NCBI GenBank assembly: GCA_900208305.1
Contig: OAPG01000008.1
Location: 124,001-188,000 of the forward strand
Source of the DNA: Melanopsichium pennsylvanicum
Lineage: Eukaryota > Basidiomycota > Ustilaginomycetes > Ustilaginales
DNA: 64,000 bases
Direction: 5' to 3'
Part shown: piece after piece, positions 1 through 64,000 of the stretch
Layout: each line of letters starts with the position of its first letter
How positions within the stretch are numbered: the first letter of the stretch is position 1
The notes under the pieces: generated by a model
The model's database searches: none
What the model saw: only the letters and a program-made list of their open reading frames with translations
What the model was told of the DNA's origin: nothing
Position numbers and translations under genes: made by a program

Positions 1-52
1 CTCTGGGCCCCCCATCCGCAACCGAATCACGACGGAACCACGATCGACTCAC

Positions 53-278
53 CTCCGGAAGCGGGTAACGTTGTTGTTGTTGTTGGTGCTGTTGTTGTTG
101 TTGCTGCTGCCGCTGTTGCCGACGCTGCCGCCGTCGCGGACGTAGGCGATGGAGGGGGAACGGTACTGACACCGGCCGACGGGTTGTCGGCCGGGGAATC
201 CATGGAAGCGTCTGCTGGTGGCGACGACATTGCGAAAAAAAGACAATCCAAGGAAGCGTCTGCTGGTGGCGACGACAT
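53..278 (-). CDS. RT-A antisense accessory gene, exon 1 only (partial)
   Basis: This is the first exon of the same antisense gene annotated in RT-B at 7592-9047. It runs from an ATG at 278 to a GTGAGT donor at 47-52. The exon is 226 nt long, exactly as in RT-B. The protein begins MSSPPADAS, where the same nine residues are encoded twice because the start region is tandemly duplicated (second ATG at 230), and continues as an Ala/Thr/Pro-rich stretch from CAG/CAA triplet runs. The remaining exons, which carry the cysteine cluster in RT-B, lie beyond the left edge. Confidence 0.6.
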
Positions 279-579
279 TGCAAAAAAAGAATGGGGAAGA
301 ATGGGGGAAATCGAGAAGGAAGACCCGTCGAACCCCATCCTTATATCCTTCCTCAATAGCTACGCACGAGCAATGGCGCACAGTCAATTCTGCCGGTCCA
401 AGGCATTGTGGGTGGTATTGCCTCATTGCTGCGCATCCGCGATTAAATTGCCGAGACGAGCGTCGCAACTTGTACAGAGAGGCGCCCCTGGCGCGGATTA
501 AGGTTGAGGGAGTACGACCCCCCTCGCCCTCCTGTCCTATCAGCCGCCTGGGGACCAGTCGGCCTGAACCGGGGGGTAA

Positions 580-1009
580 TGTTAGTGCCTACCAACCGGA
601 GTCCAAAGACGGGGTGCTTGGCCCCCCTCCCGATTGAGCGATCGTTGTGATTGGGCCCCAACCGACCCTCTCCGGACCCCTCGCAGCGGAGCGGTCGGCC
701 TGACACGATCCTCCTACCGCCCAACCGCGGCTGGCTCCTCCGTACGTAGGATACGACCGTCGGTAACCTAACATTGTAACGCCGCGGTGGGAAGTGACCG
801 ATAGTTCCTGTACCTTACCACCCCGCCCCCGCCTGACATGAGGTTGCCTCCGGACCTCGTCGCATGTATTACTTAGTTAGCTCTATAGCAACGCAGTAGT
901 GTGCTCTGACCCCCGACCGCCTGTGTCGCCCCGCCTACGACCTCTCCGTACCCGTAGCCTCCATCCCGGCTGTAGCCGCCCGCGGTATCTAGACCCTACA
1001 GCCTTAACA
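580..1009 (+). repeat. 3' LTR of RT-A (430 bp)
   Basis: It begins TGTTAGTGCC and ends AGCCTTAACA, with the TG...CA ends typical of LTRs and the six-base inverted ends TGTTA(G)/(T)TAACA. It is preceded by a short G-rich polypurine tract (GGGGGGTAA, 571-579). It has the same length as both RT-B LTRs and differs from the left RT-B LTR at 9 positions by eye. Confidence 0.92.
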
Positions 1010-1059
1010 CGCTCCCGTCGTTTGGCTTTGTCCCCACGGGAGGCGACAAAGGCATAGAG

Positions 1060-4000
1060 ATGGAAACGACACTAGAAGAGCCTCCCACTGCCGTCGAAAT
1101 CCCAGCCCCGTACTACCCCCTCAAGGATGTATTCGACGAGGTCGAAGCGGACAAGCTTCCCCCTCACACAAAGCACGACTTGCACATCGAGCTACTACCC
1201 AGTTCGACGCCACCCCAAGGTCCGCTATATCTCAAGGGACCTAAGGAGATGGCCGAGCTGAGGAAGTACCTCAAAGAGAATCTCGAGAAGGGATTCATTT
1301 GGCCCTCAAAGAGCCCGGCGCGATCCCCCGTCCTCTTCGTGCCTAAGAAGGACGGCGGCCTGCGACTCTGCGTAGACTACCGCGGTCTCAACGAGGTCAC
1401 GGTTAAGAACCGAGCACCACTGCCCTTAATCAAGGAGCAGCTGTTCCTCCTACGAAAAGCGAAGATCTATACCAAGCTGGACCTAAAGGCAGCTTACAAC
1501 TTGGTTAGGATCGCCGACGGGGACGAATGGAAAACCGCGTTTGGAACTCAACTCGGACTGTATGAGTATCTGGTCATGCCATTCGGGTTGGCAAATGCGC
1601 CCGCGCACTTCCAATCGCTCATCAACACCATCTACCGCGACATCATTGGCGTATACGTGGTAGTATACCTTGACGACTTCCTGATCTTCAGCGACAACGA
1701 GAAGGAACACATCGAGCATGTCAGGACGGTGCTCAGTAGGCTCAAGGTATGGCGGTTATTCACCAAACTCTCGAAGTGCGTGTTCCATACCGATACTGTT
1801 GAGTTCCTCGGCTACATCATCAAGCCGTCAGGTATCGAGATGGACCCCAACAAGATCAGGACTATCAAGGAATGGCCGATGCCGGAGTCTATACACGACA
1901 TCCAACGCTTCCTCGGGTTCGCCAACTTCTATCGCAGATTCATCTCTGACTTTGCACGTATAGCGAGACCGCTCACTTCCCTCGTTAAGCCCACAGAGCG
2001 ATTCAAGAAGTTCGACCTCCCTGACGACGCTTGCGCTGCTTTCCACAAGCTGGTGGAAATGTTCACCACCGCTGGGGTTCTCAAACACTTCGACTACCAT
2101 CGTCCTACCCGGTTGGAAACGGACGCAAGCGACTTCGCTCTTGCTGGAGTACTCAAACAAGAGCACGACGGACGATGGCACCCGATAGCATTCTACTCGC
2201 GCAAGATGGCATCGGCGGAGAAGAACTACAAGATCCATGACAAGGAACTCCTCGCTGTTGTTGTCTGTCTCAACCACTGGCGGCACATGCTTGCAGGACT
2301 ACCTAGTCAGCTCATTATTCTCACTGATCACGAGGCGCTCAAATACTTCAAGTCTCAGCGGAAGATCACAGGTCGGCAGGCTCGATGGTCAGTGTTACTC
2401 GCTGATTTCGACTTTGTACTCCAATACAGACCAGGAGATAAAGCAGGAGAGCCAGATGCGTTGACACGACGAAGTGATATGCAGCCGACCGCAGAAGAAG
2501 ACCTACACAACGTCCGACAGCTGTTACCGGCACGAGTATTTGCCGAGGATTTCGAAAACCGCCGAGTGGACTCAACTCGGCGGATTTCACCGAAATTTGC
2601 CAAGAAAGAGCTACTCGCCGAATCTCAAATAAATATGCTAAAACCAACGATGTCCGATATTGCGGAGGGAGGGCTGGTCCAACTCGTAAAGACTTTCCAG
2701 CCGCTTGATGCCAAGCTCGCAGAGCTTCATCAGAAGCAACCTTTCGAAGTTAGACATGGCCTGTGGTATCGCGACGGTCGGCTAGTGGTGCCGCGAGTCA
2801 CATTACCAGGTAAGAAAGGTCAACGCAACACTCGGAGTGCCGCCGAAGCAAAGGATCGCTCGCTCTCGGTGGAGCACCTGAGATACATGGTAATGTCCCA
2901 ATGCCACGACGGCGCTACCGCTGGCCATGCAGGTCGAGACGCCACCCTCGAGCTCACAAGGCGGCATTATTGGTGGCCAAATATGGCGGCATGGGTTGCT
3001 GACTATGTAGCAAGCTGCCCAGTGTGCGCTCGATATAAAGCACCGCGACACCGACCATATGGCCTTTTGCAGCCGCTGTCGACGCCGTCAAGACCCTGGA
3101 ATTCCATCTCGATGGATTTCATTGAAGGGTTACCTAAATCGGAGGGGTATGACTCGATCTTTGTAGTGGTCGACCGGTTGACTAAATATGCCATCTTAAC
3201 CCCGACGTACAAGACAATAACGTCGGAGCAGACGGCAAAGATGCTCAAAGACCAAGTTATGTCCCGTTTCGGGGTATCGGAGCACATTGTCTCAGACCGC
3301 GGCCGACAATTCGTCTCGGCGGCATGGAAAGAGTTCACCGACAAGCTGGTCATCCACCACTCGCTCAGCACAGCCTACCACCCACAGACGGACGGGCAAA
3401 CGGAGCAAGTCAATCAAGTTGTCGAGCAGTACCTCCGTATGTACTGCAACTACGAGCAGGACAACTGGGTAACCTGGCTGCCGATGGCCGAGTTCGTTTA
3501 CAACAACACGGTCCACAGCAGCATAGGAGTCTCACCTTTCTTTGCTTGCTACGGGTGGAATCCAAAATCACACCCCGATCTCCCAGAACAAGTCGGTGTG
3601 CTTGACCCCAAGAGAAAAGAGTTTGCCACCCGAAGAAAAGAATTTACGGAGTATCTACAGGAGCAAATCAGGTACGCTCAAAGCCGAACCGTTGAGCAAT
3701 ATAACCGTAAACGGAAGGACATCGAGTTCAAAGTTGGAGACATGGTCTACGTCAACCGAAAGAACTGGAAGACAGCTCGACCCAGTCCCAAACTCGACAC
3801 AAGATTAGCAGGCCCGTTCCCCATCCTCGAACGAATTGGCAGAAGAGCATACCGGCTCCAACTCCCAGCAAGTTTGCGCGTACACAACGTTTTCCATGTC
3901 TCGATGCTTGAGCCTCAAAGGGCAAGCTCACTCCCACAGCGCTCCACACTCAAAGTCACGCCGCCCCTACCGGACGACACTCTAGAATTCGAGGTAGAGG

Positions 4001-4158
4001 CTATTGTGGGGAAGCGAAAACAGGGTAGGCAAGTACAGTACAAAGTCCAATGGAGGGGCTATCCCGAGGAGGCAGCCTCGTGGGAACCGACAGACTGTCT
4101 CAACTGCCCAGACCTCATCCGGGAGTATGAGGAATCGGCGGGGGGACGGAGACACTAA
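1060..4158 (+). CDS. pol: RT-C pol polyprotein (RT, RNase H, integrase, chromodomain), 5'-truncated
   Basis: Reverse transcriptase covers about residues 70-250, with the catalytic YLDD box at 203-206. RNase H follows from about 350 (LETDASD, later HDKE and TDHEAL). Integrase has an HHCC zinc finger at about 604-660 (GHAG...CPVC) and the D-D-E core at about 684 (SMDF), 744 (SDRG) and 780 (QTEQ). A GPF module precedes a C-terminal chromodomain at about 977-1027 (YKVQWRGY, ASWEP), which in chromoviruses directs insertion to marked chromatin. No stop codon interrupts the 1032 residues. The ATG at 1060 is only the first ATG after the RT-A junction; the frame is open back to 1010, so the true protein began upstream with gag or protease. 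As it stands it is a broken pol. Confidence 0.92.
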   Translation: METTLEEPPTAVEIPAPYYPLKDVFDEVEADKLPPHTKHDLHIELLPSSTPPQGPLYLKGPKEMAELRKYLKENLEKGFIWPSKSPARSPVLFVPKKDGGLRLCVDYRGLNEVTVKNRAPLPLIKEQLFLLRKAKIYTKLDLKAAYNLVRIADGDEWKTAFGTQLGLYEYLVMPFGLANAPAHFQSLINTIYRDIIGVYVVVYLDDFLIFSDNEKEHIEHVRTVLSRLKVWRLFTKLSKCVFHTDTVEFLGYIIKPSGIEMDPNKIRTIKEWPMPESIHDIQRFLGFANFYRRFISDFARIARPLTSLVKPTERFKKFDLPDDACAAFHKLVEMFTTAGVLKHFDYHRPTRLETDASDFALAGVLKQEHDGRWHPIAFYSRKMASAEKNYKIHDKELLAVVVCLNHWRHMLAGLPSQLIILTDHEALKYFKSQRKITGRQARWSVLLADFDFVLQYRPGDKAGEPDALTRRSDMQPTAEEDLHNVRQLLPARVFAEDFENRRVDSTRRISPKFAKKELLAESQINMLKPTMSDIAEGGLVQLVKTFQPLDAKLAELHQKQPFEVRHGLWYRDGRLVVPRVTLPGKKGQRNTRSAAEAKDRSLSVEHLRYMVMSQCHDGATAGHAGRDATLELTRRHYWWPNMAAWVADYVASCPVCARYKAPRHRPYGLLQPLSTPSRPWNSISMDFIEGLPKSEGYDSIFVVVDRLTKYAILTPTYKTITSEQTAKMLKDQVMSRFGVSEHIVSDRGRQFVSAAWKEFTDKLVIHHSLSTAYHPQTDGQTEQVNQVVEQYLRMYCNYEQDNWVTWLPMAEFVYNNTVHSSIGVSPFFACYGWNPKSHPDLPEQVGVLDPKRKEFATRRKEFTEYLQEQIRYAQSRTVEQYNRKRKDIEFKVGDMVYVNRKNWKTARPSPKLDTRLAGPFPILERIGRRAYRLQLPASLRVHNVFHVSMLEPQRASSLPQRSTLKVTPPLPDDTLEFEVEAIVGKRKQGRQVQYKVQWRGYPEEAASWEPTDCLNCPDLIREYEESAGGRRH
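2559..2583 (+). repeat. Perfect hairpin within RT-C pol
   Basis: CCGCCGAGT and ACTCGGCGG form a perfect 9-bp stem around a 7-nt loop, in the linker between RNase H and integrase. The arm resembles the CCGCCGAG words of the repeats at 4301-4428. No function is claimed. Confidence 0.6.
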
Positions 4159-4577
4159 GCTGAAGAGGATCTTGCGAGCCGCAATGCATGCCATCACAGG
4201 AGAGTAAGATGGTGAGAAGCTCGACGACGATGTTGAGCGGCGAAGGTAGAAGGTTGCAGGAATCGAGATCCGGACAATGACCCCGACTCAGGGAATTTCC
4301 ACGAAATCCGCCGAGTACTGCACAATTCAACGGATCTCAGAAAAAATTAAAAAAAAAAATCGCGGGGTAACGAGAACCTAAAAAGTCACAAAATCCGCCG
4401 AGGAATGCATGATCCAAAGGATCTCAGGCCTTAACGGGCGATGCGAGTCGACAAGTATATTCCTCAGAGTCGTCGCACCTGTTGCACACCGAAAGTCACG
4501 CAATCAAGCTCACACTAGGTTCAATGGGTAACGAGGCACTGCCATTGCAACAAGTCGACACAGCCAGCGGGCACAGA
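4159..4577. other. Spacer between RT-C pol and the antisense gene, with short repeats
   Basis: No coding sequence is supported here. Two copies of a roughly 40-bp motif (4301-4340 and 4388-4428) share AAATCCGCCGAG followed about 13-15 bases later by GGATCTCAG. Related words occur in the 3' LTR. Confidence 0.6.
4301..4428 (+). repeat. Two copies of a dispersed AAATCCGCCGAG...GGATCTCAG motif
   Basis: The copies are at 4301-4340 and 4388-4428. Longer, diverged relatives are at 5864-5928 and 5972-6035 in the RT-C 3' LTR, and a partial one is near 6779-6820. The motif thus brackets the antisense gene. Confidence 0.55.
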
Positions 4578-5724
4578 CTACTCCGCAGACTCGGGGGCTA
4601 ACGAAGGCCCAGGTACCGAAGGAGGCTCGATATCCTCGAAGGGCGAGCACATGGACCGCAGTTGCCGCTGACGATCGAAGTATTCCTCGATCGTTGTCAG
4701 TACCGGCACGCGCCGACCGCGAGGCGAGGCAGACCAAATGATACGCATCGCGTGCGCCCAGTTCGGGTCTGCCACACCATCCGAGTCACGGTCGAGGCCA
4801 CGTACCTCTCCCAACCCTCGACCCCCCGCTCCCGTGACGTGAGCTCGCTCGACGCCACGCTCGCCTCGATGCAGATGGCTAGGAGGGGCGTCGCCAGCGT
4901 ATACCATCGTTGGCAACGCCCTCTCGGTTCGCACGCACTTCTTGTGGCCGCCCAGATGGCAATGCACACAAGCGCGCGGAGTTCGGCCCTTGCCACCGGC
5001 AGAAAGCACGTCAGCGAAGGCCGACGGGAAACAACTGGGACGAAACAAAAAAAGGGAAGAACCAGAGTCAGCAGTGAGTATCGAACGTCGAAGGGGGCAG
5101 TGGTACTTACGGTATACCAAGCTTGGCGCAGCGGGCGCATTGCCAGCTCGGCCAAGGCATGCAGCCTTCGGTTAGCCAAAGGAGAACCAGACGATGCAGT
5201 CGACCGGCCGTCACGGAACCCTCCGATACCACCCAAGTGGGGGGCCAGGCCTCGCACGCCACGAACACCAGCAACACCGGAGCGATAAGCGACTCCGCCC
5301 ACAGCGCAACCTCGAGGTAGTTGGGCACATGAGGCCCAACGAGCGGAGCGACAGGTTCCTCCCCAACCTCGCTAATCCTCCCTACGACCGACTCCTCCAC
5401 CTCCATCGCCTCCAGCCGCTCTTCCTCCTCCTCCGCAACATCGTTTCCCAAAAACAGCGGTTCCAGTGGCCGCGGCGTCGACCGCAACGCGACGAGCTGC
5501 TCGGCAGCCACAATTTTGATGGGCTGCTCGCCAGCAGCAGGGGACGACGAAGCTGTGGCCTCGAGGCCGACAGCCGAAGGTGTTGTCACTGCCCAAGTGG
5601 CAGGATTTCGGTTGCGAAGCCTGGCGCTACGGCGCACAGGCTCTTCTGCCCTGAGGGCAGGCAGTCGTGTCGACGCTGGTCGCGATGACGCAGCGGAAGG
5701 GGCATTATTCAAGTGGTTCGACAT
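4578..5724 (-). CDS. RT-C antisense accessory gene with a Zn2Cys6-like six-cysteine cluster (2 exons)
   Basis: The model is exon 1 5111-5724, intron 5035-5110 (donor GTAAGT, branch-like CTGAC, acceptor CCCAG) and exon 2 4578-5034. The reading phase is kept across the splice, giving 356 residues. The start ATG (5724) lies about 60 bp after a TATA-like sequence (5784-5794). The N-terminal half is rich in Ala, Pro and Glu with a basic patch (RRSARLRNR). The splice joins CARCAKLGIPC to a later CVHCHLGGHKKC: cysteines at about 196, 199, 206, 227, 230 and 238, that is CX2CX6C-X20-CX2CX7C. This resembles a fungal Zn2Cys6 DNA-binding cluster with a long linker, but the function is unknown. It lies opposite and convergent to pol. 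It may be an element-encoded regulator or a captured host gene. The splice is predicted, not shown. Confidence 0.68.
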
Positions 5725-5783
5725 CTTGACGGTTTAGAAGGTGCTGTTGGTGGAAGAACAAGTCGGGGGAACACCCGCCGACC

Positions 5784-5794
5784 CTATTTAAGCC
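5784..5794 (-). promoter_or_regulatory. TATA-like box of the RT-C antisense gene
   Basis: On the minus strand the sequence reads GGCTTAAATAG, about 60 bp upstream of the ATG at 5724. It lies in the internal region just inside the 3' LTR, so the antisense gene appears to have its own promoter. Confidence 0.45.
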
Positions 5795-5813
5795 TCAACG
5801 GAGCTCGGCTCTC

Positions 5814-5826
5814 GAAGGGGGGGTAG
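5814..5826 (+). other. Polypurine tract of RT-C
   Basis: GAAGGGGGGGTAG directly abuts the TGTCAC start of the 3' LTR, the expected position of the plus-strand primer. It supports the LTR boundary at 5827. Confidence 0.75.
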
Positions 5827-5863
5827 TGTCACGGGAGTGGGTCCCAAGGAAGAGGTCTGCGCA

Positions 5864-6035
5864 GACCAGAGATGTTGAATCGGCTGAGATCCAGTGGGAG
5901 AGCATGTCTCGACGGATCTCAGGGAGATCTGGTGGATATTGGTGGGCTCATGGGATTTAAGGTTAGCGCAGGACCGAGAAGTTGAATCGGACGAAATCCG
6001 GTGAGAGAGCAGGTCTCAACGGATCTCACGGAAAT
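5864..6035 (+). repeat. Two imperfect ~64-bp direct repeats in U3 of the RT-C LTR
   Basis: The units 5864-5928 and 5972-6035 share GTTGAATCGG, GAGAGAGCA-like and CGGATCTCA blocks. They lie 250-400 bp upstream of the TATA box, where enhancer repeats would be expected. Confidence 0.65.
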
Positions 6036-6284
6036 TCGGCAAGTGGCAGTGACTTGCCGGATATCGAAGGTATCGATGGCAAGGGGAGCATCTGCGATGG
6101 CGGCAACCAACGCCACGCCGGAACGACACGTGGGCCAATCGACGCCCAGGGGGCAACGGAGAGGGAGCACGCGGGCGTGCTCGGAAGCACCCTGCCGAAG
6201 GACTAGGGGGCGGTCTTATCGTGCGGGGGGTCCAAGCTCGACGCACGCAGGTCGTACAGTACCGATGGACCTCGCACACGATAC

Positions 6285-6297
6285 ATATATATAAATA
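6285..6297 (+). promoter_or_regulatory. TATA box of the RT-C LTR promoter
   Basis: ATATATATAAATA is the only strong TATA sequence in the LTR and is oriented to transcribe RT-C. It places the start of R around 6320-6330. Confidence 0.6.
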
Positions 6298-6628
6298 CTC
6301 TGTTCCCCGCTATCGGATGAGCGGAAGCTCATCCACTCTATCTTATATCTCAGTCACACATAGTTATCAGTACGTCGTACTTACCATACTCTTCACACGT
6401 CGCACATCGCAATACCATTTATTGCGATCCATATAGTCTGTGTCCCCGTCGGTGAACGGAGAACAACGTATAGATGTCGTCGACACCACAATCGACGCTG
6501 TAGCACCTCAACTACAGGCGGAACCTCAACCGCGGGCCTGGCACCACAACCAGTCCCTCATAACTCCACCGGCGACGACGGCTGAGGTCTAACCCAGCCA
6601 TCAGCAGTATCCCGTCGACGTCGTGACA

Positions 6629-6860
6629 CTCGCGTCGACCGAATACCCAGTCCGAGCTTGCCGCGTTACCTCTGTACGGAGTGTCACCAGCGGTCAGCCG
6701 ATATCCGTCGAGAGATCGCCACTCGCGGGATTCTCTTCGATATCCGTTGAGGCCAAGCTTAACCGCCGGAACTCACCGAAATCCGGCGAGTCGCGCATTC
6801 TCACGGGAATTCGGATCTCTGGCACGCGACCGCTGACACCTCACCCCCAACCTCCAGTGG
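6629..6860. other. Spacer between RT-C and RT-B
   Basis: 232 bp without coding content. It includes a partial copy of the ATCCGGCGAG motif (6779-6820) and an imperfect inverted pair (GTGTCACCAGCGGTC at 6681 and GACCGCTGACAC at 6829) that could be remnants of another LTR. Confidence 0.5.
6856..6860. repeat. Left target site duplication of RT-B (AGTGG)
   Basis: AGTGG directly precedes the left LTR and is repeated at 14330-14334 directly after the right LTR. A 5-bp duplication is usual for Ty3/gypsy integrases. Confidence 0.9.
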
Positions 6861-7290
6861 TGTTAAGGCTGTAGGGTCTAGATACCGCGGGCGGCTACAG
6901 CCGGGATGGAGGCTACGGGTACGGAGAGGTTGTAGGCGGGGCGACACAGGCGGTCGGGGGTCAGAGCACACTACTGCGTTGCTATAGAGCTAACTAAGTA
7001 ATACATGCGACAAGGTCCGGAGGCAACCTCATGTCAGGCGGGGGCGGGGTGGTAATGTACAGGAACTATCGGTCACTTCCCACCGCGGCGTTACAATGTT
7101 AGGTTGCCGACGGTCGTATCCTACGTACGGAGGGGCCAGCCGCGGTTGGGCGGTAGGAGGATCGTGTCAGGCCGAACGCTCCGCTGCGAGGGGTCCGGAG
7201 AGGGTCGGTCGGGGCCCGATCACAACGATTGCTCAATCGGGAGGGGGGCCAAGCACCCCGTCTTTGGACTCCGGTTGGTAGGCACTAACA
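6861..7290 (-). repeat. 3' LTR of RT-B (left, 430 bp)
   Basis: In plus orientation it runs TGTTAAGGCT to GGCACTAACA. It is the same length as the other LTRs of the family. On the coding strand it follows a G-rich tract (7291-7300). Confidence 0.95.
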
Positions 7291-7300
7291 TTACCCCCCG
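7291..7300 (-). other. Polypurine tract of RT-B
   Basis: The minus strand reads CGGGGGGTAA directly before the TGTTAG start of the 3' LTR. The same sequence is found in RT-A (570-579). It is short but in the expected position. Confidence 0.6.
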
Positions 7301-7591
7301 GTTCAGGCCGACTGGTCCCCAGGCGGCTGATAGGACAGGAGGGCGAGGGGGGTCGTACTCCCTCAACCTTAATCCGCGCCAGGGGCGCCTCTCTGTACAA
7401 GTTGCGACGCTCGTCTCGGCAATTTAATCGCGGATGCGCAGCAATGAGGCAATACCACCCACAATGCCTTGGACCGGCGGAATTGACTGTGCGCCATTGC
7501 TCGTGCGTAGCTATTGAGGAAGGATATAAGGATGGGGTTCGACGGGTCTTCCTTCTCGATTTCCCCCATTCTTCCCCATTCTTTTTTTGCA
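7301..7591. other. Region between the RT-B 3' LTR and the antisense gene
   Basis: No gene is supported here. It should hold the promoter of the antisense gene; ATATAAG at 7524-7530 is TATA-like. An open frame through it uses a TTG start at 7514 and is not taken as coding. Confidence 0.5.
7524..7530 (+). promoter_or_regulatory. TATA-like box of the RT-B antisense gene
   Basis: ATATAAG lies about 65 bp upstream of the ATG at 7592, a spacing much like that of the RT-C antisense gene. The identical sequence is present in RT-A. Confidence 0.45.
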
Positions 7592-7672
7592 ATGTCGTCG
7601 CCACCAGCAGACGCTTCCTTGGATTGTCTTTTTTTCGCAATGTCGTCGCCACCAGCAGACGCTTCCATGGAT
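7578..7672 (+). repeat. Tandem duplication of the antisense gene's start region
   Basis: Two copies of about 48 bp each contain a T-run, CAATGTCGTCGCCACC and the codons for MSSPPADAS. The first copy has its ATG at 7592 and the second at 7640, in the same frame. The same duplication is in RT-A. Confidence 0.85.
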
Positions 7673-9047
7673 TCCCCGGCCGACAACCCGTCGGCCGGTG
7701 TCAGTACCGTTCCCCCTCCATCGCCTACGTCCGCGACGGCGGCAGCGTCGGCAACAGCGGCAGCAGCAACAACAACAACAGCACCAACAACAACAACAAC
7801 GTTACCCGCTTCCGGAGGTGAGTCGATCGTGGTTCCGTCGTGATTCGGTTGTGGATGGGGGGCCCAGAGGGTCTGACAACCACCGGTTGGTGCCGTGGAA
7901 TGGGTTACTGACATTTGTTCCCTCCCCCTTGTTTCGATTACGACAGATCGGCCGTTGGAGACCTCCGCTGGTCCCATTCGGGGGGTGCGCCGTTCCCCGC
8001 GTGCTCACCTTTCCCGGGGGGCCAACTCGGGCCGTTGCAAGCGCGCCGTGCGTCAACAGCCTGCCGATCCGTCGGCCATTCCTTCCTCTGCATTGGCCAA
8101 CACTTCCCTCGTCCTGGCGCCCCGGAATTCGATGCCGTGGTTGCGTCCTTTGGTTCCCATCGAGATCACTCCGGAACTCGTTGGTGATGGTAAGTATTTG
8201 TTCCATTGCTGTGTTGATTGGGATCGCTACTGACGTTTGTGTTTCCGTCGCTGCTGCGACAGATCTTGCCCCGCTATGGGCCAAGACGTGGGGTGATTGC
8301 TACGCCTGCGTATGCGCCGGCGTTGCCTGTGAGCAGGCGGGAGGCGATCACCGCTGCCGTCGGTGTCAGGGGCACCACGGGCAACCCTGCGACGCGGATA
8401 TGCGCGGTAAGTATTTCCGTCGGGCGTCTGTCGCGATGTCTTGGGTGGTCGGCTGACTCTTGTTCCTCCTTTTGTTTTCCTCGACAGTCCCACCACTTGG
8501 CGGCGCCCAAGGTCCCCTCCAAATGAGGGTTTACGCGTGCTTGCTTGAGAGGTGGAGGTCCGGAGGGGTCGGTCGGCGTCGCCGCCCCCACCCCAACGTC
8601 AGGTTGTCGCTGAGGACACTTGGCGAGATCCCGGAGGAGGAGGAGGAACTGAGGGAGGAGATGGCTCGGGTGGGCGCGGTGGGTCGGGAGCGGGAGGCGG
8701 CTCGCAAGCGAGCTAGGTCTCGCCCCGACCGTCCAGCCGAGGCTGCCCAAGAGCGGCGCCGCACTCGGGCGCAGGCCCAAGGCCAGCCGGGGGAGTCCGC
8801 TACGGGCCTGGGGGATCTGGGTGCGGCCGTAAGGCGTGCCGAGTCCCTCTTCCACGGGGTGCAGGAGGGGACTGAGTTATTTCAACAGGGGCTGGCCGAC
8901 GTGGCTGCGCTGTTGCTGACAGAGTTGCTGAGGACCGGCGGCGAGCGAGAGCTCCGCCGGATCAGCGAGATCCAGCAACTGTCGCAGAACACGCAACAGC
9001 AGGTGGACGTGGTCTGGGCGTGGTTGGAGGGCTTCCTGAGGGACTAG
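7592..9047 (+). CDS. RT-B antisense accessory gene with a Zn2Cys6-like six-cysteine cluster (4 exons)
   Basis: Exons are 7592-7817, 7947-8189, 8263-8406 and 8488-9047. All three introns are phase 1, with GTGAGT or GTAAGT donors, CTGAC branch points and GACAG acceptors. The spliced frame is open for 390 residues. Exon 1 encodes a Ser/Pro/Ala/Thr-rich leader. Exon 3 encodes cysteines at about 169, 172, 179, 188, 191 and 199, that is CX2CX6C-X8-CX2CX7C, resembling a fungal zinc cluster. Exon 4 encodes an acidic then Arg-rich stretch and a helical, coiled-coil-like C-terminus. The gene is convergent with pol (180 bp apart). RT-C carries a counterpart in the same place with the same cysteine spacing apart from the linker. 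A regulatory or DNA-binding role is inference. The second ATG (7640) could also start translation. Confidence 0.75.
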
Positions 9048-9227
9048 CCCCGGGGCCCTTATTCGAATGCACTTGTTTTTTCTGTTGCTTGCGTGTGTGT
9101 GTGTCCGTGTGTGGGAGTGGGGGTGAGGGGAGCCCGACCGGGTCTCCTAGCCAAGAGGTCGGGGACCGGAGGGGTTTTGGCTCCGGCGGGGGGGTCTCCC
9201 GACGGCGACCGTCGCTCGTATCCGTGC

Positions 9228-12200
9228 CTAACGCCGGGTAGGGGCAGGCTTGGTCGGGTTCGCGGCGTGGTACGCAGCGACCAGATCCGGGGCGCGGTCC
9301 ACGTCTTCCGCCGGGACCCAGCTTGGGGGGTACCCTACCCAGGAGACCTTGTACTGTAGGCGTCCGGCGCGGCGGCGGGAGTCCAATACGCCCTCGACTT
9401 TGAAATTGGCGTAGTCGTCCTCCAGAGTAGTCGGTTGGGGGGCGTCGCTGGACTCCCTGACTCCGTCGGGGTATGGCTCCAGCATCTGTACGTGAAAGAC
9501 GGGGTGGACCTTCCACGACGGAGGCAGGAGGAGTCGGTAGGCTCGGTCGCTAATCACCTCGTCGACTTTGAACGGGCCGGCGAGGGGGTTGGAGAGCTTG
9601 TGGGAGGGTCGGTCGCTGCGGAGGTGCTTGGTACGGAGGAGCACCAGGTCCCCCCGGCGGAACGAGACGTCGCTCCTGCGACGGTTAAACCACTTCGCGA
9701 CGGCAAGGTTGGCTTTGGCGATGGCGTCCTGGCACACCCGCACTTTATCCGCCGACGGAACGTTGGAGGTGGCCGGGGGGATGGAGGGGTGTGCCCGAGG
9801 TGCAAATGTGAAGCAAGCTATAGCCGGGGCGATGGTTGTGGTCGCCAACGGTCTTTGGTTCAGCGCGAGCTGGGCTGTCGGCAGGAGGGTTGCCCAGTCG
9901 CTGTGGTCGTAGGCCGTATAGAAGCGGAGGAACAACTCCAGCGTCTGGTTGGCTCGCTCGGTCTGGCCATTTGTTTGAGGGTGGTAGGCCGACGAGTAAG
10001 ACCCTTTAATCCGGAGGGCCCGGAGGAGTTCCGTCCAAACGGAAGCTACAAACGTGGTTCCTCGGTCAGATACAATGGTGTCCGGGAGGCCAAAGTATGA
10101 AAAGACGTAGCGGTGGAGCTGGTACGCCAAAGTCTCCGCCGTATCGGTTTTGTTTGCAGGAATGAAGACCACAAACTTGGTGAGGCGGTCGACGACTACA
10201 AGAATGGAGTTGTAGGTGGTGCCGTTGGCAAGGGAGGGCGGGAGGTCAGTGATGTGGTCCATGGTAATAGTGGACCACGGCCGATTGGGAGGGACCGACG
10301 GGAGAAGGTAGCCGTGGGGTTTGTGACGGGGGTGTTTTGCCCTTCGGCAGGCCGCGCAAGAGGCGACATAGCTGTCGGTGTCCTGCGCCATGGTTGGCCA
10401 GTAAAAACGTTGACGCATGAGATGGAGGGTCGTCTTGCGGCCAGGATGTCCCGCCGTAGGGTGGTCGTGCAGTAGGTGGAGTGCCTTGTCCCGTAATTGG
10501 GGTGGCAGGTAGACGTGACCTTCTGTGGTGTACGGGACACCATCGCGGACGGCAACGTTTGGGGGGAGGTTGGCCGCTTTCCGGAGGGTTTCGATCCACT
10601 CCGTAGGCAGGGGGTCCGAGGAGTGTACGCCGGCTGCCCTTGCAAACAAGTTTGCAGGGAGGAGAGTGGCTTGGTTGGCGGGGTCTGGGCGCGACGGTCC
10701 GTCGGGGAACAAGTCGTGCCGGCGACTCAGAGCGTCGGGGCGGACGGCCTCCTTACCCGGACGGTAGTGGAGGACGAAGTTGAACTCAGCCAGGTCAGCT
10801 TGCCAGCGGGCTTGGCGACGGTTGAGTTGTCGCTTCGTCTGAAAATACTGGAGCGCCTGGTGGTCGGTGTAAATGAGGAACGGTCGGGTGAGGCCATGGA
10901 GGTAGTGTCTCCAAGCGCCGCAGGCGTCTACGATAGCCAGGAGTTCCTTGTCGTGGATTTCGTAGTTACGCTCCGCCGGGATCATCTTTCGCGACCAGTA
11001 TGCCACAGGATGGAGGGTATGCGAGCGGCTGTTGGGCTCGGCGCTCGCGTCGGCGCCCGGCTGTGGGTGCCACTGCGACAGCACGGCGGCTACCACAGCA
11101 TCGCTCGCGTCTGTTTCGACGACGGTGTAGAGCGTTGGAGAGAAGTGCCGGAGGATAGGGGCAGAGGTGAACGCTTCTTTCAGCCGGTTGAAGGCTGCCG
11201 TTGCTTCCGGGGGCAGATCTACCTTTCCGGAGGCTCCTCCTTTCAGGAGGTTGGTGAGGGGGGCCGCTACACGAGAATAGTGGCGGATGAAGCGACGGTA
11301 GAAGTTGGCGAATCCGAGGAAGACTTGGATCTGTCGGATCGACTGTGGTGGCGGCCACCCCAAGACTGCACTGACCTTGGTTGGGTCCATGGAGAGGCCG
11401 TCGGGACTGACGAGGTAGCCGAGGAACTCGACGAAGGCGGTGTGGAATTCGCATTTGTCCGGAGCGCAATACAGCTGATGCTTCCGTAATCGATCCAACA
11501 CTTGGCAGACGTGGTGGTGGTGGTCGGCCTCGTTGTCGGAGAAGACTAGGATGTCGTCCAGATATACAATGACGGACACGTCTAAGAGATCCGACAGCAC
11601 GTGGTTCATGAGCCATTGGAAGGTCGCCGGAGCGTTGCAGAGGCCGAACGGCATGACAAGGTATTTGTAGCTGCCGTAGCGCGTGCGGAATGCGGTCTTC
11701 CATTCGTGGCCAGGGGCGATCCGGAGGAGGTTGTAGGCACCCTTCAGGTCGAATTTAGTGAAGATCTTGGCCGTCGCCAGCCGATCAAGGTGTTCGGAGA
11801 TGAGGGGGATCGGGTAGCGATCCTTGACGGTGATGGCGTTGAGGGCGCGGTAGTCCACACACGGCCGGAGGCAACCGTCCTTCTTTGGTACAAAAAGGAG
11901 GGGCGCGGCAGCTTGGCTACTCGACGGTCGGATGAAGCCAATGGCCTGCATCTTCCGGAGGTAGTTCCGGAGCTCCTCTTGTTCGCGGTGCGACAGGGAG
12001 TAGAGTGCGCCGTAGGGAGGGGTTTTGCCAGCCTCCAGGTTGATCTCGTGGTCGTGTGGGCGGTGGGGAGGCAATTGGTCGGCCCTCTCGGCGTTGAAGA
12101 CGTCGGCGTACTCGCGGTACTCTGGCGGTAGGACGGCGAGGTTGGTCGCGGAAGCTCGGAGGGGCAGTAGCTCCTCTTCCGGTTCTGGGAGGACCAGCAG

Positions 12201-12404
12201 GTCCTCCTCAGTGGAGACCAGCTGTCGCCGGCCGACCAAGTTGTGGAGTTCGTTCTTTTCGATTTTGGGGTTGGAGGGCACCGTGACGGTGTGGGGGACC
12301 CGGAGGTCCCACGTACGGAGGGTATAGTTTGGCTCCGGCCTGGCGGCCTCGATCCAATCCATCCCCAACAGCACGTCGTGGGAGGTCATGGGGGTGATGA
12401 AGAG
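9228..12404 (-). CDS. pol: RT-B pol polyprotein (RT, RNase H, integrase, chromodomain)
   Basis: Reading from the protease remnant (LLGMDWIEAA, about 12370), RT follows with its YLDD box near 11560, and RNase H lies near 11125 (VETDASD). The integrase zinc finger is near 10450-10330 (HPTAGHPG, CAACRRAK). The D-D-E core is at about 10255 (TMDH), 10060 (SDRG) and 9955 (QTERANQ). A GPF module and a C-terminal chromodomain (9390-9240, YKVSWVGYP) end the protein. The chromodomain looks shortened, since GYPPSW lacks the few residues usual before the conserved W. This frame stays open up to 12866, but the part upstream of 12404 overlaps gag and protease in other frames and is not homologous to pol. 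In an intact relative, protease and pol would share one frame. Confidence 0.9.
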   Translation of the reverse strand, partial: LFITPMTSHDVLLGMDWIEAARPEPNYTLRTWDLRVPHTVTVPSNPKIEKNELHNLVGRRQLVSTEEDLLVLPEPEEELLPLRASATNLAVLPPEYREYADVFNAERADQLPPHRPHDHEINLEAGKTPPYGALYSLSHREQEELRNYLRKMQAIGFIRPSSSQAAAPLLFVPKKDGCLRPCVDYRALNAITVKDRYPIPLISEHLDRLATAKIFTKFDLKGAYNLLRIAPGHEWKTAFRTRYGSYKYLVMPFGLCNAPATFQWLMNHVLSDLLDVSVIVYLDDILVFSDNEADHHHHVCQVLDRLRKHQLYCAPDKCEFHTAFVEFLGYLVSPDGLSMDPTKVSAVLGWPPPQSIRQIQVFLGFANFYRRFIRHYSRVAAPLTNLLKGGASGKVDLPPEATAAFNRLKEAFTSAPILRHFSPTLYTVVETDASDAVVAAVLSQWHPQPGADASAEPNSRSHTLHPVAYWSRKMIPAERNYEIHDKELLAIVDACGAWRHYLHGLTRPFLIYTDHQALQYFQTKRQLNRRQARWQADLAEFNFVLHYRPGKEAVRPDALSRRHDLFPDGPSRPDPANQATLLPANLFARAAGVHSSDPLPTEWIETLRKAANLPPNVAVRDGVPYTTEGHVYLPPQLRDKALHLLHDHPTAGHPGRKTTLHLMRQRFYWPTMAQDTDSYVASCAACRRAKHPRHKPHGYLLPSVPPNRPWSTITMDHITDLPPSLANGTTYNSILVVVDRLTKFVVFIPANKTDTAETLAYQLHRYVFSYFGLPDTIVSDRGTTFVASVWTELLRALRIKGSYSSAYHPQTNGQTERANQTLELFLRFYTAYDHSDWATLLPTAQLALNQRPLATTTIAPAIACFTFAPRAHPSIPPATSNVPSADKVRVCQDAIAKANLAVAKWFNRRRSDVSFRRGDLVLLRTKHLRSDRPSHKLSNPLAGPFKVDEVISDRAYRLLLPPSWKVHPVFHVQMLEPYPDGVRESSDAPQPTTLEDDYANFKVEGVLDSRRRAGRLQYKVSWVGYPPSWVPAEDVDRAPDLVAAYHAANPTKPAPTRR

Positions 12405-12634
12405 TCGGTGGCGCCGGTATCGAGCAAGGCAAGGCCTTGCGTGTCGCCGACGCTTACCAAGCATTCGTAGGTTGGTAAGGTAGGGTGTCGATGGATCCGG
12501 AGAACGGATCCCTCTTGCTCCACGACGGGAGTGTCGGTCCGGTGGGCTGCCCAGAATGCTGCGGCGAGCACCCGGAGCTGGCTTAGGTTGTCGATGGGTT
12601 CGGACCGAAGGAACCCATCGACCCTTAGTTTCCC
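12399..12634 (-). pseudogene. RT-B retropepsin, truncated and frameshifted
   Basis: In the -1 frame relative to gag, a leader leads to ECLVSVGDTQ and the active site LLDTGATD (DTGAT codons at 12407-12421). Only a residue or two later the frame meets a stop (TGA at 12386). The pol frame picks up with FITPMTSHDVLLGMDW, which in Ty3/gypsy proteases lies about 60-70 residues after DTGA. The flap and most of the domain are therefore missing, and the deletion shifts frame near 12399-12404. A functional dimeric protease is not expected. Confidence 0.8.
12590..12634 (-). promoter_or_regulatory. Programmed -1 frameshift signal between gag and protease
   Basis: On the minus strand the gag frame ends GGA AAC TAA, with the slippery heptamer G GGA AAC (12628-12634) directly before the stop (12625-12627). 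After 5 nt (TAAGG) comes a perfect 12-bp stem: GTCGATGGGTTC pairs with GAACCCATCGAC (12611-12622 with 12590-12601) around a 9-nt loop. A -1 slip on GGGAAAC enters exactly the frame holding the protease DTGA. All three elements of a canonical signal are present with normal spacing. Confidence 0.88.
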
Positions 12635-13860
12635 TCCGGGGGATCCTCCGAATCCAATAGGTCACTGTCGGGGTTGGAGGCTGACCCGTCATCCATGGGG
12701 TTGACGAGTATAGTCCCAGAATTGTTGTCAAATGAAATAGCATGTGCCCGGAGAGTTTGTGTTTGGGGCGCCTTCGGGCAGTCACGGGCCAAATGGTCGC
12801 TGCCACCGCAGCCGAAGCACTGCCCGTTGGTCCGTCGGTGCTGGCGGAGGCGTTCCGCCGCATCACGCGTAGGGTCCTTGGCCGGTAGTGGAGGTCGTTC
12901 CATTTTGCGGGGTCCCTCCGGGGGCTCTCGTTTGGCCGTCACGGCTGGGAGGGGCGGTCGGTGTTGCAGCTGTGACTCCGCGGGTCTTGTCGTGGCCTCC
13001 TGTATCACCTGCATCCGGCGCTCCGTGACAATGGCGGCGTTGATGAAGTCACGGATGTCGGTCATCGGCACGTGGGTGAGCTTTTCCCGTAGGCGCGGCC
13101 GGAGGCTTTGTTCGAACAGCATCAACGCCTGCTGCTGGTCGGTCAGGTGCGATTTGGCCGTCAGCGACATGAACTCCGCCGCGTGCTCCAATACTGATCC
13201 CTTCTGGCAGAGGGCATTCAGTTGGAGGCGTGCGGTGTAGCTGGGGTCGGGATCGCCATGGACGCGACGGAGGTCGGCGCAAAAGGCCCTCCAGGAGCTC
13301 ATCCAGGGCGGATCCTCCCCCTCCTGTTGTCGCACATTGCGAATGCGGGTTCGTGGTTTGCCCGTCATGTTGCCGATGGCAAACATGATGCGACGGGCAT
13401 CCGTCGGAAACTTGGAGGGATTAGCCTCGAAGTTGAGTTCGCATTGATCCAAGAAGTCCTCCAGTTTGTCTTGGCTGCCGTCCCATTCCGGAGCCTGGAG
13501 TCGAATCTCTGGCTCGCGGGGCGCGGCCTCCACGTAGACGGGGGCTACGGTTGGCGGGGGGACCTGGGCAGCGGTTGCTCCTTGGTAGTGCTGAGAAGAC
13601 TCCGGTCTAGGTTGATCCTCCCTGGGGAAGAAGGCGGCCTCTAGCAGAGCGGTAATGCGCCGCTGTTGTTCAGAGGTTTCACGCAGAAGCGCCAGGATAT
13701 CCACTTGCCCTTGGACCAAGGTGGTCAGGGCGGCGGGCGGTTCGCCCGAGGGTGCAACAACGCTGGCGGGCTCGTCTCCGCTGGGGGAGATGGTGGGAGC
13801 GTCTCCCTCCGCTTGGGGGGAGGCGTCCGTTTGGTTTCGTTGGTTGGAGCGTGTACTCAT
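12625..13860 (-). CDS. gag: RT-B Gag (capsid and nucleocapsid)
   Basis: 411 residues if started at the ATG at 13860 (MSTRSNQRNQ), chosen because the open frame upstream runs into the untranslated leader and LTR. The N-terminus is low-complexity and acidic. The middle holds a helical Ty3/gypsy-type capsid domain (WDGSQDKLEDFLDQCELNF, then LTAKSHLTDQQQALMLFEQS). A single CCHC knuckle near the C-terminus (CFGCGGSDHLARDC, CX2CX4HX4C) would bind the RNA genome. Translation ends at TAA 12625-12627 inside the frameshift signal, so most product is Gag and a minor part would continue into protease. Confidence 0.9.
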   Translation of the reverse strand: MSTRSNQRNQTDASPQAEGDAPTISPSGDEPASVVAPSGEPPAALTTLVQGQVDILALLRETSEQQRRITALLEAAFFPREDQPRPESSQHYQGATAAQVPPPTVAPVYVEAAPREPEIRLQAPEWDGSQDKLEDFLDQCELNFEANPSKFPTDARRIMFAIGNMTGKPRTRIRNVRQQEGEDPPWMSSWRAFCADLRRVHGDPDPSYTARLQLNALCQKGSVLEHAAEFMSLTAKSHLTDQQQALMLFEQSLRPRLREKLTHVPMTDIRDFINAAIVTERRMQVIQEATTRPAESQLQHRPPLPAVTAKREPPEGPRKMERPPLPAKDPTRDAAERLRQHRRTNGQCFGCGGSDHLARDCPKAPQTQTLRAHAISFDNNSGTILVNPMDDGSASNPDSDLLDSEDPPEGN

Positions 13861-13888
13861 CTTGGTTACGACGTCGTCCCGTGGGGAG

Positions 13889-13898
13889 GTCGCATGTA
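13889..13898 (-). other. Putative self-priming primer binding site of RT-B
   Basis: The minus strand, one base after the 5' LTR, reads TACATGCGAC. This is the exact complement of GTCGCATGTA inside the same LTR (14041-14050). No tRNA 3'-end complement starting TGG is visible at this position. The layout matches self-primed Tf1/sushi-type elements, where the first bases of the transcript pair with the primer binding site. Confidence 0.6.
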
Positions 13899-13899
13899 A

Positions 13900-14329
13900 T
13901 GTTAAGGCTGTAGGGTCTAGATACCGCGGGCGGCTACAGCCGGGATGGAGGCTACGGGTACGGAGAGGTTGTAGGCGGGGCGACACAGGCGGTCGGGGGT
14001 CAGAGCACACTACTGCGTTGCTATAGAGCTAACTAAGTAATACATGCGACAAGGTCCGGAGGCAACCTCATGTCAGGCGGGGGCGGGGTGGTAATGTACA
14101 GGAACTATCGGTCACTTCCCACCGCGGCGTTACAATGTTAGGTTGCCGACGGTCGTATCCTACGTACGGAGGGGCCAGCCGCGGTTGGGCGGTAGGAGGA
14201 TCGTGTCAGGCCGAACGCTCCGCTGCGAGGGGTCCGGAGAGGGTCGGTCGGGGCCCGATCACGACGATCGCTCAATCGGGAGGGGGGCCAAGCACCCCCT
14301 CTTTGGACTCCGGTTGGTAGGCACTAACA
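13900..14329 (-). repeat. 5' LTR of RT-B (right, 430 bp)
   Basis: It has the same ends as the left LTR and differs from it at three positions by eye (two in the ACAACGATT/ACGACGATC block and one in CCCCG/CCCCC). It should hold the promoter for gag-pol; if the self-priming model holds, R begins at about 14050. Confidence 0.95.
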
Positions 14330-14334
14330 AGTGG
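14330..14334. repeat. Right target site duplication of RT-B (AGTGG)
   Basis: A perfect copy of 6856-6860. The original target also lies in a 9-bp inverted repeat: CAACCTCCA at 6848-6856 and TGGAGGTTG at 14344-14352. Confidence 0.9.
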
Positions 14335-14937
14335 CCACCTTCCTGGAGGTTGTCAATTGTATTATATAGCTGTATCACCCATAGGTAAGCACTGCTCAAT
14401 ACAAGAAGACTATATTTGATTGCTGTCATTGTGTAAATAGCTTTCATGCAAGCTCTAACCTTCTTGCGCCAAGCTGCCCAGCATTCCTGCACACTGGCGG
14501 TACAAGACCCTTGGTGCATTCTGACAATCAGAAGTGTCTTGCTAATACTTCAGTGTTGCATGAACTGGATACACCAGCCACAGTTCTAGCTGGTGTAGTG
14601 GTTTTACTGCTCACTATGTCTTGGCTGAGTTCCCTAATTCCTAAACCCTGACACATTCAACATGACATAACATCAGTTACATCAATTGCGCAATTATGTA
14701 GGTGGGTGATGTTGCATTGCAATCAGGTGCAAGCTGGTGGCCTACCTGTGCAACTTGAGACCATCTCTTGCATTCCTGGATCCATCCTCTGCATGCTTCT
14801 GGCATGACTGCATTGAGCTGAGACTGTGTCACTCCTCCAAGATCATGATGGTTTTGCAAGTTGTGCAGCAACAAGAGACACTTGGCTAGAAAACAAATCA
14901 AGCTCCATGACATTATTTTCATTGACAAAATAACGTT

Positions 14938-15215
14938 GAGCCAAAATCAATTAGGGAGGTTTTGGGACAACCAAATTTGACTTTTTTTTTGTGAGCCAAA
15001 TTTCTCTATAATCACATTTTAGCTTTTTGACTTCTGCTCATGGACCTAGCGTGAGTCAAATTGGGCCCTTTTTAGCTCATGAAACATCGCTTTTTGAGCC
15101 AAATCTCTAAGCTTCAGTCTAGCTCGAATGCAGCCTTGCTTGTGCTGCGATCCAAAAAAGCGCTTTTTTGAACCAAAACCTGCTTTTCGAGAATTTGGCT
15201 CATGAGCCAAATCTG
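14938..15215. repeat. Cluster of GAGCCAAAT words ending in a 20-bp palindrome
   Basis: GAGCCAAA(A/T) or close variants recur at about 14940, 14993, 15095 and 15204, with GTGAGTCAAATT at 15052. The inverted form TTTGGCTC is also present. ATTTGGCTCATGAGCCAAAT at 15193-15212 is a perfect 20-bp palindrome. The origin is unknown. Confidence 0.6.
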
Positions 15216-15382
15216 ACTTTCGCTCACGGTCGGTGGCGTCGTCCCAAATATAATGTCAATATAGAAGAACAAATGTTAAGCAAACAAATGATGTTACACT
15301 TTACAATCACGTTCAACGAAAAAAAATACGTTGTGTTAGGAGAATCTATGTTAAAGCGTGGCAAGATGAGAATAAACATTCC

Positions 15383-15465
15383 CAGTCAGTACAATGGTTA
15401 GTACATGGCACCTAACGAATGATGAAAACTGCTCAGATCAGGGTTCGATTCCCTGGCCGGAATGT
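15383..15465 (+). pseudogene. tRNA-like sequence (degenerate tRNA or tRNA-derived repeat)
   Basis: A perfect B box and T arm (CAGGGTTCGATTCCCTG), a D-loop-like AATGGTTAGTAC and 6-bp paired ends (CATTCC/GGAATG) suggest a tRNA. However, the anticodon stem does not pair, the T arm is too far from the paired end, and the A box is weak. It is probably a pseudogene or SINE-like relic. Confidence 0.35.
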
Positions 15466-17352
15466 AAAAATTGCCGTTTTTTACGCTCAGCAAAGCGTCT
15501 GTTTACCCGATCGGCAAGTCTCTCTTTGGCTTTGGGAGCGTCGAATATGACATTTGCAATGTTGGGAGCCAGTTTTCGTGATGTGATTTTTCGGCCAACG
15601 AATCTATCCAATCTAGTCGAATCTCCTACCGTGAAAGCAACATTGAGACATCGATGGCTGCCGAAACTCATAAGTGCGAGGTCGCGGGCTGCCACTGTGT
15701 TCGTTGCCGACCTCGACATGTTCCGTCAGACGCAAGAGAGATGCGGACTAAGCGGGTATGACGACCAGGTCAATGTGCGGAAAGATCCGTCATACGCTAC
15801 ACATGGGAACATCCGCGCACCAAATTCTGGACCGGCTACGAACATTGAGCCGGTGCAGGGTCTTCTTACAAGGTTTGTCATGTTTGTACACTTCGTGCAC
15901 TCAGTGCTGCGTATTGTATTATGATGTACTGAACTATATGTTTTATGCGAGATGTCGATCCGTGAAAGCAAACGTTCAGATTCATTCCTGACGCCAAGCT
16001 AGCGTCGTCACAGTCAGGTGGCGGTTGCACAATGTTGATAGCACACTGTAAAGCTCGGTCACCGTACCAATCAGTACATCGCAGCAATCCGGCTGCTGCA
16101 CTAGCGCCAGGAAAAAAAAAAGCTGTACCACCATCAGGTGACTCCTCCTGCTCGTTCCGAGATGGGACTACTGTGTCACAAAGCACAGGACGAAACCGGA
16201 AAGACACCTCTAGCTGCAGCGGCACTTTCTCCAGGTGCCCTTTGCCTCTTTTCCCCTCAATCGCCCCTTCCCCCTCTCCGCACTATGTGTAGCAGTCCGA
16301 GAGGTGATCCGAACTGGCGTTTCAACAGGACACCTCCGCAAATACACTCGTCGATGCCCTGCATACGGCGTCATCGAGCAGCGCACCTCACTTTAAGCTG
16401 ACGCTACTCACAGACGATCTTGCACTGTTGGACACCACACCATGCCACACAAGTTGAGTTGATGGGTTTCGGATCGCACCGTCAGTACGTATCTGGGCAC
16501 TCGTCGCATCGGACCGTGCCAGCTCCCGATTCGCTTTCCGATCAAACTTGCAGCCATCGTGATTGCTTTCCACGGGTACGGTCTTTGTCGTCCGCTGCAG
16601 GCCGATAGAAGACACCCTGTGACTCCTTGCGACTTTTCCAATGTCATCCTGTGACTCCTACCAGCACCTTCGGTGGAACTTCGCTCGAGAGCCACTGCCA
16701 GCTGCGCTGCCCGCAGATGAGACGTCGATTATCGATTAAGCTTGCTGATCGTCGAATCAAGGCAGCGCACACGCGCCAGAAAAAGGGTTGGACAGACAAA
16801 AAAAAAATGAGAAGAAACAAATTAGTAGGAAAAGGGGAGATCTCGATCGAAGTCCTCTAAAAGTTAGGTCGACGCATTATGTGAAGATGACTAGTCGGCT
16901 TTGCGTACCCTTTAGCCACGCCGAGGAAACTCTACTCGAAGCGGCGAAGGAGCGAGTGCGTCGATGCGAGTGCGTCGATGCGAGTGAATTCTTCCGACTC
17001 CGCTGTGCCCGCTCGGTCCATGCAGCTGCTCACCGAGATCAAAGTCAGAGAGCGCACGCACCTTTCCGCCAGTGTCGGCGTGTGAGCAAGAATTTGGGTT
17101 GGGGGATGCAGTGCAGGTCACAGCGCAAGAGCCAACATCTCATTTCGCCATCGATGCGTACTGTAAGTTTTAACTAACGTACAATCTTCGTACTGGTACT
17201 GACTCATACTGCGAGAAGAGTCAAACACATACTGACGCACTCACATCGATATATGCCCACTTGTGAACGCCATCTTTCTTCCTTTCATCTTCCTCTCATA
17301 TCATACTCATACGTACCTCCCCCTCCCCATTTGATCACTTCGTCTAGTCAAA

Positions 17353-18690
17353 ATGGCTATCCAGAAGATCCAAGCCCGCATGGTCCTCGACTCCCGTGGT
17401 AACCCCACCGTCGAGGTCGACCTTACCACTGAAAAGGGCCTCTTCCGCGCCGCTGTCCCCTCTGGTGCCTCCACCGGTATCCACGAGGCCGTCGAGCTTC
17501 GCGACGGCGACAAGTCTCAGTGGATGGGCAAGGGTGTCAACAAGGCCATCGACAATGTCAACAGTGTCATTGCTCCCGAGCTCATCAAGTCCGGTATCCC
17601 CGTCACCTCCCAAAAGGAGATTGACGATTTCCTTATCAAGCTCGACGGTACCGCCAACAAGGGCAAGCTCGGTGCCAACGCCATCCTCGGCGTCTCCATC
17701 GCCGTTGCCAAGGCCGGTGCCGGCGAGCAGGGTGTCCCCCTCTACAAGTATCTTGCCGACCTCTCCGGCATCAAGGCTCCCTACGTTCTGCCTGCCCCTG
17801 CCATGAACGTCATCAACGGTGGTTCGCACGCCGGTAACGCCCTCGCTTTCCAGGAGTTCATGATCGTTCCCACTGGCGCCAAGAGCTTCACCGAGTCCAT
17901 CAGGATCGGCACCGAGGTCTACCACAACCTCAAGAAGGTCATCAACACCAAGTACGGCATTGACGCCACCAACGTCGGTGACGAGGGTGGATTCGCCCCC
18001 AACGTCGCCTCTGCCGATGAGGCCCTCGAGATCCTCACCGAGGCCATCAAGAAGGCCGGGTACGAGGGCCAGGTTCACATCTCGCTCGACGTCGCCTCGT
18101 CCGAATTCTACAAAGACGGCAAGTACGACCTCGACTTCAAGAACCCCAACTCTGACTCATCCAAGTGGTTGACTGGCAAGGAGTTGGCCGATGTCTACCT
18201 CGGCTTCATCAAAAAGTATCCCATTACCTCGATCGAGGACCCCTTCGACCAGGATGACTGGGAGGCTTGGTCGCACCTCCGCGCCCACGCTGGTATCACA
18301 ATTATTGGTGACGACTTGACCGTCACGAACCCACTGCGTATCAAAACTGCCATCGAGAAGAAGGCCTGCAACGGTCTTTTGCTCAAGATCAACCAGATCG
18401 GCACCATTTCCGAGTCGATTCAGGCTGCTCAGCTCGCCCAGTCCGACAACTGGGGTGTCATGGTCTCGCACCGTTCGGGTGAGACCGAGGACGTTACCAT
18501 CTCGGATCTTGTCGTTGGTCTCGGTGTTGGTATCATCAAGACCGGTGCTCCTTGCAGGTCCGAACGCACTGCCAAGTACAACCAGTTGCTCAGGATCGAG
18601 AGCCTCGAGCCCAGCGCCGTATACGCCGGTATCGACGGCTTCACCCAGGGCGAGACCGCTCCCAAAGTCATCTCTAACAAGTCTGCTTAA
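17353..18690 (+). CDS. ENO1: Enolase (2-phosphoglycerate dehydratase)
   Basis: Catalyses 2-phosphoglycerate to phosphoenolpyruvate in cytosolic glycolysis and gluconeogenesis. The 445 residues cover the full family length without an intron. The N-terminal domain has the SGASTG loop (about 38-43). The barrel shows GDEGGFAP with the catalytic Glu, the metal ligands in [15 protein letters not shown] and GDDL, the catalytic Lys in [10 protein letters not shown], and the signature SHRSGETED. Codon choice is strongly C-ended and the leader is a CT tract ending TCAAAATGGC, both signs of high expression. It is the first host gene beside the retroelement block and converges with ERV25. Confidence 0.98.
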
Positions 18691-19211
18691 GTGCGGAAGG
18701 CTCGGAATCATCTGGCCACCGCCGAGTTGCACGCTCTGCAAATGTTGTAGAAATTCCGAAAATGATATATACCTGATAGCTTAATACGAGACTGTGACTG
18801 GAATGTGACTCATGACACAAAAGCAGCATAATTTGAGCGGAAGCGTCAATTGGTTGAGAGCCACGATCCTCTGATTTCGCTAGATGAACGAGTGCATCTT
18901 GTTTTGAAAGACCGGAGCAGATGCAGTTGGGAATGTATGTCTGCGCGCATCTGGAACCGCTTTTTGTGAATGAATTGTGAATGAAAAGAGGAGTCGGGAT
19001 TGGACGTTGACCCGAAGCCGATCATGAACACAGACTGCCCGAAAGCCATTCAAATCGTTTGCACTCAGAGCAGCCCTCGTATGTTTTTTTTTTGTTTTTG
19101 CAATTTGTTCTGAAATGAATTGCATCTTTTGACATGGCTTGAGCCACGCTGCTCCCCTGTCATTCGCTCCAAAGGTGGGGCAAGTCGGCGAGAGCCTTTG
19201 TGGCAGATCCA
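18691..19211. other. Enolase/ERV25 convergent spacer
   Basis: About 520 bp of 3' ends of two convergent genes. No further gene is seen. A long T-run (about 19086-19100) is present. Confidence 0.6.
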
Positions 19212-20064
19212 TCAGTCGATGAGGTACTTTCGTTTGAAAAAGTTTCTCAGATGGAAAATTTGCCATACGCCCAATGCCACCAATGCGAGCAAGGTCAGGA
19301 TGGCAAAGTTGGTGACTCGCATATTTGTCGATACTGTTTTCGGGGATATATGGGCGAAAGATTGTTTCGTCAGCGCTTGCAATTCTAGTTTACTGGTGAT
19401 TGTTCGCTTGGAGCTATATCCTTTCGTCGATCCTTTCTTCTCTGCGTGTTGCACGCAAGGACAGGCGAGTGAGCTCAGCTCAAGATTCGGAGAAGCGTAT
19501 AATGCACTTACGATTGGTGTCAGCCATCCTGAGTTCCCTCTTTTTCAAATACTCCATCTCGTTCACAATCTCACTTGCCACTGCCTCGAGTTTCCTCATC
19601 TCAGTTTCCAACCCACTCAAACTCTCCTGATTCGCAATTGCATTGTAATCCACCGCATCCGCGCCAATGTCCACATCCAAGTCGACTGTGACCGCTGGTT
19701 TGTTGAGACCGTCTTTGGATGTTTGGGTATTTTTGAAACACACTCCTAGATCCGCATGCGAGTGGGTATTGATCGCAAGTCGGGTTTCGCCTTTGATGTT
19801 CTTCTTGCTGAGGTAGACATTGTTGTGCTTGGATCCGTCGACCACTTCGACATCTACGCGCTGATGAGAAAAGTCGAAGGGCTCTTTGGCAATGACTGAG
19901 GCGGTGACGATGACAAGCGAGTCGGAAAGCGCATAGTTCCATATACACTTCGTTTCGGGACGAGTGCTGGCAGGGAGGTCGAACTTAATCGCGGAGACCA
20001 AATTGGCGAAGAGGAGAGACAAGAGCAGCAGCGGTGTCGCAAGAAATGCTGGGCTGTACATCAT
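19212..20064 (-). CDS. ERV25: p24-family cargo receptor, Erv25-like (2 exons)
   Basis: p24 proteins cycle between ER and Golgi in COPII and COPI vesicles. Exon 1 is 19512-20064 and exon 2 is 19212-19441, with intron 19442-19511 (donor GTAAGT, acceptor CGCAG, phase 1), giving 260 residues. It has a signal peptide, a GOLD domain starting IKFDLPASTRPETKCIW with the usual cysteine pair, and a coiled coil (MRKLEAVASEIVNEMEYLKKREL). One membrane span and a short tail RNFFKRKYLID follow, with the FF and basic sorting signals typical of the delta subfamily. Translation can start at ATG 20064 or 20061, both inside an ATG repeat (20061-20080); an in-frame ATG at 20094 would put Ile repeats before the signal peptide. 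It is divergent from NOP10. Confidence 0.88.
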
Positions 20065-20702
20065 GATGATGATGATGATGCGTCCCCCACCCAAGGCGTG
20101 GGCGTTGTCTGTTGATGGGGCAAAGATGCTCGTGAGGTTGGAAGATCACGCTTACTTCAACGGCCGGTGTGCAGCTCAAATGGCTCTTCAAATCCAGCTG
20201 GGAGGGCAAGAGCCGAGGCGTCTTTCAAGTTGGACGTGCGCGCCGTGCTGTGAAGAAAGGATGAAGTCGTCGGTGGAGGGTATCGCGGCCGTGTGAGGAT
20301 GATGATGATGATGGCACCGATGCCTACGTCGAGTCGAGGTTGAACCGGAGCGGAGCGTCTTGCTCGGACCTCGTAAAGAGTGTCTTGCTGGAAGCTTGCA
20401 TGTCTCACCCGCCAAACGAACGTGAATTGTCGACTCTAACATTTTCAAATCGAGCAAAAAAAAGAAAAGAAAAAAAAGGCCAACTTGACATAGTTTGTTT
20501 GACTCGTGCGATTGAGCCATACTTTTGAAAGAAGCTTTGGAGAGGTGAATTTTTTGACTTCCGGTGACTTTCTTCGCTGCTTGGCCTCGACGTTGCACTT
20601 CTTGACCGCTGTTCTCTACCGTTCTCAACATCATCGAAACCACCGAAACATTCCCATTCATCACATCATCTAGCTGCCAATAGCACAAACGTATTTCACA
20701 AG
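20065..20702. other. ERV25/NOP10 divergent promoter region
   Basis: About 640 bp with GAT/ATG trinucleotide runs at 20061-20080 and about 20297-20312 and an A-rich tract near 20456-20480. No other gene is seen. Confidence 0.55.
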
Positions 20703-21013
20703 ATGCATCTCATGTTCACCGAAGACAAGGTATGTTTCCGTCACTCGCTTACACGTCTCAACCCATTTCCAGATTGCTTTTCGTACCTCTTATGCTGACA
20801 AGCTCTTTTTTTGTCGAACGATCTCTGCGTTCATCGGCTCAACAGGACGGAAAGCGAATCTACACGCTCAAGAAGAAGACGATCGAGGGCGTTATCACCA
20901 AGTCTGCTCACCCTGCCAGATTCTCCCCGGACGACAAGTTCTCCAGACACAGGGTTACGATCAAGAAGCGCTTTGGTATCCTCCCCACCCAGCTCCCCGC
21001 CAAGCCCATGTAA
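20703..21013 (+). CDS. NOP10: H/ACA snoRNP subunit Nop10 (2 exons)
   Basis: A core protein of H/ACA ribonucleoprotein particles, which pseudouridylate rRNA in the nucleolus. Exon 1 (20703-20729) encodes MHLMFTEDK. The intron is 20730-20845 (GTATGT donor, AACAG acceptor). Exon 2 (20846-21013) starts [10 protein letters not shown] and holds the invariant [19 protein letters not shown] and [10 protein letters not shown]. The spliced product is 64 residues, the normal family length. Missing the 27-nt first exon would remove the conserved N-terminus, so this is easily overlooked. Confidence 0.96.
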
Positions 21014-21496
21014 AGCGGCTCAAGCCACAATGCTCGCAATTCTATAGCGACTGCTCGGCGATCAGGCATCCAGAACAAGCCCTTCAAGCCGCACTGTCAA
21101 GCTACAAGGCTTCTATCAAATACATCCAACCCGACTCTCCTTTGTTCTCACTTCGCATATACCCGTCAGCACATCCTCCACCACCCACTATCAGCTGACA
21201 TCAGATCCCGGTCAACCCGAGCATTCTTTTAAAGGTACAAGGCGACTCAACCTCGAAACCAATTTTGGATTGCACGCCCATCTGGCGACCATCGCGCACG
21301 TCAGCTTGCCCGAGGATCGGGATCTGACACTTTCCCATTTCCCTTTTCAGCATCCCAAACTCTTCTTTGACAATGTAGTACTATCAATCCATCCCTTCAG
21401 TCTCAGTCTCATGCAACAATATTTCAAAGTTTACAATGTTTCACATGATGGCACACTCTTGCATCATTGAATGACCCTTTTGATTGCCTCAATGCT
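21014..21496. other. NOP10/Josephin convergent spacer
   Basis: About 480 bp of 3' flanking sequence. No gene is seen. Confidence 0.55.
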
Positions 21497-23254
21497 TCAT
21501 TGACCAAAGTGGGCCAATCGCCGTCTTCTCATCTCGTCAGCACTCACTTCTTCAGCCTCACTCTCTTCATCTTCGTCATCATCCGCACATCTGACACTTT
21601 CTTTCGCGGTAGACTGTGCTAGAGGCTCGTCGATAATCTCGCCGCGCGCCCTTTTCTCCTCCAATTCCTGCTCCTCCTTCTGTTTCCTCTTCGCCTCCTC
21701 CCTCATCCTGCTGATGCGATCCACATCTTCCGGAATCACCTCCTGCTCTTCCACCTCTCTGTCCCTCGCCCTGTGATTCGCATTATCCGCGCCAAACCTC
21801 GCCGCTGCCTCGGTATCGCCCAGACTGGCCGCGAGAGCAGCTTGCAACTCTGCATCTTCATCGTCGTACATTCTGTCCTGTCTCGGCCCCAGCACCGCAC
21901 TCGCTTCTGGTGCACCTGGTATGCTGAACGGATCCACTACCTCGTCATCACTAGGAATATCTTCATCGTCATCCTCCATCTCCTCTACATCTTCGTTGTT
22001 CCTGTTCGCCGCAGCCATGGCGGGAGAAAGGAACGGAGAACGATGCGACAGGGATGATGGGCGAAGTTCTTCAATGTCGCTTGAATAGTCGCCATTGAGC
22101 GACTCGTCCAGGTCGATCGCGTCTTCTCGAGAGAGGCCGGATCGCCGTTCTTGTGCTCGGCGCTTCCGACGTCCGACAGGTCGAGAGGAGGAAGAAGACG
22201 GCTCAAGATTAGGAATGTGGACGGAGCTGAAGGTGCGGGAAGGGTTGGACGAGGAAGAGGAAAGGCTGGCTTCCATTGCTCGGCGCAAATCGTCGTCGAT
22301 CGGGTCAGTGAAGCCAGTCCGGTGTCGACGACGAGATGGAGCGATGGCGTCGATGTCCGCATCCGTTTCTACCATCGAGGTGTCGCCTGCTATGCCTTCG
22401 CTGCTGCCGGTGCGCACCTGCCGAATGCGAGAGCGGCTTGAGGTGTCGGGAGCTGTAGAAGAATGCGATGCCAGACTAGCTGTAAGGGCTGCTTGCATCT
22501 CAGCATCTTCGTCTTCGCGAAAGCCGAATGTGGCTGGTGTCCCTACAGAGCCGTCTGCGCCGAGCAAAGTGCCAACAGGAGCAGAATTAAATGGTTGTGA
22601 TTCTGGGCGAAGGCCAAGACTGGCTGTGTTGCTGACTGACGAAGCCCCTGGTGGCGGAAGGTGGTCCGCGATCTGATCCGCATCCGACTCGCGCAATCCT
22701 TGCCCTGCACTGCCTTTCGATGCTTGCACGACAAATACGGAATATCCTTCCGACTCTGCCGTGTGAAGCAGAGTACCAAGATAATTGTTGCCGATCCACT
22801 GAGGCTCAGCCAGGAACGAGTTGAGATTGTACCAGAACTTGCTTGATGTGCCAAAAGAGCGGATGGTGAACCAGTGGCTATCCAAGTTGAGCACAAACGC
22901 GGCTTCTCGTTCTGGAGCGTCGTGTCGCGTCCTCATCTCGGCGGAGCGCCAGCTGGATATTGAGATGCCCCAGACTTGCAGCGCACGTTCGAGCACCGAT
23001 GCACTAAAAAAGCCCGTGTCATCCATGTTGAGGCTGGAGCGATCGCGAGCGGCAATGTCGGCGTGGCTGAGTCCAAGTTCGGATGCTTCGAGCTGGTCCA
23101 GTTCTGTGGCAATCTGCGCGAGTTGGGAGGCATCGTAGTATTGACCTTGTAGGAGGGCGTTGAGCGCGTGCTGTGCGCAGAGCATACTGCCTTGCTCTTG
23201 ACGCTCATGGTGAATGTATGCTATAAGCTGCTGTTGAGGTGTAGACGACGACAT
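21497..23254 (-). CDS. Josephin-domain deubiquitinase, ataxin-3-like
   Basis: A cysteine protease expected to remove or trim ubiquitin chains. The Josephin domain covers about residues 10-180 of 585. The catalytic Cys is at 26 (MLCAQHALNALLQGQYY), His at 127 (NLDSHWFTI) and Asn at 143 (WYNLNS). Three ubiquitin-interacting motifs follow at about 250, 320 and 463 (each of the pattern acidic-x-LQAAL-x-ASL or RRAMEASL), separated by acidic, Ser-rich linkers. A Lys/Glu-rich coiled segment (REEAKRKQKEEQELEEKRARG) precedes the C-terminus. This layout matches ataxin-3. There is no intron, and the ATG at 23254 is the first in frame. It shares a 550-bp divergent upstream region with ATG27. Confidence 0.93.
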   Translation of the reverse strand: MSSSTPQQQLIAYIHHERQEQGSMLCAQHALNALLQGQYYDASQLAQIATELDQLEASELGLSHADIAARDRSSLNMDDTGFFSASVLERALQVWGISISSWRSAEMRTRHDAPEREAAFVLNLDSHWFTIRSFGTSSKFWYNLNSFLAEPQWIGNNYLGTLLHTAESEGYSVFVVQASKGSAGQGLRESDADQIADHLPPPGASSVSNTASLGLRPESQPFNSAPVGTLLGADGSVGTPATFGFREDEDAEMQAALTASLASHSSTAPDTSSRSRIRQVRTGSSEGIAGDTSMVETDADIDAIAPSRRRHRTGFTDPIDDDLRRAMEASLSSSSSNPSRTFSSVHIPNLEPSSSSSRPVGRRKRRAQERRSGLSREDAIDLDESLNGDYSSDIEELRPSSLSHRSPFLSPAMAAANRNNEDVEEMEDDDEDIPSDDEVVDPFSIPGAPEASAVLGPRQDRMYDDEDAELQAALAASLGDTEAAARFGADNANHRARDREVEEQEVIPEDVDRISRMREEAKRKQKEEQELEEKRARGEIIDEPLAQSTAKESVRCADDDEDEESEAEEVSADEMRRRRLAHFGQ

Positions 23255-23806
23255 GGTTGCTGAATGGAACGTGCGGACGTCGTCCAGATCATGCGACCTA
23301 AGTTGGGTTCAAGTGGAGCGTTGTTCGGCGGTTGTCCGCTGGCCTTTGAATTGGCTGCTCTCGTCCGCCTTTGTTGGGTTTCGAATGGTGGTGAAGCAGA
23401 TGAGCACAGCTAAGACCTGATTGCGCGTCGGCGGTTGTCTATCACTCGTCGGATCACAACCGATTCATGTACAGCAGGTCAGTGTGGAGGCTTCTCGCTT
23501 TCGGCGTTGCTGAGTCGCGGAAAGCGTGCGTGTATGTTTCTTTCGCTTGGTAGCAGACCCTGCAACTCGTCATATCTCGGGAATCGCAAGTCGACGTTTT
23601 TAGACTCTGTCGAAGCCAAGGCACAACGCAAAAGCCACCAATCAACACCTCTTCACCCAAAGTCTACCGTCACACCCTGACACCCTTTGACTCTCAATCC
23701 GTTCGGCATCTCAAAGATAGCAGGAACCTTCGCTTTGGTCTACATCTCTTTCAGCTGACATCGACAGAAAGCTTATCAGGCTCGGATCCCGTTTTGTTTG
23801 CGAAAC
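23255..23806. other. Josephin/ATG27 divergent promoter region
   Basis: About 550 bp. No gene or strong motif is seen. Confidence 0.55.
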
Positions 23807-24799
23807 ATGCTGGGCTCTCCCACTGAGCCACACAGAATGCGCGGGAGTCGTAGGTTTGCCCTCCTCGCAGCATCTCTGCTGCTCATCGTCTCACAGCAAT
23901 CCGACGCCATCGCTGCCAAGCAAAAGCTCTCGCCATTCGATTGCAGCAACGTCGCCGTCTCGTCCAAGCAATCATTCGACCTTTCCAAGATCTCCTATCC
24001 CATCCGCACCTCCAACCAAGAATCGACACCGCCGTCCGAAACCAAGACAACCATCGACATCGATCTTTGTAAACCGCTTGATGCAGACCCCAACCGTGAC
24101 GAGAAAGATCAATGCCCTCGAGGAACCAGGATCTGCATCACCATCGAAACGATCAAGGACGACAAAACTATTGTCACCCAAGCCATTCCAGTAGCGTACT
24201 CGGGCGAATCAGGAGGGAGCAAGATCGATGCCAAAGTTGAGTGGGGCGAGGAGCTTGAAGGCGGAGAGAAGAGTATCGAGCTTACCCTGCAAGGTGCAAC
24301 ATACGCTGGAAGGGAGCAAAAGTCGGAGGTTGAGCTTGTTTGCGATTCAAAAGCAGAGGCCGACTCGCATCCGACGGCGAGAAGCTATGACAGGGCGGAC
24401 GGGAAACTCAAGCTCAGATGGCCGACCAAGTTTGCTTGCTCGTCCGCCGCGAACAAGCCTCAGGATGGTGAGAGTCCGTCAAAGGGTGGCAAAGAAGACA
24501 ATGACGAGAAGGACAGCGATAGCAGTCGAGAGGACGAAGAGGGCGGATGGGGCTTCTTCAGCTGGTTGTTCTTCCTGCTCTGTGTCGGATTTGCTGGGTA
24601 TATGGGTGTAGGCATGTACAATAACTACAACAATTACGGAGCGAGCGGCTGGGATCTCGTACCACATAAGGACTTTTGGAGGGAGTCGCCGTACCTCGCC
24701 CGCGATGCTGCCTCACACGTGTGGCAGACGGTGTCAGGTAATCGCGGTGGAGGTGGATTCAGCGGCGCTGGTGGGCGTGGTGCGTATGAGCCTATCTGA
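23807..24799 (+). CDS. ATG27: Autophagy-related protein 27 (type I membrane protein)
   Basis: Atg27 shuttles between Golgi, vacuole and Atg9 vesicles and helps membrane delivery in autophagy. A signal peptide (RRFALLAASLLLIVS) is followed by a cysteine-bearing mannose-6-phosphate-receptor-like lumenal domain (CSNVAV, DLCKPL, CPRGTRICI, LVCDSKAE, KFACSS). An acidic Ser/Asp/Glu linker and one membrane span (WLFFLLCVGFAGYMGVGMY) come next. The short cytosolic tail has the family's NYGASGWDLVPHKDFWRESPYL block and a Gly-rich end. Two ATGs are possible, 23807 or 23837; the second places the signal peptide right at the N-terminus. Confidence 0.9.
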   Translation: MLGSPTEPHRMRGSRRFALLAASLLLIVSQQSDAIAAKQKLSPFDCSNVAVSSKQSFDLSKISYPIRTSNQESTPPSETKTTIDIDLCKPLDADPNRDEKDQCPRGTRICITIETIKDDKTIVTQAIPVAYSGESGGSKIDAKVEWGEELEGGEKSIELTLQGATYAGREQKSEVELVCDSKAEADSHPTARSYDRADGKLKLRWPTKFACSSAANKPQDGESPSKGGKEDNDEKDSDSSREDEEGGWGFFSWLFFLLCVGFAGYMGVGMYNNYNNYGASGWDLVPHKDFWRESPYLARDAASHVWQTVSGNRGGGGFSGAGGRGAYEPI

Positions 24800-25436
24800 G
24801 AAGAAGCTTTCAGAGCCGAGAATCTGGATTGTTATCGTTCTGCCGTTGCACCGCGTATTCTCACGGCTCTCAGATCTCACATGACGAACATTGTGATACC
24901 CTTTGTTCCGCTGCAAGCTTGGTCGAAGAACCAGCTGAAGCTGTCATTTGTTTTGTTCATCGTGATGAGCTCAAGCGAAAGCTTTGTGACTGTGCTGTTA
25001 CGAGGCTAGTCAAATATCTGTTTCACTCCACACTGAAGCGGAGAGGCTACTTGAAAGCTCGCATGAGTTGATTGGGACTCAGCCTGAAAGCTTCTGCTGG
25101 ATGCGGAACCAGACTGCCGAGGGTGAGCACAGAAAACCCTTTCCACTTGCACCAGACCCTCCTTTGTATGTCCATAAGGGGTTGAAAGAACACATAAGTA
25201 CGCCGCCTTTTGACCACTACCGAGCCACCTGGACGTTACCGCTCCCCGTCGAATCTCCTTTACATTCGAACATTCCTGCTCGCCACTCAATCCAGATGCG
25301 CACCTTATCAACGTATGCATCTCCCCATCGGACAACAAGAAAGCTATCTCGATAGTATTTTGCGTACGTGTCTCCCTAGAACTCGCCAACAAGCTCATCA
25401 CTTTCGTACCTGTTCGTCGCATCGTCACCCGACACG
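24800..25436. other. ATG27 to Myb-like gene spacer
   Basis: About 640 bp with no supported gene. Confidence 0.5.
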
Positions 25437-25883
25437 ATGAGCAAGACCAATTCCGAGACGTTGGCCAAGCCCAGTGAGCCTTGGAACGACAAGGGGCGCT
25501 TCCTGATCGTTCAGCACATAATCAAGCATGCCGACTGCAGTAACCTGTTCGACAATCTGGCGGATGCACTCGTTAGAGAGGGCTGTCCGCTTCGCAACAA
25601 ACAAGCTGTAATCACTGTACTGTACTATATGTAGATTGGGATGTAGGTCGAAAGGAGGCATCCAAGACGCTGACAGCATCTCAAGTTGTATCATGCGTGC
25701 TTGTTATTTCTTGTTCGTCAGTACTCGAAGCAGTGGAGCCGCAAAATCTCTAAGTACCTTCTAGGTGTGTATGGCGACAGACCCTCTGTATCTCCTGTCG
25801 GCAGCCCTTTGAAGCGCAAACGCCAGGCGGAGCCCAAGCAAGACGAGACGAAGGTGGCAGAGGAGAATTGCGTATCAACCTAG
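25437..25883 (+). CDS. Small Myb/SANT-like protein (2 exons)
   Basis: Exon 1 is 25437-25607, the intron 25608-25721 (GTAATC donor, GCTGACAG branch site, TCGTCAG acceptor) and exon 2 25722-25883. The splice is in phase and gives 110 residues. The joined region reads like one Myb/SANT repeat: PWNDKGRFLIVQHIIKH, then NLFDNLADALVREGC, then KQWSRKISKYL, with the first and last Trp in the usual places. A basic patch (SPLKRKRQAEPK) near the C-terminus may be a nuclear signal. The unspliced exon 1 alone would make 65 residues and lose the last helix. DNA binding is inferred; the donor is not the commonest type, so the model needs transcript support. Confidence 0.58.
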
Positions 25884-26343
25884 ATCTGGCATTTTCGGCC
25901 TCTCCACATATCACGCAACATTTCAATACATGGCCACGCACAAGCAAAACCAACTCGCACTCGCCCAGATATCAATGACGAGATGCATTTTCAGGTATCA
26001 CCTTCTTTTTCATCCTTCCCACATGCCGCCACCACAAGCAGCATTCTTGCGTACTGTTCTCTGACTAAAGACCACCACATTTCTCATCAAGAATCTACAG
26101 TACCCACTCGAAGCAATGTCCCACTGTTCTCCTGAGATGCAATCAGAGTGCGGATTGCGAGTGATGCCAAGTCGGTATATGTACATGATGAAATTAAGGG
26201 GGAAGACATGTTGCTCAATGGGTTGAGCAAATGAATGTGCTCGAACAGGCCAAGCCTGACACAGAGCCTTGAGCAACTTCTTCTTTTTGATATCGTCTAC
26301 ACTTAGTGAGCGAGAGCAGCAAGGTAGTGCGGTGAAAACAGGT
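25884..26343. other. Myb-like/RLI1 convergent spacer
   Basis: About 460 bp of 3' flanking sequence. No gene is seen. Confidence 0.55.
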
Positions 26344-28164
26344 TCAGTCCTCGAGGAAGAAGTACTGACCGGCCGCTTTCTGCTCCTTGTCCTTGATCGA
26401 GTTGAACTTGTTTACACGCGGGCGGTAATTGGTAGGATCACGACGCATCGAAACCTCCAAAGCGGCCAAGAAGCTGTTCATGCCCGTCAACAAGCCCTCG
26501 GGTCGCTTTGCCGTGGCCTTGACCGATGGCTGACCCTCGTAGACAATGACACGGTCCGCCAAGTAGGTAGCCATGATGATGTCGTGCTCGATGATCATGG
26601 CCGTCTTCCTCGAGTGGATGATGAAGCGCTTAATGACTCTGGAAGCAATAATACGCTGCTCAGAGTCTAGGTAAGCCGAGGGCTCGTCAATGAGGTAGAT
26701 ATCCGCAGGCTTACCGAGGGCGAGCACCAAAGCGACACGCTGAAGCTCACCACCCGAAAGGGTCTGGACGTCATTGTCGATGATGGCCTCGATGGACATG
26801 GGCTTGACGACATCGGTCTGGAACTGAGGGTGCATAAATGCGGCCTTGATCTGCTTGAGCAACAACATTCGGACGGTGCCATGGAACTTGGGAGCGATCG
26901 TCTGTGGTTTGAGCGAAACATTGAGCTGAGGAGGCTTCTTGGCACCCGGATCGGGTTCGAGCTTTCCTGCCAACATCTTGACAAAGGTGGTCTTGCCTGT
27001 ACCGTTCTCACCGAGGAAGACGATGATTTCGGAATCGCTGAATTCACCACCTTCGATGCTGAGGCTGAAGTTGCCGAGAGTCTTGGTCATGGGTGGGCAG
27101 ACGTACTTGGGTGTTCGATCGAGAACTTCATCTTCGGCAGTCTCGGCGATCTTGAAAGAGAGCGACTCTTCACGGAAACGCATGTTTTCAGCGGGAATGT
27201 AGCCGTCGAGGAAGATGTTGATACCATCACGAACGGGCGAGGGAACCGTGACGACACCGTAGACCGACGGAACACCGTAAAGACAGCAAATGAAGTCGGA
27301 AAGGTAATCGAGCACGGACAAGTCGTGCTCGACGGCAATGACGTAGGTGTTGGAATCGAGGAGAGATCGGATCATTCGAGCGGCATTGAGACGCTGCTTG
27401 ACATCGAGGTACGACGAGGGCTCGTCGAACATGTATACGTTTGCGTTCTGAATGCAAGACATGCCTATAGCAAATCGCTGCAGCTCACCACCGGAGAGTT
27501 GTTGAACGTCACGCTCGAGTACCTCGTTGAGATCCAACATGTCGATGACCATCTGCTTGTTGTCCCTTTCGAGCTTTCCGTCGAGAAGCTGAGTAACACT
27601 GGCCTTGCCTTTGATGGCACGAGGGATGTGGTCGACGTACTGAGGCTTGATGAGCGCCTTGATGTTGTCTTCGAGCACCTTGGTGAAGAAGTTTTGCAAT
27701 TCGGAACCACGGAAGTACTTTAGGATCTCCTGCCAGTCGGGAGGGTCATCGTAACGACCGAGGTTTGGCTTTTGCTTACCAGCCAAGATCTTGAGCGCAG
27801 TGGACTTGCCGATACCGTTGGTACCTACGAGACCCAGCACCTGACCGGCACGTGGAGTTGGAAGACGATGCAATTTGAAAGAGTTGGCGCTGTATCTGTG
27901 GGTGGTCTCGTTCTCGAGATTGGTGGGTAACTTGATAATGTTGATGGCTTCGAAGGGACACTTTTTGGGGCAGATACCACAACCGATGCATAGGGACTCG
28001 GAGATGAACGCAATCTTGCTGGTCGGAGTGACTTCGATACAAAGTCGACCCATACGAACGACAGGGCACGACTTTTTACATTCCTGACGACATTTCTTGG
28101 GCTTGCACTTGTCCGAGTTGACAATGGCGATACGGGTCTCCTTCGTCTGTGGTGCGGGCGCCAT
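26344..28164 (-). CDS. RLI1: ABCE1/Rli1 ribosome-recycling ATPase
   Basis: An essential Fe-S ABC protein that splits ribosomes after termination and helps initiation and subunit export. The N-terminus carries the two 4Fe-4S motifs ([17 protein letters not shown] and [13 protein letters not shown], about residues 20-70). NBD1 has Walker [10 protein letters not shown] (about 115), LSGGE and the Walker [10 protein letters not shown]; the hinge follows. NBD2 has GENGTGKTT (about 382), LSGGELQR and the Walker [10 protein letters not shown]. The ending [14 protein letters not shown] matches the family. The 606 residues with no intron are full length. The ATG at 28164 begins [15 protein letters not shown], the usual start. 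Confidence 0.98.
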
Positions 28165-28783
28165 GTTGGATGATAGATGATGCGCCTAGTTGCCTTTGCA
28201 AAAGCGCTTAGGGCGGTATCGGGAAAGGAAAAAAGGTGTAAGGTGAAGATGACGAACAAGAGGTCAAATGAAAGAGTTACGACGTCGTTGACCCAAAGGT
28301 GAGATCCTATCTTGCCGCCATCATCATGTGAAGCGTGCACACCTCCAACTCAGCAATTAGTCCAGGCTCGAGAAGAAATTAGATTTTTGAATAATTATTG
28401 CACAGTCTACTGTAAATTCTGTAAATCAGCTTCATCATCTGGCTACACTAAGTACAAATTTGTCCAACAGTTTTCAATTGGTTCCATCCCATTTGCTAGA
28501 GCCAACACTACAAATTCAAAACCGGTCTTCCAAGACGCGCCTACTAGCACATACACGGCGCTCCAAATTTTTTTTTTTTTAACAAAATTTGTAAATTCAT
28601 CCATTAGGTGGAGCAATCCCAATTCAAATGTCAAGCACCCGCCCAACTCCACCATCTCGGTCTCCTATATTCTCTAAACTCGACGACGATTATTTCGACA
28701 ATCACCTGATGAAACTTCAAACTGACAACCGATCTGGATTTCAGAGAGGTCTCTCCCTATCGAAAAGTAGGAAGGAAAAAAAT
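28165..28783. other. RLI1 upstream region
   Basis: About 620 bp with A/T runs (T-run at about 28567-28580). No supported gene. Confidence 0.5.
28776..28782 (-). terminator. RNA polymerase III terminator (T7) of the tRNA-Ser gene
   Basis: Seven T residues on the minus strand lie one base after the 3' end of the tRNA. Confidence 0.85.
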
Positions 28784-28895
28784 CGACGCCTGTGAGATTC
28801 GAACTCACGCCCTCAGAGAGGATATCCTGACCCCTGCGAATGCAGGTTGCCAGCGTAATAGCAGGGATACGTGTTAACCACTCCACCAAAGCGTC
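28784..28895 (-). tRNA. tRNA-Ser(GCU) with a 30-nt intron
   Basis: The acceptor stem pairs GACGCTT with AGGCGTC (one G-T), the discriminator is G, and the T arm is GTGAGTTCGAATCTCAC. The anticodon stem TATCC/GGATA closes the loop CTGCTA..A with anticodon GCU, interrupted after position 37 by an intron at 28829-28858. A long variable arm (CCTC-TCT-GAGG) is diagnostic of the serine/leucine class. The mature length is 82 nt before CCA addition. The A-box region (GGTGGAGTGGTTAA) and B box are intact. Confidence 0.93.
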
Positions 28896-30291
28896 TTTCT
28901 GTTGTGTTTGATCATTGAAACATATATGTATTTTACTCAGTCACAAATCATGCCGAGCTTGAAGATTTTTTCCCTCGATGTGACCGGGGGCGGGCTACGA
29001 CGAACAATTGTTTAGTGGATATCGTGCTGATAAGATTCACGCTCGAAACATGGTGGACAGATTGGACGTGGACGCAATAAGTAGTAAAGAAACAGGAAGT
29101 CGCCTCGGACAAAGACAGGTCGAACCAAAAGGTATCGGCGGCCTGATGCGAGTTTTTGGCAGGCGGTGGACGAAGGAGGCTAGGTGAAAGCCACACCTTT
29201 TCTCCCGCAAGAATTACTGTAGCACCGTTACACAGGCGAGAGGCTCGTCTGAAAGAAAGGCACTTCTAGAACTGGGCCAAAAGTAGTAGTCCAGCTTTAA
29301 AAAAAAATGCGGGTTTCAGATGTCGGTTCTAAAGGTACCCTGGAGAGACTCGACAAGCACACCCATACATACACGAGCAAAAAGCAAGACACATGCGCGC
29401 GTTCAAAGACAGCCTTGGAATCCCCACGGCCTTGGAATCCCCACGACCAAGTTTTAAACTCACTTACCCGCTGCGTCTCTGTGCAAATGACCGAATTCAT
29501 GCCAAGGACTTACGTCAGGCATATCAATTAAAATGCACCTGACTGCTGCGGATCACTCGCTCACTTCCAACACAGCTGTGCGCTGATTGGTGAATGTGCC
29601 AAGTTCGACTTCGGGCTTTTTAGGGCTATGTTGTACAAGCAAGTCGAAGAGGGGAAGCGCCTCGGAGTCGCATGTCCAAAGTGGGCAGAAAGGCATAACG
29701 GTCGGTCGGATGAGCTCAATCGACGGTCCAACGGTCATCCGCCATCTGTCTTATGTTTCTGGGCCGCTCGAGCCCCTGTGGCGATGCTCTCAAGAAAGAT
29801 CTGGGATGCGCCCTGTGCTCTCAGCCTCAAGCGAAACACATTTCATCCCTCTTTGGCGTAAATAGCATCGACTCTGCATGGGACTATACAGTACTTGACA
29901 GTATGTCGTGTGTCCAACTGCCTGACGTAGGCGATCAATCAGAGCATTGGTGTTACCCGACAATGAACTCGAGCTTGGATCGGAATCTAAAGGTGGTGCG
30001 ACACTCATGTCAAACGCTTCTGTGCAGCCCGGCCCAAGCTCGTGTCCTAGTTTGTTGTACACAGTATTGTCTGTGTTGCATTTGTGCTCGAGCTCAACCA
30101 GGGAAGCCGCATGATCTACTAGCAATTGCGAGCAGCAAAAGCATGTCCATCCCGTCTATATCATCGGAAGCTCTTTGCGCCATTGCCTGTTCCCGCTTCT
30201 AACGACGACAACATCATCTTTATCATCATCATCATCATCATCTCCGCCATCCCTACACCAACATTGTCATCACTGTGACTACCCTTTCAAT
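28896..30291. other. Spacer between tRNA-Ser and the GPI glycoprotein gene
   Basis: About 1.4 kb without a supported gene. It contains a 17-bp tandem duplication (GCCTTGGAATCCCCACG, about 29413-29446) and a CAT run (about 30220-30241) shortly before the next start. Confidence 0.5.
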
Positions 30292-31278
30292 ATGCGCTCC
30301 GGTAGCTTCATCGCAGCAACAGCTGCTCTTCTGTGCGGCTTCGTCAAGGCCCAAACTTCGGTTTCGGTGATCAGCGGTGATGGCCCTCCCGCCCCCAGCG
30401 TGACGCAGACCGCCACTTTGGGCAGCTGGACGCCCAAAGCGTCATCTGACGGTCTCACGCAACCTTCGTACACTGGCATGGGCCGAACCATCTATATCAA
30501 CTCTGCCAGCGACTTCTGTCTGCTCATGCCCCCTGACCCAACGACGGAGAATCTTGTCGATGCTGAAGCCATCGCTGTGGCGTACTGTACCGATCCCACC
30601 AACGGCACTCGTCCCATGCCGGACGGCTTTATCAAGACCGCTCATTTCCGCCGTACTCCTCAGTACGTTCAGATTTCGGGCACTTATGATCCCAAAATCA
30701 TGAATCTCGGTTCGAACGACTGCGGAGGCGAGTACGATTCGGAAGGAGCTGAAGGCATTGGTAACCCCGCGGGTGTCACGATGCGCAATGGGAGCTACTT
30801 TACGCAGTTCATGGGGGCTTGTGACATTCCTGGCAGCCCAGTGTTCTGCATGAGGATTTGCCCCAACTATGAGTACTGCAAGAACACGTACGATCTCATG
30901 GGATGCCTTTGGAATCAGCCTGGTGATTACGATGAGCCTCAGGCATTCACGAATTGCGAGGCGAATGCGGATCTGCCCATCGGTGTGTACAACAGCAGCT
31001 ACACGTTCAGCCAGGGTATGAGCGTCACGCCCACACCTGTGACTGCTCCTGCTTCATCCAATTGCGCGACGGTGGCTTCGCCGACTGCGAGCGGAGTGAC
31101 GTACACTTGGAACCAGGAGGCCGCGGCTTCGCCTACATCGAGCAGCAAGTCTAGTGGTGGTTCGAGCGGCAGCGGTAGCAAGAGCGGTGCTGCTTCAATG
31201 CTTGGTGCCGACAATGTTTTGGCTGTTGGTCTTACTGCGGCTCTCGGCGTGATCGTGGGTGGTGCTCTGCTTGTCTGA
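30292..31278 (+). CDS. Secreted GPI-anchored glycoprotein, 'macrophage activating glycoprotein' family
   Basis: 328 residues. A signal peptide (MRSGSFIAATAALLCGFVKAQ) is followed by a cysteine-containing extracellular domain with NSASDFCLLMPPDPTTENLV, DAEAIAVAYCT, NDCGGEYDSEGAEGIGNP and YCKNTYDLMGCLWNQPGDY. It ends in a Ser/Gly-rich stalk and a hydrophobic tail (LTAALGVIVGGALLV) typical of a GPI signal. I recognise the family from other basidiomycetes, where it is named after a Cryptococcus mannoprotein; its biochemical role is not established. The ATG at 30292 is chosen over an upstream in-frame start because it puts the signal peptide first. Several NxS/T sites are present. Confidence 0.85.
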   Translation: MRSGSFIAATAALLCGFVKAQTSVSVISGDGPPAPSVTQTATLGSWTPKASSDGLTQPSYTGMGRTIYINSASDFCLLMPPDPTTENLVDAEAIAVAYCTDPTNGTRPMPDGFIKTAHFRRTPQYVQISGTYDPKIMNLGSNDCGGEYDSEGAEGIGNPAGVTMRNGSYFTQFMGACDIPGSPVFCMRICPNYEYCKNTYDLMGCLWNQPGDYDEPQAFTNCEANADLPIGVYNSSYTFSQGMSVTPTPVTAPASSNCATVASPTASGVTYTWNQEAAASPTSSSKSSGGSSGSGSKSGAASMLGADNVLAVGLTAALGVIVGGALLV

Positions 31279-33302
31279 AAAGATTGAGCGATAGCCAGAT
31301 CCAAGGTGAATGCTTTTGTTTGGCAACTTGTTTGCTTGACTCTTCGATGCCGTATCTATCTGACAATCATCTTGTTGTAGCGAACAATACCCTAGTGATT
31401 CCTCAAAGCCAAACATGCTGGTATCTGGTATCGTGATAGAAGAGCTGATGAGCAAGGTTTTGGTTTTGGCATCAATCCAATGGCGGAGTGTGACCCGATC
31501 TATGATTGAGCCAGCCGATTCATCATAAAGTCAAGGGGCCGTGCGCGAGATTCACAGATTCAAGCTGACTGAGGTGTACTGTTTTGCACGAGTGACAGTG
31601 TGAGTCGCTACTACTAGCCGACTCAGAGCCCAGCAAGCCATCACACCACATATTTAAAGTTGTCGGAGCACACCGCCAGCGTGGCTAACCGAAGCGACCG
31701 ACGCGCGTCATATTTTTGTAGTTGCTGTTTGCATAGCTAACTGACTTGGTACCTCACATTTCTCGTGCCTTAACGTGTGAGCACCGGAACAAGGCCATCA
31801 TAACTGAGCTTCATAAATCGATGGCTGGGAAGGCGAGGTGCAACAAGATCTTGCGTCTACCATAGAAAGAAATTCATGAAATGACTTTGTGCTCACCGTC
31901 TGTGCTGCATTCTTTACGGCGAATGCGCTAAATGGCAGACACCCATCAAGTTACGGCAACACGATGCTGAAATTGCACCCGCGTTTGGAGTAGCTGCAGT
32001 CCTCTTTGGTGTTGACTTTCTCAGTCCAGCTCTGCCAACTCCAGATTCTAAATTACTGGAAAAAGAGAAAGGTATAGAGAGTGACAAGAGACAAGCACAA
32101 ATTTGTACAGCGAGCGGGATTTGAGCTGCACTACTGTGTGGATCTGCAAGGCGCTTTTTTGTTTTTGTTTTTGTTTTTGTTTTTGCTTTTCTTTTTGGTT
32201 TGGCGCATTTTGGTGCACATCTCTGCATTCCGCTCGTTGCCTTGATTCTTGGGCATTTTCCCCTTAATCAGTCTTTTTGGCTTCAGCGCCACACAAAAAC
32301 ACGCACACACACACTGACACACTGACACACTGACACACTGACACACTGACACAAACGCTCGAGCTAAGCTTTCAGCGACTTTGACCTCGACTTTTGTCCT
32401 TCCTCCTCGCTCGCTTCTTGTATCTTTCCTTTTCTCTCCTACCTCCATTGCCTCCTTCAACGCTTGCGCAGGTTGATCCTCGTCCCTTTCTGACCATCTC
32501 GTAGTCTTACGGCTTTGAAAGCACTGACTCCGGAAGAATCCCTTGAATCACCCCTTCCTTGCCCGCAACCGTCGTGCGATTGGTGTCACACCTCAACCAA
32601 GACGTCTCCAACCCCATCATCTCGTTCGTGGCCCTCCATCTCAGTCAGCGCCTTGGATCCTACCTCTTCCTCCCTTTGAACGCAAACTACTTTTGAAAAG
32701 TAATCAACTGGTTCCACCCTCGACCACCCAATCGACCACCCAAAGTTGTAAACACAAAGTTAAGCCAAAAGCAAGCAACACGTTCCCACACAAACCTCTA
32801 GCTCCCTGCACCGTCCAAGCACGCACTTTTCAGGCAACAGTGCAGCACTAGCGTATCTCTGTCGCAACATACCCCGCCCACAAAACATCCTCCCACTTAA
32901 CCCACTCTCTTCTGCTGGCTCGAACGTCTCGAAACTTTTCTCATCGCAAGGTGCTTTCCAGTCGCATCAGCAAAGCTCGTTCCTTCCGAAATTTGTGTGG
33001 TATTGCTTGAAAAGGTGAGTACAGGCCTCCGAACTCGCAATCTTGCTTATTGTTCAGCTAGCAGCATGATCGCGTGGGTCGAGCACTAAGATGAAGTTCG
33101 ACATGGCTGATGCATCCTTGTACCTACACTTTCTTCAAACGCGCCCACATTCTCTTGTTCATACACACGCTTGCACTTCCCATACCGACTTGCCTTATGG
33201 TTGCACACTCGGTCCCACTCTTTCTTCCATGTGCTCGGACAAACATCACCCACATCCCTGGCTTCATTGCACGCTACCGCGTATGCTTGCAATGGCGCAG
33301 TA
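31279..33302. other. GPI glycoprotein to VTS1 spacer and VTS1 leader
   Basis: About 2 kb. Simple repeats are GTTTTT units (32158-32190) and ACACTG units (about 32309-32352). A pyrimidine-rich stretch (32390-32900) suggests the VTS1 promoter and 5' UTR. No other gene is supported. Confidence 0.55.
33015..33300 (+). other. Predicted 5' UTR intron of VTS1
   Basis: The donor AAAAG/GTGAGT lies at 33015. The acceptor GGCGCAG ends at 33300, two bases before the VTS1 ATG. A coding extension upstream has no in-frame ATG, which fits an untranslated first exon. Confidence 0.5.
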
Positions 33303-35459
33303 ATGTCCGACTTTGGCCTCCTGCGATCTCCTCTGACGCCTTCCAACACCTCGATCAATCGCGTCAGCTCTCCTTCTGGAAACCGTCCCAGCACTATGAA
33401 CCCTCACAGCCGATACTCACTCGGCAAGGGCGCCTCCACCGAGCACATGATGCGTCTTGCTCAGCAAGCCAACGCTGGACACGACAGTGCCATTCGTAGT
33501 CCTTCCATGGGCGGTACGGCTGCCATGTCCGGTACACCTGCCTCACGCAACCTGCGTCCCAGCTCCGAGATGCTCCCCAACATGAGCCACCACGGTACCC
33601 CCGAAACCGAAGCTATTGATCGCTGGTTCGAGGATCTGCAGCACTATGAAGCCACTCTAGAAGAGATGGCAGCTGCCTCGCTCGACCAGAACTTCAAAGA
33701 GGAACTCAGCGCGATCGAGCAGTGGTTTCGTGTCCTCTCCGAGGCCGAGCGTACCGCTGCGCTGTACAGTCTGCTACAGGAATCCACGCAGGTTCAAATT
33801 CGATTCTTTATCACTGTCCTCCAGCAGATGGCTCGCAGCGACCCCGTTACAGCTTTGCTCTCGCCTAGCCACCACAACAGCTCCATGGCTGATCAGATGG
33901 AGGCCAAGCTGGCTACTCTTGGACTCAAGGCGCCCAATGCCATCAAGGGTCCGGCTTCGCCTGGCGCACGAGGCTACCGTCAATCATCGGATGCTGCCGG
34001 CTTCCTCTCGCCCAACGTGGCTGCCATGTACAGCCCTGGCAACGCCGATGCTGCCTCAACTCTGGCTGCGCAGCGAGCCAAACTGAAGGCCAACCGCACA
34101 TCAGCTCCTGGCACGCTCCTCGGTGAGAGTCGCAACTACTCTGGCGGCCAGCTCGATCAGGTGCAGGAACGAGGAGGTTCGCCAAACCCTCAGCAACAGC
34201 AGCAACGCACGCTCTCGGGCGACCACTCGTCGCGCCCCAAGTCGACCGACCTGAGCAATAGCGGCGTTGGCCGCTCTCCTCGAGCCAGCGGTCCTCTGGA
34301 TGACCAGCTCTCGCCCATCACGGCCACCGGCAATTGGTCCAGCATGGTCAACACTCCGCTCGTGCCCATGTTCTCTGACAACGCTAAGGCCGGCAGTGGT
34401 GAAGCCAATGTCAACCTCGAAACCGCAGCCGCTCAGCTGGCCAGCCTTCAGCAGCAGCACCAGGCTGGTGGTAATGGTCGCGTCATGGTGGACCCCGACG
34501 TTCCCCGTTATCGCCGCAAGAGCAACCAAAATACGGGAGTTGGCGCTTACGGCCAGGCCAACAACATGTATGACCAAATCAGCCCTGGTGTATCGCCCAA
34601 CATTGGCATGCAATCTGGTTGGGGACAGAACGACAACTTTGGCCGCGGCGGTCTGAACGCTGGCTCGTCTGCCTTTGGCGGCAACACCAGCAACAACCAG
34701 TTCAACATTCCTCCCATGAGCCCCAATGCTCTTGCTGGTCTGCAAAGCCCGTCTGGTGGTTTGACTAACCCTCTCAATCTGCAAATGATGAACGCAATGG
34801 CTGCGATGGGCGGACTCAATTTGAACAACATGAACGCGGCTCAGTTCCTTGCCATGCAGCAGCAGATCCTTCAAAACCAGCAGACCCTCTCTGTTCTCGC
34901 TCAACAGCAGCAGATGCAACAACAACAGCATCACCAGCAGCAGCAGCAGCAGCAACAACAAGGTCGGAACGCTCGTGCGTTTGGCGGCGGTGTCCTCTCG
35001 CCCGGCATCGGTGGCGGCAACCAAGCCGGTCGAAAGAGTCCTCGCAGTGGCACTTCGCCTGCCGGTCGACCTGCTGCTCTGCCTAGCCCGCACAGCGGTG
35101 CTGCAGGCGGAGAGGAAGAAGTGGCGGATCTAGCAACGCTCGAGGATGTTCCCGCATGGCTGAGACAATTGCGTCTGCACAAGTATACCCCTAACTTTGA
35201 GACGAGTCACTGGAAGGACATGGTGGTGATGGATGATAAAGCGTTGGAGGACAAGGGTGTGGCTGCGTTGGGAGCCAGGAGGAAGATGTTGAAGACGTTC
35301 GAGTTGGTTCGGAAGAAGTATGGAATCAAGATGGATGGCGAGGATGAGCCGGGTTCGGGAGTGCCAGGAAGTCACAATGATGAAAAGGGGGAAGAGGCTG
35401 GAGAGAAGGATGATGCCCAGGAGGTGGACAGGGAGCTAGGAGGTGCTGGAAAGGAGTAG
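33303..35459 (+). CDS. VTS1: SAM-domain RNA-binding protein Vts1 (Smaug family)
   Basis: Vts1/Smaug proteins bind hairpins in mRNA and promote deadenylation and decay. 718 residues from the ATG at 33303. The N-terminal conserved block (AIDRWFEDLQHYEATLEEM ... AIEQWFRVLSEAERTAALYSLLQ) is at about 100-180. The middle is long, Ser/Pro/Asn/Gln-rich and probably disordered, with polyGln (QQQQHHQQQQQQQQQ, about 540-555). The SAM domain is at about 606-672 (LEDVPAWLRQLRLHKYTPNF, MDDKALEDKGVAALGARRKM), and the tail is acidic. The SAM domain contains the basic residues used for RNA loop contact in the family. A second ATG at 33396 (MNPHSRYSLG) is a possible alternative start. Confidence 0.93.
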   Translation: MSDFGLLRSPLTPSNTSINRVSSPSGNRPSTMNPHSRYSLGKGASTEHMMRLAQQANAGHDSAIRSPSMGGTAAMSGTPASRNLRPSSEMLPNMSHHGTPETEAIDRWFEDLQHYEATLEEMAAASLDQNFKEELSAIEQWFRVLSEAERTAALYSLLQESTQVQIRFFITVLQQMARSDPVTALLSPSHHNSSMADQMEAKLATLGLKAPNAIKGPASPGARGYRQSSDAAGFLSPNVAAMYSPGNADAASTLAAQRAKLKANRTSAPGTLLGESRNYSGGQLDQVQERGGSPNPQQQQQRTLSGDHSSRPKSTDLSNSGVGRSPRASGPLDDQLSPITATGNWSSMVNTPLVPMFSDNAKAGSGEANVNLETAAAQLASLQQQHQAGGNGRVMVDPDVPRYRRKSNQNTGVGAYGQANNMYDQISPGVSPNIGMQSGWGQNDNFGRGGLNAGSSAFGGNTSNNQFNIPPMSPNALAGLQSPSGGLTNPLNLQMMNAMAAMGGLNLNNMNAAQFLAMQQQILQNQQTLSVLAQQQQMQQQQHHQQQQQQQQQGRNARAFGGGVLSPGIGGGNQAGRKSPRSGTSPAGRPAALPSPHSGAAGGEEEVADLATLEDVPAWLRQLRLHKYTPNFETSHWKDMVVMDDKALEDKGVAALGARRKMLKTFELVRKKYGIKMDGEDEPGSGVPGSHNDEKGEEAGEKDDAQEVDRELGGAGKE

Positions 35460-37783
35460 AATGGACCGCTCCTTATCCTCGCGGCCGCTCTTCGATTCCG
35501 CAAGCAACAGCGTGCGGAAGCATTCACTTCTCCCTCCCGAGTGAGATCATGTATATTTGCCTTCCGATTCGTTTCAACAGCTCTGTAGGTGCGCTTTCTT
35601 GCCAACCTTATTCTGTTTGTTCTTTTGTTAATTTCGCTTTGTTCCCACCATATCTTGCTCGGCGAGTGCGCCCTTGGTTCTGCCTTGTATGCGCCACGCG
35701 AGCTCGAGTGTGAGCTTCTTATCAACCTCGGCCTAACGATAAGGTCCTCGTGCGGAGGGACTTATCACGTGACTGGAGCGCGCCCGCATCATACAAATTT
35801 GGGATCGAATGCACTGCGAAAGCGCGTCCTGTTAGAGTGTGATTTGAGACTTCAGTAGTGGCCGCAATTTTGGCTGTTGCGCATATTTTCATCGCCTGTC
35901 TTAATTTGTTCTTTCGAGTCTAGAGCCCCACCTGTGATCCTTGCTGGCATTGCAGGTGAGAGGACTCTTCTCTTAAAAGTGTTGGTCTCGTATTTCACCC
36001 TCCGCGGTTGAGAACACACTTTGCGCGTGATTTCGTTCAAGCCTCACGTGTGCGTGGGAGAAGGCTGCGTCAGAAACAGCAACACCTTGCGCGTGCATGC
36101 GTAAGTTTAAAGAGCGAGAGACACATTCACTACTACAGTACTGTGGTGACGACAGCCGAAGAGGTTCAAATCAGTTGCATTGAGAAGGGGAAGAGCGAAG
36201 AAAGCCCACACGAGCAGCAAGCCCCTTACATGTTGCATTGGCTTGCTTCTGTCACTTTTTGAGCTTTGTTTCAATACCACCAACACCATATCTTAACCAA
36301 GCCTCTTCTTTCACACGAAATCTACGACGAATACTGTTCATCTTCGCTGGGATCTCGCAGCTTGCAGCTCAGCTGATTCAACCCTCTCCCTATACGTCAG
36401 CACAGGCACAGACTCGCAGAATAAGATTGTCCGACTGACACACGCCTTCACGATTAAAGCGTTCTTTGACGACCAGTGCTACGCTACGCCCTAGTTACGA
36501 CCGGCCACATTCTACTGTACATTTGCAACCCTACGGTCATTTTACGCTATCCACGATATCTCGTTGGTCTAGTACATCCTAGCCTCGTTCAAAAGGTAAG
36601 TTACTCCTCTCGTTTAAGCACGCCCGCATCATCCAGCAATCATTCCGGCAGCGGCAGCGACGGTAACGCCGACACCGACCAGCCGATGTCCCATGTCGGC
36701 AGAACGGAGGCTAAATGCATGTTGGAAAAAAAGTTGTTGCGTGACAAGGTCAAGCATCTATCCAAATGTATACAAAACGTCGACGTGAAAGCATTATAAG
36801 AGCAAGCAGTGGTCGATTTCGATGCGGCGGCGGTGGAATGTTGTGACTCTTTCACAGCAGCTTTTTGTTGCAGACACACACACACACACACACGCTTGGT
36901 CAGGCTCAGGCTCAAGGCTCAGCGCCTGCAGGTCAGCACAACACACAAAAAGTCTAAATTTCAAGGCAGCAGCTCCAATCAACTTTCGATGCGTAGCACG
37001 AGCTGGCGGGATTTTTTTCTATTTCTTTTAAGAAATTCCCCATCCTCAGGTCAATTCACACACATCTGCTATTGCTGCAAGGCAGGCAGGGAAGGACAGA
37101 GATGGAAATCTTGCGCGTCGGCGACCTCGTCTCTCGTTCGTTGTGTTGCGTGTCTCGTTCTAATTTATGTGCAACGCTCAACCTTCGAAAAGTTGACAGG
37201 GTCAGAGTCGTGAACCCAACACAAGGCTGCCAGAAACAGGAGAAGACATTTCACCACAACAACAACCCCCCTTCTTAAAAAAAAAAAAAAAACAAAAACA
37301 AAAACACGCATTGCATTATTCTCGCAGGAAGAGTGTCCACATGCAGGTTTCCCCTTCTGACCTTTGCTATCGGGAAATCCGGACAACACCACCACCATCA
37401 CCGTCGCTTGACCTTCCGACGATCAGTCACCGTGGGAACAACCAAGCTGCCAACGTGCAAGTCATCGCTGCTAGGCTCTGCTGCCGCACCACTTTTCTAT
37501 ATGATCGCTTGACTTGGCTCTTTACCATCATTTCTCTGATCAGCACATTGACACACTCTTTTGATTTGAATTACAACATTTATAATACCGTTCCGTCAGT
37601 CCTCACTTTCAGTACCTCAGCCAACAGTACAATCTAGAGCTACATCTCTGCATCAGGATTTTCTCAAAAACAGCATCTCCGCGGCATCCCCACGTTATAT
37701 CAATAATTCAGAAAGCATTAGACTGCTCCTGAAATCCAGCACCCTAGGCTCAGCAGCGGCTTGAGCTGTCAACATCGCTCATC
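35460..37783. other. VTS1 to NUM1 spacer and probable NUM1 leader
   Basis: About 2.3 kb without a supported gene. There is a CA repeat (about 36873-36891) and an A-run followed by CAAAAA units (37278-37306). A strong donor AAAAG/GTAAGT at 36596, in the same context as the VTS1 leader donor, suggests a long 5' UTR intron; I could not choose its acceptor with confidence. Confidence 0.45.
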
Positions 37784-40700
37784 ATGGATCCAAACGGTCC
37801 GGACAGCAGCTCCGAGGGCCTCTTTGAAGGCAATCTCCCACCTTCCCCTTCACCCGCTTCGAGACACGTCTACCCAGCCTCTCCCAAGGACATGCCCACA
37901 TCGTCCAGTCTTGCTTTTCGTCCACCTCCTCGTCCGGGCTCCTCCCTGCGCAAAGGCCGTAAGAGCGACTTCAACACTCCCGCTCCACCTCCACTCCCCA
38001 CGGCACCCATGCCCATCTACGAACACAGTCCGCTGGCAGATTTTACCAACCTCGGCTCCCGTCACATCAGACTCAACGATGTCCAGCTGCTCTCCTCTCC
38101 TTCTCGCGCTACTGTCTGTTCTCCTGGCTCTGTTCCCACCAGTCGACCATCGTCGGAAAATGGCAAGACCGTCGACCTGACCCGTCTTGTTCGCGAGCGA
38201 CTCCAAGTGCTGCGCGAGGAGAACGAAACGCAGGTCAACTCAGCCGGTCTTCTCGGTCAAGGTTTGCTGGAATTGCGCAGCAAGATCGAGTCGTTAATGG
38301 ATGAGCTTGCTGAAGAGCTCAGTGCAGCCGAGGATCAGTCCGAGGACAGTCACGGAGGCAAACCGGGAAATGCAAGGATCCGAGACCTCGGCGAAAAGAT
38401 CGAAGCCGAGATCGAAGACCTCGAAAGACAAAAGCAGAAGCTCTTCTCCGAGATCACGGTTCACAGCGTCGATATCTCGAATGGAGACGTGGCCGAAGTT
38501 TCGATGTCCAGTCTCGTCGAAACGCCTTCCAAGGCGACGCGGGTTGCCGATGCCATTCGTAACCTCACAGCGACTCCTGCCAAATCACCAGCCGCACAGA
38601 CAGGATCTACGCCTCGACAGACGGATCGACGTAGCCGCAATGCCGCTGCTCGTCAAGCCAAAGCCGATACCGATCTCATCAACGAGATCCAAGCTGGTCT
38701 GGTACAAGAAGTCCGTCGACTCCAAGGCTTGCTCAAGGAACGTGACGACCAGCGCGTCTCTCTTGAACGATCTCATGCCGAACTCGAAAAGCAGCTCGAC
38801 CAGTACAAGCCTCGCGTCATTCAGATGACCGAGACCGAGGATGCGCTCAAGCAAGAGAATTGGGATCTCAACGTATCCAAGCAAAATCTCGAGGAGCAGC
38901 TAAGCGAAATCAAATCCGTCCTTAAGAAAGCTGAGCTCGACAATCTCCGACTCAACAAGGAAGTCGGCAAGGCTCGTGAAACGGTCGACTCGCAGCGATT
39001 GCAGATCGACGGCCATGTTGTCGAGATCGAACGTCTCAACAAGACACGCGAGACCGAGATCGCTCTTGCACGAAGAGAGCGCGCAGGTATGCAGAGAGAC
39101 GTCTCGGACCTCCAGAGCGAACTGCAGAGGTTCCGCAATCAGCAGCTAACTCAAGGCGGCGTTTCCCGCAGCGTATCGAACAGCTTCATGTCGGATGTCG
39201 CCAACGATGATGCCAATGGCGATGCTGACGTCTTGGCTGCTCGACTACGTGCTGCTTCAGGTGAGGCCCCTCGCTCGCCGGGCGAGTCGATCTACTCGGC
39301 TGACGGAGCTGTTCTCTCACCTCTCGGCAACCGTCTTGGACGCGACAAGGAGACTCAAGACCTTCGCGCGAAGCTTGCTCTGGCTCAACGCAAGGCTGGT
39401 AAGGATGCCGCCGAGAAGCGACGTGTTCGTGAGAAGAACGCCGAACTCGCCAAGCTCCTTGTCAAAGCCGGTGTTAAGATTCCTCAGGGCCTCGACGACG
39501 ACGCTGAAACCAGCGAGGATGAAGAGGTCCACTGGCTCGATGAAGGCAATGCCAACAGTCCCTCCGTCAAGCGTCACTCGCAGATTCGTGCCAATCGCCC
39601 TGGCCCCGTCCGGCCTCCTCGACTGGGACGCAAGATGGGTATGGTTGCCAGCAACTCGACCGACTCGATTATCGAATACGAAGAGTACCAAGACGATTCG
39701 CAGATCGGCACGCCGGCTGGTCCGGAAGATGCATCGCCGTCGCGCGCCAGCCTTGAAGGCATGGACCCGGCGTTTGCCGATTTCGGTCGTGGTGCCGACG
39801 CTAGCATCGAAAGCGTGGCTGCCCGCCGAGGTCATCGTTCTCGTGCGTCTATGGGCAGCAGTCCGCTCGCTCGCAACGCAATCCTGCCCCAAGAGGGTGA
39901 TGAGCAAGAAAGCCCGTCGTCGCAGCGTGTGTTGCCAAGGAGTGGACGTCGCAGCGGCGCTACTGTCAGGCCTGCCTCGACCGTTTCCGATCCCAGCGCG
40001 CTGGGCAACGAACTTGGTGGATTGGCAACCGAATTGGAACAGCACGATACTCGAGAGAAGGTCGAGAACAGCATGCAGACCGACGCTTTGCCGGATCTTG
40101 TGGGTCTGGCCATTGCCAAACGAGGTGAAGAGCACAAGGCCGAGATCGCTTCGATTCGTAGCGAGCACAATGCTGCTATCGAAGCTGTCCATGTTGAACA
40201 TATTGAAAAAGTCTTGGCACTTGGATCACAGCACACTGAAGCCATCCTGGCCCTCAAGCAGACGCACGAGAAGGAAATTGCCGAGCTCACCACTGCACAC
40301 GACAAGAGCCTGTCCGACAAAGACGAAGCTCACACTACCCTCATGGAATCGGCGCTTGCCGAGCGCAACAAGGTGCACGAAGCAGCTATCGCCGAAGCTC
40401 GTTCGCGTCACTCGCGTGCCCTTGCAGAGCAGGTTGCTGCCTCGAGCGCCGCGCTGGCCGCCGCTGTGGCCTCCCACAAGACCTCTAGCGAAGATCTCGA
40501 GCGCAAAGTCAAGGATGAGAACGAGCGGAAGGAGGCTTCTCATGCATTTGCTCTCGCCCAGAAGGACCGTCAGCACAAGGAGTCGCTCGATGCTCTTGAA
40601 GTAAGCCACGCCGAATCTGTTGAGCGACTGCGTGAAGAACACAGGCAGCTGCTGGCAATTCGGGAGCAGGCTCTCGCAGAGGCCGACGTACAGCTCGCTG

Positions 40701-43700
40701 AAAGCGAGAAGGCTGGCATGGAAGCTGCTGAGAAACATGCAGCAGAGGTGGCCGCGCTCAAGAAAAAGCACGCCGATCTGATTGCCGAACACGACAAGGC
40801 AACCAAGGATCTGGAGGCAGCACAGGCCGCCGCAATTGCCGAGATGGAGAAGCATCGTCGAGAACAACTTGCCAAGCACGAAGAGTTGAATCGGGATCTC
40901 GTCGCCTCTCACGCTGCTGAGCTTGTTACACTGCAAGACGGTCACCGCGAGGTGCTTGCCAAACACGAGACAGCGAGCAAGGAGTTCGCCGCTTCGCACG
41001 CAGCCGCCGTTGTCGCCCTTTCTGAAGGCCACCGGGAAGCTCTTGCCAGTCGCGAAGCCGAGCTCGAGAGCCTCAAGAACGATCTCAACGCTCGCAGCCA
41101 AGAACTCGTGGCCCGTACGCAAGAGTTCGGCGTGGCCAGGTCCGAGATTGAAGAGCTTCAAAAGTCCATGACCGCCCTTCGTGCTGAGACAGAGCAGCTC
41201 AAGCAGCGGCTTGCAGAACTCCACAAGACCCACACCGCAACGGAGCAAGAGCTCTCCGAAACCAAGTCATACCTGGATATGGTCAACGACAAGATTCAAA
41301 GGCACGAGGAGAATGCTCGAGAGCTTTCCCGACAGCGCGAAGCGGAAGCTACTGCCGCTGCCGCTGCCGTTGCTGCCCGATCTGAGGCATTGACGGCAAC
41401 TGAAGCTCAGAAGGAGCAGCTCGAAGCAGCTCACGCCGTCGCTCTGGCTCAGAAGGAGCGTCAGCACCACGATGCAGTCAAGGAGCTCGAGGACCAGCAT
41501 GCAAACGCTGTAGCTCACATCAGGAGCGAGTACAAGCGGGGACTTGAGAGTCGTGATCAGACCGTGCAGACCCATCAGCAGCTCGTGGCGGAGCGGAAGA
41601 AGGAGCTCGAAGAGAAGCGCGCTGAGCTGGAAAAGGCTCAAGCTCAGGTGCAATCGCTCGAACAGCAGCTGGTGTCTGAGAGGGACCATGCGGCCGAAGT
41701 TCAGCGGCAAGAGGTAGCCAAGGTGCAGGCTCAAGTCAAAACTCTCGAGCAGCAACTCGTTGATCAGCGCGAGAAGGCCCTTGAAGAGCAGCGTACCGAG
41801 TCCCAGAAGATGCAAGCTCAGGTTCAGACTCTCGAAGAGCAGCTCGCAAACGAACGCGAACAGGCGAGCAAAAACCAAAGGGCCGAGGTACAGAAGGTGC
41901 AAGCTCAGGTTCGGTCTCTAGAGCAGCAGCTCGTCGCCGAACGCGAACGTGCGCTCGAGCAACAGCGCACCGAATTCGGAAAGGTTCAAGGGGAGGCTGT
42001 CGCTCTCGAGGCGCAGATCGCTGCGCTTCAGGCCGACACCAGCGCTGCACAAGAGTCCCGCTCGACCGTAGAGGCGAACTTCAAAGAGGCTCAGGCCGCT
42101 TACTCGACCCTTCAAAAGCAGCACGACGAAGTCAAAGCCACCGTCGCCTCGCTCCAATCCAAGGTGCGCTACCTCGAATCCTCCATCGCAGCTCAGCGCT
42201 CGTCCACTGAGCAGAACCGCATCGCATCTGACAAAGAGTTGCAAACCATCCAGTCCGCACTCAATACTGCTCAGAAGAAGGTCCGCGAGCAAGAGGCTAC
42301 CATTGCAAAGGCTGAGGCTGCTGCCGCTGTTGCCACTGCTGCCGCCGCGGCTGCAGAGGCGCAGTTGTTGGTCAAGCACGAGACAGTGACGGACACCGAG
42401 AATGAAGCCGAGGACTTCAAGGATGCTGTCGAGGCGAACGATGTTGCTGCTACTGAGACCGTCAAGGAGCTTGCGACACCACAGGTTGCCAAGGTTGAGC
42501 TCACAGAGAGCTCATGCCAGACAGACGATGAGGCATGGAAGCAGTTCCAAGAGCGTCAGCATGCCAAGGCGTCTGCCACTGCGGTTGCCGTCCAGACCAG
42601 CGCCCCTCCTTCGCCCATCCAACCAACCAGCCAGAGCATTGCAGCGCAGAACAATCTCGTCATCCTCGGTGGTTTCAAGCCTTCCAACCGCGCTCGTGAC
42701 TCGGTAGGCACGTTTGGTGATGACCGAGCCTCATCGCCTGCAAACATGCTGTACAGCGCCGATGCATTTATCAGCAGCCAGAATCACAGTCGTAGACCCT
42801 CCGCCGACTCTACTTGGTCCCGCCACACCGACCGTTACACGTCGGAGGCAATTCCACCCGTCCCACCTCTTCCCGACAAAACCAAGGCACCCACCATGTC
42901 GATGCCTCCTCCACCGTCAGTGCCTCCTCCTTCGCACAAGCGTAACGTGCTTGCAACCGGCAGCGGCGTTGCACCACCTCGCCCCACCTCTCCTCCTCCC
43001 GTAGACCTCTTAACCCGCGCCCAACAGAGGCATCTGCAAGTTCCCGCTGGATCCGGAGAGCAGCCGCGTTCCGTCTCCCGCGCATCCGGTCGCTCAGGTC
43101 CGCCACCGTCAGCCTTCCCTCTTAGCTCTACCATCCGCGCTCGCCAACAATCTTCTGGAACGACTGGCTCTGTTCGATCCCGCACCTACTCTAACGACTC
43201 CAATGGCGCCCACCCGCTTGACGGCAGCATCTACAGCAACCTTGCATCAGGCTCGGGTCGGAAGAGCATCGGCTCGAAAAAGTCGGTGTCTCGTCGCCCC
43301 GCCGCAGGACCTCGTCAATCGAGCGCTGCTAGCTTTGTTTCGGATGTGACATCTGAAGTCAGCCGTCGCCTCTCTATGATGTCCTCTCGCGCATCCGATG
43401 CCGGCGACGACACCTTTGTGGTACGCGGTCAGAGCAACGGCAAAGCGAGGATGGGCGGATTGTCCGAGTTCGGCGCCGACTCGACGGACCCAGCGATCAT
43501 CCACGCCATCACCCAAACGATGATTGGAGAGTACATGCACAAGTACACGCGCAAGTCTATGGGTCGGGGCGGGCATTCGGACAAGCGCCACCGTCGATAC
43601 TTCTGGTTGCATCCTTACACCAAGATGCTGTACTGGACCATCAGCGATCCCGGTGGAGCAAAGGTTTCGGAAGGCACGAGCAAGTCGGCGTCTATCGAGA

Positions 43701-44863
43701 GCGTGCGTGTTGTGGAGGATTCGAATCCCAACCCGCCAGGATTGCACCCTGAGTCGATCGTCATCAGGACAGCTACACGAGAGGTCAAGATCAGCGCGCC
43801 TAACAGGGAGCGCCACGAGGCATGGCTTGCTGCGCTGGAGTATCTGGTGCATCGCCCGACCATGCAGGATGCCACGGTGATCGCGAGCAATGCTGCTCCG
43901 GATCTCATGTCTGACGCTGACAATGATCCTACCCTTGTCACTCGAAGTTCTGGTCGTCGTGCCAAGCCTCGTGCTTCGGCCGTAACTCTAGGCAGCAACG
44001 CTGGCTCTCGCAGGTTGTCCGCTCAACGCAGCTTCCTCGGCCCCAAAGGTAGCGATCGTGGCCTTGGCACCGAATCCACCCCGCGTCGTCGCGGATCTTC
44101 CATCGGCGCATCTTCTGTTCTCTACCCCTCACTGTCAAAACGTCCCGACTCGGCCGCCAAAGCGTATCTGCAGCAGCACGAGCACAATCGAGAGCTGGCT
44201 CACGCTACTTCCATGAGTCCTTCCGCCAGTCTTCGAGGTGCCACGTACGCGGATGCCAACGAGGACGATTACGATCTGCTGGATCTCACCGCTACGCAGA
44301 GCCCTATCCGAAGAGGCCTGGCTAGCGATGATGCGAGACTCAAGACGGCCGAACAGATGTTGGAAGAGGACGAAGGAGAGGATTACGAAGGCATTACCAA
44401 TGTTCGTGCCTGTTGTGATGGTAAGCATGATGTTGGATCGTTAGCTCATCAGCATCATCATCAGCATCATGCCGCTGGTTCTGATTCGAGGAAAAGCTCG
44501 CGCTTGCACAGGCGGGAGTCGTCTGGTGCATCGAGATTCAGTAGCATTGGACTCAAATCGAAATTGGATGCAGCAGTGAAAGCAGCAGAGGACAAGGAGA
44601 GGGAACAGGAAGCAGTACCTCAAATCCCAGCTTCTCTTTTGCCAAGTGGCGGTGGGAATATGTTGGGAAAAGGGACGTTGGGAGAGAGGGAGAGTACGGA
44701 TTCGAATGCGAGTGCGAACTGGGCAGCGAACGTTTTTGGCGCAGCTTCGAATGATTCGGCAACAACCAAAGGGTCGGGGTGGGTGGGTCCGAGTTACGGG
44801 GAGAGGATTTCACGAATTCGTAAAGCGAGGCAGTCAGCAGGTAGTGCGACGGGGTCAAAGTGA
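37784..44863 (+). CDS. NUM1: Cortical anchor protein Num1/Mcp5 (coiled coil plus C-terminal PH domain)
   Basis: Num1/ApsA/Mcp5 proteins sit at the cell cortex, bind lipid and capture dynein, aiding nuclear migration and mitochondrial anchoring. 2359 residues without an intron. The Pro/Ser-rich N-terminus is followed by the family's N-terminal coiled-coil region (VRERLQVLREENETQVNSAG ... SKIESLMDELAEELSAAEDQ, about 120-190) and a second coil at about 290-450. A very long Ala/Glu/Gln coiled coil lies at about 760-1540 with repeated EQQLVAERE- and KVQAQV-type units (near 41640-41960). The PH domain is at about 1905-2026 (IGEYMHKYTRK, HRRYFWLHPYTKMLYW, HEAWLAALEYL). The ATG at 37784 is the first of the frame. 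Confidence 0.92.
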   Translation: MDPNGPDSSSEGLFEGNLPPSPSPASRHVYPASPKDMPTSSSLAFRPPPRPGSSLRKGRKSDFNTPAPPPLPTAPMPIYEHSPLADFTNLGSRHIRLNDVQLLSSPSRATVCSPGSVPTSRPSSENGKTVDLTRLVRERLQVLREENETQVNSAGLLGQGLLELRSKIESLMDELAEELSAAEDQSEDSHGGKPGNARIRDLGEKIEAEIEDLERQKQKLFSEITVHSVDISNGDVAEVSMSSLVETPSKATRVADAIRNLTATPAKSPAAQTGSTPRQTDRRSRNAAARQAKADTDLINEIQAGLVQEVRRLQGLLKERDDQRVSLERSHAELEKQLDQYKPRVIQMTETEDALKQENWDLNVSKQNLEEQLSEIKSVLKKAELDNLRLNKEVGKARETVDSQRLQIDGHVVEIERLNKTRETEIALARRERAGMQRDVSDLQSELQRFRNQQLTQGGVSRSVSNSFMSDVANDDANGDADVLAARLRAASGEAPRSPGESIYSADGAVLSPLGNRLGRDKETQDLRAKLALAQRKAGKDAAEKRRVREKNAELAKLLVKAGVKIPQGLDDDAETSEDEEVHWLDEGNANSPSVKRHSQIRANRPGPVRPPRLGRKMGMVASNSTDSIIEYEEYQDDSQIGTPAGPEDASPSRASLEGMDPAFADFGRGADASIESVAARRGHRSRASMGSSPLARNAILPQEGDEQESPSSQRVLPRSGRRSGATVRPASTVSDPSALGNELGGLATELEQHDTREKVENSMQTDALPDLVGLAIAKRGEEHKAEIASIRSEHNAAIEAVHVEHIEKVLALGSQHTEAILALKQTHEKEIAELTTAHDKSLSDKDEAHTTLMESALAERNKVHEAAIAEARSRHSRALAEQVAASSAALAAAVASHKTSSEDLERKVKDENERKEASHAFALAQKDRQHKESLDALEVSHAESVERLREEHRQLLAIREQALAEADVQLAESEKAGMEAAEKHAAEVAALKKKHADLIAEHDKATKDLEAAQAAAIAEMEKHRREQLAKHEELNRDLVASHAAELVTLQDGHREVLAKHETASKEFAASHAAAVVALSEGHREALASREAELESLKNDLNARSQELVARTQEFGVARSEIEELQKSMTALRAETEQLKQRLAELHKTHTATEQELSETKSYLDMVNDKIQRHEENARELSRQREAEATAAAAAVAARSEALTATEAQKEQLEAAHAVALAQKERQHHDAVKELEDQHANAVAHIRSEYKRGLESRDQTVQTHQQLVAERKKELEEKRAELEKAQAQVQSLEQQLVSERDHAAEVQRQEVAKVQAQVKTLEQQLVDQREKALEEQRTESQKMQAQVQTLEEQLANEREQASKNQRAEVQKVQAQVRSLEQQLVAERERALEQQRTEFGKVQGEAVALEAQIAALQADTSAAQESRSTVEANFKEAQAAYSTLQKQHDEVKATVASLQSKVRYLESSIAAQRSSTEQNRIASDKELQTIQSALNTAQKKVREQEATIAKAEAAAAVATAAAAAAEAQLLVKHETVTDTENEAEDFKDAVEANDVAATETVKELATPQVAKVELTESSCQTDDEAWKQFQERQHAKASATAVAVQTSAPPSPIQPTSQSIAAQNNLVILGGFKPSNRARDSVGTFGDDRASSPANMLYSADAFISSQNHSRRPSADSTWSRHTDRYTSEAIPPVPPLPDKTKAPTMSMPPPPSVPPPSHKRNVLATGSGVAPPRPTSPPPVDLLTRAQQRHLQVPAGSGEQPRSVSRASGRSGPPPSAFPLSSTIRARQQSSGTTGSVRSRTYSNDSNGAHPLDGSIYSNLASGSGRKSIGSKKSVSRRPAAGPRQSSAASFVSDVTSEVSRRLSMMSSRASDAGDDTFVVRGQSNGKARMGGLSEFGADSTDPAIIHAITQTMIGEYMHKYTRKSMGRGGHSDKRHRRYFWLHPYTKMLYWTISDPGGAKVSEGTSKSASIESVRVVEDSNPNPPGLHPESIVIRTATREVKISAPNRERHEAWLAALEYLVHRPTMQDATVIASNAAPDLMSDADNDPTLVTRSSGRRAKPRASAVTLGSNAGSRRLSAQRSFLGPKGSDRGLGTESTPRRRGSSIGASSVLYPSLSKRPDSAAKAYLQQHEHNRELAHATSMSPSASLRGATYADANEDDYDLLDLTATQSPIRRGLASDDARLKTAEQMLEEDEGEDYEGITNVRACCDGKHDVGSLAHQHHHQHHAAGSDSRKSSRLHRRESSGASRFSSIGLKSKLDAAVKAAEDKEREQEAVPQIPASLLPSGGGNMLGKGTLGERESTDSNASANWAANVFGAASNDSATTKGSGWVGPSYGERISRIRKARQSAGSATGSK
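41640..41970 (+). repeat. Internal coiled-coil repeats of NUM1
   Basis: Four copies of a roughly 84-bp unit encode the pattern KxQAQVxxLEQQLVxEREx-A-x(4)-QR. They are clear at both DNA and protein level and are likely to vary in number between strains. Confidence 0.75.
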
Positions 44864-44964
44864 ACGCGATGTGAGGCAGAGAGTGTTTGTGTGGTAGTAG
44901 AGTCGATTCCGCAGGGAGTATTTGAAGAAATTGCATCGAGTGTTATCGTATTTTGCTTTTGCTT

Positions 44965-44995
<31 letters not shown>

Positions 44996-47070
44996 CAATA
45001 ATGGCTGAAATCTTGCCTATCCATATGCTGCTGAAAGGGCTAGATCAGAAACGGTCACGGCTTACTGTGCAAGGAGCAGCCTGATCCATGTGCTCCTTTA
45101 TAAAAGTGAATGGAATTTTTTCAGCCATGACGCATCGATGTATCAAGGTGGAGCGAGAAGGAAGAAGGGGAAGAAGCGGCGCGGAAGATATATCGCATGG
45201 GTACAATTCACTCTGTAATTTACTGTACAGTGAATTTTGTTTAGTGTACAAGGGATGAAAAAAAGAATGCATGGCTGTCCAACTGTTGAATATGAGGCCT
45301 TTGTTATCATTGGTTGTCAAGTGTTGGCGAGTTTAGGGTGGGTTTCGCATGGGCCGATGGCTTCCCGAAATTCTATGTACCGTGTAAGAGAGTGATGATG
45401 CACGATGGGTTGCATTCAGAGTGCCTAAGTGATGCTTTTAAGTTACAGACCTGCAAAACCACAACCACAGCGAGCGCCGGTCATATCAGTCATCCCCGGT
45501 CATTCCGCGGATGTACATTAAAGTATTTCAAATTACCATTACATTACAGTACAGTACAAATGTGAGTAGGGTAAGTTGACGACGATATTTGTCAACCGAA
45601 TTCATTCATCGGCACTGTTCACTCCGGATCTGATGTCTCGGGAAGATAATCGATCTCATCTTGCCGACATACCGACTGTCACGTCACCCAACCTCTTTTC
45701 ACGCTCTATTTTTCCCTCTATTTTTCGCCGCTTCACTCCTGTTTGACAAAGAGCGCAAGACGGCAACGATTCACATGATCGGTAAATTAGTTACCATTTT
45801 TTTGGCTCAAGATTGATCCTGCACGAGTTGGCAACCTCATCGGAAGACGAATCTCGTGTGAGAAGCAGACATGAGATCCCAAGTTTCATGCCGTTCCGTT
45901 GCGAAGCGTGTAAAAGGGATTCTGAAACAAAAAGGTACGCTGATGTGAAACCGAATTGCATTGTATTGTGCAAGTCTGAAAGCGCGATAAAAGATAGCTG
46001 AATGGTGTAAGAGAACAGATGTGAGACGCGTGAGAGCCTAAACTGTCGTCGTCATGCTAATTTTTGACTGAGCCAAAATGTGACGCTATACAGGCGAGCC
46101 TCTTTTCGGATTCGCTGCTCTCTGTCTCGCTCTTTCTCTCTCTCTCTCTCTCTCTCATTTTCCGTGTGATCCGCTATGGTTGATCGCCCCGAGAAATTTG
46201 GAAATTTTGAAACAATCTCTCTCTCAACCAGAGACACACTGGAATTTCGTGCAGTCTTGTGGCCGTCCATTCGAAATAGAGGCGAAGCGCGAAGCGCGAA
46301 CCGCAAGGTTTGCCACCTAAACTTGTACTGCACACACTGCTGCTGCACGTCGCTTTTTGGTGTTGCGGGCGCTGCAGCTGCTAATGCTGCTTAATTCGTC
46401 GCGCTCTCAAATGGCCGCCTAAAATTCTCTAAGAAAAAACAGAAGCATCGATTCTTGGTCACGGTAAAAAAGGAGAATTTAACAAAAAGCCCGATTGAAT
46501 TTTCATCGTCTCTGTATCAACATGATCGCGTTGACTTTTTGGTTATTTGCTCATCTTATTCTCGACTTATTTTGTCATCATCCATCCTCGCACTCACTCA
46601 CTCGGTTAGATCGTAACAGTGTCATCGTCTCAAAAACACACTCACCATCGGAATACTTTTCTCATCTAGCATCCAAGTTTACTTGAACAGACACAGTCTA
46701 AACAACATCGATCGTTCCTCTTCTCCGTCAACACTACTGATACGTCTGCTTCTCGTCAGTCTACCCTTGCTATCCCTACTCGCCCACTCTTGCACTACAT
46801 CTCAATTTTTGATATCAGCTAATTTTAAATTGGCACATCAGCTCAACATATTGCCAATTGGCCATTCCAAGCTTGACCATTCCCACATCGTCCTATACCT
46901 CTTTTGTAGCAATCAAAAAAGCGCTGCCGCACATCTCTGTGTCTCTCTTCATCATCTGGTTGCGTTCAGCCTAACTAATCACGCTATCCTGCAACCTCAG
47001 GAATCTACATGTAGTAGCATACCCATCCAAAGCTCTCTCATTCAGGCACGTCGCTGCCTTGACCCAAACA
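44864..47070. other. NUM1 to SKN7 spacer and SKN7 leader
   Basis: About 2.2 kb with no supported gene. It contains a TTG run (about 44965-44996), a CT repeat (about 46129-46157) and a pyrimidine-rich stretch from 46600 to 47050 that fits the SKN7 promoter and 5' UTR. Confidence 0.55.
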
Positions 47071-50000
47071 ATGTCCAACCATCCAAATTGGCACGATCAG
47101 CAATCCCATTACTCGGCTCCCCCTCCACCTCGCCATCATTCCAACATGGATGCCTACGCCGGCCCTTCTCCCTCCTCACTCCAACCTCCGCCTTACTCCA
47201 ACCCTTCCAACGTGCCCAACTATGCACAACCTCATCTTCCACCTCCCCTTGCTCGTCAACCACCGCAGCAACAGTGGAGTCCATCCGCATCAGCATCAGC
47301 AGCTCCACCATCTCACGAGTTTAGCGGTCCTTCTCCTACCAACTCTACCACTCGCTCTTCAGGTCCATACGCCCCCGCTTTCGACGCCGGTCCGGGCTCC
47401 ATCGGTAGCACTACAAGTCCAATGAGGCAGCACGGCTCCCACGCCTCCTCCTACACTTCACAATCGCCCTACGGTCAACATCCATCACATGCTTCCTCCG
47501 AACAGCACATGCATCCAGCCACACGAGGCATCCCACCTCAGCACCAGCAGTACAACCACTCTCCCGCATATGGTCCCAACGGCGGCTATTCACATCCACA
47601 CCATCCCTCCTCACACTCTCAAAGCGCACCACCACCACCTCACTCGTCCCAGCCTCCTCATAACCACTGGAATGCCGGTCCTGGCCCCATCCCATCCGTC
47701 CTTCAACCGCAGTCGCTCCAACAATCCAATTCCCGAAGTGGTTCCGCTCCTGGCACTCACCTAGACCGTCCTTTTGGTGGTGGCATCCTCAAGGCCGAAG
47801 ATGACGACGACGAAGATCCTAACGCGTACGACGATTACGATTCAAAGGGCAAAGCTCGCGATCCAGGTGCAATGGCTGCCAAAGGTACGTCCGACTTTGT
47901 CAAGAAGCTGTTTAGCATGCTTGACGACAAGGCGTACGAAAGCGTCGTCGCCTGGAGCCCCAGCGGTGAGAGCTTCATCGTCAAAGACATGAACGATTTC
48001 ACAAAGCACGTTTTGCCTCGCAACTTTAGGCATAGCAATTTTGCATCCTTCGTCAGGCAGCTCAACAAGTACGACTTCCACAAGGTCAAGAATCCCGAAG
48101 ACGGCAGTGGCCAGGTCGGAGAGCTAGCCTGGGAGTTTCAACATTCAGATTTCGTCCGAGGCCGAGAACATCTGTTGGAAAACGTCAAACGCAAGATCCC
48201 CGCCAAGAAGAAGCAACCCGGCCTCAAAGGTGGCGTGGCGCTCGGCGATGCAGATGCCAGGGATGAGTCTCCGAGCATGGCCATGAACGTCGTAGACGGC
48301 GCTGACAAGGGCGGCGAGAGTTACGCAGATCTCAAGGCTCAAGTGGCCAACCTCACAGCAGTCCAAGACCAGATGCAGAACCACATCCTTGCCTTGACAA
48401 AACAGTATCAAGGCGTAATTGGCGAAATGTTGACGTTTCAGAGGAACATAGTTCAACAAGATCAGCTCATGCAGAATCTCATTCAGTATCTCATGAATCT
48501 CGAACAAGATCGACCTACCCAAGTCACCGCTAGCAGCTTCCTATCCGGAGGTTCGAACAACAACAATGATGGCAATACTTTTCTTTCACCAGGCGGTGTG
48601 GCGCATAAGCTGCACATGCCCCTTAGCTACGGCGATGGCAGTCTGCAAACCGCAGTAGCGCCACACTCGGTCGGGTCGTCAAAGCCATCTGGGGAGACCA
48701 GTACGAACGCTGCTTCCACCTCGAGATTATCTGGCATGACAAGTGTTGCCTCGACTGCTGCACCGCTCTCTCCCAAGAGCGTGGCTAGTCCTAGGGATGG
48801 GCACCATAACAATGCCAACACCCCCGAAGTGGCAACTGGAGGCGGTAGCCAGCTCGCACCAATGATGCTCCACCCTCCGCACATGGGTGATGAGTCGGAA
48901 CGCAGAAGATTTGGCGGTGCTGTTTCAGGCTCAATGCAGCAGCAGCAGCAGCATCGAGAAGACGTAGCCGAGCGATCCGACGCAGACGACTACCGAAAGC
49001 AAGACCCATCCCAACAATTGTCATTGCCGTCCCTCGGAATGCCCAAACCACCGCAAATCGAATCGCGCACCTCGTCGTCCTCCTCCACCACTTTCTCCAT
49101 CAAAGATCAACTCGCCAAACGATCAGCTGCGCTGAATACCCCCACTGGTGAGCCTGGCAACTATCTCCGTGTACGGCGCTCCACTCTTGTGCCCGGATGG
49201 GCCGTCCCGCCACGCGTGCTTCTTGTTGACGATGACGAAGTGTGTCGACGTCTCAGCTCCAAATTTTTGCAAGTTTTCGGATGCAGTATCGACTATGCAG
49301 TGGATGGTATGTCGGCAGTGGCCAAGATGAATGCGGAAAAGTATGACTTGGTGCTGATGGACATTGTGATGCCCAACCTGGACGGAATTAGTGCCACGAG
49401 TCTGATTCGGCAATTCGATGGTAAGACTCCCATCATCAGCATGACGAGCAATTCGGGTCCTAGCGAGTTGATCAATTACATGAGTAGCGGAATGACGGAT
49501 ATCTTACCCAAGCCTTTCACCAAGGAAGGGTTGTTGAACATGTTGGAAAAGCACTTGTTGCATCTCAAGGCAGTGGGGAGGGAACATAGGGCGAGTGGTG
49601 GGGATATGGGTCATGTAGCAAATGTGATCAAGGCGGTGTCTCCTGCGCCGTTTGGCAATAACCATGGTAATAATGGCAACAATGGTGACAACGGTGACAA
49701 TCATGCGGGGGCTGATGGTGGTGGTGATTTGGATACACCGAGCAATACAGTCAATGGAGATAGTAATAATAGTAATGCAGGAGGTCAGACAGATGGAAGT
49801 TTGAATCCTTTAGCAGGAATGGGTTTCACGGATGAAGAGTATGTGGCCATGCTTCAGAACCTCATTTCCGCAGGCACTGATGATGATTACAACATCGGTT
49901 TATCGATGGCAACAGCAGGTCAGGATGGGACGGGTAAGGATATACCAACAAGTGTTAATGAGAAAATTGCTTTTCTACCTCAAACCCCACTTTTCAAACG

Positions 50001-50112
50001 AACAGCAAGTATCGATGGTCATCATCCCCTCCCATCTCATCATCATCATCATCATCATCATCATTGTGAAACAAACTCTAACAAGAGGCCGAGGTTCGGC
50101 GAGATCTCCTAA
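47071..50112 (+). CDS. SKN7: Response regulator transcription factor Skn7 (HSF DNA-binding plus receiver domain)
   Basis: Skn7/Prr1 is the nuclear output of fungal two-component signalling (oxidative, osmotic and cell-wall stress). 1013 residues. The N-terminus is long, Pro/Ser/His-rich and disordered. The HSF-type DNA-binding domain is at about 273-377 (DFVKKLFSMLDDKAYESVVAW, NFRHSNFASFVRQLNKYDFHKV). A coiled coil lies at about 420-475. The receiver domain is at about 712-833 with the acidic pocket in VLLVDDDE, the phospho-acceptor Asp at about 764 (LVLMDIVMP) and the conserved Lys in ILPKPF. The C-terminus includes a run of ten His. The upstream in-frame TTG (47059) is ignored; the ATG at 47071 starts MSNHPNW. 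Confidence 0.95.
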   Translation: MSNHPNWHDQQSHYSAPPPPRHHSNMDAYAGPSPSSLQPPPYSNPSNVPNYAQPHLPPPLARQPPQQQWSPSASASAAPPSHEFSGPSPTNSTTRSSGPYAPAFDAGPGSIGSTTSPMRQHGSHASSYTSQSPYGQHPSHASSEQHMHPATRGIPPQHQQYNHSPAYGPNGGYSHPHHPSSHSQSAPPPPHSSQPPHNHWNAGPGPIPSVLQPQSLQQSNSRSGSAPGTHLDRPFGGGILKAEDDDDEDPNAYDDYDSKGKARDPGAMAAKGTSDFVKKLFSMLDDKAYESVVAWSPSGESFIVKDMNDFTKHVLPRNFRHSNFASFVRQLNKYDFHKVKNPEDGSGQVGELAWEFQHSDFVRGREHLLENVKRKIPAKKKQPGLKGGVALGDADARDESPSMAMNVVDGADKGGESYADLKAQVANLTAVQDQMQNHILALTKQYQGVIGEMLTFQRNIVQQDQLMQNLIQYLMNLEQDRPTQVTASSFLSGGSNNNNDGNTFLSPGGVAHKLHMPLSYGDGSLQTAVAPHSVGSSKPSGETSTNAASTSRLSGMTSVASTAAPLSPKSVASPRDGHHNNANTPEVATGGGSQLAPMMLHPPHMGDESERRRFGGAVSGSMQQQQQHREDVAERSDADDYRKQDPSQQLSLPSLGMPKPPQIESRTSSSSSTTFSIKDQLAKRSAALNTPTGEPGNYLRVRRSTLVPGWAVPPRVLLVDDDEVCRRLSSKFLQVFGCSIDYAVDGMSAVAKMNAEKYDLVLMDIVMPNLDGISATSLIRQFDGKTPIISMTSNSGPSELINYMSSGMTDILPKPFTKEGLLNMLEKHLLHLKAVGREHRASGGDMGHVANVIKAVSPAPFGNNHGNNGNNGDNGDNHAGADGGGDLDTPSNTVNGDSNNSNAGGQTDGSLNPLAGMGFTDEEYVAMLQNLISAGTDDDYNIGLSMATAGQDGTGKDIPTSVNEKIAFLPQTPLFKRTASIDGHHPLPSHHHHHHHHHCETNSNKRPRFGEIS

Positions 50113-50505
50113 GTTGATCGTTAAGCATATTTAGCGATAGAGCGATAGAGAGGGGGGGGAGGGGGGATTTTTTTCCATTGTCGTTCGTAAAAGTGGGGGT
50201 TTCTGGATACTTTGTTTGTATTTGAATTGGAATTTTGGGAGGGGGGGTTTTTTTTTTCTTCTCAAGTTTTGTTTTATCAATAGGGGGTTTATGATATGGA
50301 ATTCACATGCATACAGACAGACACAAACATATAGCGCTTATAAGATGGAGTAAGTCACACACGAGAGAGAGAGAGAGAGTGTGTGTGTGTTGCGTGTGAG
50401 AGAAAGATAGAAGGGGGGGGGAATGTGAAACATGTGAATATTTGGACAGAAAGAGTGAGAATGAGATTTGAGATTTGACATTTGAGAGTGAGATCAAGCT
50501 GGGTC
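50113..50505. other. SKN7/TUL1 convergent spacer
   Basis: About 390 bp of low-complexity 3' flanks with G-runs and T-runs (50150-50260) and a GA/GT repeat (50361-50405). No gene is seen. Confidence 0.6.
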
Positions 50506-53214
50506 TTAGACAGGAGGGAGCGCAGTTCGACAAGTGGGACATTCCGATTTGACTTTTAGCCAGGACAAGAGGCAATGGGAGTGAAATGCGTGTTGACAAG
50601 GGGCAAGCATGATATCTTTTCTCCTTGTTGATGTGATTCGTGTTGTAGAATTGATTGATGAGTGAGGATGTGTTGATGTGAAGAGGGTTCGGATGGTTCT
50701 GAACAAGACTGAACCAAGTCTGTTACGAGTATGATGACTGCTAGCGGTAGTGGGAATTAAAAGGGTTGAATGGGAGAAAGAGATTGTGTTTCTTTGGTAG
50801 TTTTCCGGTGAGTAGTTTTGGACTGTAGTATCATTCTCATCATCAGATGAGGTTTGTATTTTTTGATCATTACTACCCCAGTCTTCAATATTCGCCAATC
50901 GATCATATCCATATTCAGAATCGGATTGAAACCATCCTCCCCTCTTCCACCAAGTCCTACTTCTCTTCCTGAAATCGTCTTTTTTCCTTTTCTTCTGTCC
51001 ATCACCACTGCTTTCTTCCCTGTTTTCAATGAGACATAAACAGATCGCACAATCTCCATAATCCCTTTCCTTCATCATTCCTTCCCCTTTCCCTTCCTCC
51101 TCTTGAACCCTAACCAAACTAATGGGATGGTATTCCCACCCACATCCTTTGGCTGCTTCCGGAATCCATTTCTCCTTCAAGAACCAATGCGGACCCAACA
51201 CATCTTGCGCTACAAGAACCACTGCCTGCAATATCACATACATTGCCAAAATCCAACCCCACCCACTCGTTTCGTTGAAGAGAACATTGTTCGGGCAAAC
51301 TAAAATGTACAAAGGCACATAAAGTCGCGTCATGGTCGTACCTACAACCACGCGTTTCAAAAGTGGCTTTCGTATGCCTAGCATAACGTTGCGGTAGATC
51401 TGCGGAATCCAAAAAGAATACAAAAACGGAAGGATGAGCGTGATGGTGAAAATGGGGAAGAATCCAACCATGACAAGGAACAAGCCAACAAATAGAATCG
51501 TCGCTCCTCGACGACGCGCAGCGATTTCTTGAGGAGTGGCAGAAGAGTTGTCTGCAGATACTACGTAGTTGATCGTATTGGTCAACAAGTTGTTCCTCGT
51601 CGATGCTGGAGCATGGGTAGTGTGGTTGGTATCGGCGATGTTTGCATGAGTATTGTTGGTGCTTGTAGTTTGGTGCTGGTTGGATTGCTGTATTTGTGAT
51701 TGTTGTGGTTGATCGCGTGCGTTAGAAGCAGCTTCCACTGGAGCTAGTTGTGTAGCTACCGCATCCAGTGCGGGCACTGCTACAGGAACAGTAGTAGTGT
51801 TTGCAACCGCGTCCATCTGACTCCGATAGACCACAATCGTAAACCGATACCCAAAAGCCAAGAAACAAATCGCGCTCATAAAGCTGCATGCCAACAATGC
51901 CTTTGTCGTCTCATTTTCCAACACCACCGCCACACTGAGGTGGATCAAGCATGCGTACGCATCGAGTACGCTTTGAGCCAACCAAGTCTTATCTGCCACC
52001 TTGGCTAGTCCGGAAGGTGTTGTGGACGCTTCCATCTGCTGTACCAGGAGATAGGTTTGGATGAAGAGGAGGATAAAGTAGATTACGGCGTAGTGGATTG
52101 CCTTTTTCCACAAGCGCGATTGGAGTAGACCAGATAGAGTGGTGGGTGTTGTGGTCACGAGCAGCTGGCATTCGGGAGAGAAGGCGGTGAGGGAGAGTTG
52201 GAGTGGGGGTGATGCAATGGTAGAGATTCCGGTTGATTGGCGCCACTCGCTTTCAAGAGCAGAAAGTTTGGATTGTAAAATAGAGTAAGGTCCAGCGGAG
52301 CGAAATTGACCATAGACATGAAGGGAACAGTTGTGCTTGAGAGGTTGCGGTTCTGCTGCCTCTGGAGGATCCCAACTGCCACTTTTGATGATGCGATTCA
52401 GCATATCGATCCGCAACTGAAACGCTTTATCTATCGCCGCAATCGTTGCATTCATCGTGTGGTTGTTTCCACCAGGAATCATCGAGAGCGAAGTTCTGAC
52501 ATCAGTGCCTCGGACAGCTTCATCAGATACGGCATGAAGAAAGAGGGTACCCGTGGGTAAAAAGTGCAGACCTTCGAGTGAGAGATCGACGCTGTTGACC
52601 TTAGATTTTGAACGTTTTGGAGCAGAGAAAGTGAGACCGCCCGTGATGAGCGATACGTTTCCTGGGAGGAGATGCTCTTGGACAAGATGAAGGTCCACAT
52701 GCGCCGGGTCTGCGGCAAGCCAAGGAAAGTCACCTCGGTCTTGTGTAAGGCTGGCTTCGTTGACTCGCTTGTCCACATACTGTACTGGCTGGGTTGAACC
52801 TTTTTGGAGAATGTTTTGAGCAGCAGTTCGATTCAGCCTCGAATCAATGGCAAGAGAGCGATTGAAAACCGTGCTGAAATCCCATCCTGTCCACTGGCCC
52901 TTGTAGTAGCCTTGAACGTCAGAAAAGTACGACCCATCAGGTTGGATGAGGGAACGAGCGGAGTAGGTAGAGGGAAGAAGAGAGTAGATTTGAGTAGGGT
53001 CGGGAGTGACGGTGAAATTGGCCTGTTGTGTTGCATTATGAGTGTACCACCCGTGGACTTGGGAGCGGAGCTGAGAGGTGGATATGATCGCGGCACGGAT
53101 AGGGTCGAGTGAATCCTTGCCCCACAGAAGGGTACTGATGAACGACGCTTGGGTGAAGGTTGAGAAGAGAAATAGCACGGCTATGTATAATGCTAAGCTA
53201 CGACTATAATGCAT
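50506..53214 (-). CDS. TUL1: Golgi/endosomal transmembrane RING E3 ubiquitin ligase, Tul1/Dsc1-like
   Basis: Tul1/Dsc1 is the catalytic subunit of the Dsc membrane E3 complex, which ubiquitinates misfolded or orphaned membrane proteins and, in some fungi, activates SREBP. 902 residues. It has a signal peptide, then a large lumenal domain with the family motif DVQGYYKGQWTGWDFS. About seven membrane spans lie between about 380 and 700. A C-terminal RING starts at about 719 (CAICLCLIE) and finishes at about 867-900 (CQHAFHSHCLLSWLKVKSE, CPTC). About 145 residues separate the first cysteine pair from the rest of the RING, which is unusually long. No intron consensus was looked for exhaustively there, but the frame is open throughout. 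It is divergent from NTR1. Confidence 0.9.
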   Translation of the reverse strand: MHYSRSLALYIAVLFLFSTFTQASFISTLLWGKDSLDPIRAAIISTSQLRSQVHGWYTHNATQQANFTVTPDPTQIYSLLPSTYSARSLIQPDGSYFSDVQGYYKGQWTGWDFSTVFNRSLAIDSRLNRTAAQNILQKGSTQPVQYVDKRVNEASLTQDRGDFPWLAADPAHVDLHLVQEHLLPGNVSLITGGLTFSAPKRSKSKVNSVDLSLEGLHFLPTGTLFLHAVSDEAVRGTDVRTSLSMIPGGNNHTMNATIAAIDKAFQLRIDMLNRIIKSGSWDPPEAAEPQPLKHNCSLHVYGQFRSAGPYSILQSKLSALESEWRQSTGISTIASPPLQLSLTAFSPECQLLVTTTPTTLSGLLQSRLWKKAIHYAVIYFILLFIQTYLLVQQMEASTTPSGLAKVADKTWLAQSVLDAYACLIHLSVAVVLENETTKALLACSFMSAICFLAFGYRFTIVVYRSQMDAVANTTTVPVAVPALDAVATQLAPVEAASNARDQPQQSQIQQSNQHQTTSTNNTHANIADTNHTTHAPASTRNNLLTNTINYVVSADNSSATPQEIAARRRGATILFVGLFLVMVGFFPIFTITLILPFLYSFWIPQIYRNVMLGIRKPLLKRVVVGTTMTRLYVPLYILVCPNNVLFNETSGWGWILAMYVILQAVVLVAQDVLGPHWFLKEKWIPEAAKGCGWEYHPISLVRVQEEEGKGEGMMKERDYGDCAICLCLIENREESSGDGQKKRKKDDFRKRSRTWWKRGGWFQSDSEYGYDRLANIEDWGSNDQKIQTSSDDENDTTVQNYSPENYQRNTISFSHSTLLIPTTASSHHTRNRLGSVLFRTIRTLFTSTHPHSSINSTTRITSTRRKDIMLAPCQHAFHSHCLLSWLKVKSECPTCRTALPPV

Positions 53215-53669
53215 TGTTGGTGGTCTTTGTGTTGAATGGAAAAGCGTGAAAGGATGCCAAGATTGAGTACAAGCCAGGACCGGCTATGCTGTGACTGAAG
53301 GGGACATGAGAGCCTTGACGCCAGCGTTGCTGCAGCGAGGCGCGAACAGTGTGTCTGTTACTATGTTGTGTGCTGTATAGTAAGGAATGGAAACAAGATA
53401 GTAAAGTAAAAGAAGGTGAAAGTGATAGTGAATTGTGATAGGTAAGTTGGTAAAAGCTAAGTTGGTAAAAGCTAAGTTGGTAAAAGCGCATTGTCCAATT
53501 TTGTGTGATGGCTTTTTTAGTGGAGCTCTGTGTAATTTTGTGGAATTCAGCCAAATTGTGAGTTGTTGCAAAGATATTTTGCAATTCTCAATTCTATCTC
53601 ATCACCATCATCACTCTGTATCAAGATACCCTTTTCATCCGTCGCTCATGCTCAACCTCACCTCGAACT
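53215..53669. other. TUL1/NTR1 divergent promoter region
   Basis: About 455 bp containing a 15-bp tandem repeat (53441-53486). No gene is seen. Confidence 0.6.
53441..53486 (+). repeat. Three tandem copies of TAAGTTGGTAAAAGC
   Basis: Three exact 15-bp units lie in the shared TUL1/NTR1 upstream region. Confidence 0.9.
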
Positions 53670-56600
53670 ATGGCGAGGAGGAAGAAAGATCCTCTTGCAT
53701 TCGAAAACGATCAACATACTTCTTCCGACGAAGGTGCCGCGTTCCATATTGATGAATACGACCAAGATGAGTCAGGTTCAGACATAGAGTTTGGACATCC
53801 AGCTCGGAAAAAGATGCGCGCGACAAACCAAGATGATATTTATGGCATATTTGGCAATGATGACCAGGCAAATGAGCAGCAAGGTTGCGTAAGTCGAACG
53901 GTACGAGCTAGGAATGCCAAGCGCAACAAGATCGATTACACGAGAGGGCAGGCCTTCGTTCCTGCTTCCGGCGCCACAATCAACACCGCCACGCAAAAGG
54001 AAGCGTCTCATCTAAACTTGGTCAAAGATGACGACTTCCGAATTGGTACAAATATTCCTCAGCCGCCTTTGGACGAAATGGATGGCAAGAGAGAGCAGAA
54101 TCCGTGGCAAAATGACGACGACTTTAAGCCATCCTCGTTCTACTCCACCCGTGAAAGTATCGGGTCAAGCAGCCAACGAGAACCAATTCAACCACCACCA
54201 CCACCACTGCCAAACAAATCAGGCAGGGCAGGTATCGGTGCACGAGCAGGTATCGGCAGTGCACCTTCTTCAAACAAAGCAGAAGCAGGTCCATCGCGGC
54301 GAACCGGCCTTACCTCACTCTCGATGTTTGTCTCTGCTGGTGCCACCAAACCTTCCGACACCAAGATTGCACCTCATGGTGATGCTCATAAATCCCCTGC
54401 ACAATCAGCGCCATCAGCAACCCAACCACCCTCACACGCAGAACAATCGCCTTCCTCAGCTCAATCTGGTCTAGACGACACCAAAGATGGTGTGCAGGCA
54501 GAATTGATCTCCGCAGGATTCCCCAATGCATTCAAAACAAACCCACCTCTTGCACCCTCTTCTGCCTTTCAACGTGCTCCAAAATCTCGGCCTGTTCCAC
54601 CAGCCACAACCATCAAGTTTGGCTCCAAATTCGATCCCTCCGCCTACCTCGCATCGATGGGTTGGACAGGGGGAGGACTTGGCAAGTCGGGACAGGGCAT
54701 TGTTGCGCCCATCGAGGTGCAGCTTCGTCCCGAACGAGCTGGTATCGCCTATGGGGGCTTGAAAGAAAAAACCAAGCAGGCCAAGGACGAAGCTCGACGT
54801 CGTGGCGAGCGTGTCTCGTCGGACGAAGAGGATCGAGTCCAACGCCAAGCTGCGGAGCGCTTGACGCACAAACTCAAAAAGAAGCAAGAAGTTAAGGCAT
54901 GGACGCTTCAACCGCCTCCAGCAGAAAGAAAACCGCGTAAACCAAAGATCGAGCATCGCACCTATGATGAGATCATTGCTGAAATTGGAACTTTGCCAAC
55001 AACGCATAGCACGGTTGGCAAGGTGTTTGATGCAAGTTCGGGCGAATTACGTCAAGTGGATTTGTTGACAGCGCTAGGCAAGAAGGGGATTGCCACAGGG
55101 GGAGAAACGCAATTACCGGAGCTTCGGCATAATCTGCGATTGATCTGCGAAGAGAATGAACAGACCTTACGAGCATTGGCTCGGGAAGGTGTACAGATCC
55201 AGGATCGCACAAGATGGCTGAAGCGTGAATTCGAGTTGGCACAGAGGAATCTCTCTGTTGAAGGGCTTAAGATTCAACGCATTAGGGGTGTATTGGAGCT
55301 GGTAAAGCGATTGGAAGAGATAAGTGATCTAGCCTTGACACAGGTTGACGAAAAGGGGGAGCAAGTGCTCGATAAATTTTCGCCCATCATCAAGCAAATA
55401 GCGAAGGATTACCCAGATGAGATCGCACAACTCTCGCTCGACGAAGCAGTGATGGGAACGGCTGCGCCTGTTCTGACCCAACTCTGGAGCACATGGAAAC
55501 CTTTGAAACAACCTACTATGACTGCTTCTCATCTTAAATCATGGAAACCACTTCTGCGTACTCAAGCCACGCTGGCTCCAACTGAAAAAGGTACAATGAC
55601 GCCTTTCGAAAGTGTGCTTTGGACTCACTGGTTACCCGTCATCCGCTCCTACATGCAAGAATGGAAACCACACCACCCATCATCTGCCGTCGAACTGCTA
55701 GAGACGTGGCAACCTATCCTACCTTTGTTCATATGGGACAACGTAGTAGACCAAGTGTTGTTGCCCAAGTTGATGGGTGGCGTAGCTGCGTGGGATGCAA
55801 AGTCGAGTGGGTGGGGTCTGGACCACGTGGTTTTCGCTTGGTTAGCGCTTGTCGGAACCGAACGATTGCACGAGGTGATTTGCGAGGCTAAGACAAGATT
55901 GAGAACAGGGTTGAAAAATGTGGATGTGGTTGGTGGGCCAAGCCAAAGTTTATCACAGTGGAGAAAGTTGTACAATTCAACGACGGATTCGAAAGATTGG
56001 GATAATATGCTTCTGTCGACGGTTGTAGTTGAACTCAGTTGGTATTTGTCTCGACATTTGAAAATCAATCCGGCCGAGCAGAGTGTGGAAGCATTGGAGG
56101 CGGTTTTGGGATGGAAATGTGTGGTTGGACTTGATGTGATGATTAGGTTGATTTCGATGGATTTTTTTCCAAAATGGTTGAAAGTGATTCGAAATTGGTT
56201 ATTACAAGAGGAAACGGATTGGGAACAAGTGGCTAGTTGGTATGAATTCTGGCGTGATTATTTTCTACGAAACAAACTGGTTGATGATGATGATGATGAT
56301 GATGTTGATAATCCAGTGAATATTGGATTCTGTTTAGGTCTGGATTTGATCAATTCCGGCTTGAATATGTCTCGCAAAGATCGACTTTGTAAACTTGAAC
56401 TACCTAGATTCAAGATAGCCAGTAGCAAGATCAAGTTAGGTTCTGAATCGATATCAGAGACAAGGAAAAGGAATGGCGAAATGCAAGAGGTGGAAAAAGT
56501 CAACTTGCGAAGCATAATTTCGGAACATTTGGCTGCAAAAGATTTGTTCTTGTTAAAAACGTCTCTTGTTAAACCCATTTCGGCTACCACAACAACCACG

Positions 56601-56765
56601 GTTTGGAAGGTGAGCAAAAGTGTGGATGCGAATGCACGAGGTGGTGTATTGATCTACATTGATGATCAAGTGATTTGGTTGCAAGAGAAACACAATCATG
56701 ATGGAACTAGCATTTGGAATCCGGTCAGTTTGGATGATTTGGTCAAGGCTGTATTAAGAGGTTAA
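53670..56765 (+). CDS. SPP382: G-patch spliceosome disassembly factor Ntr1/Spp382 (TFIP11)
   Basis: Activates the helicase Prp43 through its G-patch to dismantle post-splicing complexes in the nucleus. 1031 residues, no intron. An acidic N-terminal domain (residues 1-80, DDIYGIFGNDD) is followed by a disordered Pro/Ser linker. The G-patch is at about 318-365 (YLASMGWTGGGLGKSGQGI, PIEVQLRPERAGIAYGG) and a basic coiled region follows (AKDEARRRGERVSSDEEDR). The GCFC/TFIP11 helical domain occupies much of the C-terminal half (ELRHNLRLICEENEQTLRAL, LWTHWLPVIRSYMQEWKP, LLETWQPILPLFIWDNVV). The ATG at 53670 (MARRKKDPLAF) fits the family. Confidence 0.93.
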   Translation: MARRKKDPLAFENDQHTSSDEGAAFHIDEYDQDESGSDIEFGHPARKKMRATNQDDIYGIFGNDDQANEQQGCVSRTVRARNAKRNKIDYTRGQAFVPASGATINTATQKEASHLNLVKDDDFRIGTNIPQPPLDEMDGKREQNPWQNDDDFKPSSFYSTRESIGSSSQREPIQPPPPPLPNKSGRAGIGARAGIGSAPSSNKAEAGPSRRTGLTSLSMFVSAGATKPSDTKIAPHGDAHKSPAQSAPSATQPPSHAEQSPSSAQSGLDDTKDGVQAELISAGFPNAFKTNPPLAPSSAFQRAPKSRPVPPATTIKFGSKFDPSAYLASMGWTGGGLGKSGQGIVAPIEVQLRPERAGIAYGGLKEKTKQAKDEARRRGERVSSDEEDRVQRQAAERLTHKLKKKQEVKAWTLQPPPAERKPRKPKIEHRTYDEIIAEIGTLPTTHSTVGKVFDASSGELRQVDLLTALGKKGIATGGETQLPELRHNLRLICEENEQTLRALAREGVQIQDRTRWLKREFELAQRNLSVEGLKIQRIRGVLELVKRLEEISDLALTQVDEKGEQVLDKFSPIIKQIAKDYPDEIAQLSLDEAVMGTAAPVLTQLWSTWKPLKQPTMTASHLKSWKPLLRTQATLAPTEKGTMTPFESVLWTHWLPVIRSYMQEWKPHHPSSAVELLETWQPILPLFIWDNVVDQVLLPKLMGGVAAWDAKSSGWGLDHVVFAWLALVGTERLHEVICEAKTRLRTGLKNVDVVGGPSQSLSQWRKLYNSTTDSKDWDNMLLSTVVVELSWYLSRHLKINPAEQSVEALEAVLGWKCVVGLDVMIRLISMDFFPKWLKVIRNWLLQEETDWEQVASWYEFWRDYFLRNKLVDDDDDDDVDNPVNIGFCLGLDLINSGLNMSRKDRLCKLELPRFKIASSKIKLGSESISETRKRNGEMQEVEKVNLRSIISEHLAAKDLFLLKTSLVKPISATTTTTVWKVSKSVDANARGGVLIYIDDQVIWLQEKHNHDGTSIWNPVSLDDLVKAVLRG

Positions 56766-56850
56766 AGAGAACCAAACAAAGAGGGGTTATATATACAATG
56801 GTTTTTAATGATGAATCATGTTTGATATGATGGTATGAGATAGTGAAATA

Positions 56851-57342
56851 TTATACAAGAGCGAAAGAGACACTCTTTGTTGGTTTGGATTGTGGTTTTT
56901 GTTTGGATGATGAGTGGATGTGGAAGGTATTGATGTTGTTGATATCAGTTTTATTGTGTGCGATACTTGATTGTTTCCTTTGATTCTTTCTGATTTTGGC
57001 TTTTTGTCTGAGATTCGTTTTGAGTTCGGCTTTGATATGTGCTTTGATGTTTGCAGGTTTGATACGATTGAGACTGGTTAATGTTGTTGGTTTTGCTAAA
57101 GTGGTAGTATTTGGATTTTTGGTATGGATCGACTGAACCTTTTTGGATTGAAATGCTTCAAGTTGGGCTTTTCTTTGTTGGATGCGTTTGTCGAGTTGAT
57201 CTGATTTGGCATTAGTGATGGATTGGGATAGGGCGACGAGATGAGAAATACCTTGGGATTCGGGAAAGAATTTCTTGTGTTTACCTGGTCCATTAGCGGT
57301 GTTGTTATTAGATGATAATGTTGAATTGGTTGTAGGTGTCAT
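56851..57342 (-). CDS. Small basic protein of unknown function
   Basis: 163 residues from the ATG at 57342 (MTPTTNSTLS); an in-frame ATG at 57396 would add 18 residues but has a poorer context. The product is Lys/Asn/Ser/Thr-rich and very basic. A short possibly conserved block (KHKKFFPESQGISHLVALSQS) is followed by a helical segment (DQLDKRIQQRKAQLEAFQSK) and a basic stretch (KTNLRQKAKIRKNQRKQSS), and the protein ends SVSFALV. Composition suggests a nuclear or nucleolar protein, but I do not recognise the family. It converges with NTR1 (85 bp) and is divergent from DMA1. Confidence 0.6.
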   Translation of the reverse strand: MTPTTNSTLSSNNNTANGPGKHKKFFPESQGISHLVALSQSITNAKSDQLDKRIQQRKAQLEAFQSKKVQSIHTKNPNTTTLAKPTTLTSLNRIKPANIKAHIKAELKTNLRQKAKIRKNQRKQSSIAHNKTDINNINTFHIHSSSKQKPQSKPTKSVSFALV

Positions 57343-57446
57343 GATTAGTGATCGAGTTTGAATGTATACAAGTATGAAGTTTGAGAATGTAGGCATACGA
57401 TGATGGGAATGAAAATCAATAATGTCAAGTAGAATGTTAGACAGAT

Positions 57447-57508
57447 AACCCAGATAGTAGGATTACAGCCAGATAGTAAGATTACAGCCAGATAGTAGGA
57501 TTACAACT
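57447..57508 (+). repeat. Three tandem copies of a ~21-bp unit (CCAGATAGTAGGATTACAG)
   Basis: The units share (C)CAGATAGTA(G/A)GATTACA(G/A) and differ by single bases. Confidence 0.85.
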
Positions 57509-57810
57509 TTTTTTTATAACAAGTTAAGTTTGTCTGGATATAACCCACTCAACGTACTGCCAAAAGCCAACAACCGAGCACACACATCACAGCACATTTC
57601 GAGCCTTTTTTTCTATCTGAATCGAGTGATTTCAACTTATTAATAATATATGTATTGTAATTTAAATTTAAATACACACAAATCACTATTCGGTCATTCA
57701 TCTAATCGTATGAGGAGTAAAGATTTGAATTTTTAAATACTACTTTCATCCTATTATTTAGTTATTAGCTTGCAACTAACTCTCTGTCTAAGGCGTTCAG
57801 CTTAAGCTAC

Positions 57811-57846
<36 letters not shown>

Positions 57847-57861
57847 TATCATCATCATCAA
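57811..57861 (+). repeat. CAT trinucleotide run upstream of DMA1
   Basis: About 17 CAT units, interrupted once or twice. Confidence 0.85.
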
Positions 57862-57956
57862 ATGATCTAATCCTACATGTCTCGCATCTTTATTGGCAAT
57901 CATCGTCTTATCTTGTTTGCCCATCGTTCAAGTCGTATCTAGCACACTGCCGTTCA

Positions 57957-60900
57957 ATGTCGCCTTCATCCACCAACTCCAATCTCTCCTCAATATCACC
58001 AAATACACAACATTCGCTGGTCGACTCTTGTCCGCCTCAAAGATCCAATTTCTACGCCCGTTTCAGTCGTCGCCAAACAACACCCATCAACTTGAATCAT
58101 TCCTCTTCGTTTGCCGCCACCACTTCCAATCTTTTGGCTACGAATACTGGTTCCAGCCTTTCCCACCTCCTTCGCAGCTCTTCCTCTTCTCAGCTGCCTT
58201 TGCATTCATCCGCACCATCCCAATCCAACAATTCCCACCCATCCACCATTCAACCCCACATCAGGCTCACCTCGACCAATCTAGCCACATCCAGCTCCAA
58301 CAACTTTAATACCAACACAAATATGACCACCACCAACGCTTCCTCCACACAAATCACATCCACTAGCGCCGGTGGCAGCGCTCTCGGTCGCATGTTCCGC
58401 CGTTACAGCCAAGGCGGTGCGGCGCGTGCTGAAAATCAGCGTCCTTCCACGCGCGATCGCGACCGCGACACATTCAATGTACAGCCAAACAACAGCTCAC
58501 CCGCTCTCGACAGAGATAACGCCAGTCCAATGCGTACCTCCATCAACCCCTATCCGGTTGCTGCTGCTTCTTCAGAATCGCCCTCTGTACTTCGCTCTAC
58601 CTCGCATGCTAGTGGTTCGTCTATTCACCCCTCTCTTGATGCTGCTGACGCTCCCTTTTCAGCTTCTCGTACGTTGGCTTCTATGCCGTCTGCATCCGCA
58701 AACGCTGTTGCTGTTTCTGCTGCTACTGCTACACCATCCCCTTTGCCAGCATTCGCTCCCGCATCTGCATCTGGCGCTTCACAAAACCTCAACTCTCCTT
58801 CTCAAAATCGCGCCCATCCAGATGTAGCTTCTACCCATCCAATTGCTGCTACTTCAACTAGTTCCGCCTCACCCGCAGTCTCTCGTCCACTCAATAGTAT
58901 GCACCGCATTCGCCTCGTACCCCACCTTGAAGCCACCCGTTCGCTCCATTTCGAGCCCATCGAGCGAGATCTCAAACAAGGCGTCGGTGTCGTAAAAGTG
59001 GGTCGATTCACAGATCGACAACCCGCAGCACGCGATCCAGTAGTAGCTACACTCACCGCCTCAACCGGTGCGCCACACGAGCCCACCTCATCAAGCGATT
59101 TCGGATCGGCCGTGGCGCCGCCCTCACGCGGTCAACCCGGAGCACGAGGTGGTGCCATTCCCATCAGCGGCAGCCATGGCGGCGGTGGCCGCATCGACTC
59201 TTCGCGCATCGCCTTCAAGAGCAAAGTCGTCAGCCGAGGTCACGCCGAAATCTGGTGTGAACCTGGTGGAAATTTTTTCATTCGCGACACCAAATCTTCT
59301 TCCGGCACTTTTCTCAATCACATCCGCCTCTCGGCACCCAACATGGAGTCCAAGCCCTTCCCCATAAAGGACGGAGACGTGATTCAGCTCGGTGTAGACT
59401 ACCAAGGCGGCACAGAAGAGATCTACCGATGTGTCAAGATGCGTGTCGAGCTAAACCGAGGCTGGCAGCGTGAGGCCAACCAATTCAACGTCAACGCCTT
59501 GCGCCAGTTGCGTGCGCTCCAAGGCACTTCGCTGTCACCTCCTCAACACAAGCCAACAGCGGTTTCAGCGCCACTGCCCACCAACAGACAAGTCGTGAGC
59601 GTCACCGACTGCTGCATCTGCTTGTTCTCAGTCACGGTCTGCCAAGCTCTTTTCATTGCACCTTGCTCACACGTATTTCACTACAAGTGCATTCGGCCCT
59701 TGCTCAACCTTCATCATCCAGGTTTCTCATGCCCACTTTGCCGCACTTTTGCTGATTTGGATGCGGATGTCGAGGAGGACGAGGCTTGGCAGGCGGCGCT
59801 ATTGCACGAGGCCGCTGCAGCCGAAGCCAGGCTCGCACAGGGCAAGCAGCCGCTCGAGGTAAGCACACCCGCTGTAGAAATCGATGCACCCATCACTGCT
59901 ACGCTACCCCCCACTCTGATCACCGCCATCCTGAACGATAATGCGTCAGCGACAACGAGTTCACCTGCTCCAGGTGTCAATGTGGCCGCAGCAAGATCGT
60001 CGCTAGGATCCACTGCATCTCCAGTGCTGACACCAAGTTTGAACCCATCACTAGCAAGAGGCACCGCAGCTTTGAACAAGCGAAAAAACGACTGGGCGCG
60101 ACCCGATACTGCAGTGGGATCCAGTGCAGGTCCTTTGGCCGCAGACGAGACGTTTGTTGTGAACCATGAGGCCGAGACTGCGGCCATGTCAAACCACGTT
60201 CAATGCATGTCAGAGGAGCTTGGCGAGATGGTCGTCACCGATCGCCTCTTGAACGAGCACACCACCGCATCCGCCGACGCGCCACTAACCATGCTCGGTG
60301 CTTCGCTTCAGCAGCCAGTCGGCCCAGGCGCCAGTGAAACTGGCTCGCCTATCCGCCGAGGCTCCGGTCCCATCGCCATCGGAGGTGGCGAGCGAACCAT
60401 GCGGTCATCATCTCAACTCGCCGCTGGACTCGGAGCTGCCGCGACGCTGGCAAGCTTGGAAGAAGGCTGGACACCCACAGGCGGATTCTCGCCTGGTCTA
60501 CAAGAAGCAGGTACTCCGCTCAACCACACTTTTCTGAGCACGTTGGCAGAGGCGCCACACATGACGGCGGGTGGACCCTCCAACACTTCACCCTCGCAGG
60601 ATTTTCCAACAGGCCGATCGGCACCGGCCCAACAGACTCTAGTGCCGGCCATCATTCCGGTGGAACCCAGCCGAACTAGGGCGGCGGGTGAGAATGGTGC
60701 GACCAATGTTGAACGGAGCAAGAGGTCCAGCGATGGTGGGGAGGATGTGGATACGGCAGAGGAGGAGGTGTCCGGGCCAGCGGGCACCCCGGCCTTTGCC
60801 AATGCAGTTGGCGCTGGACACGCCAAAGGCAAAGCCAAGTCGTCTTTGATGGGAAATGATCATCAAAAGGACGCTCTCGCGGACTCGAGCATCAAACTTC

Positions 60901-61238
60901 CGCACGTGGCTCATGGGGCAGCTTTGTTCGGCGCAAAGTCAACGGCAACCCAGCGTGGTAGATCGCGTAGCCGTAGCCGAGCAGGAAAAGGATCTATCCC
61001 ATCCGACTCGGACGATCCATGCGAAGCAGCGCCCTTCCAGCCGTACGAACATCGTGCCGTACCTCGCACCGGACCGAATCTGAATGCGAGTGCGTATATG
61101 AGAGACCAAACAAGCAACGTAGGCAATAGGCAAGTGGGAGGGGAAAGGGGAGCCGAGAGTGGCAGCCCGCCCACTTCACCAAGCGGAGGTGAGAGCAAGA
61201 TGGCGAGATTCAAAAGGAGAATTTCGCATGCCATGTGA
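57957..61238 (+). CDS. DMA1: FHA-RING E3 ubiquitin ligase Dma1/Dma2 (Chfr/RNF8-like)
   Basis: Dma proteins bind phosphothreonine through FHA and ubiquitinate targets at the spindle and septin checkpoints. 1093 residues. A long Ser/Ala/Thr-rich N-terminus precedes the FHA domain at about 318-490 (RIRLVPHLEATRSLHFEP, VGRFTDR, SKVVSRGHAEIW, KSSSGTFLNHIRLS). It carries a Gly-rich insertion at about 365-420 between the first strands and the SRGH motif. A linker (WQREANQFNVNALRQLRALQ) leads to a C3HC4-type RING at about 543-598 (CCICL, CSHVFHYKCI, CPLCR). A 500-residue disordered C-terminus follows, much longer than the yeast proteins. The ATG at 57957 is the first in frame; no intron. Confidence 0.92.
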   Translation: MSPSSTNSNLSSISPNTQHSLVDSCPPQRSNFYARFSRRQTTPINLNHSSSFAATTSNLLATNTGSSLSHLLRSSSSSQLPLHSSAPSQSNNSHPSTIQPHIRLTSTNLATSSSNNFNTNTNMTTTNASSTQITSTSAGGSALGRMFRRYSQGGAARAENQRPSTRDRDRDTFNVQPNNSSPALDRDNASPMRTSINPYPVAAASSESPSVLRSTSHASGSSIHPSLDAADAPFSASRTLASMPSASANAVAVSAATATPSPLPAFAPASASGASQNLNSPSQNRAHPDVASTHPIAATSTSSASPAVSRPLNSMHRIRLVPHLEATRSLHFEPIERDLKQGVGVVKVGRFTDRQPAARDPVVATLTASTGAPHEPTSSSDFGSAVAPPSRGQPGARGGAIPISGSHGGGGRIDSSRIAFKSKVVSRGHAEIWCEPGGNFFIRDTKSSSGTFLNHIRLSAPNMESKPFPIKDGDVIQLGVDYQGGTEEIYRCVKMRVELNRGWQREANQFNVNALRQLRALQGTSLSPPQHKPTAVSAPLPTNRQVVSVTDCCICLFSVTVCQALFIAPCSHVFHYKCIRPLLNLHHPGFSCPLCRTFADLDADVEEDEAWQAALLHEAAAAEARLAQGKQPLEVSTPAVEIDAPITATLPPTLITAILNDNASATTSSPAPGVNVAAARSSLGSTASPVLTPSLNPSLARGTAALNKRKNDWARPDTAVGSSAGPLAADETFVVNHEAETAAMSNHVQCMSEELGEMVVTDRLLNEHTTASADAPLTMLGASLQQPVGPGASETGSPIRRGSGPIAIGGGERTMRSSSQLAAGLGAAATLASLEEGWTPTGGFSPGLQEAGTPLNHTFLSTLAEAPHMTAGGPSNTSPSQDFPTGRSAPAQQTLVPAIIPVEPSRTRAAGENGATNVERSKRSSDGGEDVDTAEEEVSGPAGTPAFANAVGAGHAKGKAKSSLMGNDHQKDALADSSIKLPHVAHGAALFGAKSTATQRGRSRSRSRAGKGSIPSDSDDPCEAAPFQPYEHRAVPRTGPNLNASAYMRDQTSNVGNRQVGGERGAESGSPPTSPSGGESKMARFKRRISHAM

Positions 61239-62129
61239 GGACTCTGTCCTTGGTCAATGACGCTGAAGCAGCTTCACTCTTTGGATGGGTTTGGAAACGT
61301 TGTTTTAGTATGCGTTCTTTATCAGTCAAGTAGCAAGCAGCAGAATTTGCAGAAACTTTTTTTTTTCTTTTTTTTTTTATCCTGTTCTTTTTTCTTTTTC
61401 TTCTTCTCCTCATGAAATAAGATCAAGCACCGTTTGCGCATCGATGTGACGGATTGTGGTAGCACGACTTTTACTTTGAAATAAGAAGCTTGAACTTGTG
61501 AGGAATTTGAATCTTTGAGTAGCACATCACGCAATAAATACTGTCAGCCGAGGAGGCAGTCACAGTTGCATGTGACACGCGCACACGGTCGAGAGCTCAG
61601 TTGTGAGTGTCAGGGTCCAGCGTCTTAGCTTTCCTCATGCAGTCAGAGTCACTCAACTCTACTCAGCCCTCCAGACCACCATCTAATCATATCTTGCTCG
61701 GTATTCTGCGCCTTGACAACCGCACTTGCTCTTTCCTGCGCTAGCTACAGAGGCGCGAGGACAGTCCCGAATAGGGCTCAGAACATAGCAAACTTACTTT
61801 TGGCTCTTTACCACCTCCAACTAGATCAAAACGCTTTGGGTGATCTCCAATCTGGCTGCATACGAGAGTCAGCCACTTATTTGCGTCTTTCATTGCTTTT
61901 TTAACTTGTCGGTTGGCCTTTCCATGAAGGCAGCCCACCCCTTTGTCAAGCCGTACTTGTCCCTCAGCTGCTTCAAAGCAGCCACCCACAACTAACCTTG
62001 CTGGTCGCGATGTACTAGGACGATAGCTTGTTTACTCTCCAGACGGATCGCAAGCTGCATTACGACGGCCCTTGAACCCAGATTACCGATATACTCCAAC
62101 GCTGGGCTGTGGCGACCTATCTCAACCAC
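61239..62129. other. DMA1 to ATG11 spacer
   Basis: About 890 bp. Long T-runs (61357-61410) mark the DMA1 3' flank. Possible 5' UTR of ATG11 lies in the last 450 bp; short open frames there lack support. Confidence 0.5.
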
Positions 62130-64000
62130 ATGAGGGTCATTCGAGCCCACGACGGTCGCTCGATTGTCGTCAATCAGCCCCTCTCCCAATTCGCCTACCT
62201 TGATGATCTCCTTGACACCCTCTCACTCGCAACAGAGATCCCATCCGATGCCATCATCTGTATGACCTCAGATGGGAGCCAGCTCAAACAAGAGCTCCTC
62301 GATCGAATCATCCAAGAGACCACCACTTGTTTCTCTGCATCTTCCTCCACCGCCGCTGCCAGACCCAACCCAGCAGTATCAACACATCAAGATGGCTCCG
62401 CCGAGTCGAATCCATACGAATTCTTTGTCTATAATCGTGACTTTCTCTACACAGACCCATCAGAATTAGCTGCCGAGCTGGCAGAACATACGGTCGTCGA
62501 ACCAGCACCCTCGAGGCCAGATGCCGAGCTGTCGTTTCCTCCCACACCAAAGTCACTTGAAGCGCTCGTCAGCTGGTCAACAGAGCAAGCGGACCTTATC
62601 ACCGCGCATGAGCATATTTGTGGAGACTTGCTGCAACGCATCACACTCATTGCACGCAGTCTTCAAGTGGCATTGGCCAACCTTCGAGATCATGCAGACA
62701 ACATCGAAAAGGGTGCCAAGGCGCTCATCGATGATGTCGCCCAGAAGGAGCTGTCCAGGATGCAGACTCTACTGCAGGGGTATGAGCGCGACCTGAGGAT
62801 CCTCAGCATGGTATCCATCCATCCTCGACTTCAATCAGCCAACGCTGCCGCCGTGTCATCCTCATCCACCACACAAAATGGCAGCAGCAACGCTCAATCG
62901 GCAGCAGCCAGACCAAAGCATCGCACTCTGGGAGACTACATCAGCAAGTCCAAGATGAGCGCAGTGGCCGATGCATGCAATCGCGTGTATTCGGAGCTGC
63001 GCGAACGCATCGAGCGCATCGACACAGACCTCTCGCTCGTACGGAATGACACACACGGCTTGACCGAAGAGGTGCAGGCCACAACCCCACAAGTGGCCGA
63101 CGAGACTCATCGGCGTGTCGTTGAAGCAGAGGTGCGTTCACGCCAACTGCACGAATTCATCCATTCGACATGCTCGCCAGATGCACAAGGCTGGCCTGTC
63201 GCCGACAAGCTCGATCAAGAGACTTTTGAAGAGATTGTCAACAGCGCCAACGAGCTTTTTACACTCGACCAAGTGGCACGAGAAGGCGTTCAGCGTTTGA
63301 CGCAGGACCGCAATGATATTCTCGAGCGAAGCTTGCATCTCCTCATCGACATCTCTGAGATTCAATCCGAGTTCACCGAGACTGGCTCCTTGCTTGCTGC
63401 TATCGACGCTGATTTGCATTCCAACAAGCTCGACGGTTTTAAGCATCTACACCGTCTCAAGAACATGCTCTGGGCGTACGGAGCCACCGTGGTCGAAGTG
63501 GTAAGGAGGCGCGAGTTTGCAAAGCATTTTCTTGGCAAGTCCCAGTCGCTTGCTGAGCTTATGGCCAAGTTGTCAGCCTCTGAATGGAAGCGAAGGCAAT
63601 TCTATCGCAGCGACGTGTCAACGCTCTTGCCTTGGGAGGTCAAAGGTATGGATGACAAGCCTCCCAGTCTTGAAATCACAACACCGCGCGTCAGCAGCCA
63701 AGGTATGGCCGACTTGGGAATCGCCGATCTGGAGGCGCTGTATGAATTGCTAGATCAAGTCGACCTCAGACTGCGTCAAGACCCGGACGGTGCTGCAGCT
63801 GATGCCAGTCCTATTCCTGAAGTCAAGGCTGCTCTACAGTCGCTTGCCGCAGCACTGCAGGATCTGAACGACGAGTTCATCCACCTTGTCAACCTTCAAC
63901 TCCTCAATCAACGAGATAAAGAAGATGGATCGGACGTCGACAGCGATCAAAGTGGCTCGGACACGTCCATCCAAGCACGAAAACGATTCCGTAGACGCCA
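62130..64000 (+). CDS. ATG11: Autophagy scaffold Atg11 (N-terminal part, runs off the window)
   Basis: Atg11 scaffolds selective autophagy by linking cargo receptors to Atg1 and Atg9. The frame is open from the ATG at 62130 to the last base (623 codons), so the 3' part is missing. The N-terminus has the ubiquitin-like start MRVIRAHDGRSIVVNQPLSQ, later SDAIICMTSDGSQLKQELLD, then NPYEFFVYNRDFLY, all as in fungal Atg11. The rest seen here is mostly helical and coiled coil (ALVSWSTEQADLITAHEHIC, QTLLQGYERDLRIL). Its size and layout fit the Atg11/FIP200 N-terminal half. The conserved C-terminal claw domain would lie beyond the window. Confidence 0.88.
   Translation, partial: MRVIRAHDGRSIVVNQPLSQFAYLDDLLDTLSLATEIPSDAIICMTSDGSQLKQELLDRIIQETTTCFSASSSTAAARPNPAVSTHQDGSAESNPYEFFVYNRDFLYTDPSELAAELAEHTVVEPAPSRPDAELSFPPTPKSLEALVSWSTEQADLITAHEHICGDLLQRITLIARSLQVALANLRDHADNIEKGAKALIDDVAQKELSRMQTLLQGYERDLRILSMVSIHPRLQSANAAAVSSSSTTQNGSSNAQSAAARPKHRTLGDYISKSKMSAVADACNRVYSELRERIERIDTDLSLVRNDTHGLTEEVQATTPQVADETHRRVVEAEVRSRQLHEFIHSTCSPDAQGWPVADKLDQETFEEIVNSANELFTLDQVAREGVQRLTQDRNDILERSLHLLIDISEIQSEFTETGSLLAAIDADLHSNKLDGFKHLHRLKNMLWAYGATVVEVVRRREFAKHFLGKSQSLAELMAKLSASEWKRRQFYRSDVSTLLPWEVKGMDDKPPSLEITTPRVSSQGMADLGIADLEALYELLDQVDLRLRQDPDGAAADASPIPEVKAALQSLAAALQDLNDEFIHLVNLQLLNQRDKEDGSDVDSDQSGSDTSIQARKRFRRR

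Follow-up and report, generated by a model that had tools for sequence, protein, structure and literature searches.

Antisense spliced genes with a cysteine cluster in two chromodomain retrotransposon families of Melanopsichium pennsylvanicum, one of them coinciding with an island of old variation

It has long been known that LTR retrotransposons can carry extra antisense genes, whose function is unsettled (PMC7264820). Additional ORFs on the opposite strand, located after pol and ahead of the 3' LTR and termed aORF-3R, are described for maize Grande (gene23), rice RIRE2, Silene Retand and Botrytis Boty (brtn); they occur in most copies of a family, and a promoter of their own and a nuclear or DNA-binding role are suspected for them (PMC7264820, PMC11963269, PMC8365987). 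HTLV-1 carries HBZ, a spliced antisense gene near the 3' end, transcribed from the 3' LTR, whose bZIP product is a trans regulator (PMC3185765). Ty1 copy number is controlled by a gag-derived factor, and this self-control module has diverged, as between Ty1 and Ty1' gag, and moved between subfamilies by recombination (PMC7055915).

We analyzed a stretch of 64,000 nucleotides of the Melanopsichium pennsylvanicum genome (the window), which holds copies of two retroelement families, RT-B and RT-C (Table 1). An initial annotation had called these families unrelated, a description that does not hold: two stretches of their pols align at 53% and 42% identity and both contain a chromodomain, so the families are related. 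With Chromo (PF00385) found by Pfam in both pols, RT-B and RT-C are chromodomain Ty3/gypsy elements (chromoviruses), and they resemble other such elements in type and in having an extra ORF. In each, a gene running antisense to gag-pol occupies the interval from pol to the 3' LTR, the arrangement of aORF-3R; for RT-C, the family in which presence was counted, the gene also occurs in most copies. Alongside 34 full-length pol matches, window included, hand comparison of the gene-match lists, which give lower bounds, placed a full antisense gene beside at least 29 and a partial or split one beside at least 4, with no match listed for 1. The accessible text of the aORF-3R papers mentions no spliced antisense gene, cysteine cluster or polymorphic island (PMC7264820, PMC11963269, PMC8365987). 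Like HBZ, the RT-B and RT-C genes are antisense, near the 3' end and spliced, and their products may likewise regulate in trans; they differ in having the TATA-like box outside the LTR and a cysteine cluster instead of bZIP, for which Pfam scans of the antisense proteins returned no row. The words antisense, Ty3 and zinc are absent from a paper on smut retrotransposons (PMC9603552). In the open-licence literature, searched by titles and abstract starts among the best-ranked matches, we found neither a spliced antisense cysteine cluster nor a polymorphic cassette of this kind.

Table 1. Features of the RT-C and RT-B elements, in window coordinates.
Feature	Position	Strand	Remarks
Inverted RT-B arm, nested into RT-C	1-1010
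RT-C element in window	1011..6838	+	5' side truncated by nested RT-B copy (1-1010); three copies collinear 1010 to 6838
RT-C pol (RT, RNase H, integrase, chromodomain)	1060..4158	+	Pfam
RT-C antisense gene exon 2	4578..5034	-	Cluster cysteines 3-6, stop
RT-C antisense gene intron	5035..5110	-	GT..AG; phase 2, immediately ahead of third cysteine; RT-D has intron at same place
RT-C antisense gene exon 1	5111..5724	-	ATG at 5724; cluster cysteines 1-2
RT-C six-cysteine cluster	4935..5139	-	CX2CX6C-X20-CX2CX7C; span includes intron
RT-C polymorphic island	4578..5745	-	5' edge 5745; softer 3' excess to ~4342
TATA-like TTAAATA	5785..5791	-	60 bp upstream of RT-C ATG; resemblance only
RT-C 3' LTR	5827..6838	+	TGTCAC...TGACA
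RT-B 3' LTR (element on - strand)	6861..7290	-	3 differences in 430 vs 13900-14329
TATA-like ATATAAG	7524..7530	+	Ahead of RT-B antisense gene, 61 bp before ATG 7592; resemblance only
RT-B antisense gene exon 1	7640..7817	+	Other in-frame ATG 7592, within 47-bp tandem duplication
RT-B antisense gene exon 2	7947..8189	+
RT-B antisense gene exon 3	8263..8406	+	144 nt; entire cysteine cluster (8298-8390)
RT-B antisense gene exon 4	8488..9047	+	Basic stretches
RT-B antisense gene introns	7818-7946, 8190-8262, 8407-8487	+
RT-B pol with chromodomain	9228..12866	-	Pfam
RT-B gag (capsid-like, CCHC knuckle)	12625..14010	-	Pfam, some rows slightly below cut-offs
RT-B 5' LTR	13900..14329	-

The spliced structures bore out the initial annotation, with deposited models agreeing in part. 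RT-C has two exons encoding 356 aa (5724->4578), with an intron that splits the cluster; RT-B has four exons encoding 374 aa (ATG 7640) or 390 aa (ATG 7592), with a cluster (CX2CX6C-X8-CX2CX7C) that lies whole within one exon. Both clusters have the predicted spacing, and a TATA-like box precedes each gene as described. The deposited model P0001 (356 aa) is spliced identically to the RT-C prediction; P0005, P0007 and P0008 omit part of the RT-C cluster, and P0037-P0040 leave out the RT-B cluster exon, whose length is such that skipping preserves the frame. The initial reasoning was sound that a gene whose introns survive must travel unspliced, as the complement of the genomic RNA. The genes may, as was also suggested, act on the LTR promoter or restrain pol through antisense transcription; the RT-C coding part ends 419 bp before the pol stop, so an overlap with pol would require a long 3' end.

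We compared the genes across 33 further RT-C and 27 further RT-B copies, giving 34 and 28 sequences with the window. A net exon length change that breaks the frame was found in 3/33 RT-C and 1/27 RT-B copies, and non-triplet intron length changes in 24/33 and 13/27; many of the latter were inherited together and thus represent fewer independent events. Splice sites and cluster cysteines are conserved, with GT..AG retained in 32/33 RT-C copies and 81/81 RT-B introns and all cluster cysteines present in 33/34 RT-C and 28/28 RT-B sequences; RT-B Cys90, outside the cluster, is a cysteine in just 3/28. The pattern exceeds what chance would produce: with a linker of 5-30 residues it arose in 0 of 100,000 shuffles of either protein, and looser spacings in 1 of 100,000 for RT-C and 0 for RT-B. 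The RT-B frame is open to the stop in 26/27 copies; the full frame is intact in only 15/33 RT-C copies, a stop at codon 261 being common to 8.

N/S across copies points to constraint in RT-C. For shared RT-C variants in the spliced frame, N/S was 0.42 of neutral and 0.26 in the cluster with four disturbed copies dropped (0.55 with all 34 sequences), and the shifted frames on the same strand gave 1.14 and 1.78, that is, no constraint. One opposite-strand frame scored 0.56, which we put down to a common wobble register. RT-B was near-neutral (0.97; cluster 0.61), and its frames separate poorly, the shifted ones giving 0.68 and 1.27. Singletons should be neutral but likewise give 0.51 in both genes, which makes the yardstick an imperfect one, and the pol-tail N/S rows are inflated by copies with non-homologous flanks. 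Shared amino-acid changes lie below the neutral expectation and so give no hint that positive selection acts on the protein. Judged by these patterns of sequence change, both antisense units are element-carried, protein-coding genes with a spliced pattern.

The clusters had also been proposed to be zinc clusters. The Zn(2)Cys(6) domain follows the pattern CX2CX6CX5-12CX2CX6-8C, folds as two CxxC-helix-C halves and carries, from Cys2 to Cys3, several basic residues that contact DNA. The RT-B spacing (X8, X7) matches this pattern, with an extra, seventh cysteine (residue 158) in the first half, and the linkers of RT-C (X20) and of its relatives in RT-D and Ustilago (X18) fall outside it. The Cys2-Cys3 residues read AKLGIP (one lysine), ARLDIP (one arginine), FNLGIP and VCAGVA, so that basic residues are nearly absent there, and the clusters lie mid-protein. 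Pfam Zn_clus (PF00172) scored 7.2 bits on RT-C, under the cut-off of 21, and gave no row for RT-B. Among the Ustilago relatives of the RT-C protein, one has a cluster that matches HAP1 (1pyc) weakly in structure; the structure models, of whole proteins, were poor (mean pLDDT 40.4 and 46.5), and Foldseek reached a best E of 4.5. A PDB sequence search returned chance-level rows only (best E 0.15), and family scans gave nothing credible in Pfam, nor in NCBIfam for three relatives. The likeness to Zn(2)Cys(6) lies in the RT-B spacing and the weak HAP1 match, and membership of that family is not established; the cluster probably binds zinc.

A search for such genes elsewhere in smut fungi, as had been suggested, found relatives of the RT-C gene. 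RT-D, another family in this genome, has a homologous gene (profile E 3.6e-35) with an intron of identical position and phase, antisense to a pol recognised by eye. Ustilago relatives retain the cysteines, and their multi-copy clusters (P0025 represents 75 sequences) suggest that they too are located in retroelements. For the RT-B protein, no relative outside Melanopsichium was among the matches listed, and homology between the RT-B and RT-C proteins was undetectable with shallow profiles (hhalign Probab 0.15 on a 0-100 scale, E 0.39). The idea of a general class therefore survives insofar as several families have antisense genes, but not as a family of proteins joined by profile homology.

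Among RT-C copies the antisense unit differs far more than the rest of the element. Leaving aside copies with non-homologous flanks, divergence and singleton counts used 27 of the 34 RT-C sequences (L030, L032, L040, L041, L044, L048 and L049 dropped), and RT-B divergence 24 of the 28 (L055, L069, L074 and L076 dropped); cysteine counts cover all. Mean pairwise divergence is 8.9% in the antisense unit versus 2.8% in the pol tail, 3.0% in the LTR edge and promoter and 4.2% in the spacer, a gene/pol ratio of 3.2 (2.9-3.7 on resampling copies; 27 sequences). Gag-side and middle pieces of three copies diverge by 0-3.8%. Overall, gag, pol and LTR differ by ~1-4% between copies against ~9% for the unit. 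The island begins just downstream of the TATA-like box and takes in the 5'UTR (16.6%), intron (10.2%) and third positions (13.5%). Shared variants per site are in excess in the gene (20.9% vs 8.2% in pol, P=1e-11 with sites taken as independent), whereas singletons are equal (9.5% vs 9.7%, P=0.93; third positions 13.5% vs 11.3%, first and second 7.5% vs 8.9%). Since the excess is confined to shared, older variants, this is an island of old alleles and not a mutation hotspot. Distances in the gene hardly correlate with those in pol (Mantel r 0.14, P 0.007), and mosaics are evident among the copies. The recombination minimum was 82 for the 194 informative sites of the gene and 17 for the 45 of the pol tail, and recurrent mutation may inflate either count.

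We propose, with slightly less than even confidence, that the antisense unit is an element-encoded accessory gene, most likely with its own promoter and spliced by the host, whose cysteine-cluster protein, probably nuclear, would act in trans on the life cycle of its own element, most likely by regulating how that element is expressed or integrated, and perhaps in a self/non-self role. The RT-C gene would be a diversity locus in which old alleles are retained and reshuffled by recombination as homogenisation proceeds in gag, pol and LTR. The likeliest cause would be selection for rare alleles, arising because control of the element, through its own protein, a host factor or antisense/sense RNA homology, is allele-specific, as the island suggests. 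In favour are the frame and splice sites retained as intron lengths drift, the constraint on the RT-C gene, its relatives in RT-D and Ustilago, and the excess of shared variants over homogeneous flanks. No other examined part of the element co-varies with the gene, which argues against LTR DNA or Gag as an allele-matched target. Also against the proposal stand the missing signal of positive selection, the imperfect neutral yardstick, the many RT-C copies with an incomplete frame, the mild excess and near-neutral N/S of RT-B, the lack of an island in RT-D and the poor structure models. The Ty1 system is similar in that a self-control module diverges and moves, with a gag-derived factor (PMC7055915); in RT-C, gag-side sequence does not follow the variation of the antisense gene. 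A more specific version, which we think somewhat unlikely, is that the gene is an immunity-like locus under frequency-dependent balancing selection, old alleles being swapped as a cassette between otherwise uniform copies and letting new copies escape allele-specific control. Temperate phages have exchangeable immunity regions comparable to such a locus. Were balancing selection confirmed, retrotransposons would possess a counterpart of the immunity loci of phages, and one could look for the target that is recognised. A gene present in many copies, constrained, with a pattern of splicing, cysteines conserved across genera and a diversity island, is a direct handle on antisense genes.

Other readings place the cause elsewhere. 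Open frames are common on both strands of the window, and in a GC-rich element the antisense genes might be suspected of being open by chance; codon-frame constraint, the contrast of exon and intron indels, cysteine retention and cross-genus relatives make this extremely improbable. The relatives led us to reject it for RT-C; for RT-B the case rests on retention of the frame and of the cysteines. As to origin, the two genes may derive from a single gene of a chromodomain ancestor and have diverged past recognition: they share place, strand and cysteine spacing outside the linker, and their pols are related, yet profile similarity is absent and the introns differ, leaving descent from one gene possible but doubtful.

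For the island, a hotspot created by antisense transcription or error-prone copying would fit a 5' edge close to the expected transcription start; we rejected it as very improbable on the equal singleton density, and in the 25 pairs whose genes diverge by less than 3% the gene does not exceed pol or LTR. Alternatively, exchange near the 3' end of RT-C may be free, with older or foreign elements as partners, gag, pol and LTR recently swept and the gene a passenger tolerating old alleles, so that variety itself is not selected. The evident mosaics and the Ty1 precedent of a divergent module spread by horizontal transfer and recombination (PMC7055915) favour this. So does the fact that, per informative site, gene and pol tail show recombination signs at a similar density, which counts against our proposal. 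But both flanks are homogeneous, so many exchanges restricted to the antisense unit would be needed; in addition, the pol matches listed for the genome, with 40 of 61 candidates scored, comprise 36 at 95-100% and then 4 at 71%, and thus include no donor whose pol is moderately divergent, between 71% and 95%. We consider the passenger scenario rather unlikely. A narrower reading that overlaps our own locates the diversity in RNA, with antisense transcripts pairing with genomic RNA and feeding small-RNA silencing, divergent units letting new copies escape, and the protein mattering little to the variety. The onset past the TATA-like box, the divergent 5'UTR, intron and third positions and the constrained amino acids agree with it; linked old alleles of any cause would likewise raise silent sites, and we hold a purely RNA-level cause to be fairly improbable.

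The other families provide a comparison with the RT-C island. In RT-D no island was seen, with 0.3-2.1% divergence in comparable bins of a family that is too uniform; bins past 2100 are non-comparable, as copies appear cut there. RT-B shows a mild excess only, with 3.2% at third positions and 3.8% in introns against 2.5% at third positions of pol, and its gene and pol distances are correlated (r 0.54).

The RT-C remnant is flanked by two oppositely oriented copies of RT-B (1-1010 and ~6860-14329), one of which cuts the RT-C pol. The two LTRs of RT-B differ at 3 of 430 positions. A near-identical RT-C LTR lies in the same orientation on this contig of the 21.1-Mb assembly, ~22 kb upstream (C8:107913-108921), and probably represents the opposite end of the RT-C element seen in the window. 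The initial annotation had called the two families unrelated; however, their pols are 53% and 42% identical across two long stretches, and RT-B and RT-C are thus related families.

Coordinates of the elements and of features of their antisense genes in the window
Feature	Position	Strand	Description
RT-C	1011-6838	+	Ty3/gypsy, chromodomain pol; truncated by nested RT-B copy
RT-B	6861-14329	-	Ty3/gypsy, chromodomain pol
RT-C antisense unit	4578-5745	-	polymorphic between copies
RT-C codon 261	4866-4868		CGA in window
RT-B tandem duplication	7580-7673		47-bp unit
RT-B cluster exon	8263-8406		144 nt

Each family carries a spliced gene antisense to the element, between pol and the 3' LTR. The splicing first proposed for these genes yields products of 356 aa (RT-C) and 374 or 390 aa (RT-B), in which both predicted cysteine patterns were recovered. 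We examined 33 further copies of RT-C (out of 40 other matches) and 27 of RT-B (out of 43), and found that both splice sites and cysteines are kept: GT..AG is intact in 32/33 RT-C copies and in all 81 RT-B introns, all six RT-C cluster cysteines are retained in 33/34 sequences, and all seven RT-B cluster-region cysteines are retained in 28/28, unlike Cys90 of RT-B, which is mostly substituted. The frame is disrupted by the net change in exon length in 3/33 RT-C and 1/27 RT-B copies, and intron length changes that are not multiples of three occur in 24/33 and 13/27, respectively. The triplet indels of RT-B, confined to exons 1 and 2, the former including a triplet-repeat stretch, are weaker evidence. 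The frame is open in 26 of the 27 RT-B copies, and as far as the normal stop in 15 of the 33 RT-C copies. Codon 261 of RT-C is a TGA stop in 8/33 copies, sparing the cluster and deleting the last 96 residues; this shared stop reflects either repeated deamination or an inherited truncated allele.

Several deposited protein models depart from the RT-B gene structure. Four (P0037-P0040) skip the cluster exon, whose loss preserves the frame, reflecting either predictor error or a cluster-less isoform. A 630-aa model on contig C3, P0043, joins RT-B cluster-region sequence to PF00565 and PF00567 domains, and may result from annotations fused where an element inserted, or from exon capture. The start region of the RT-B gene is present twice owing to the tandem duplication; 14 of the first 37 RT-B matches do not align before query position 50-55, and one unit may be missing from them.

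Assuming a transition bias of 4, the N/S ratio of RT-C variants present in at least two copies was 0.42 of neutral expectation in the spliced frame with 4 disturbed copies excluded (0.55 with them included); it fell to 0.26 within the cluster region and exceeded 1 when the frame was shifted. Singletons scored 0.51, which is not expected from neutral decay, so this yardstick is rough. For RT-B, shared variants were nearly neutral (0.97; 0.61 in the cluster) although the frame is kept, and its protein is therefore either fast-evolving or relaxed. Neither these ratios nor Tajima's D or the Fisher tests account for recombination or for relatedness among copies, and the copies are dispersed paralogues rather than alleles of one site.

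The main unlooked-for result was that RT-C elements, otherwise uniform, carry an antisense unit that forms a highly polymorphic, mosaic cassette. In 200-bp bins, the window's RT-C and three other copies differed by 0-5% over pol and LTR, and 27 of 36 pairwise values in the antisense gene were 8-16%, the others being 0.9-7.7%; in one such bin two of the copies, L087 and L088, are 0.9% apart, against 12-14% in others. In three copies, the gag side (identified by Pfam) and the adjoining piece matched pol in uniformity, at 0-3.8%. Across 27 of the 34 sequences, the other 7 having been dropped, pairwise divergence averaged 8.9% in the antisense unit; it was lower in the spacer (4.2%), in the LTR edge with the promoter (3.0%) and in the tail of pol (2.8%), and the gene was more divergent than pol in 329/351 pairs. 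By site class, divergence was 16.6% in the 5'UTR, 13.5% at third positions (vs 4.0% in pol) and 10.2% in the intron. A two-breakpoint fit placed the island at 4342-5745, with a soft 3' edge and a steep 5' edge ~40 bp past the TATA-like box (26% in 5731-5745 vs 0.5% in 5746-5760, with one bin beyond, 5761-5775, at 9.1%). RT-B has only a mild excess in its antisense gene, and RT-D, a third family in this genome, differs by 0.3-2.1% in comparable bins; the island is thus established for RT-C alone, within one genome.

Such an island could arise from a mutation hotspot or from the persistence of old alleles. A hotspot was rejected: singletons, which represent recent mutations, are equally dense in the antisense gene and pol (99/1041 and 54/558 sites, P=0.93), whereas shared variants are not (218/1041 vs 46/558, P=1e-11). 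Estimates of Tajima's D are +0.3 for the gene and -1.55 for the tail of pol, and the 25 pairs differing by <3% in the gene average 1.6% there, 2.5% in pol and 1.5% in the LTR edge. Among the matches listed (40 of 61 candidates scored), 36 are 95-100% identical to RT-C pol and 4 are 71% identical, with none between; the old antisense alleles are thus present without an equally old pol among those listed. Gene distances hardly track those of pol (Mantel r 0.14, P 0.007), and distances in the first and last quarters of the gene are weakly correlated (r 0.29). Four-gamete signs of recombination are numerous, but scale with variation: the minimum is 82 among the 194 informative sites of the gene and 17 among the 45 of the pol tail. 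These alleles are probably shuffled by template switching between RNAs packaged together.

Within the aligned part, the RT-C protein is 35-54% identical to relatives from Ustilago hordei, U. nuda, U. tritici and Ustilago sp. UG-2017a. In an alignment of 13 sequences of this family, cluster cysteines 1, 2, 4 and 5 are invariant and 3 and 6 occur in 90% or more of the sequences; the deviating P0031 and P0033 look like mis-predicted gene models. The RT-B protein had no relative outside Melanopsichium among the database matches listed, and no similarity to the RT-C family in a profile comparison. RT-D carries a homologous gene (profile E 3.6e-35), antisense to a pol recognised by eye, with an X18 cluster linker and an intron that matches that of RT-C in both residue and phase; L083 holds a divergent, damaged relative of it. 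A motif, RRSARL, occurs at RT-C residues 31-36 in 21/27 sequences, with RRSARV in RT-D and RRSPRA in RT-B, also in the N-terminal parts of the proteins. In sequence, these motifs appear to resemble the nucleosome-binding core of HMGN proteins.
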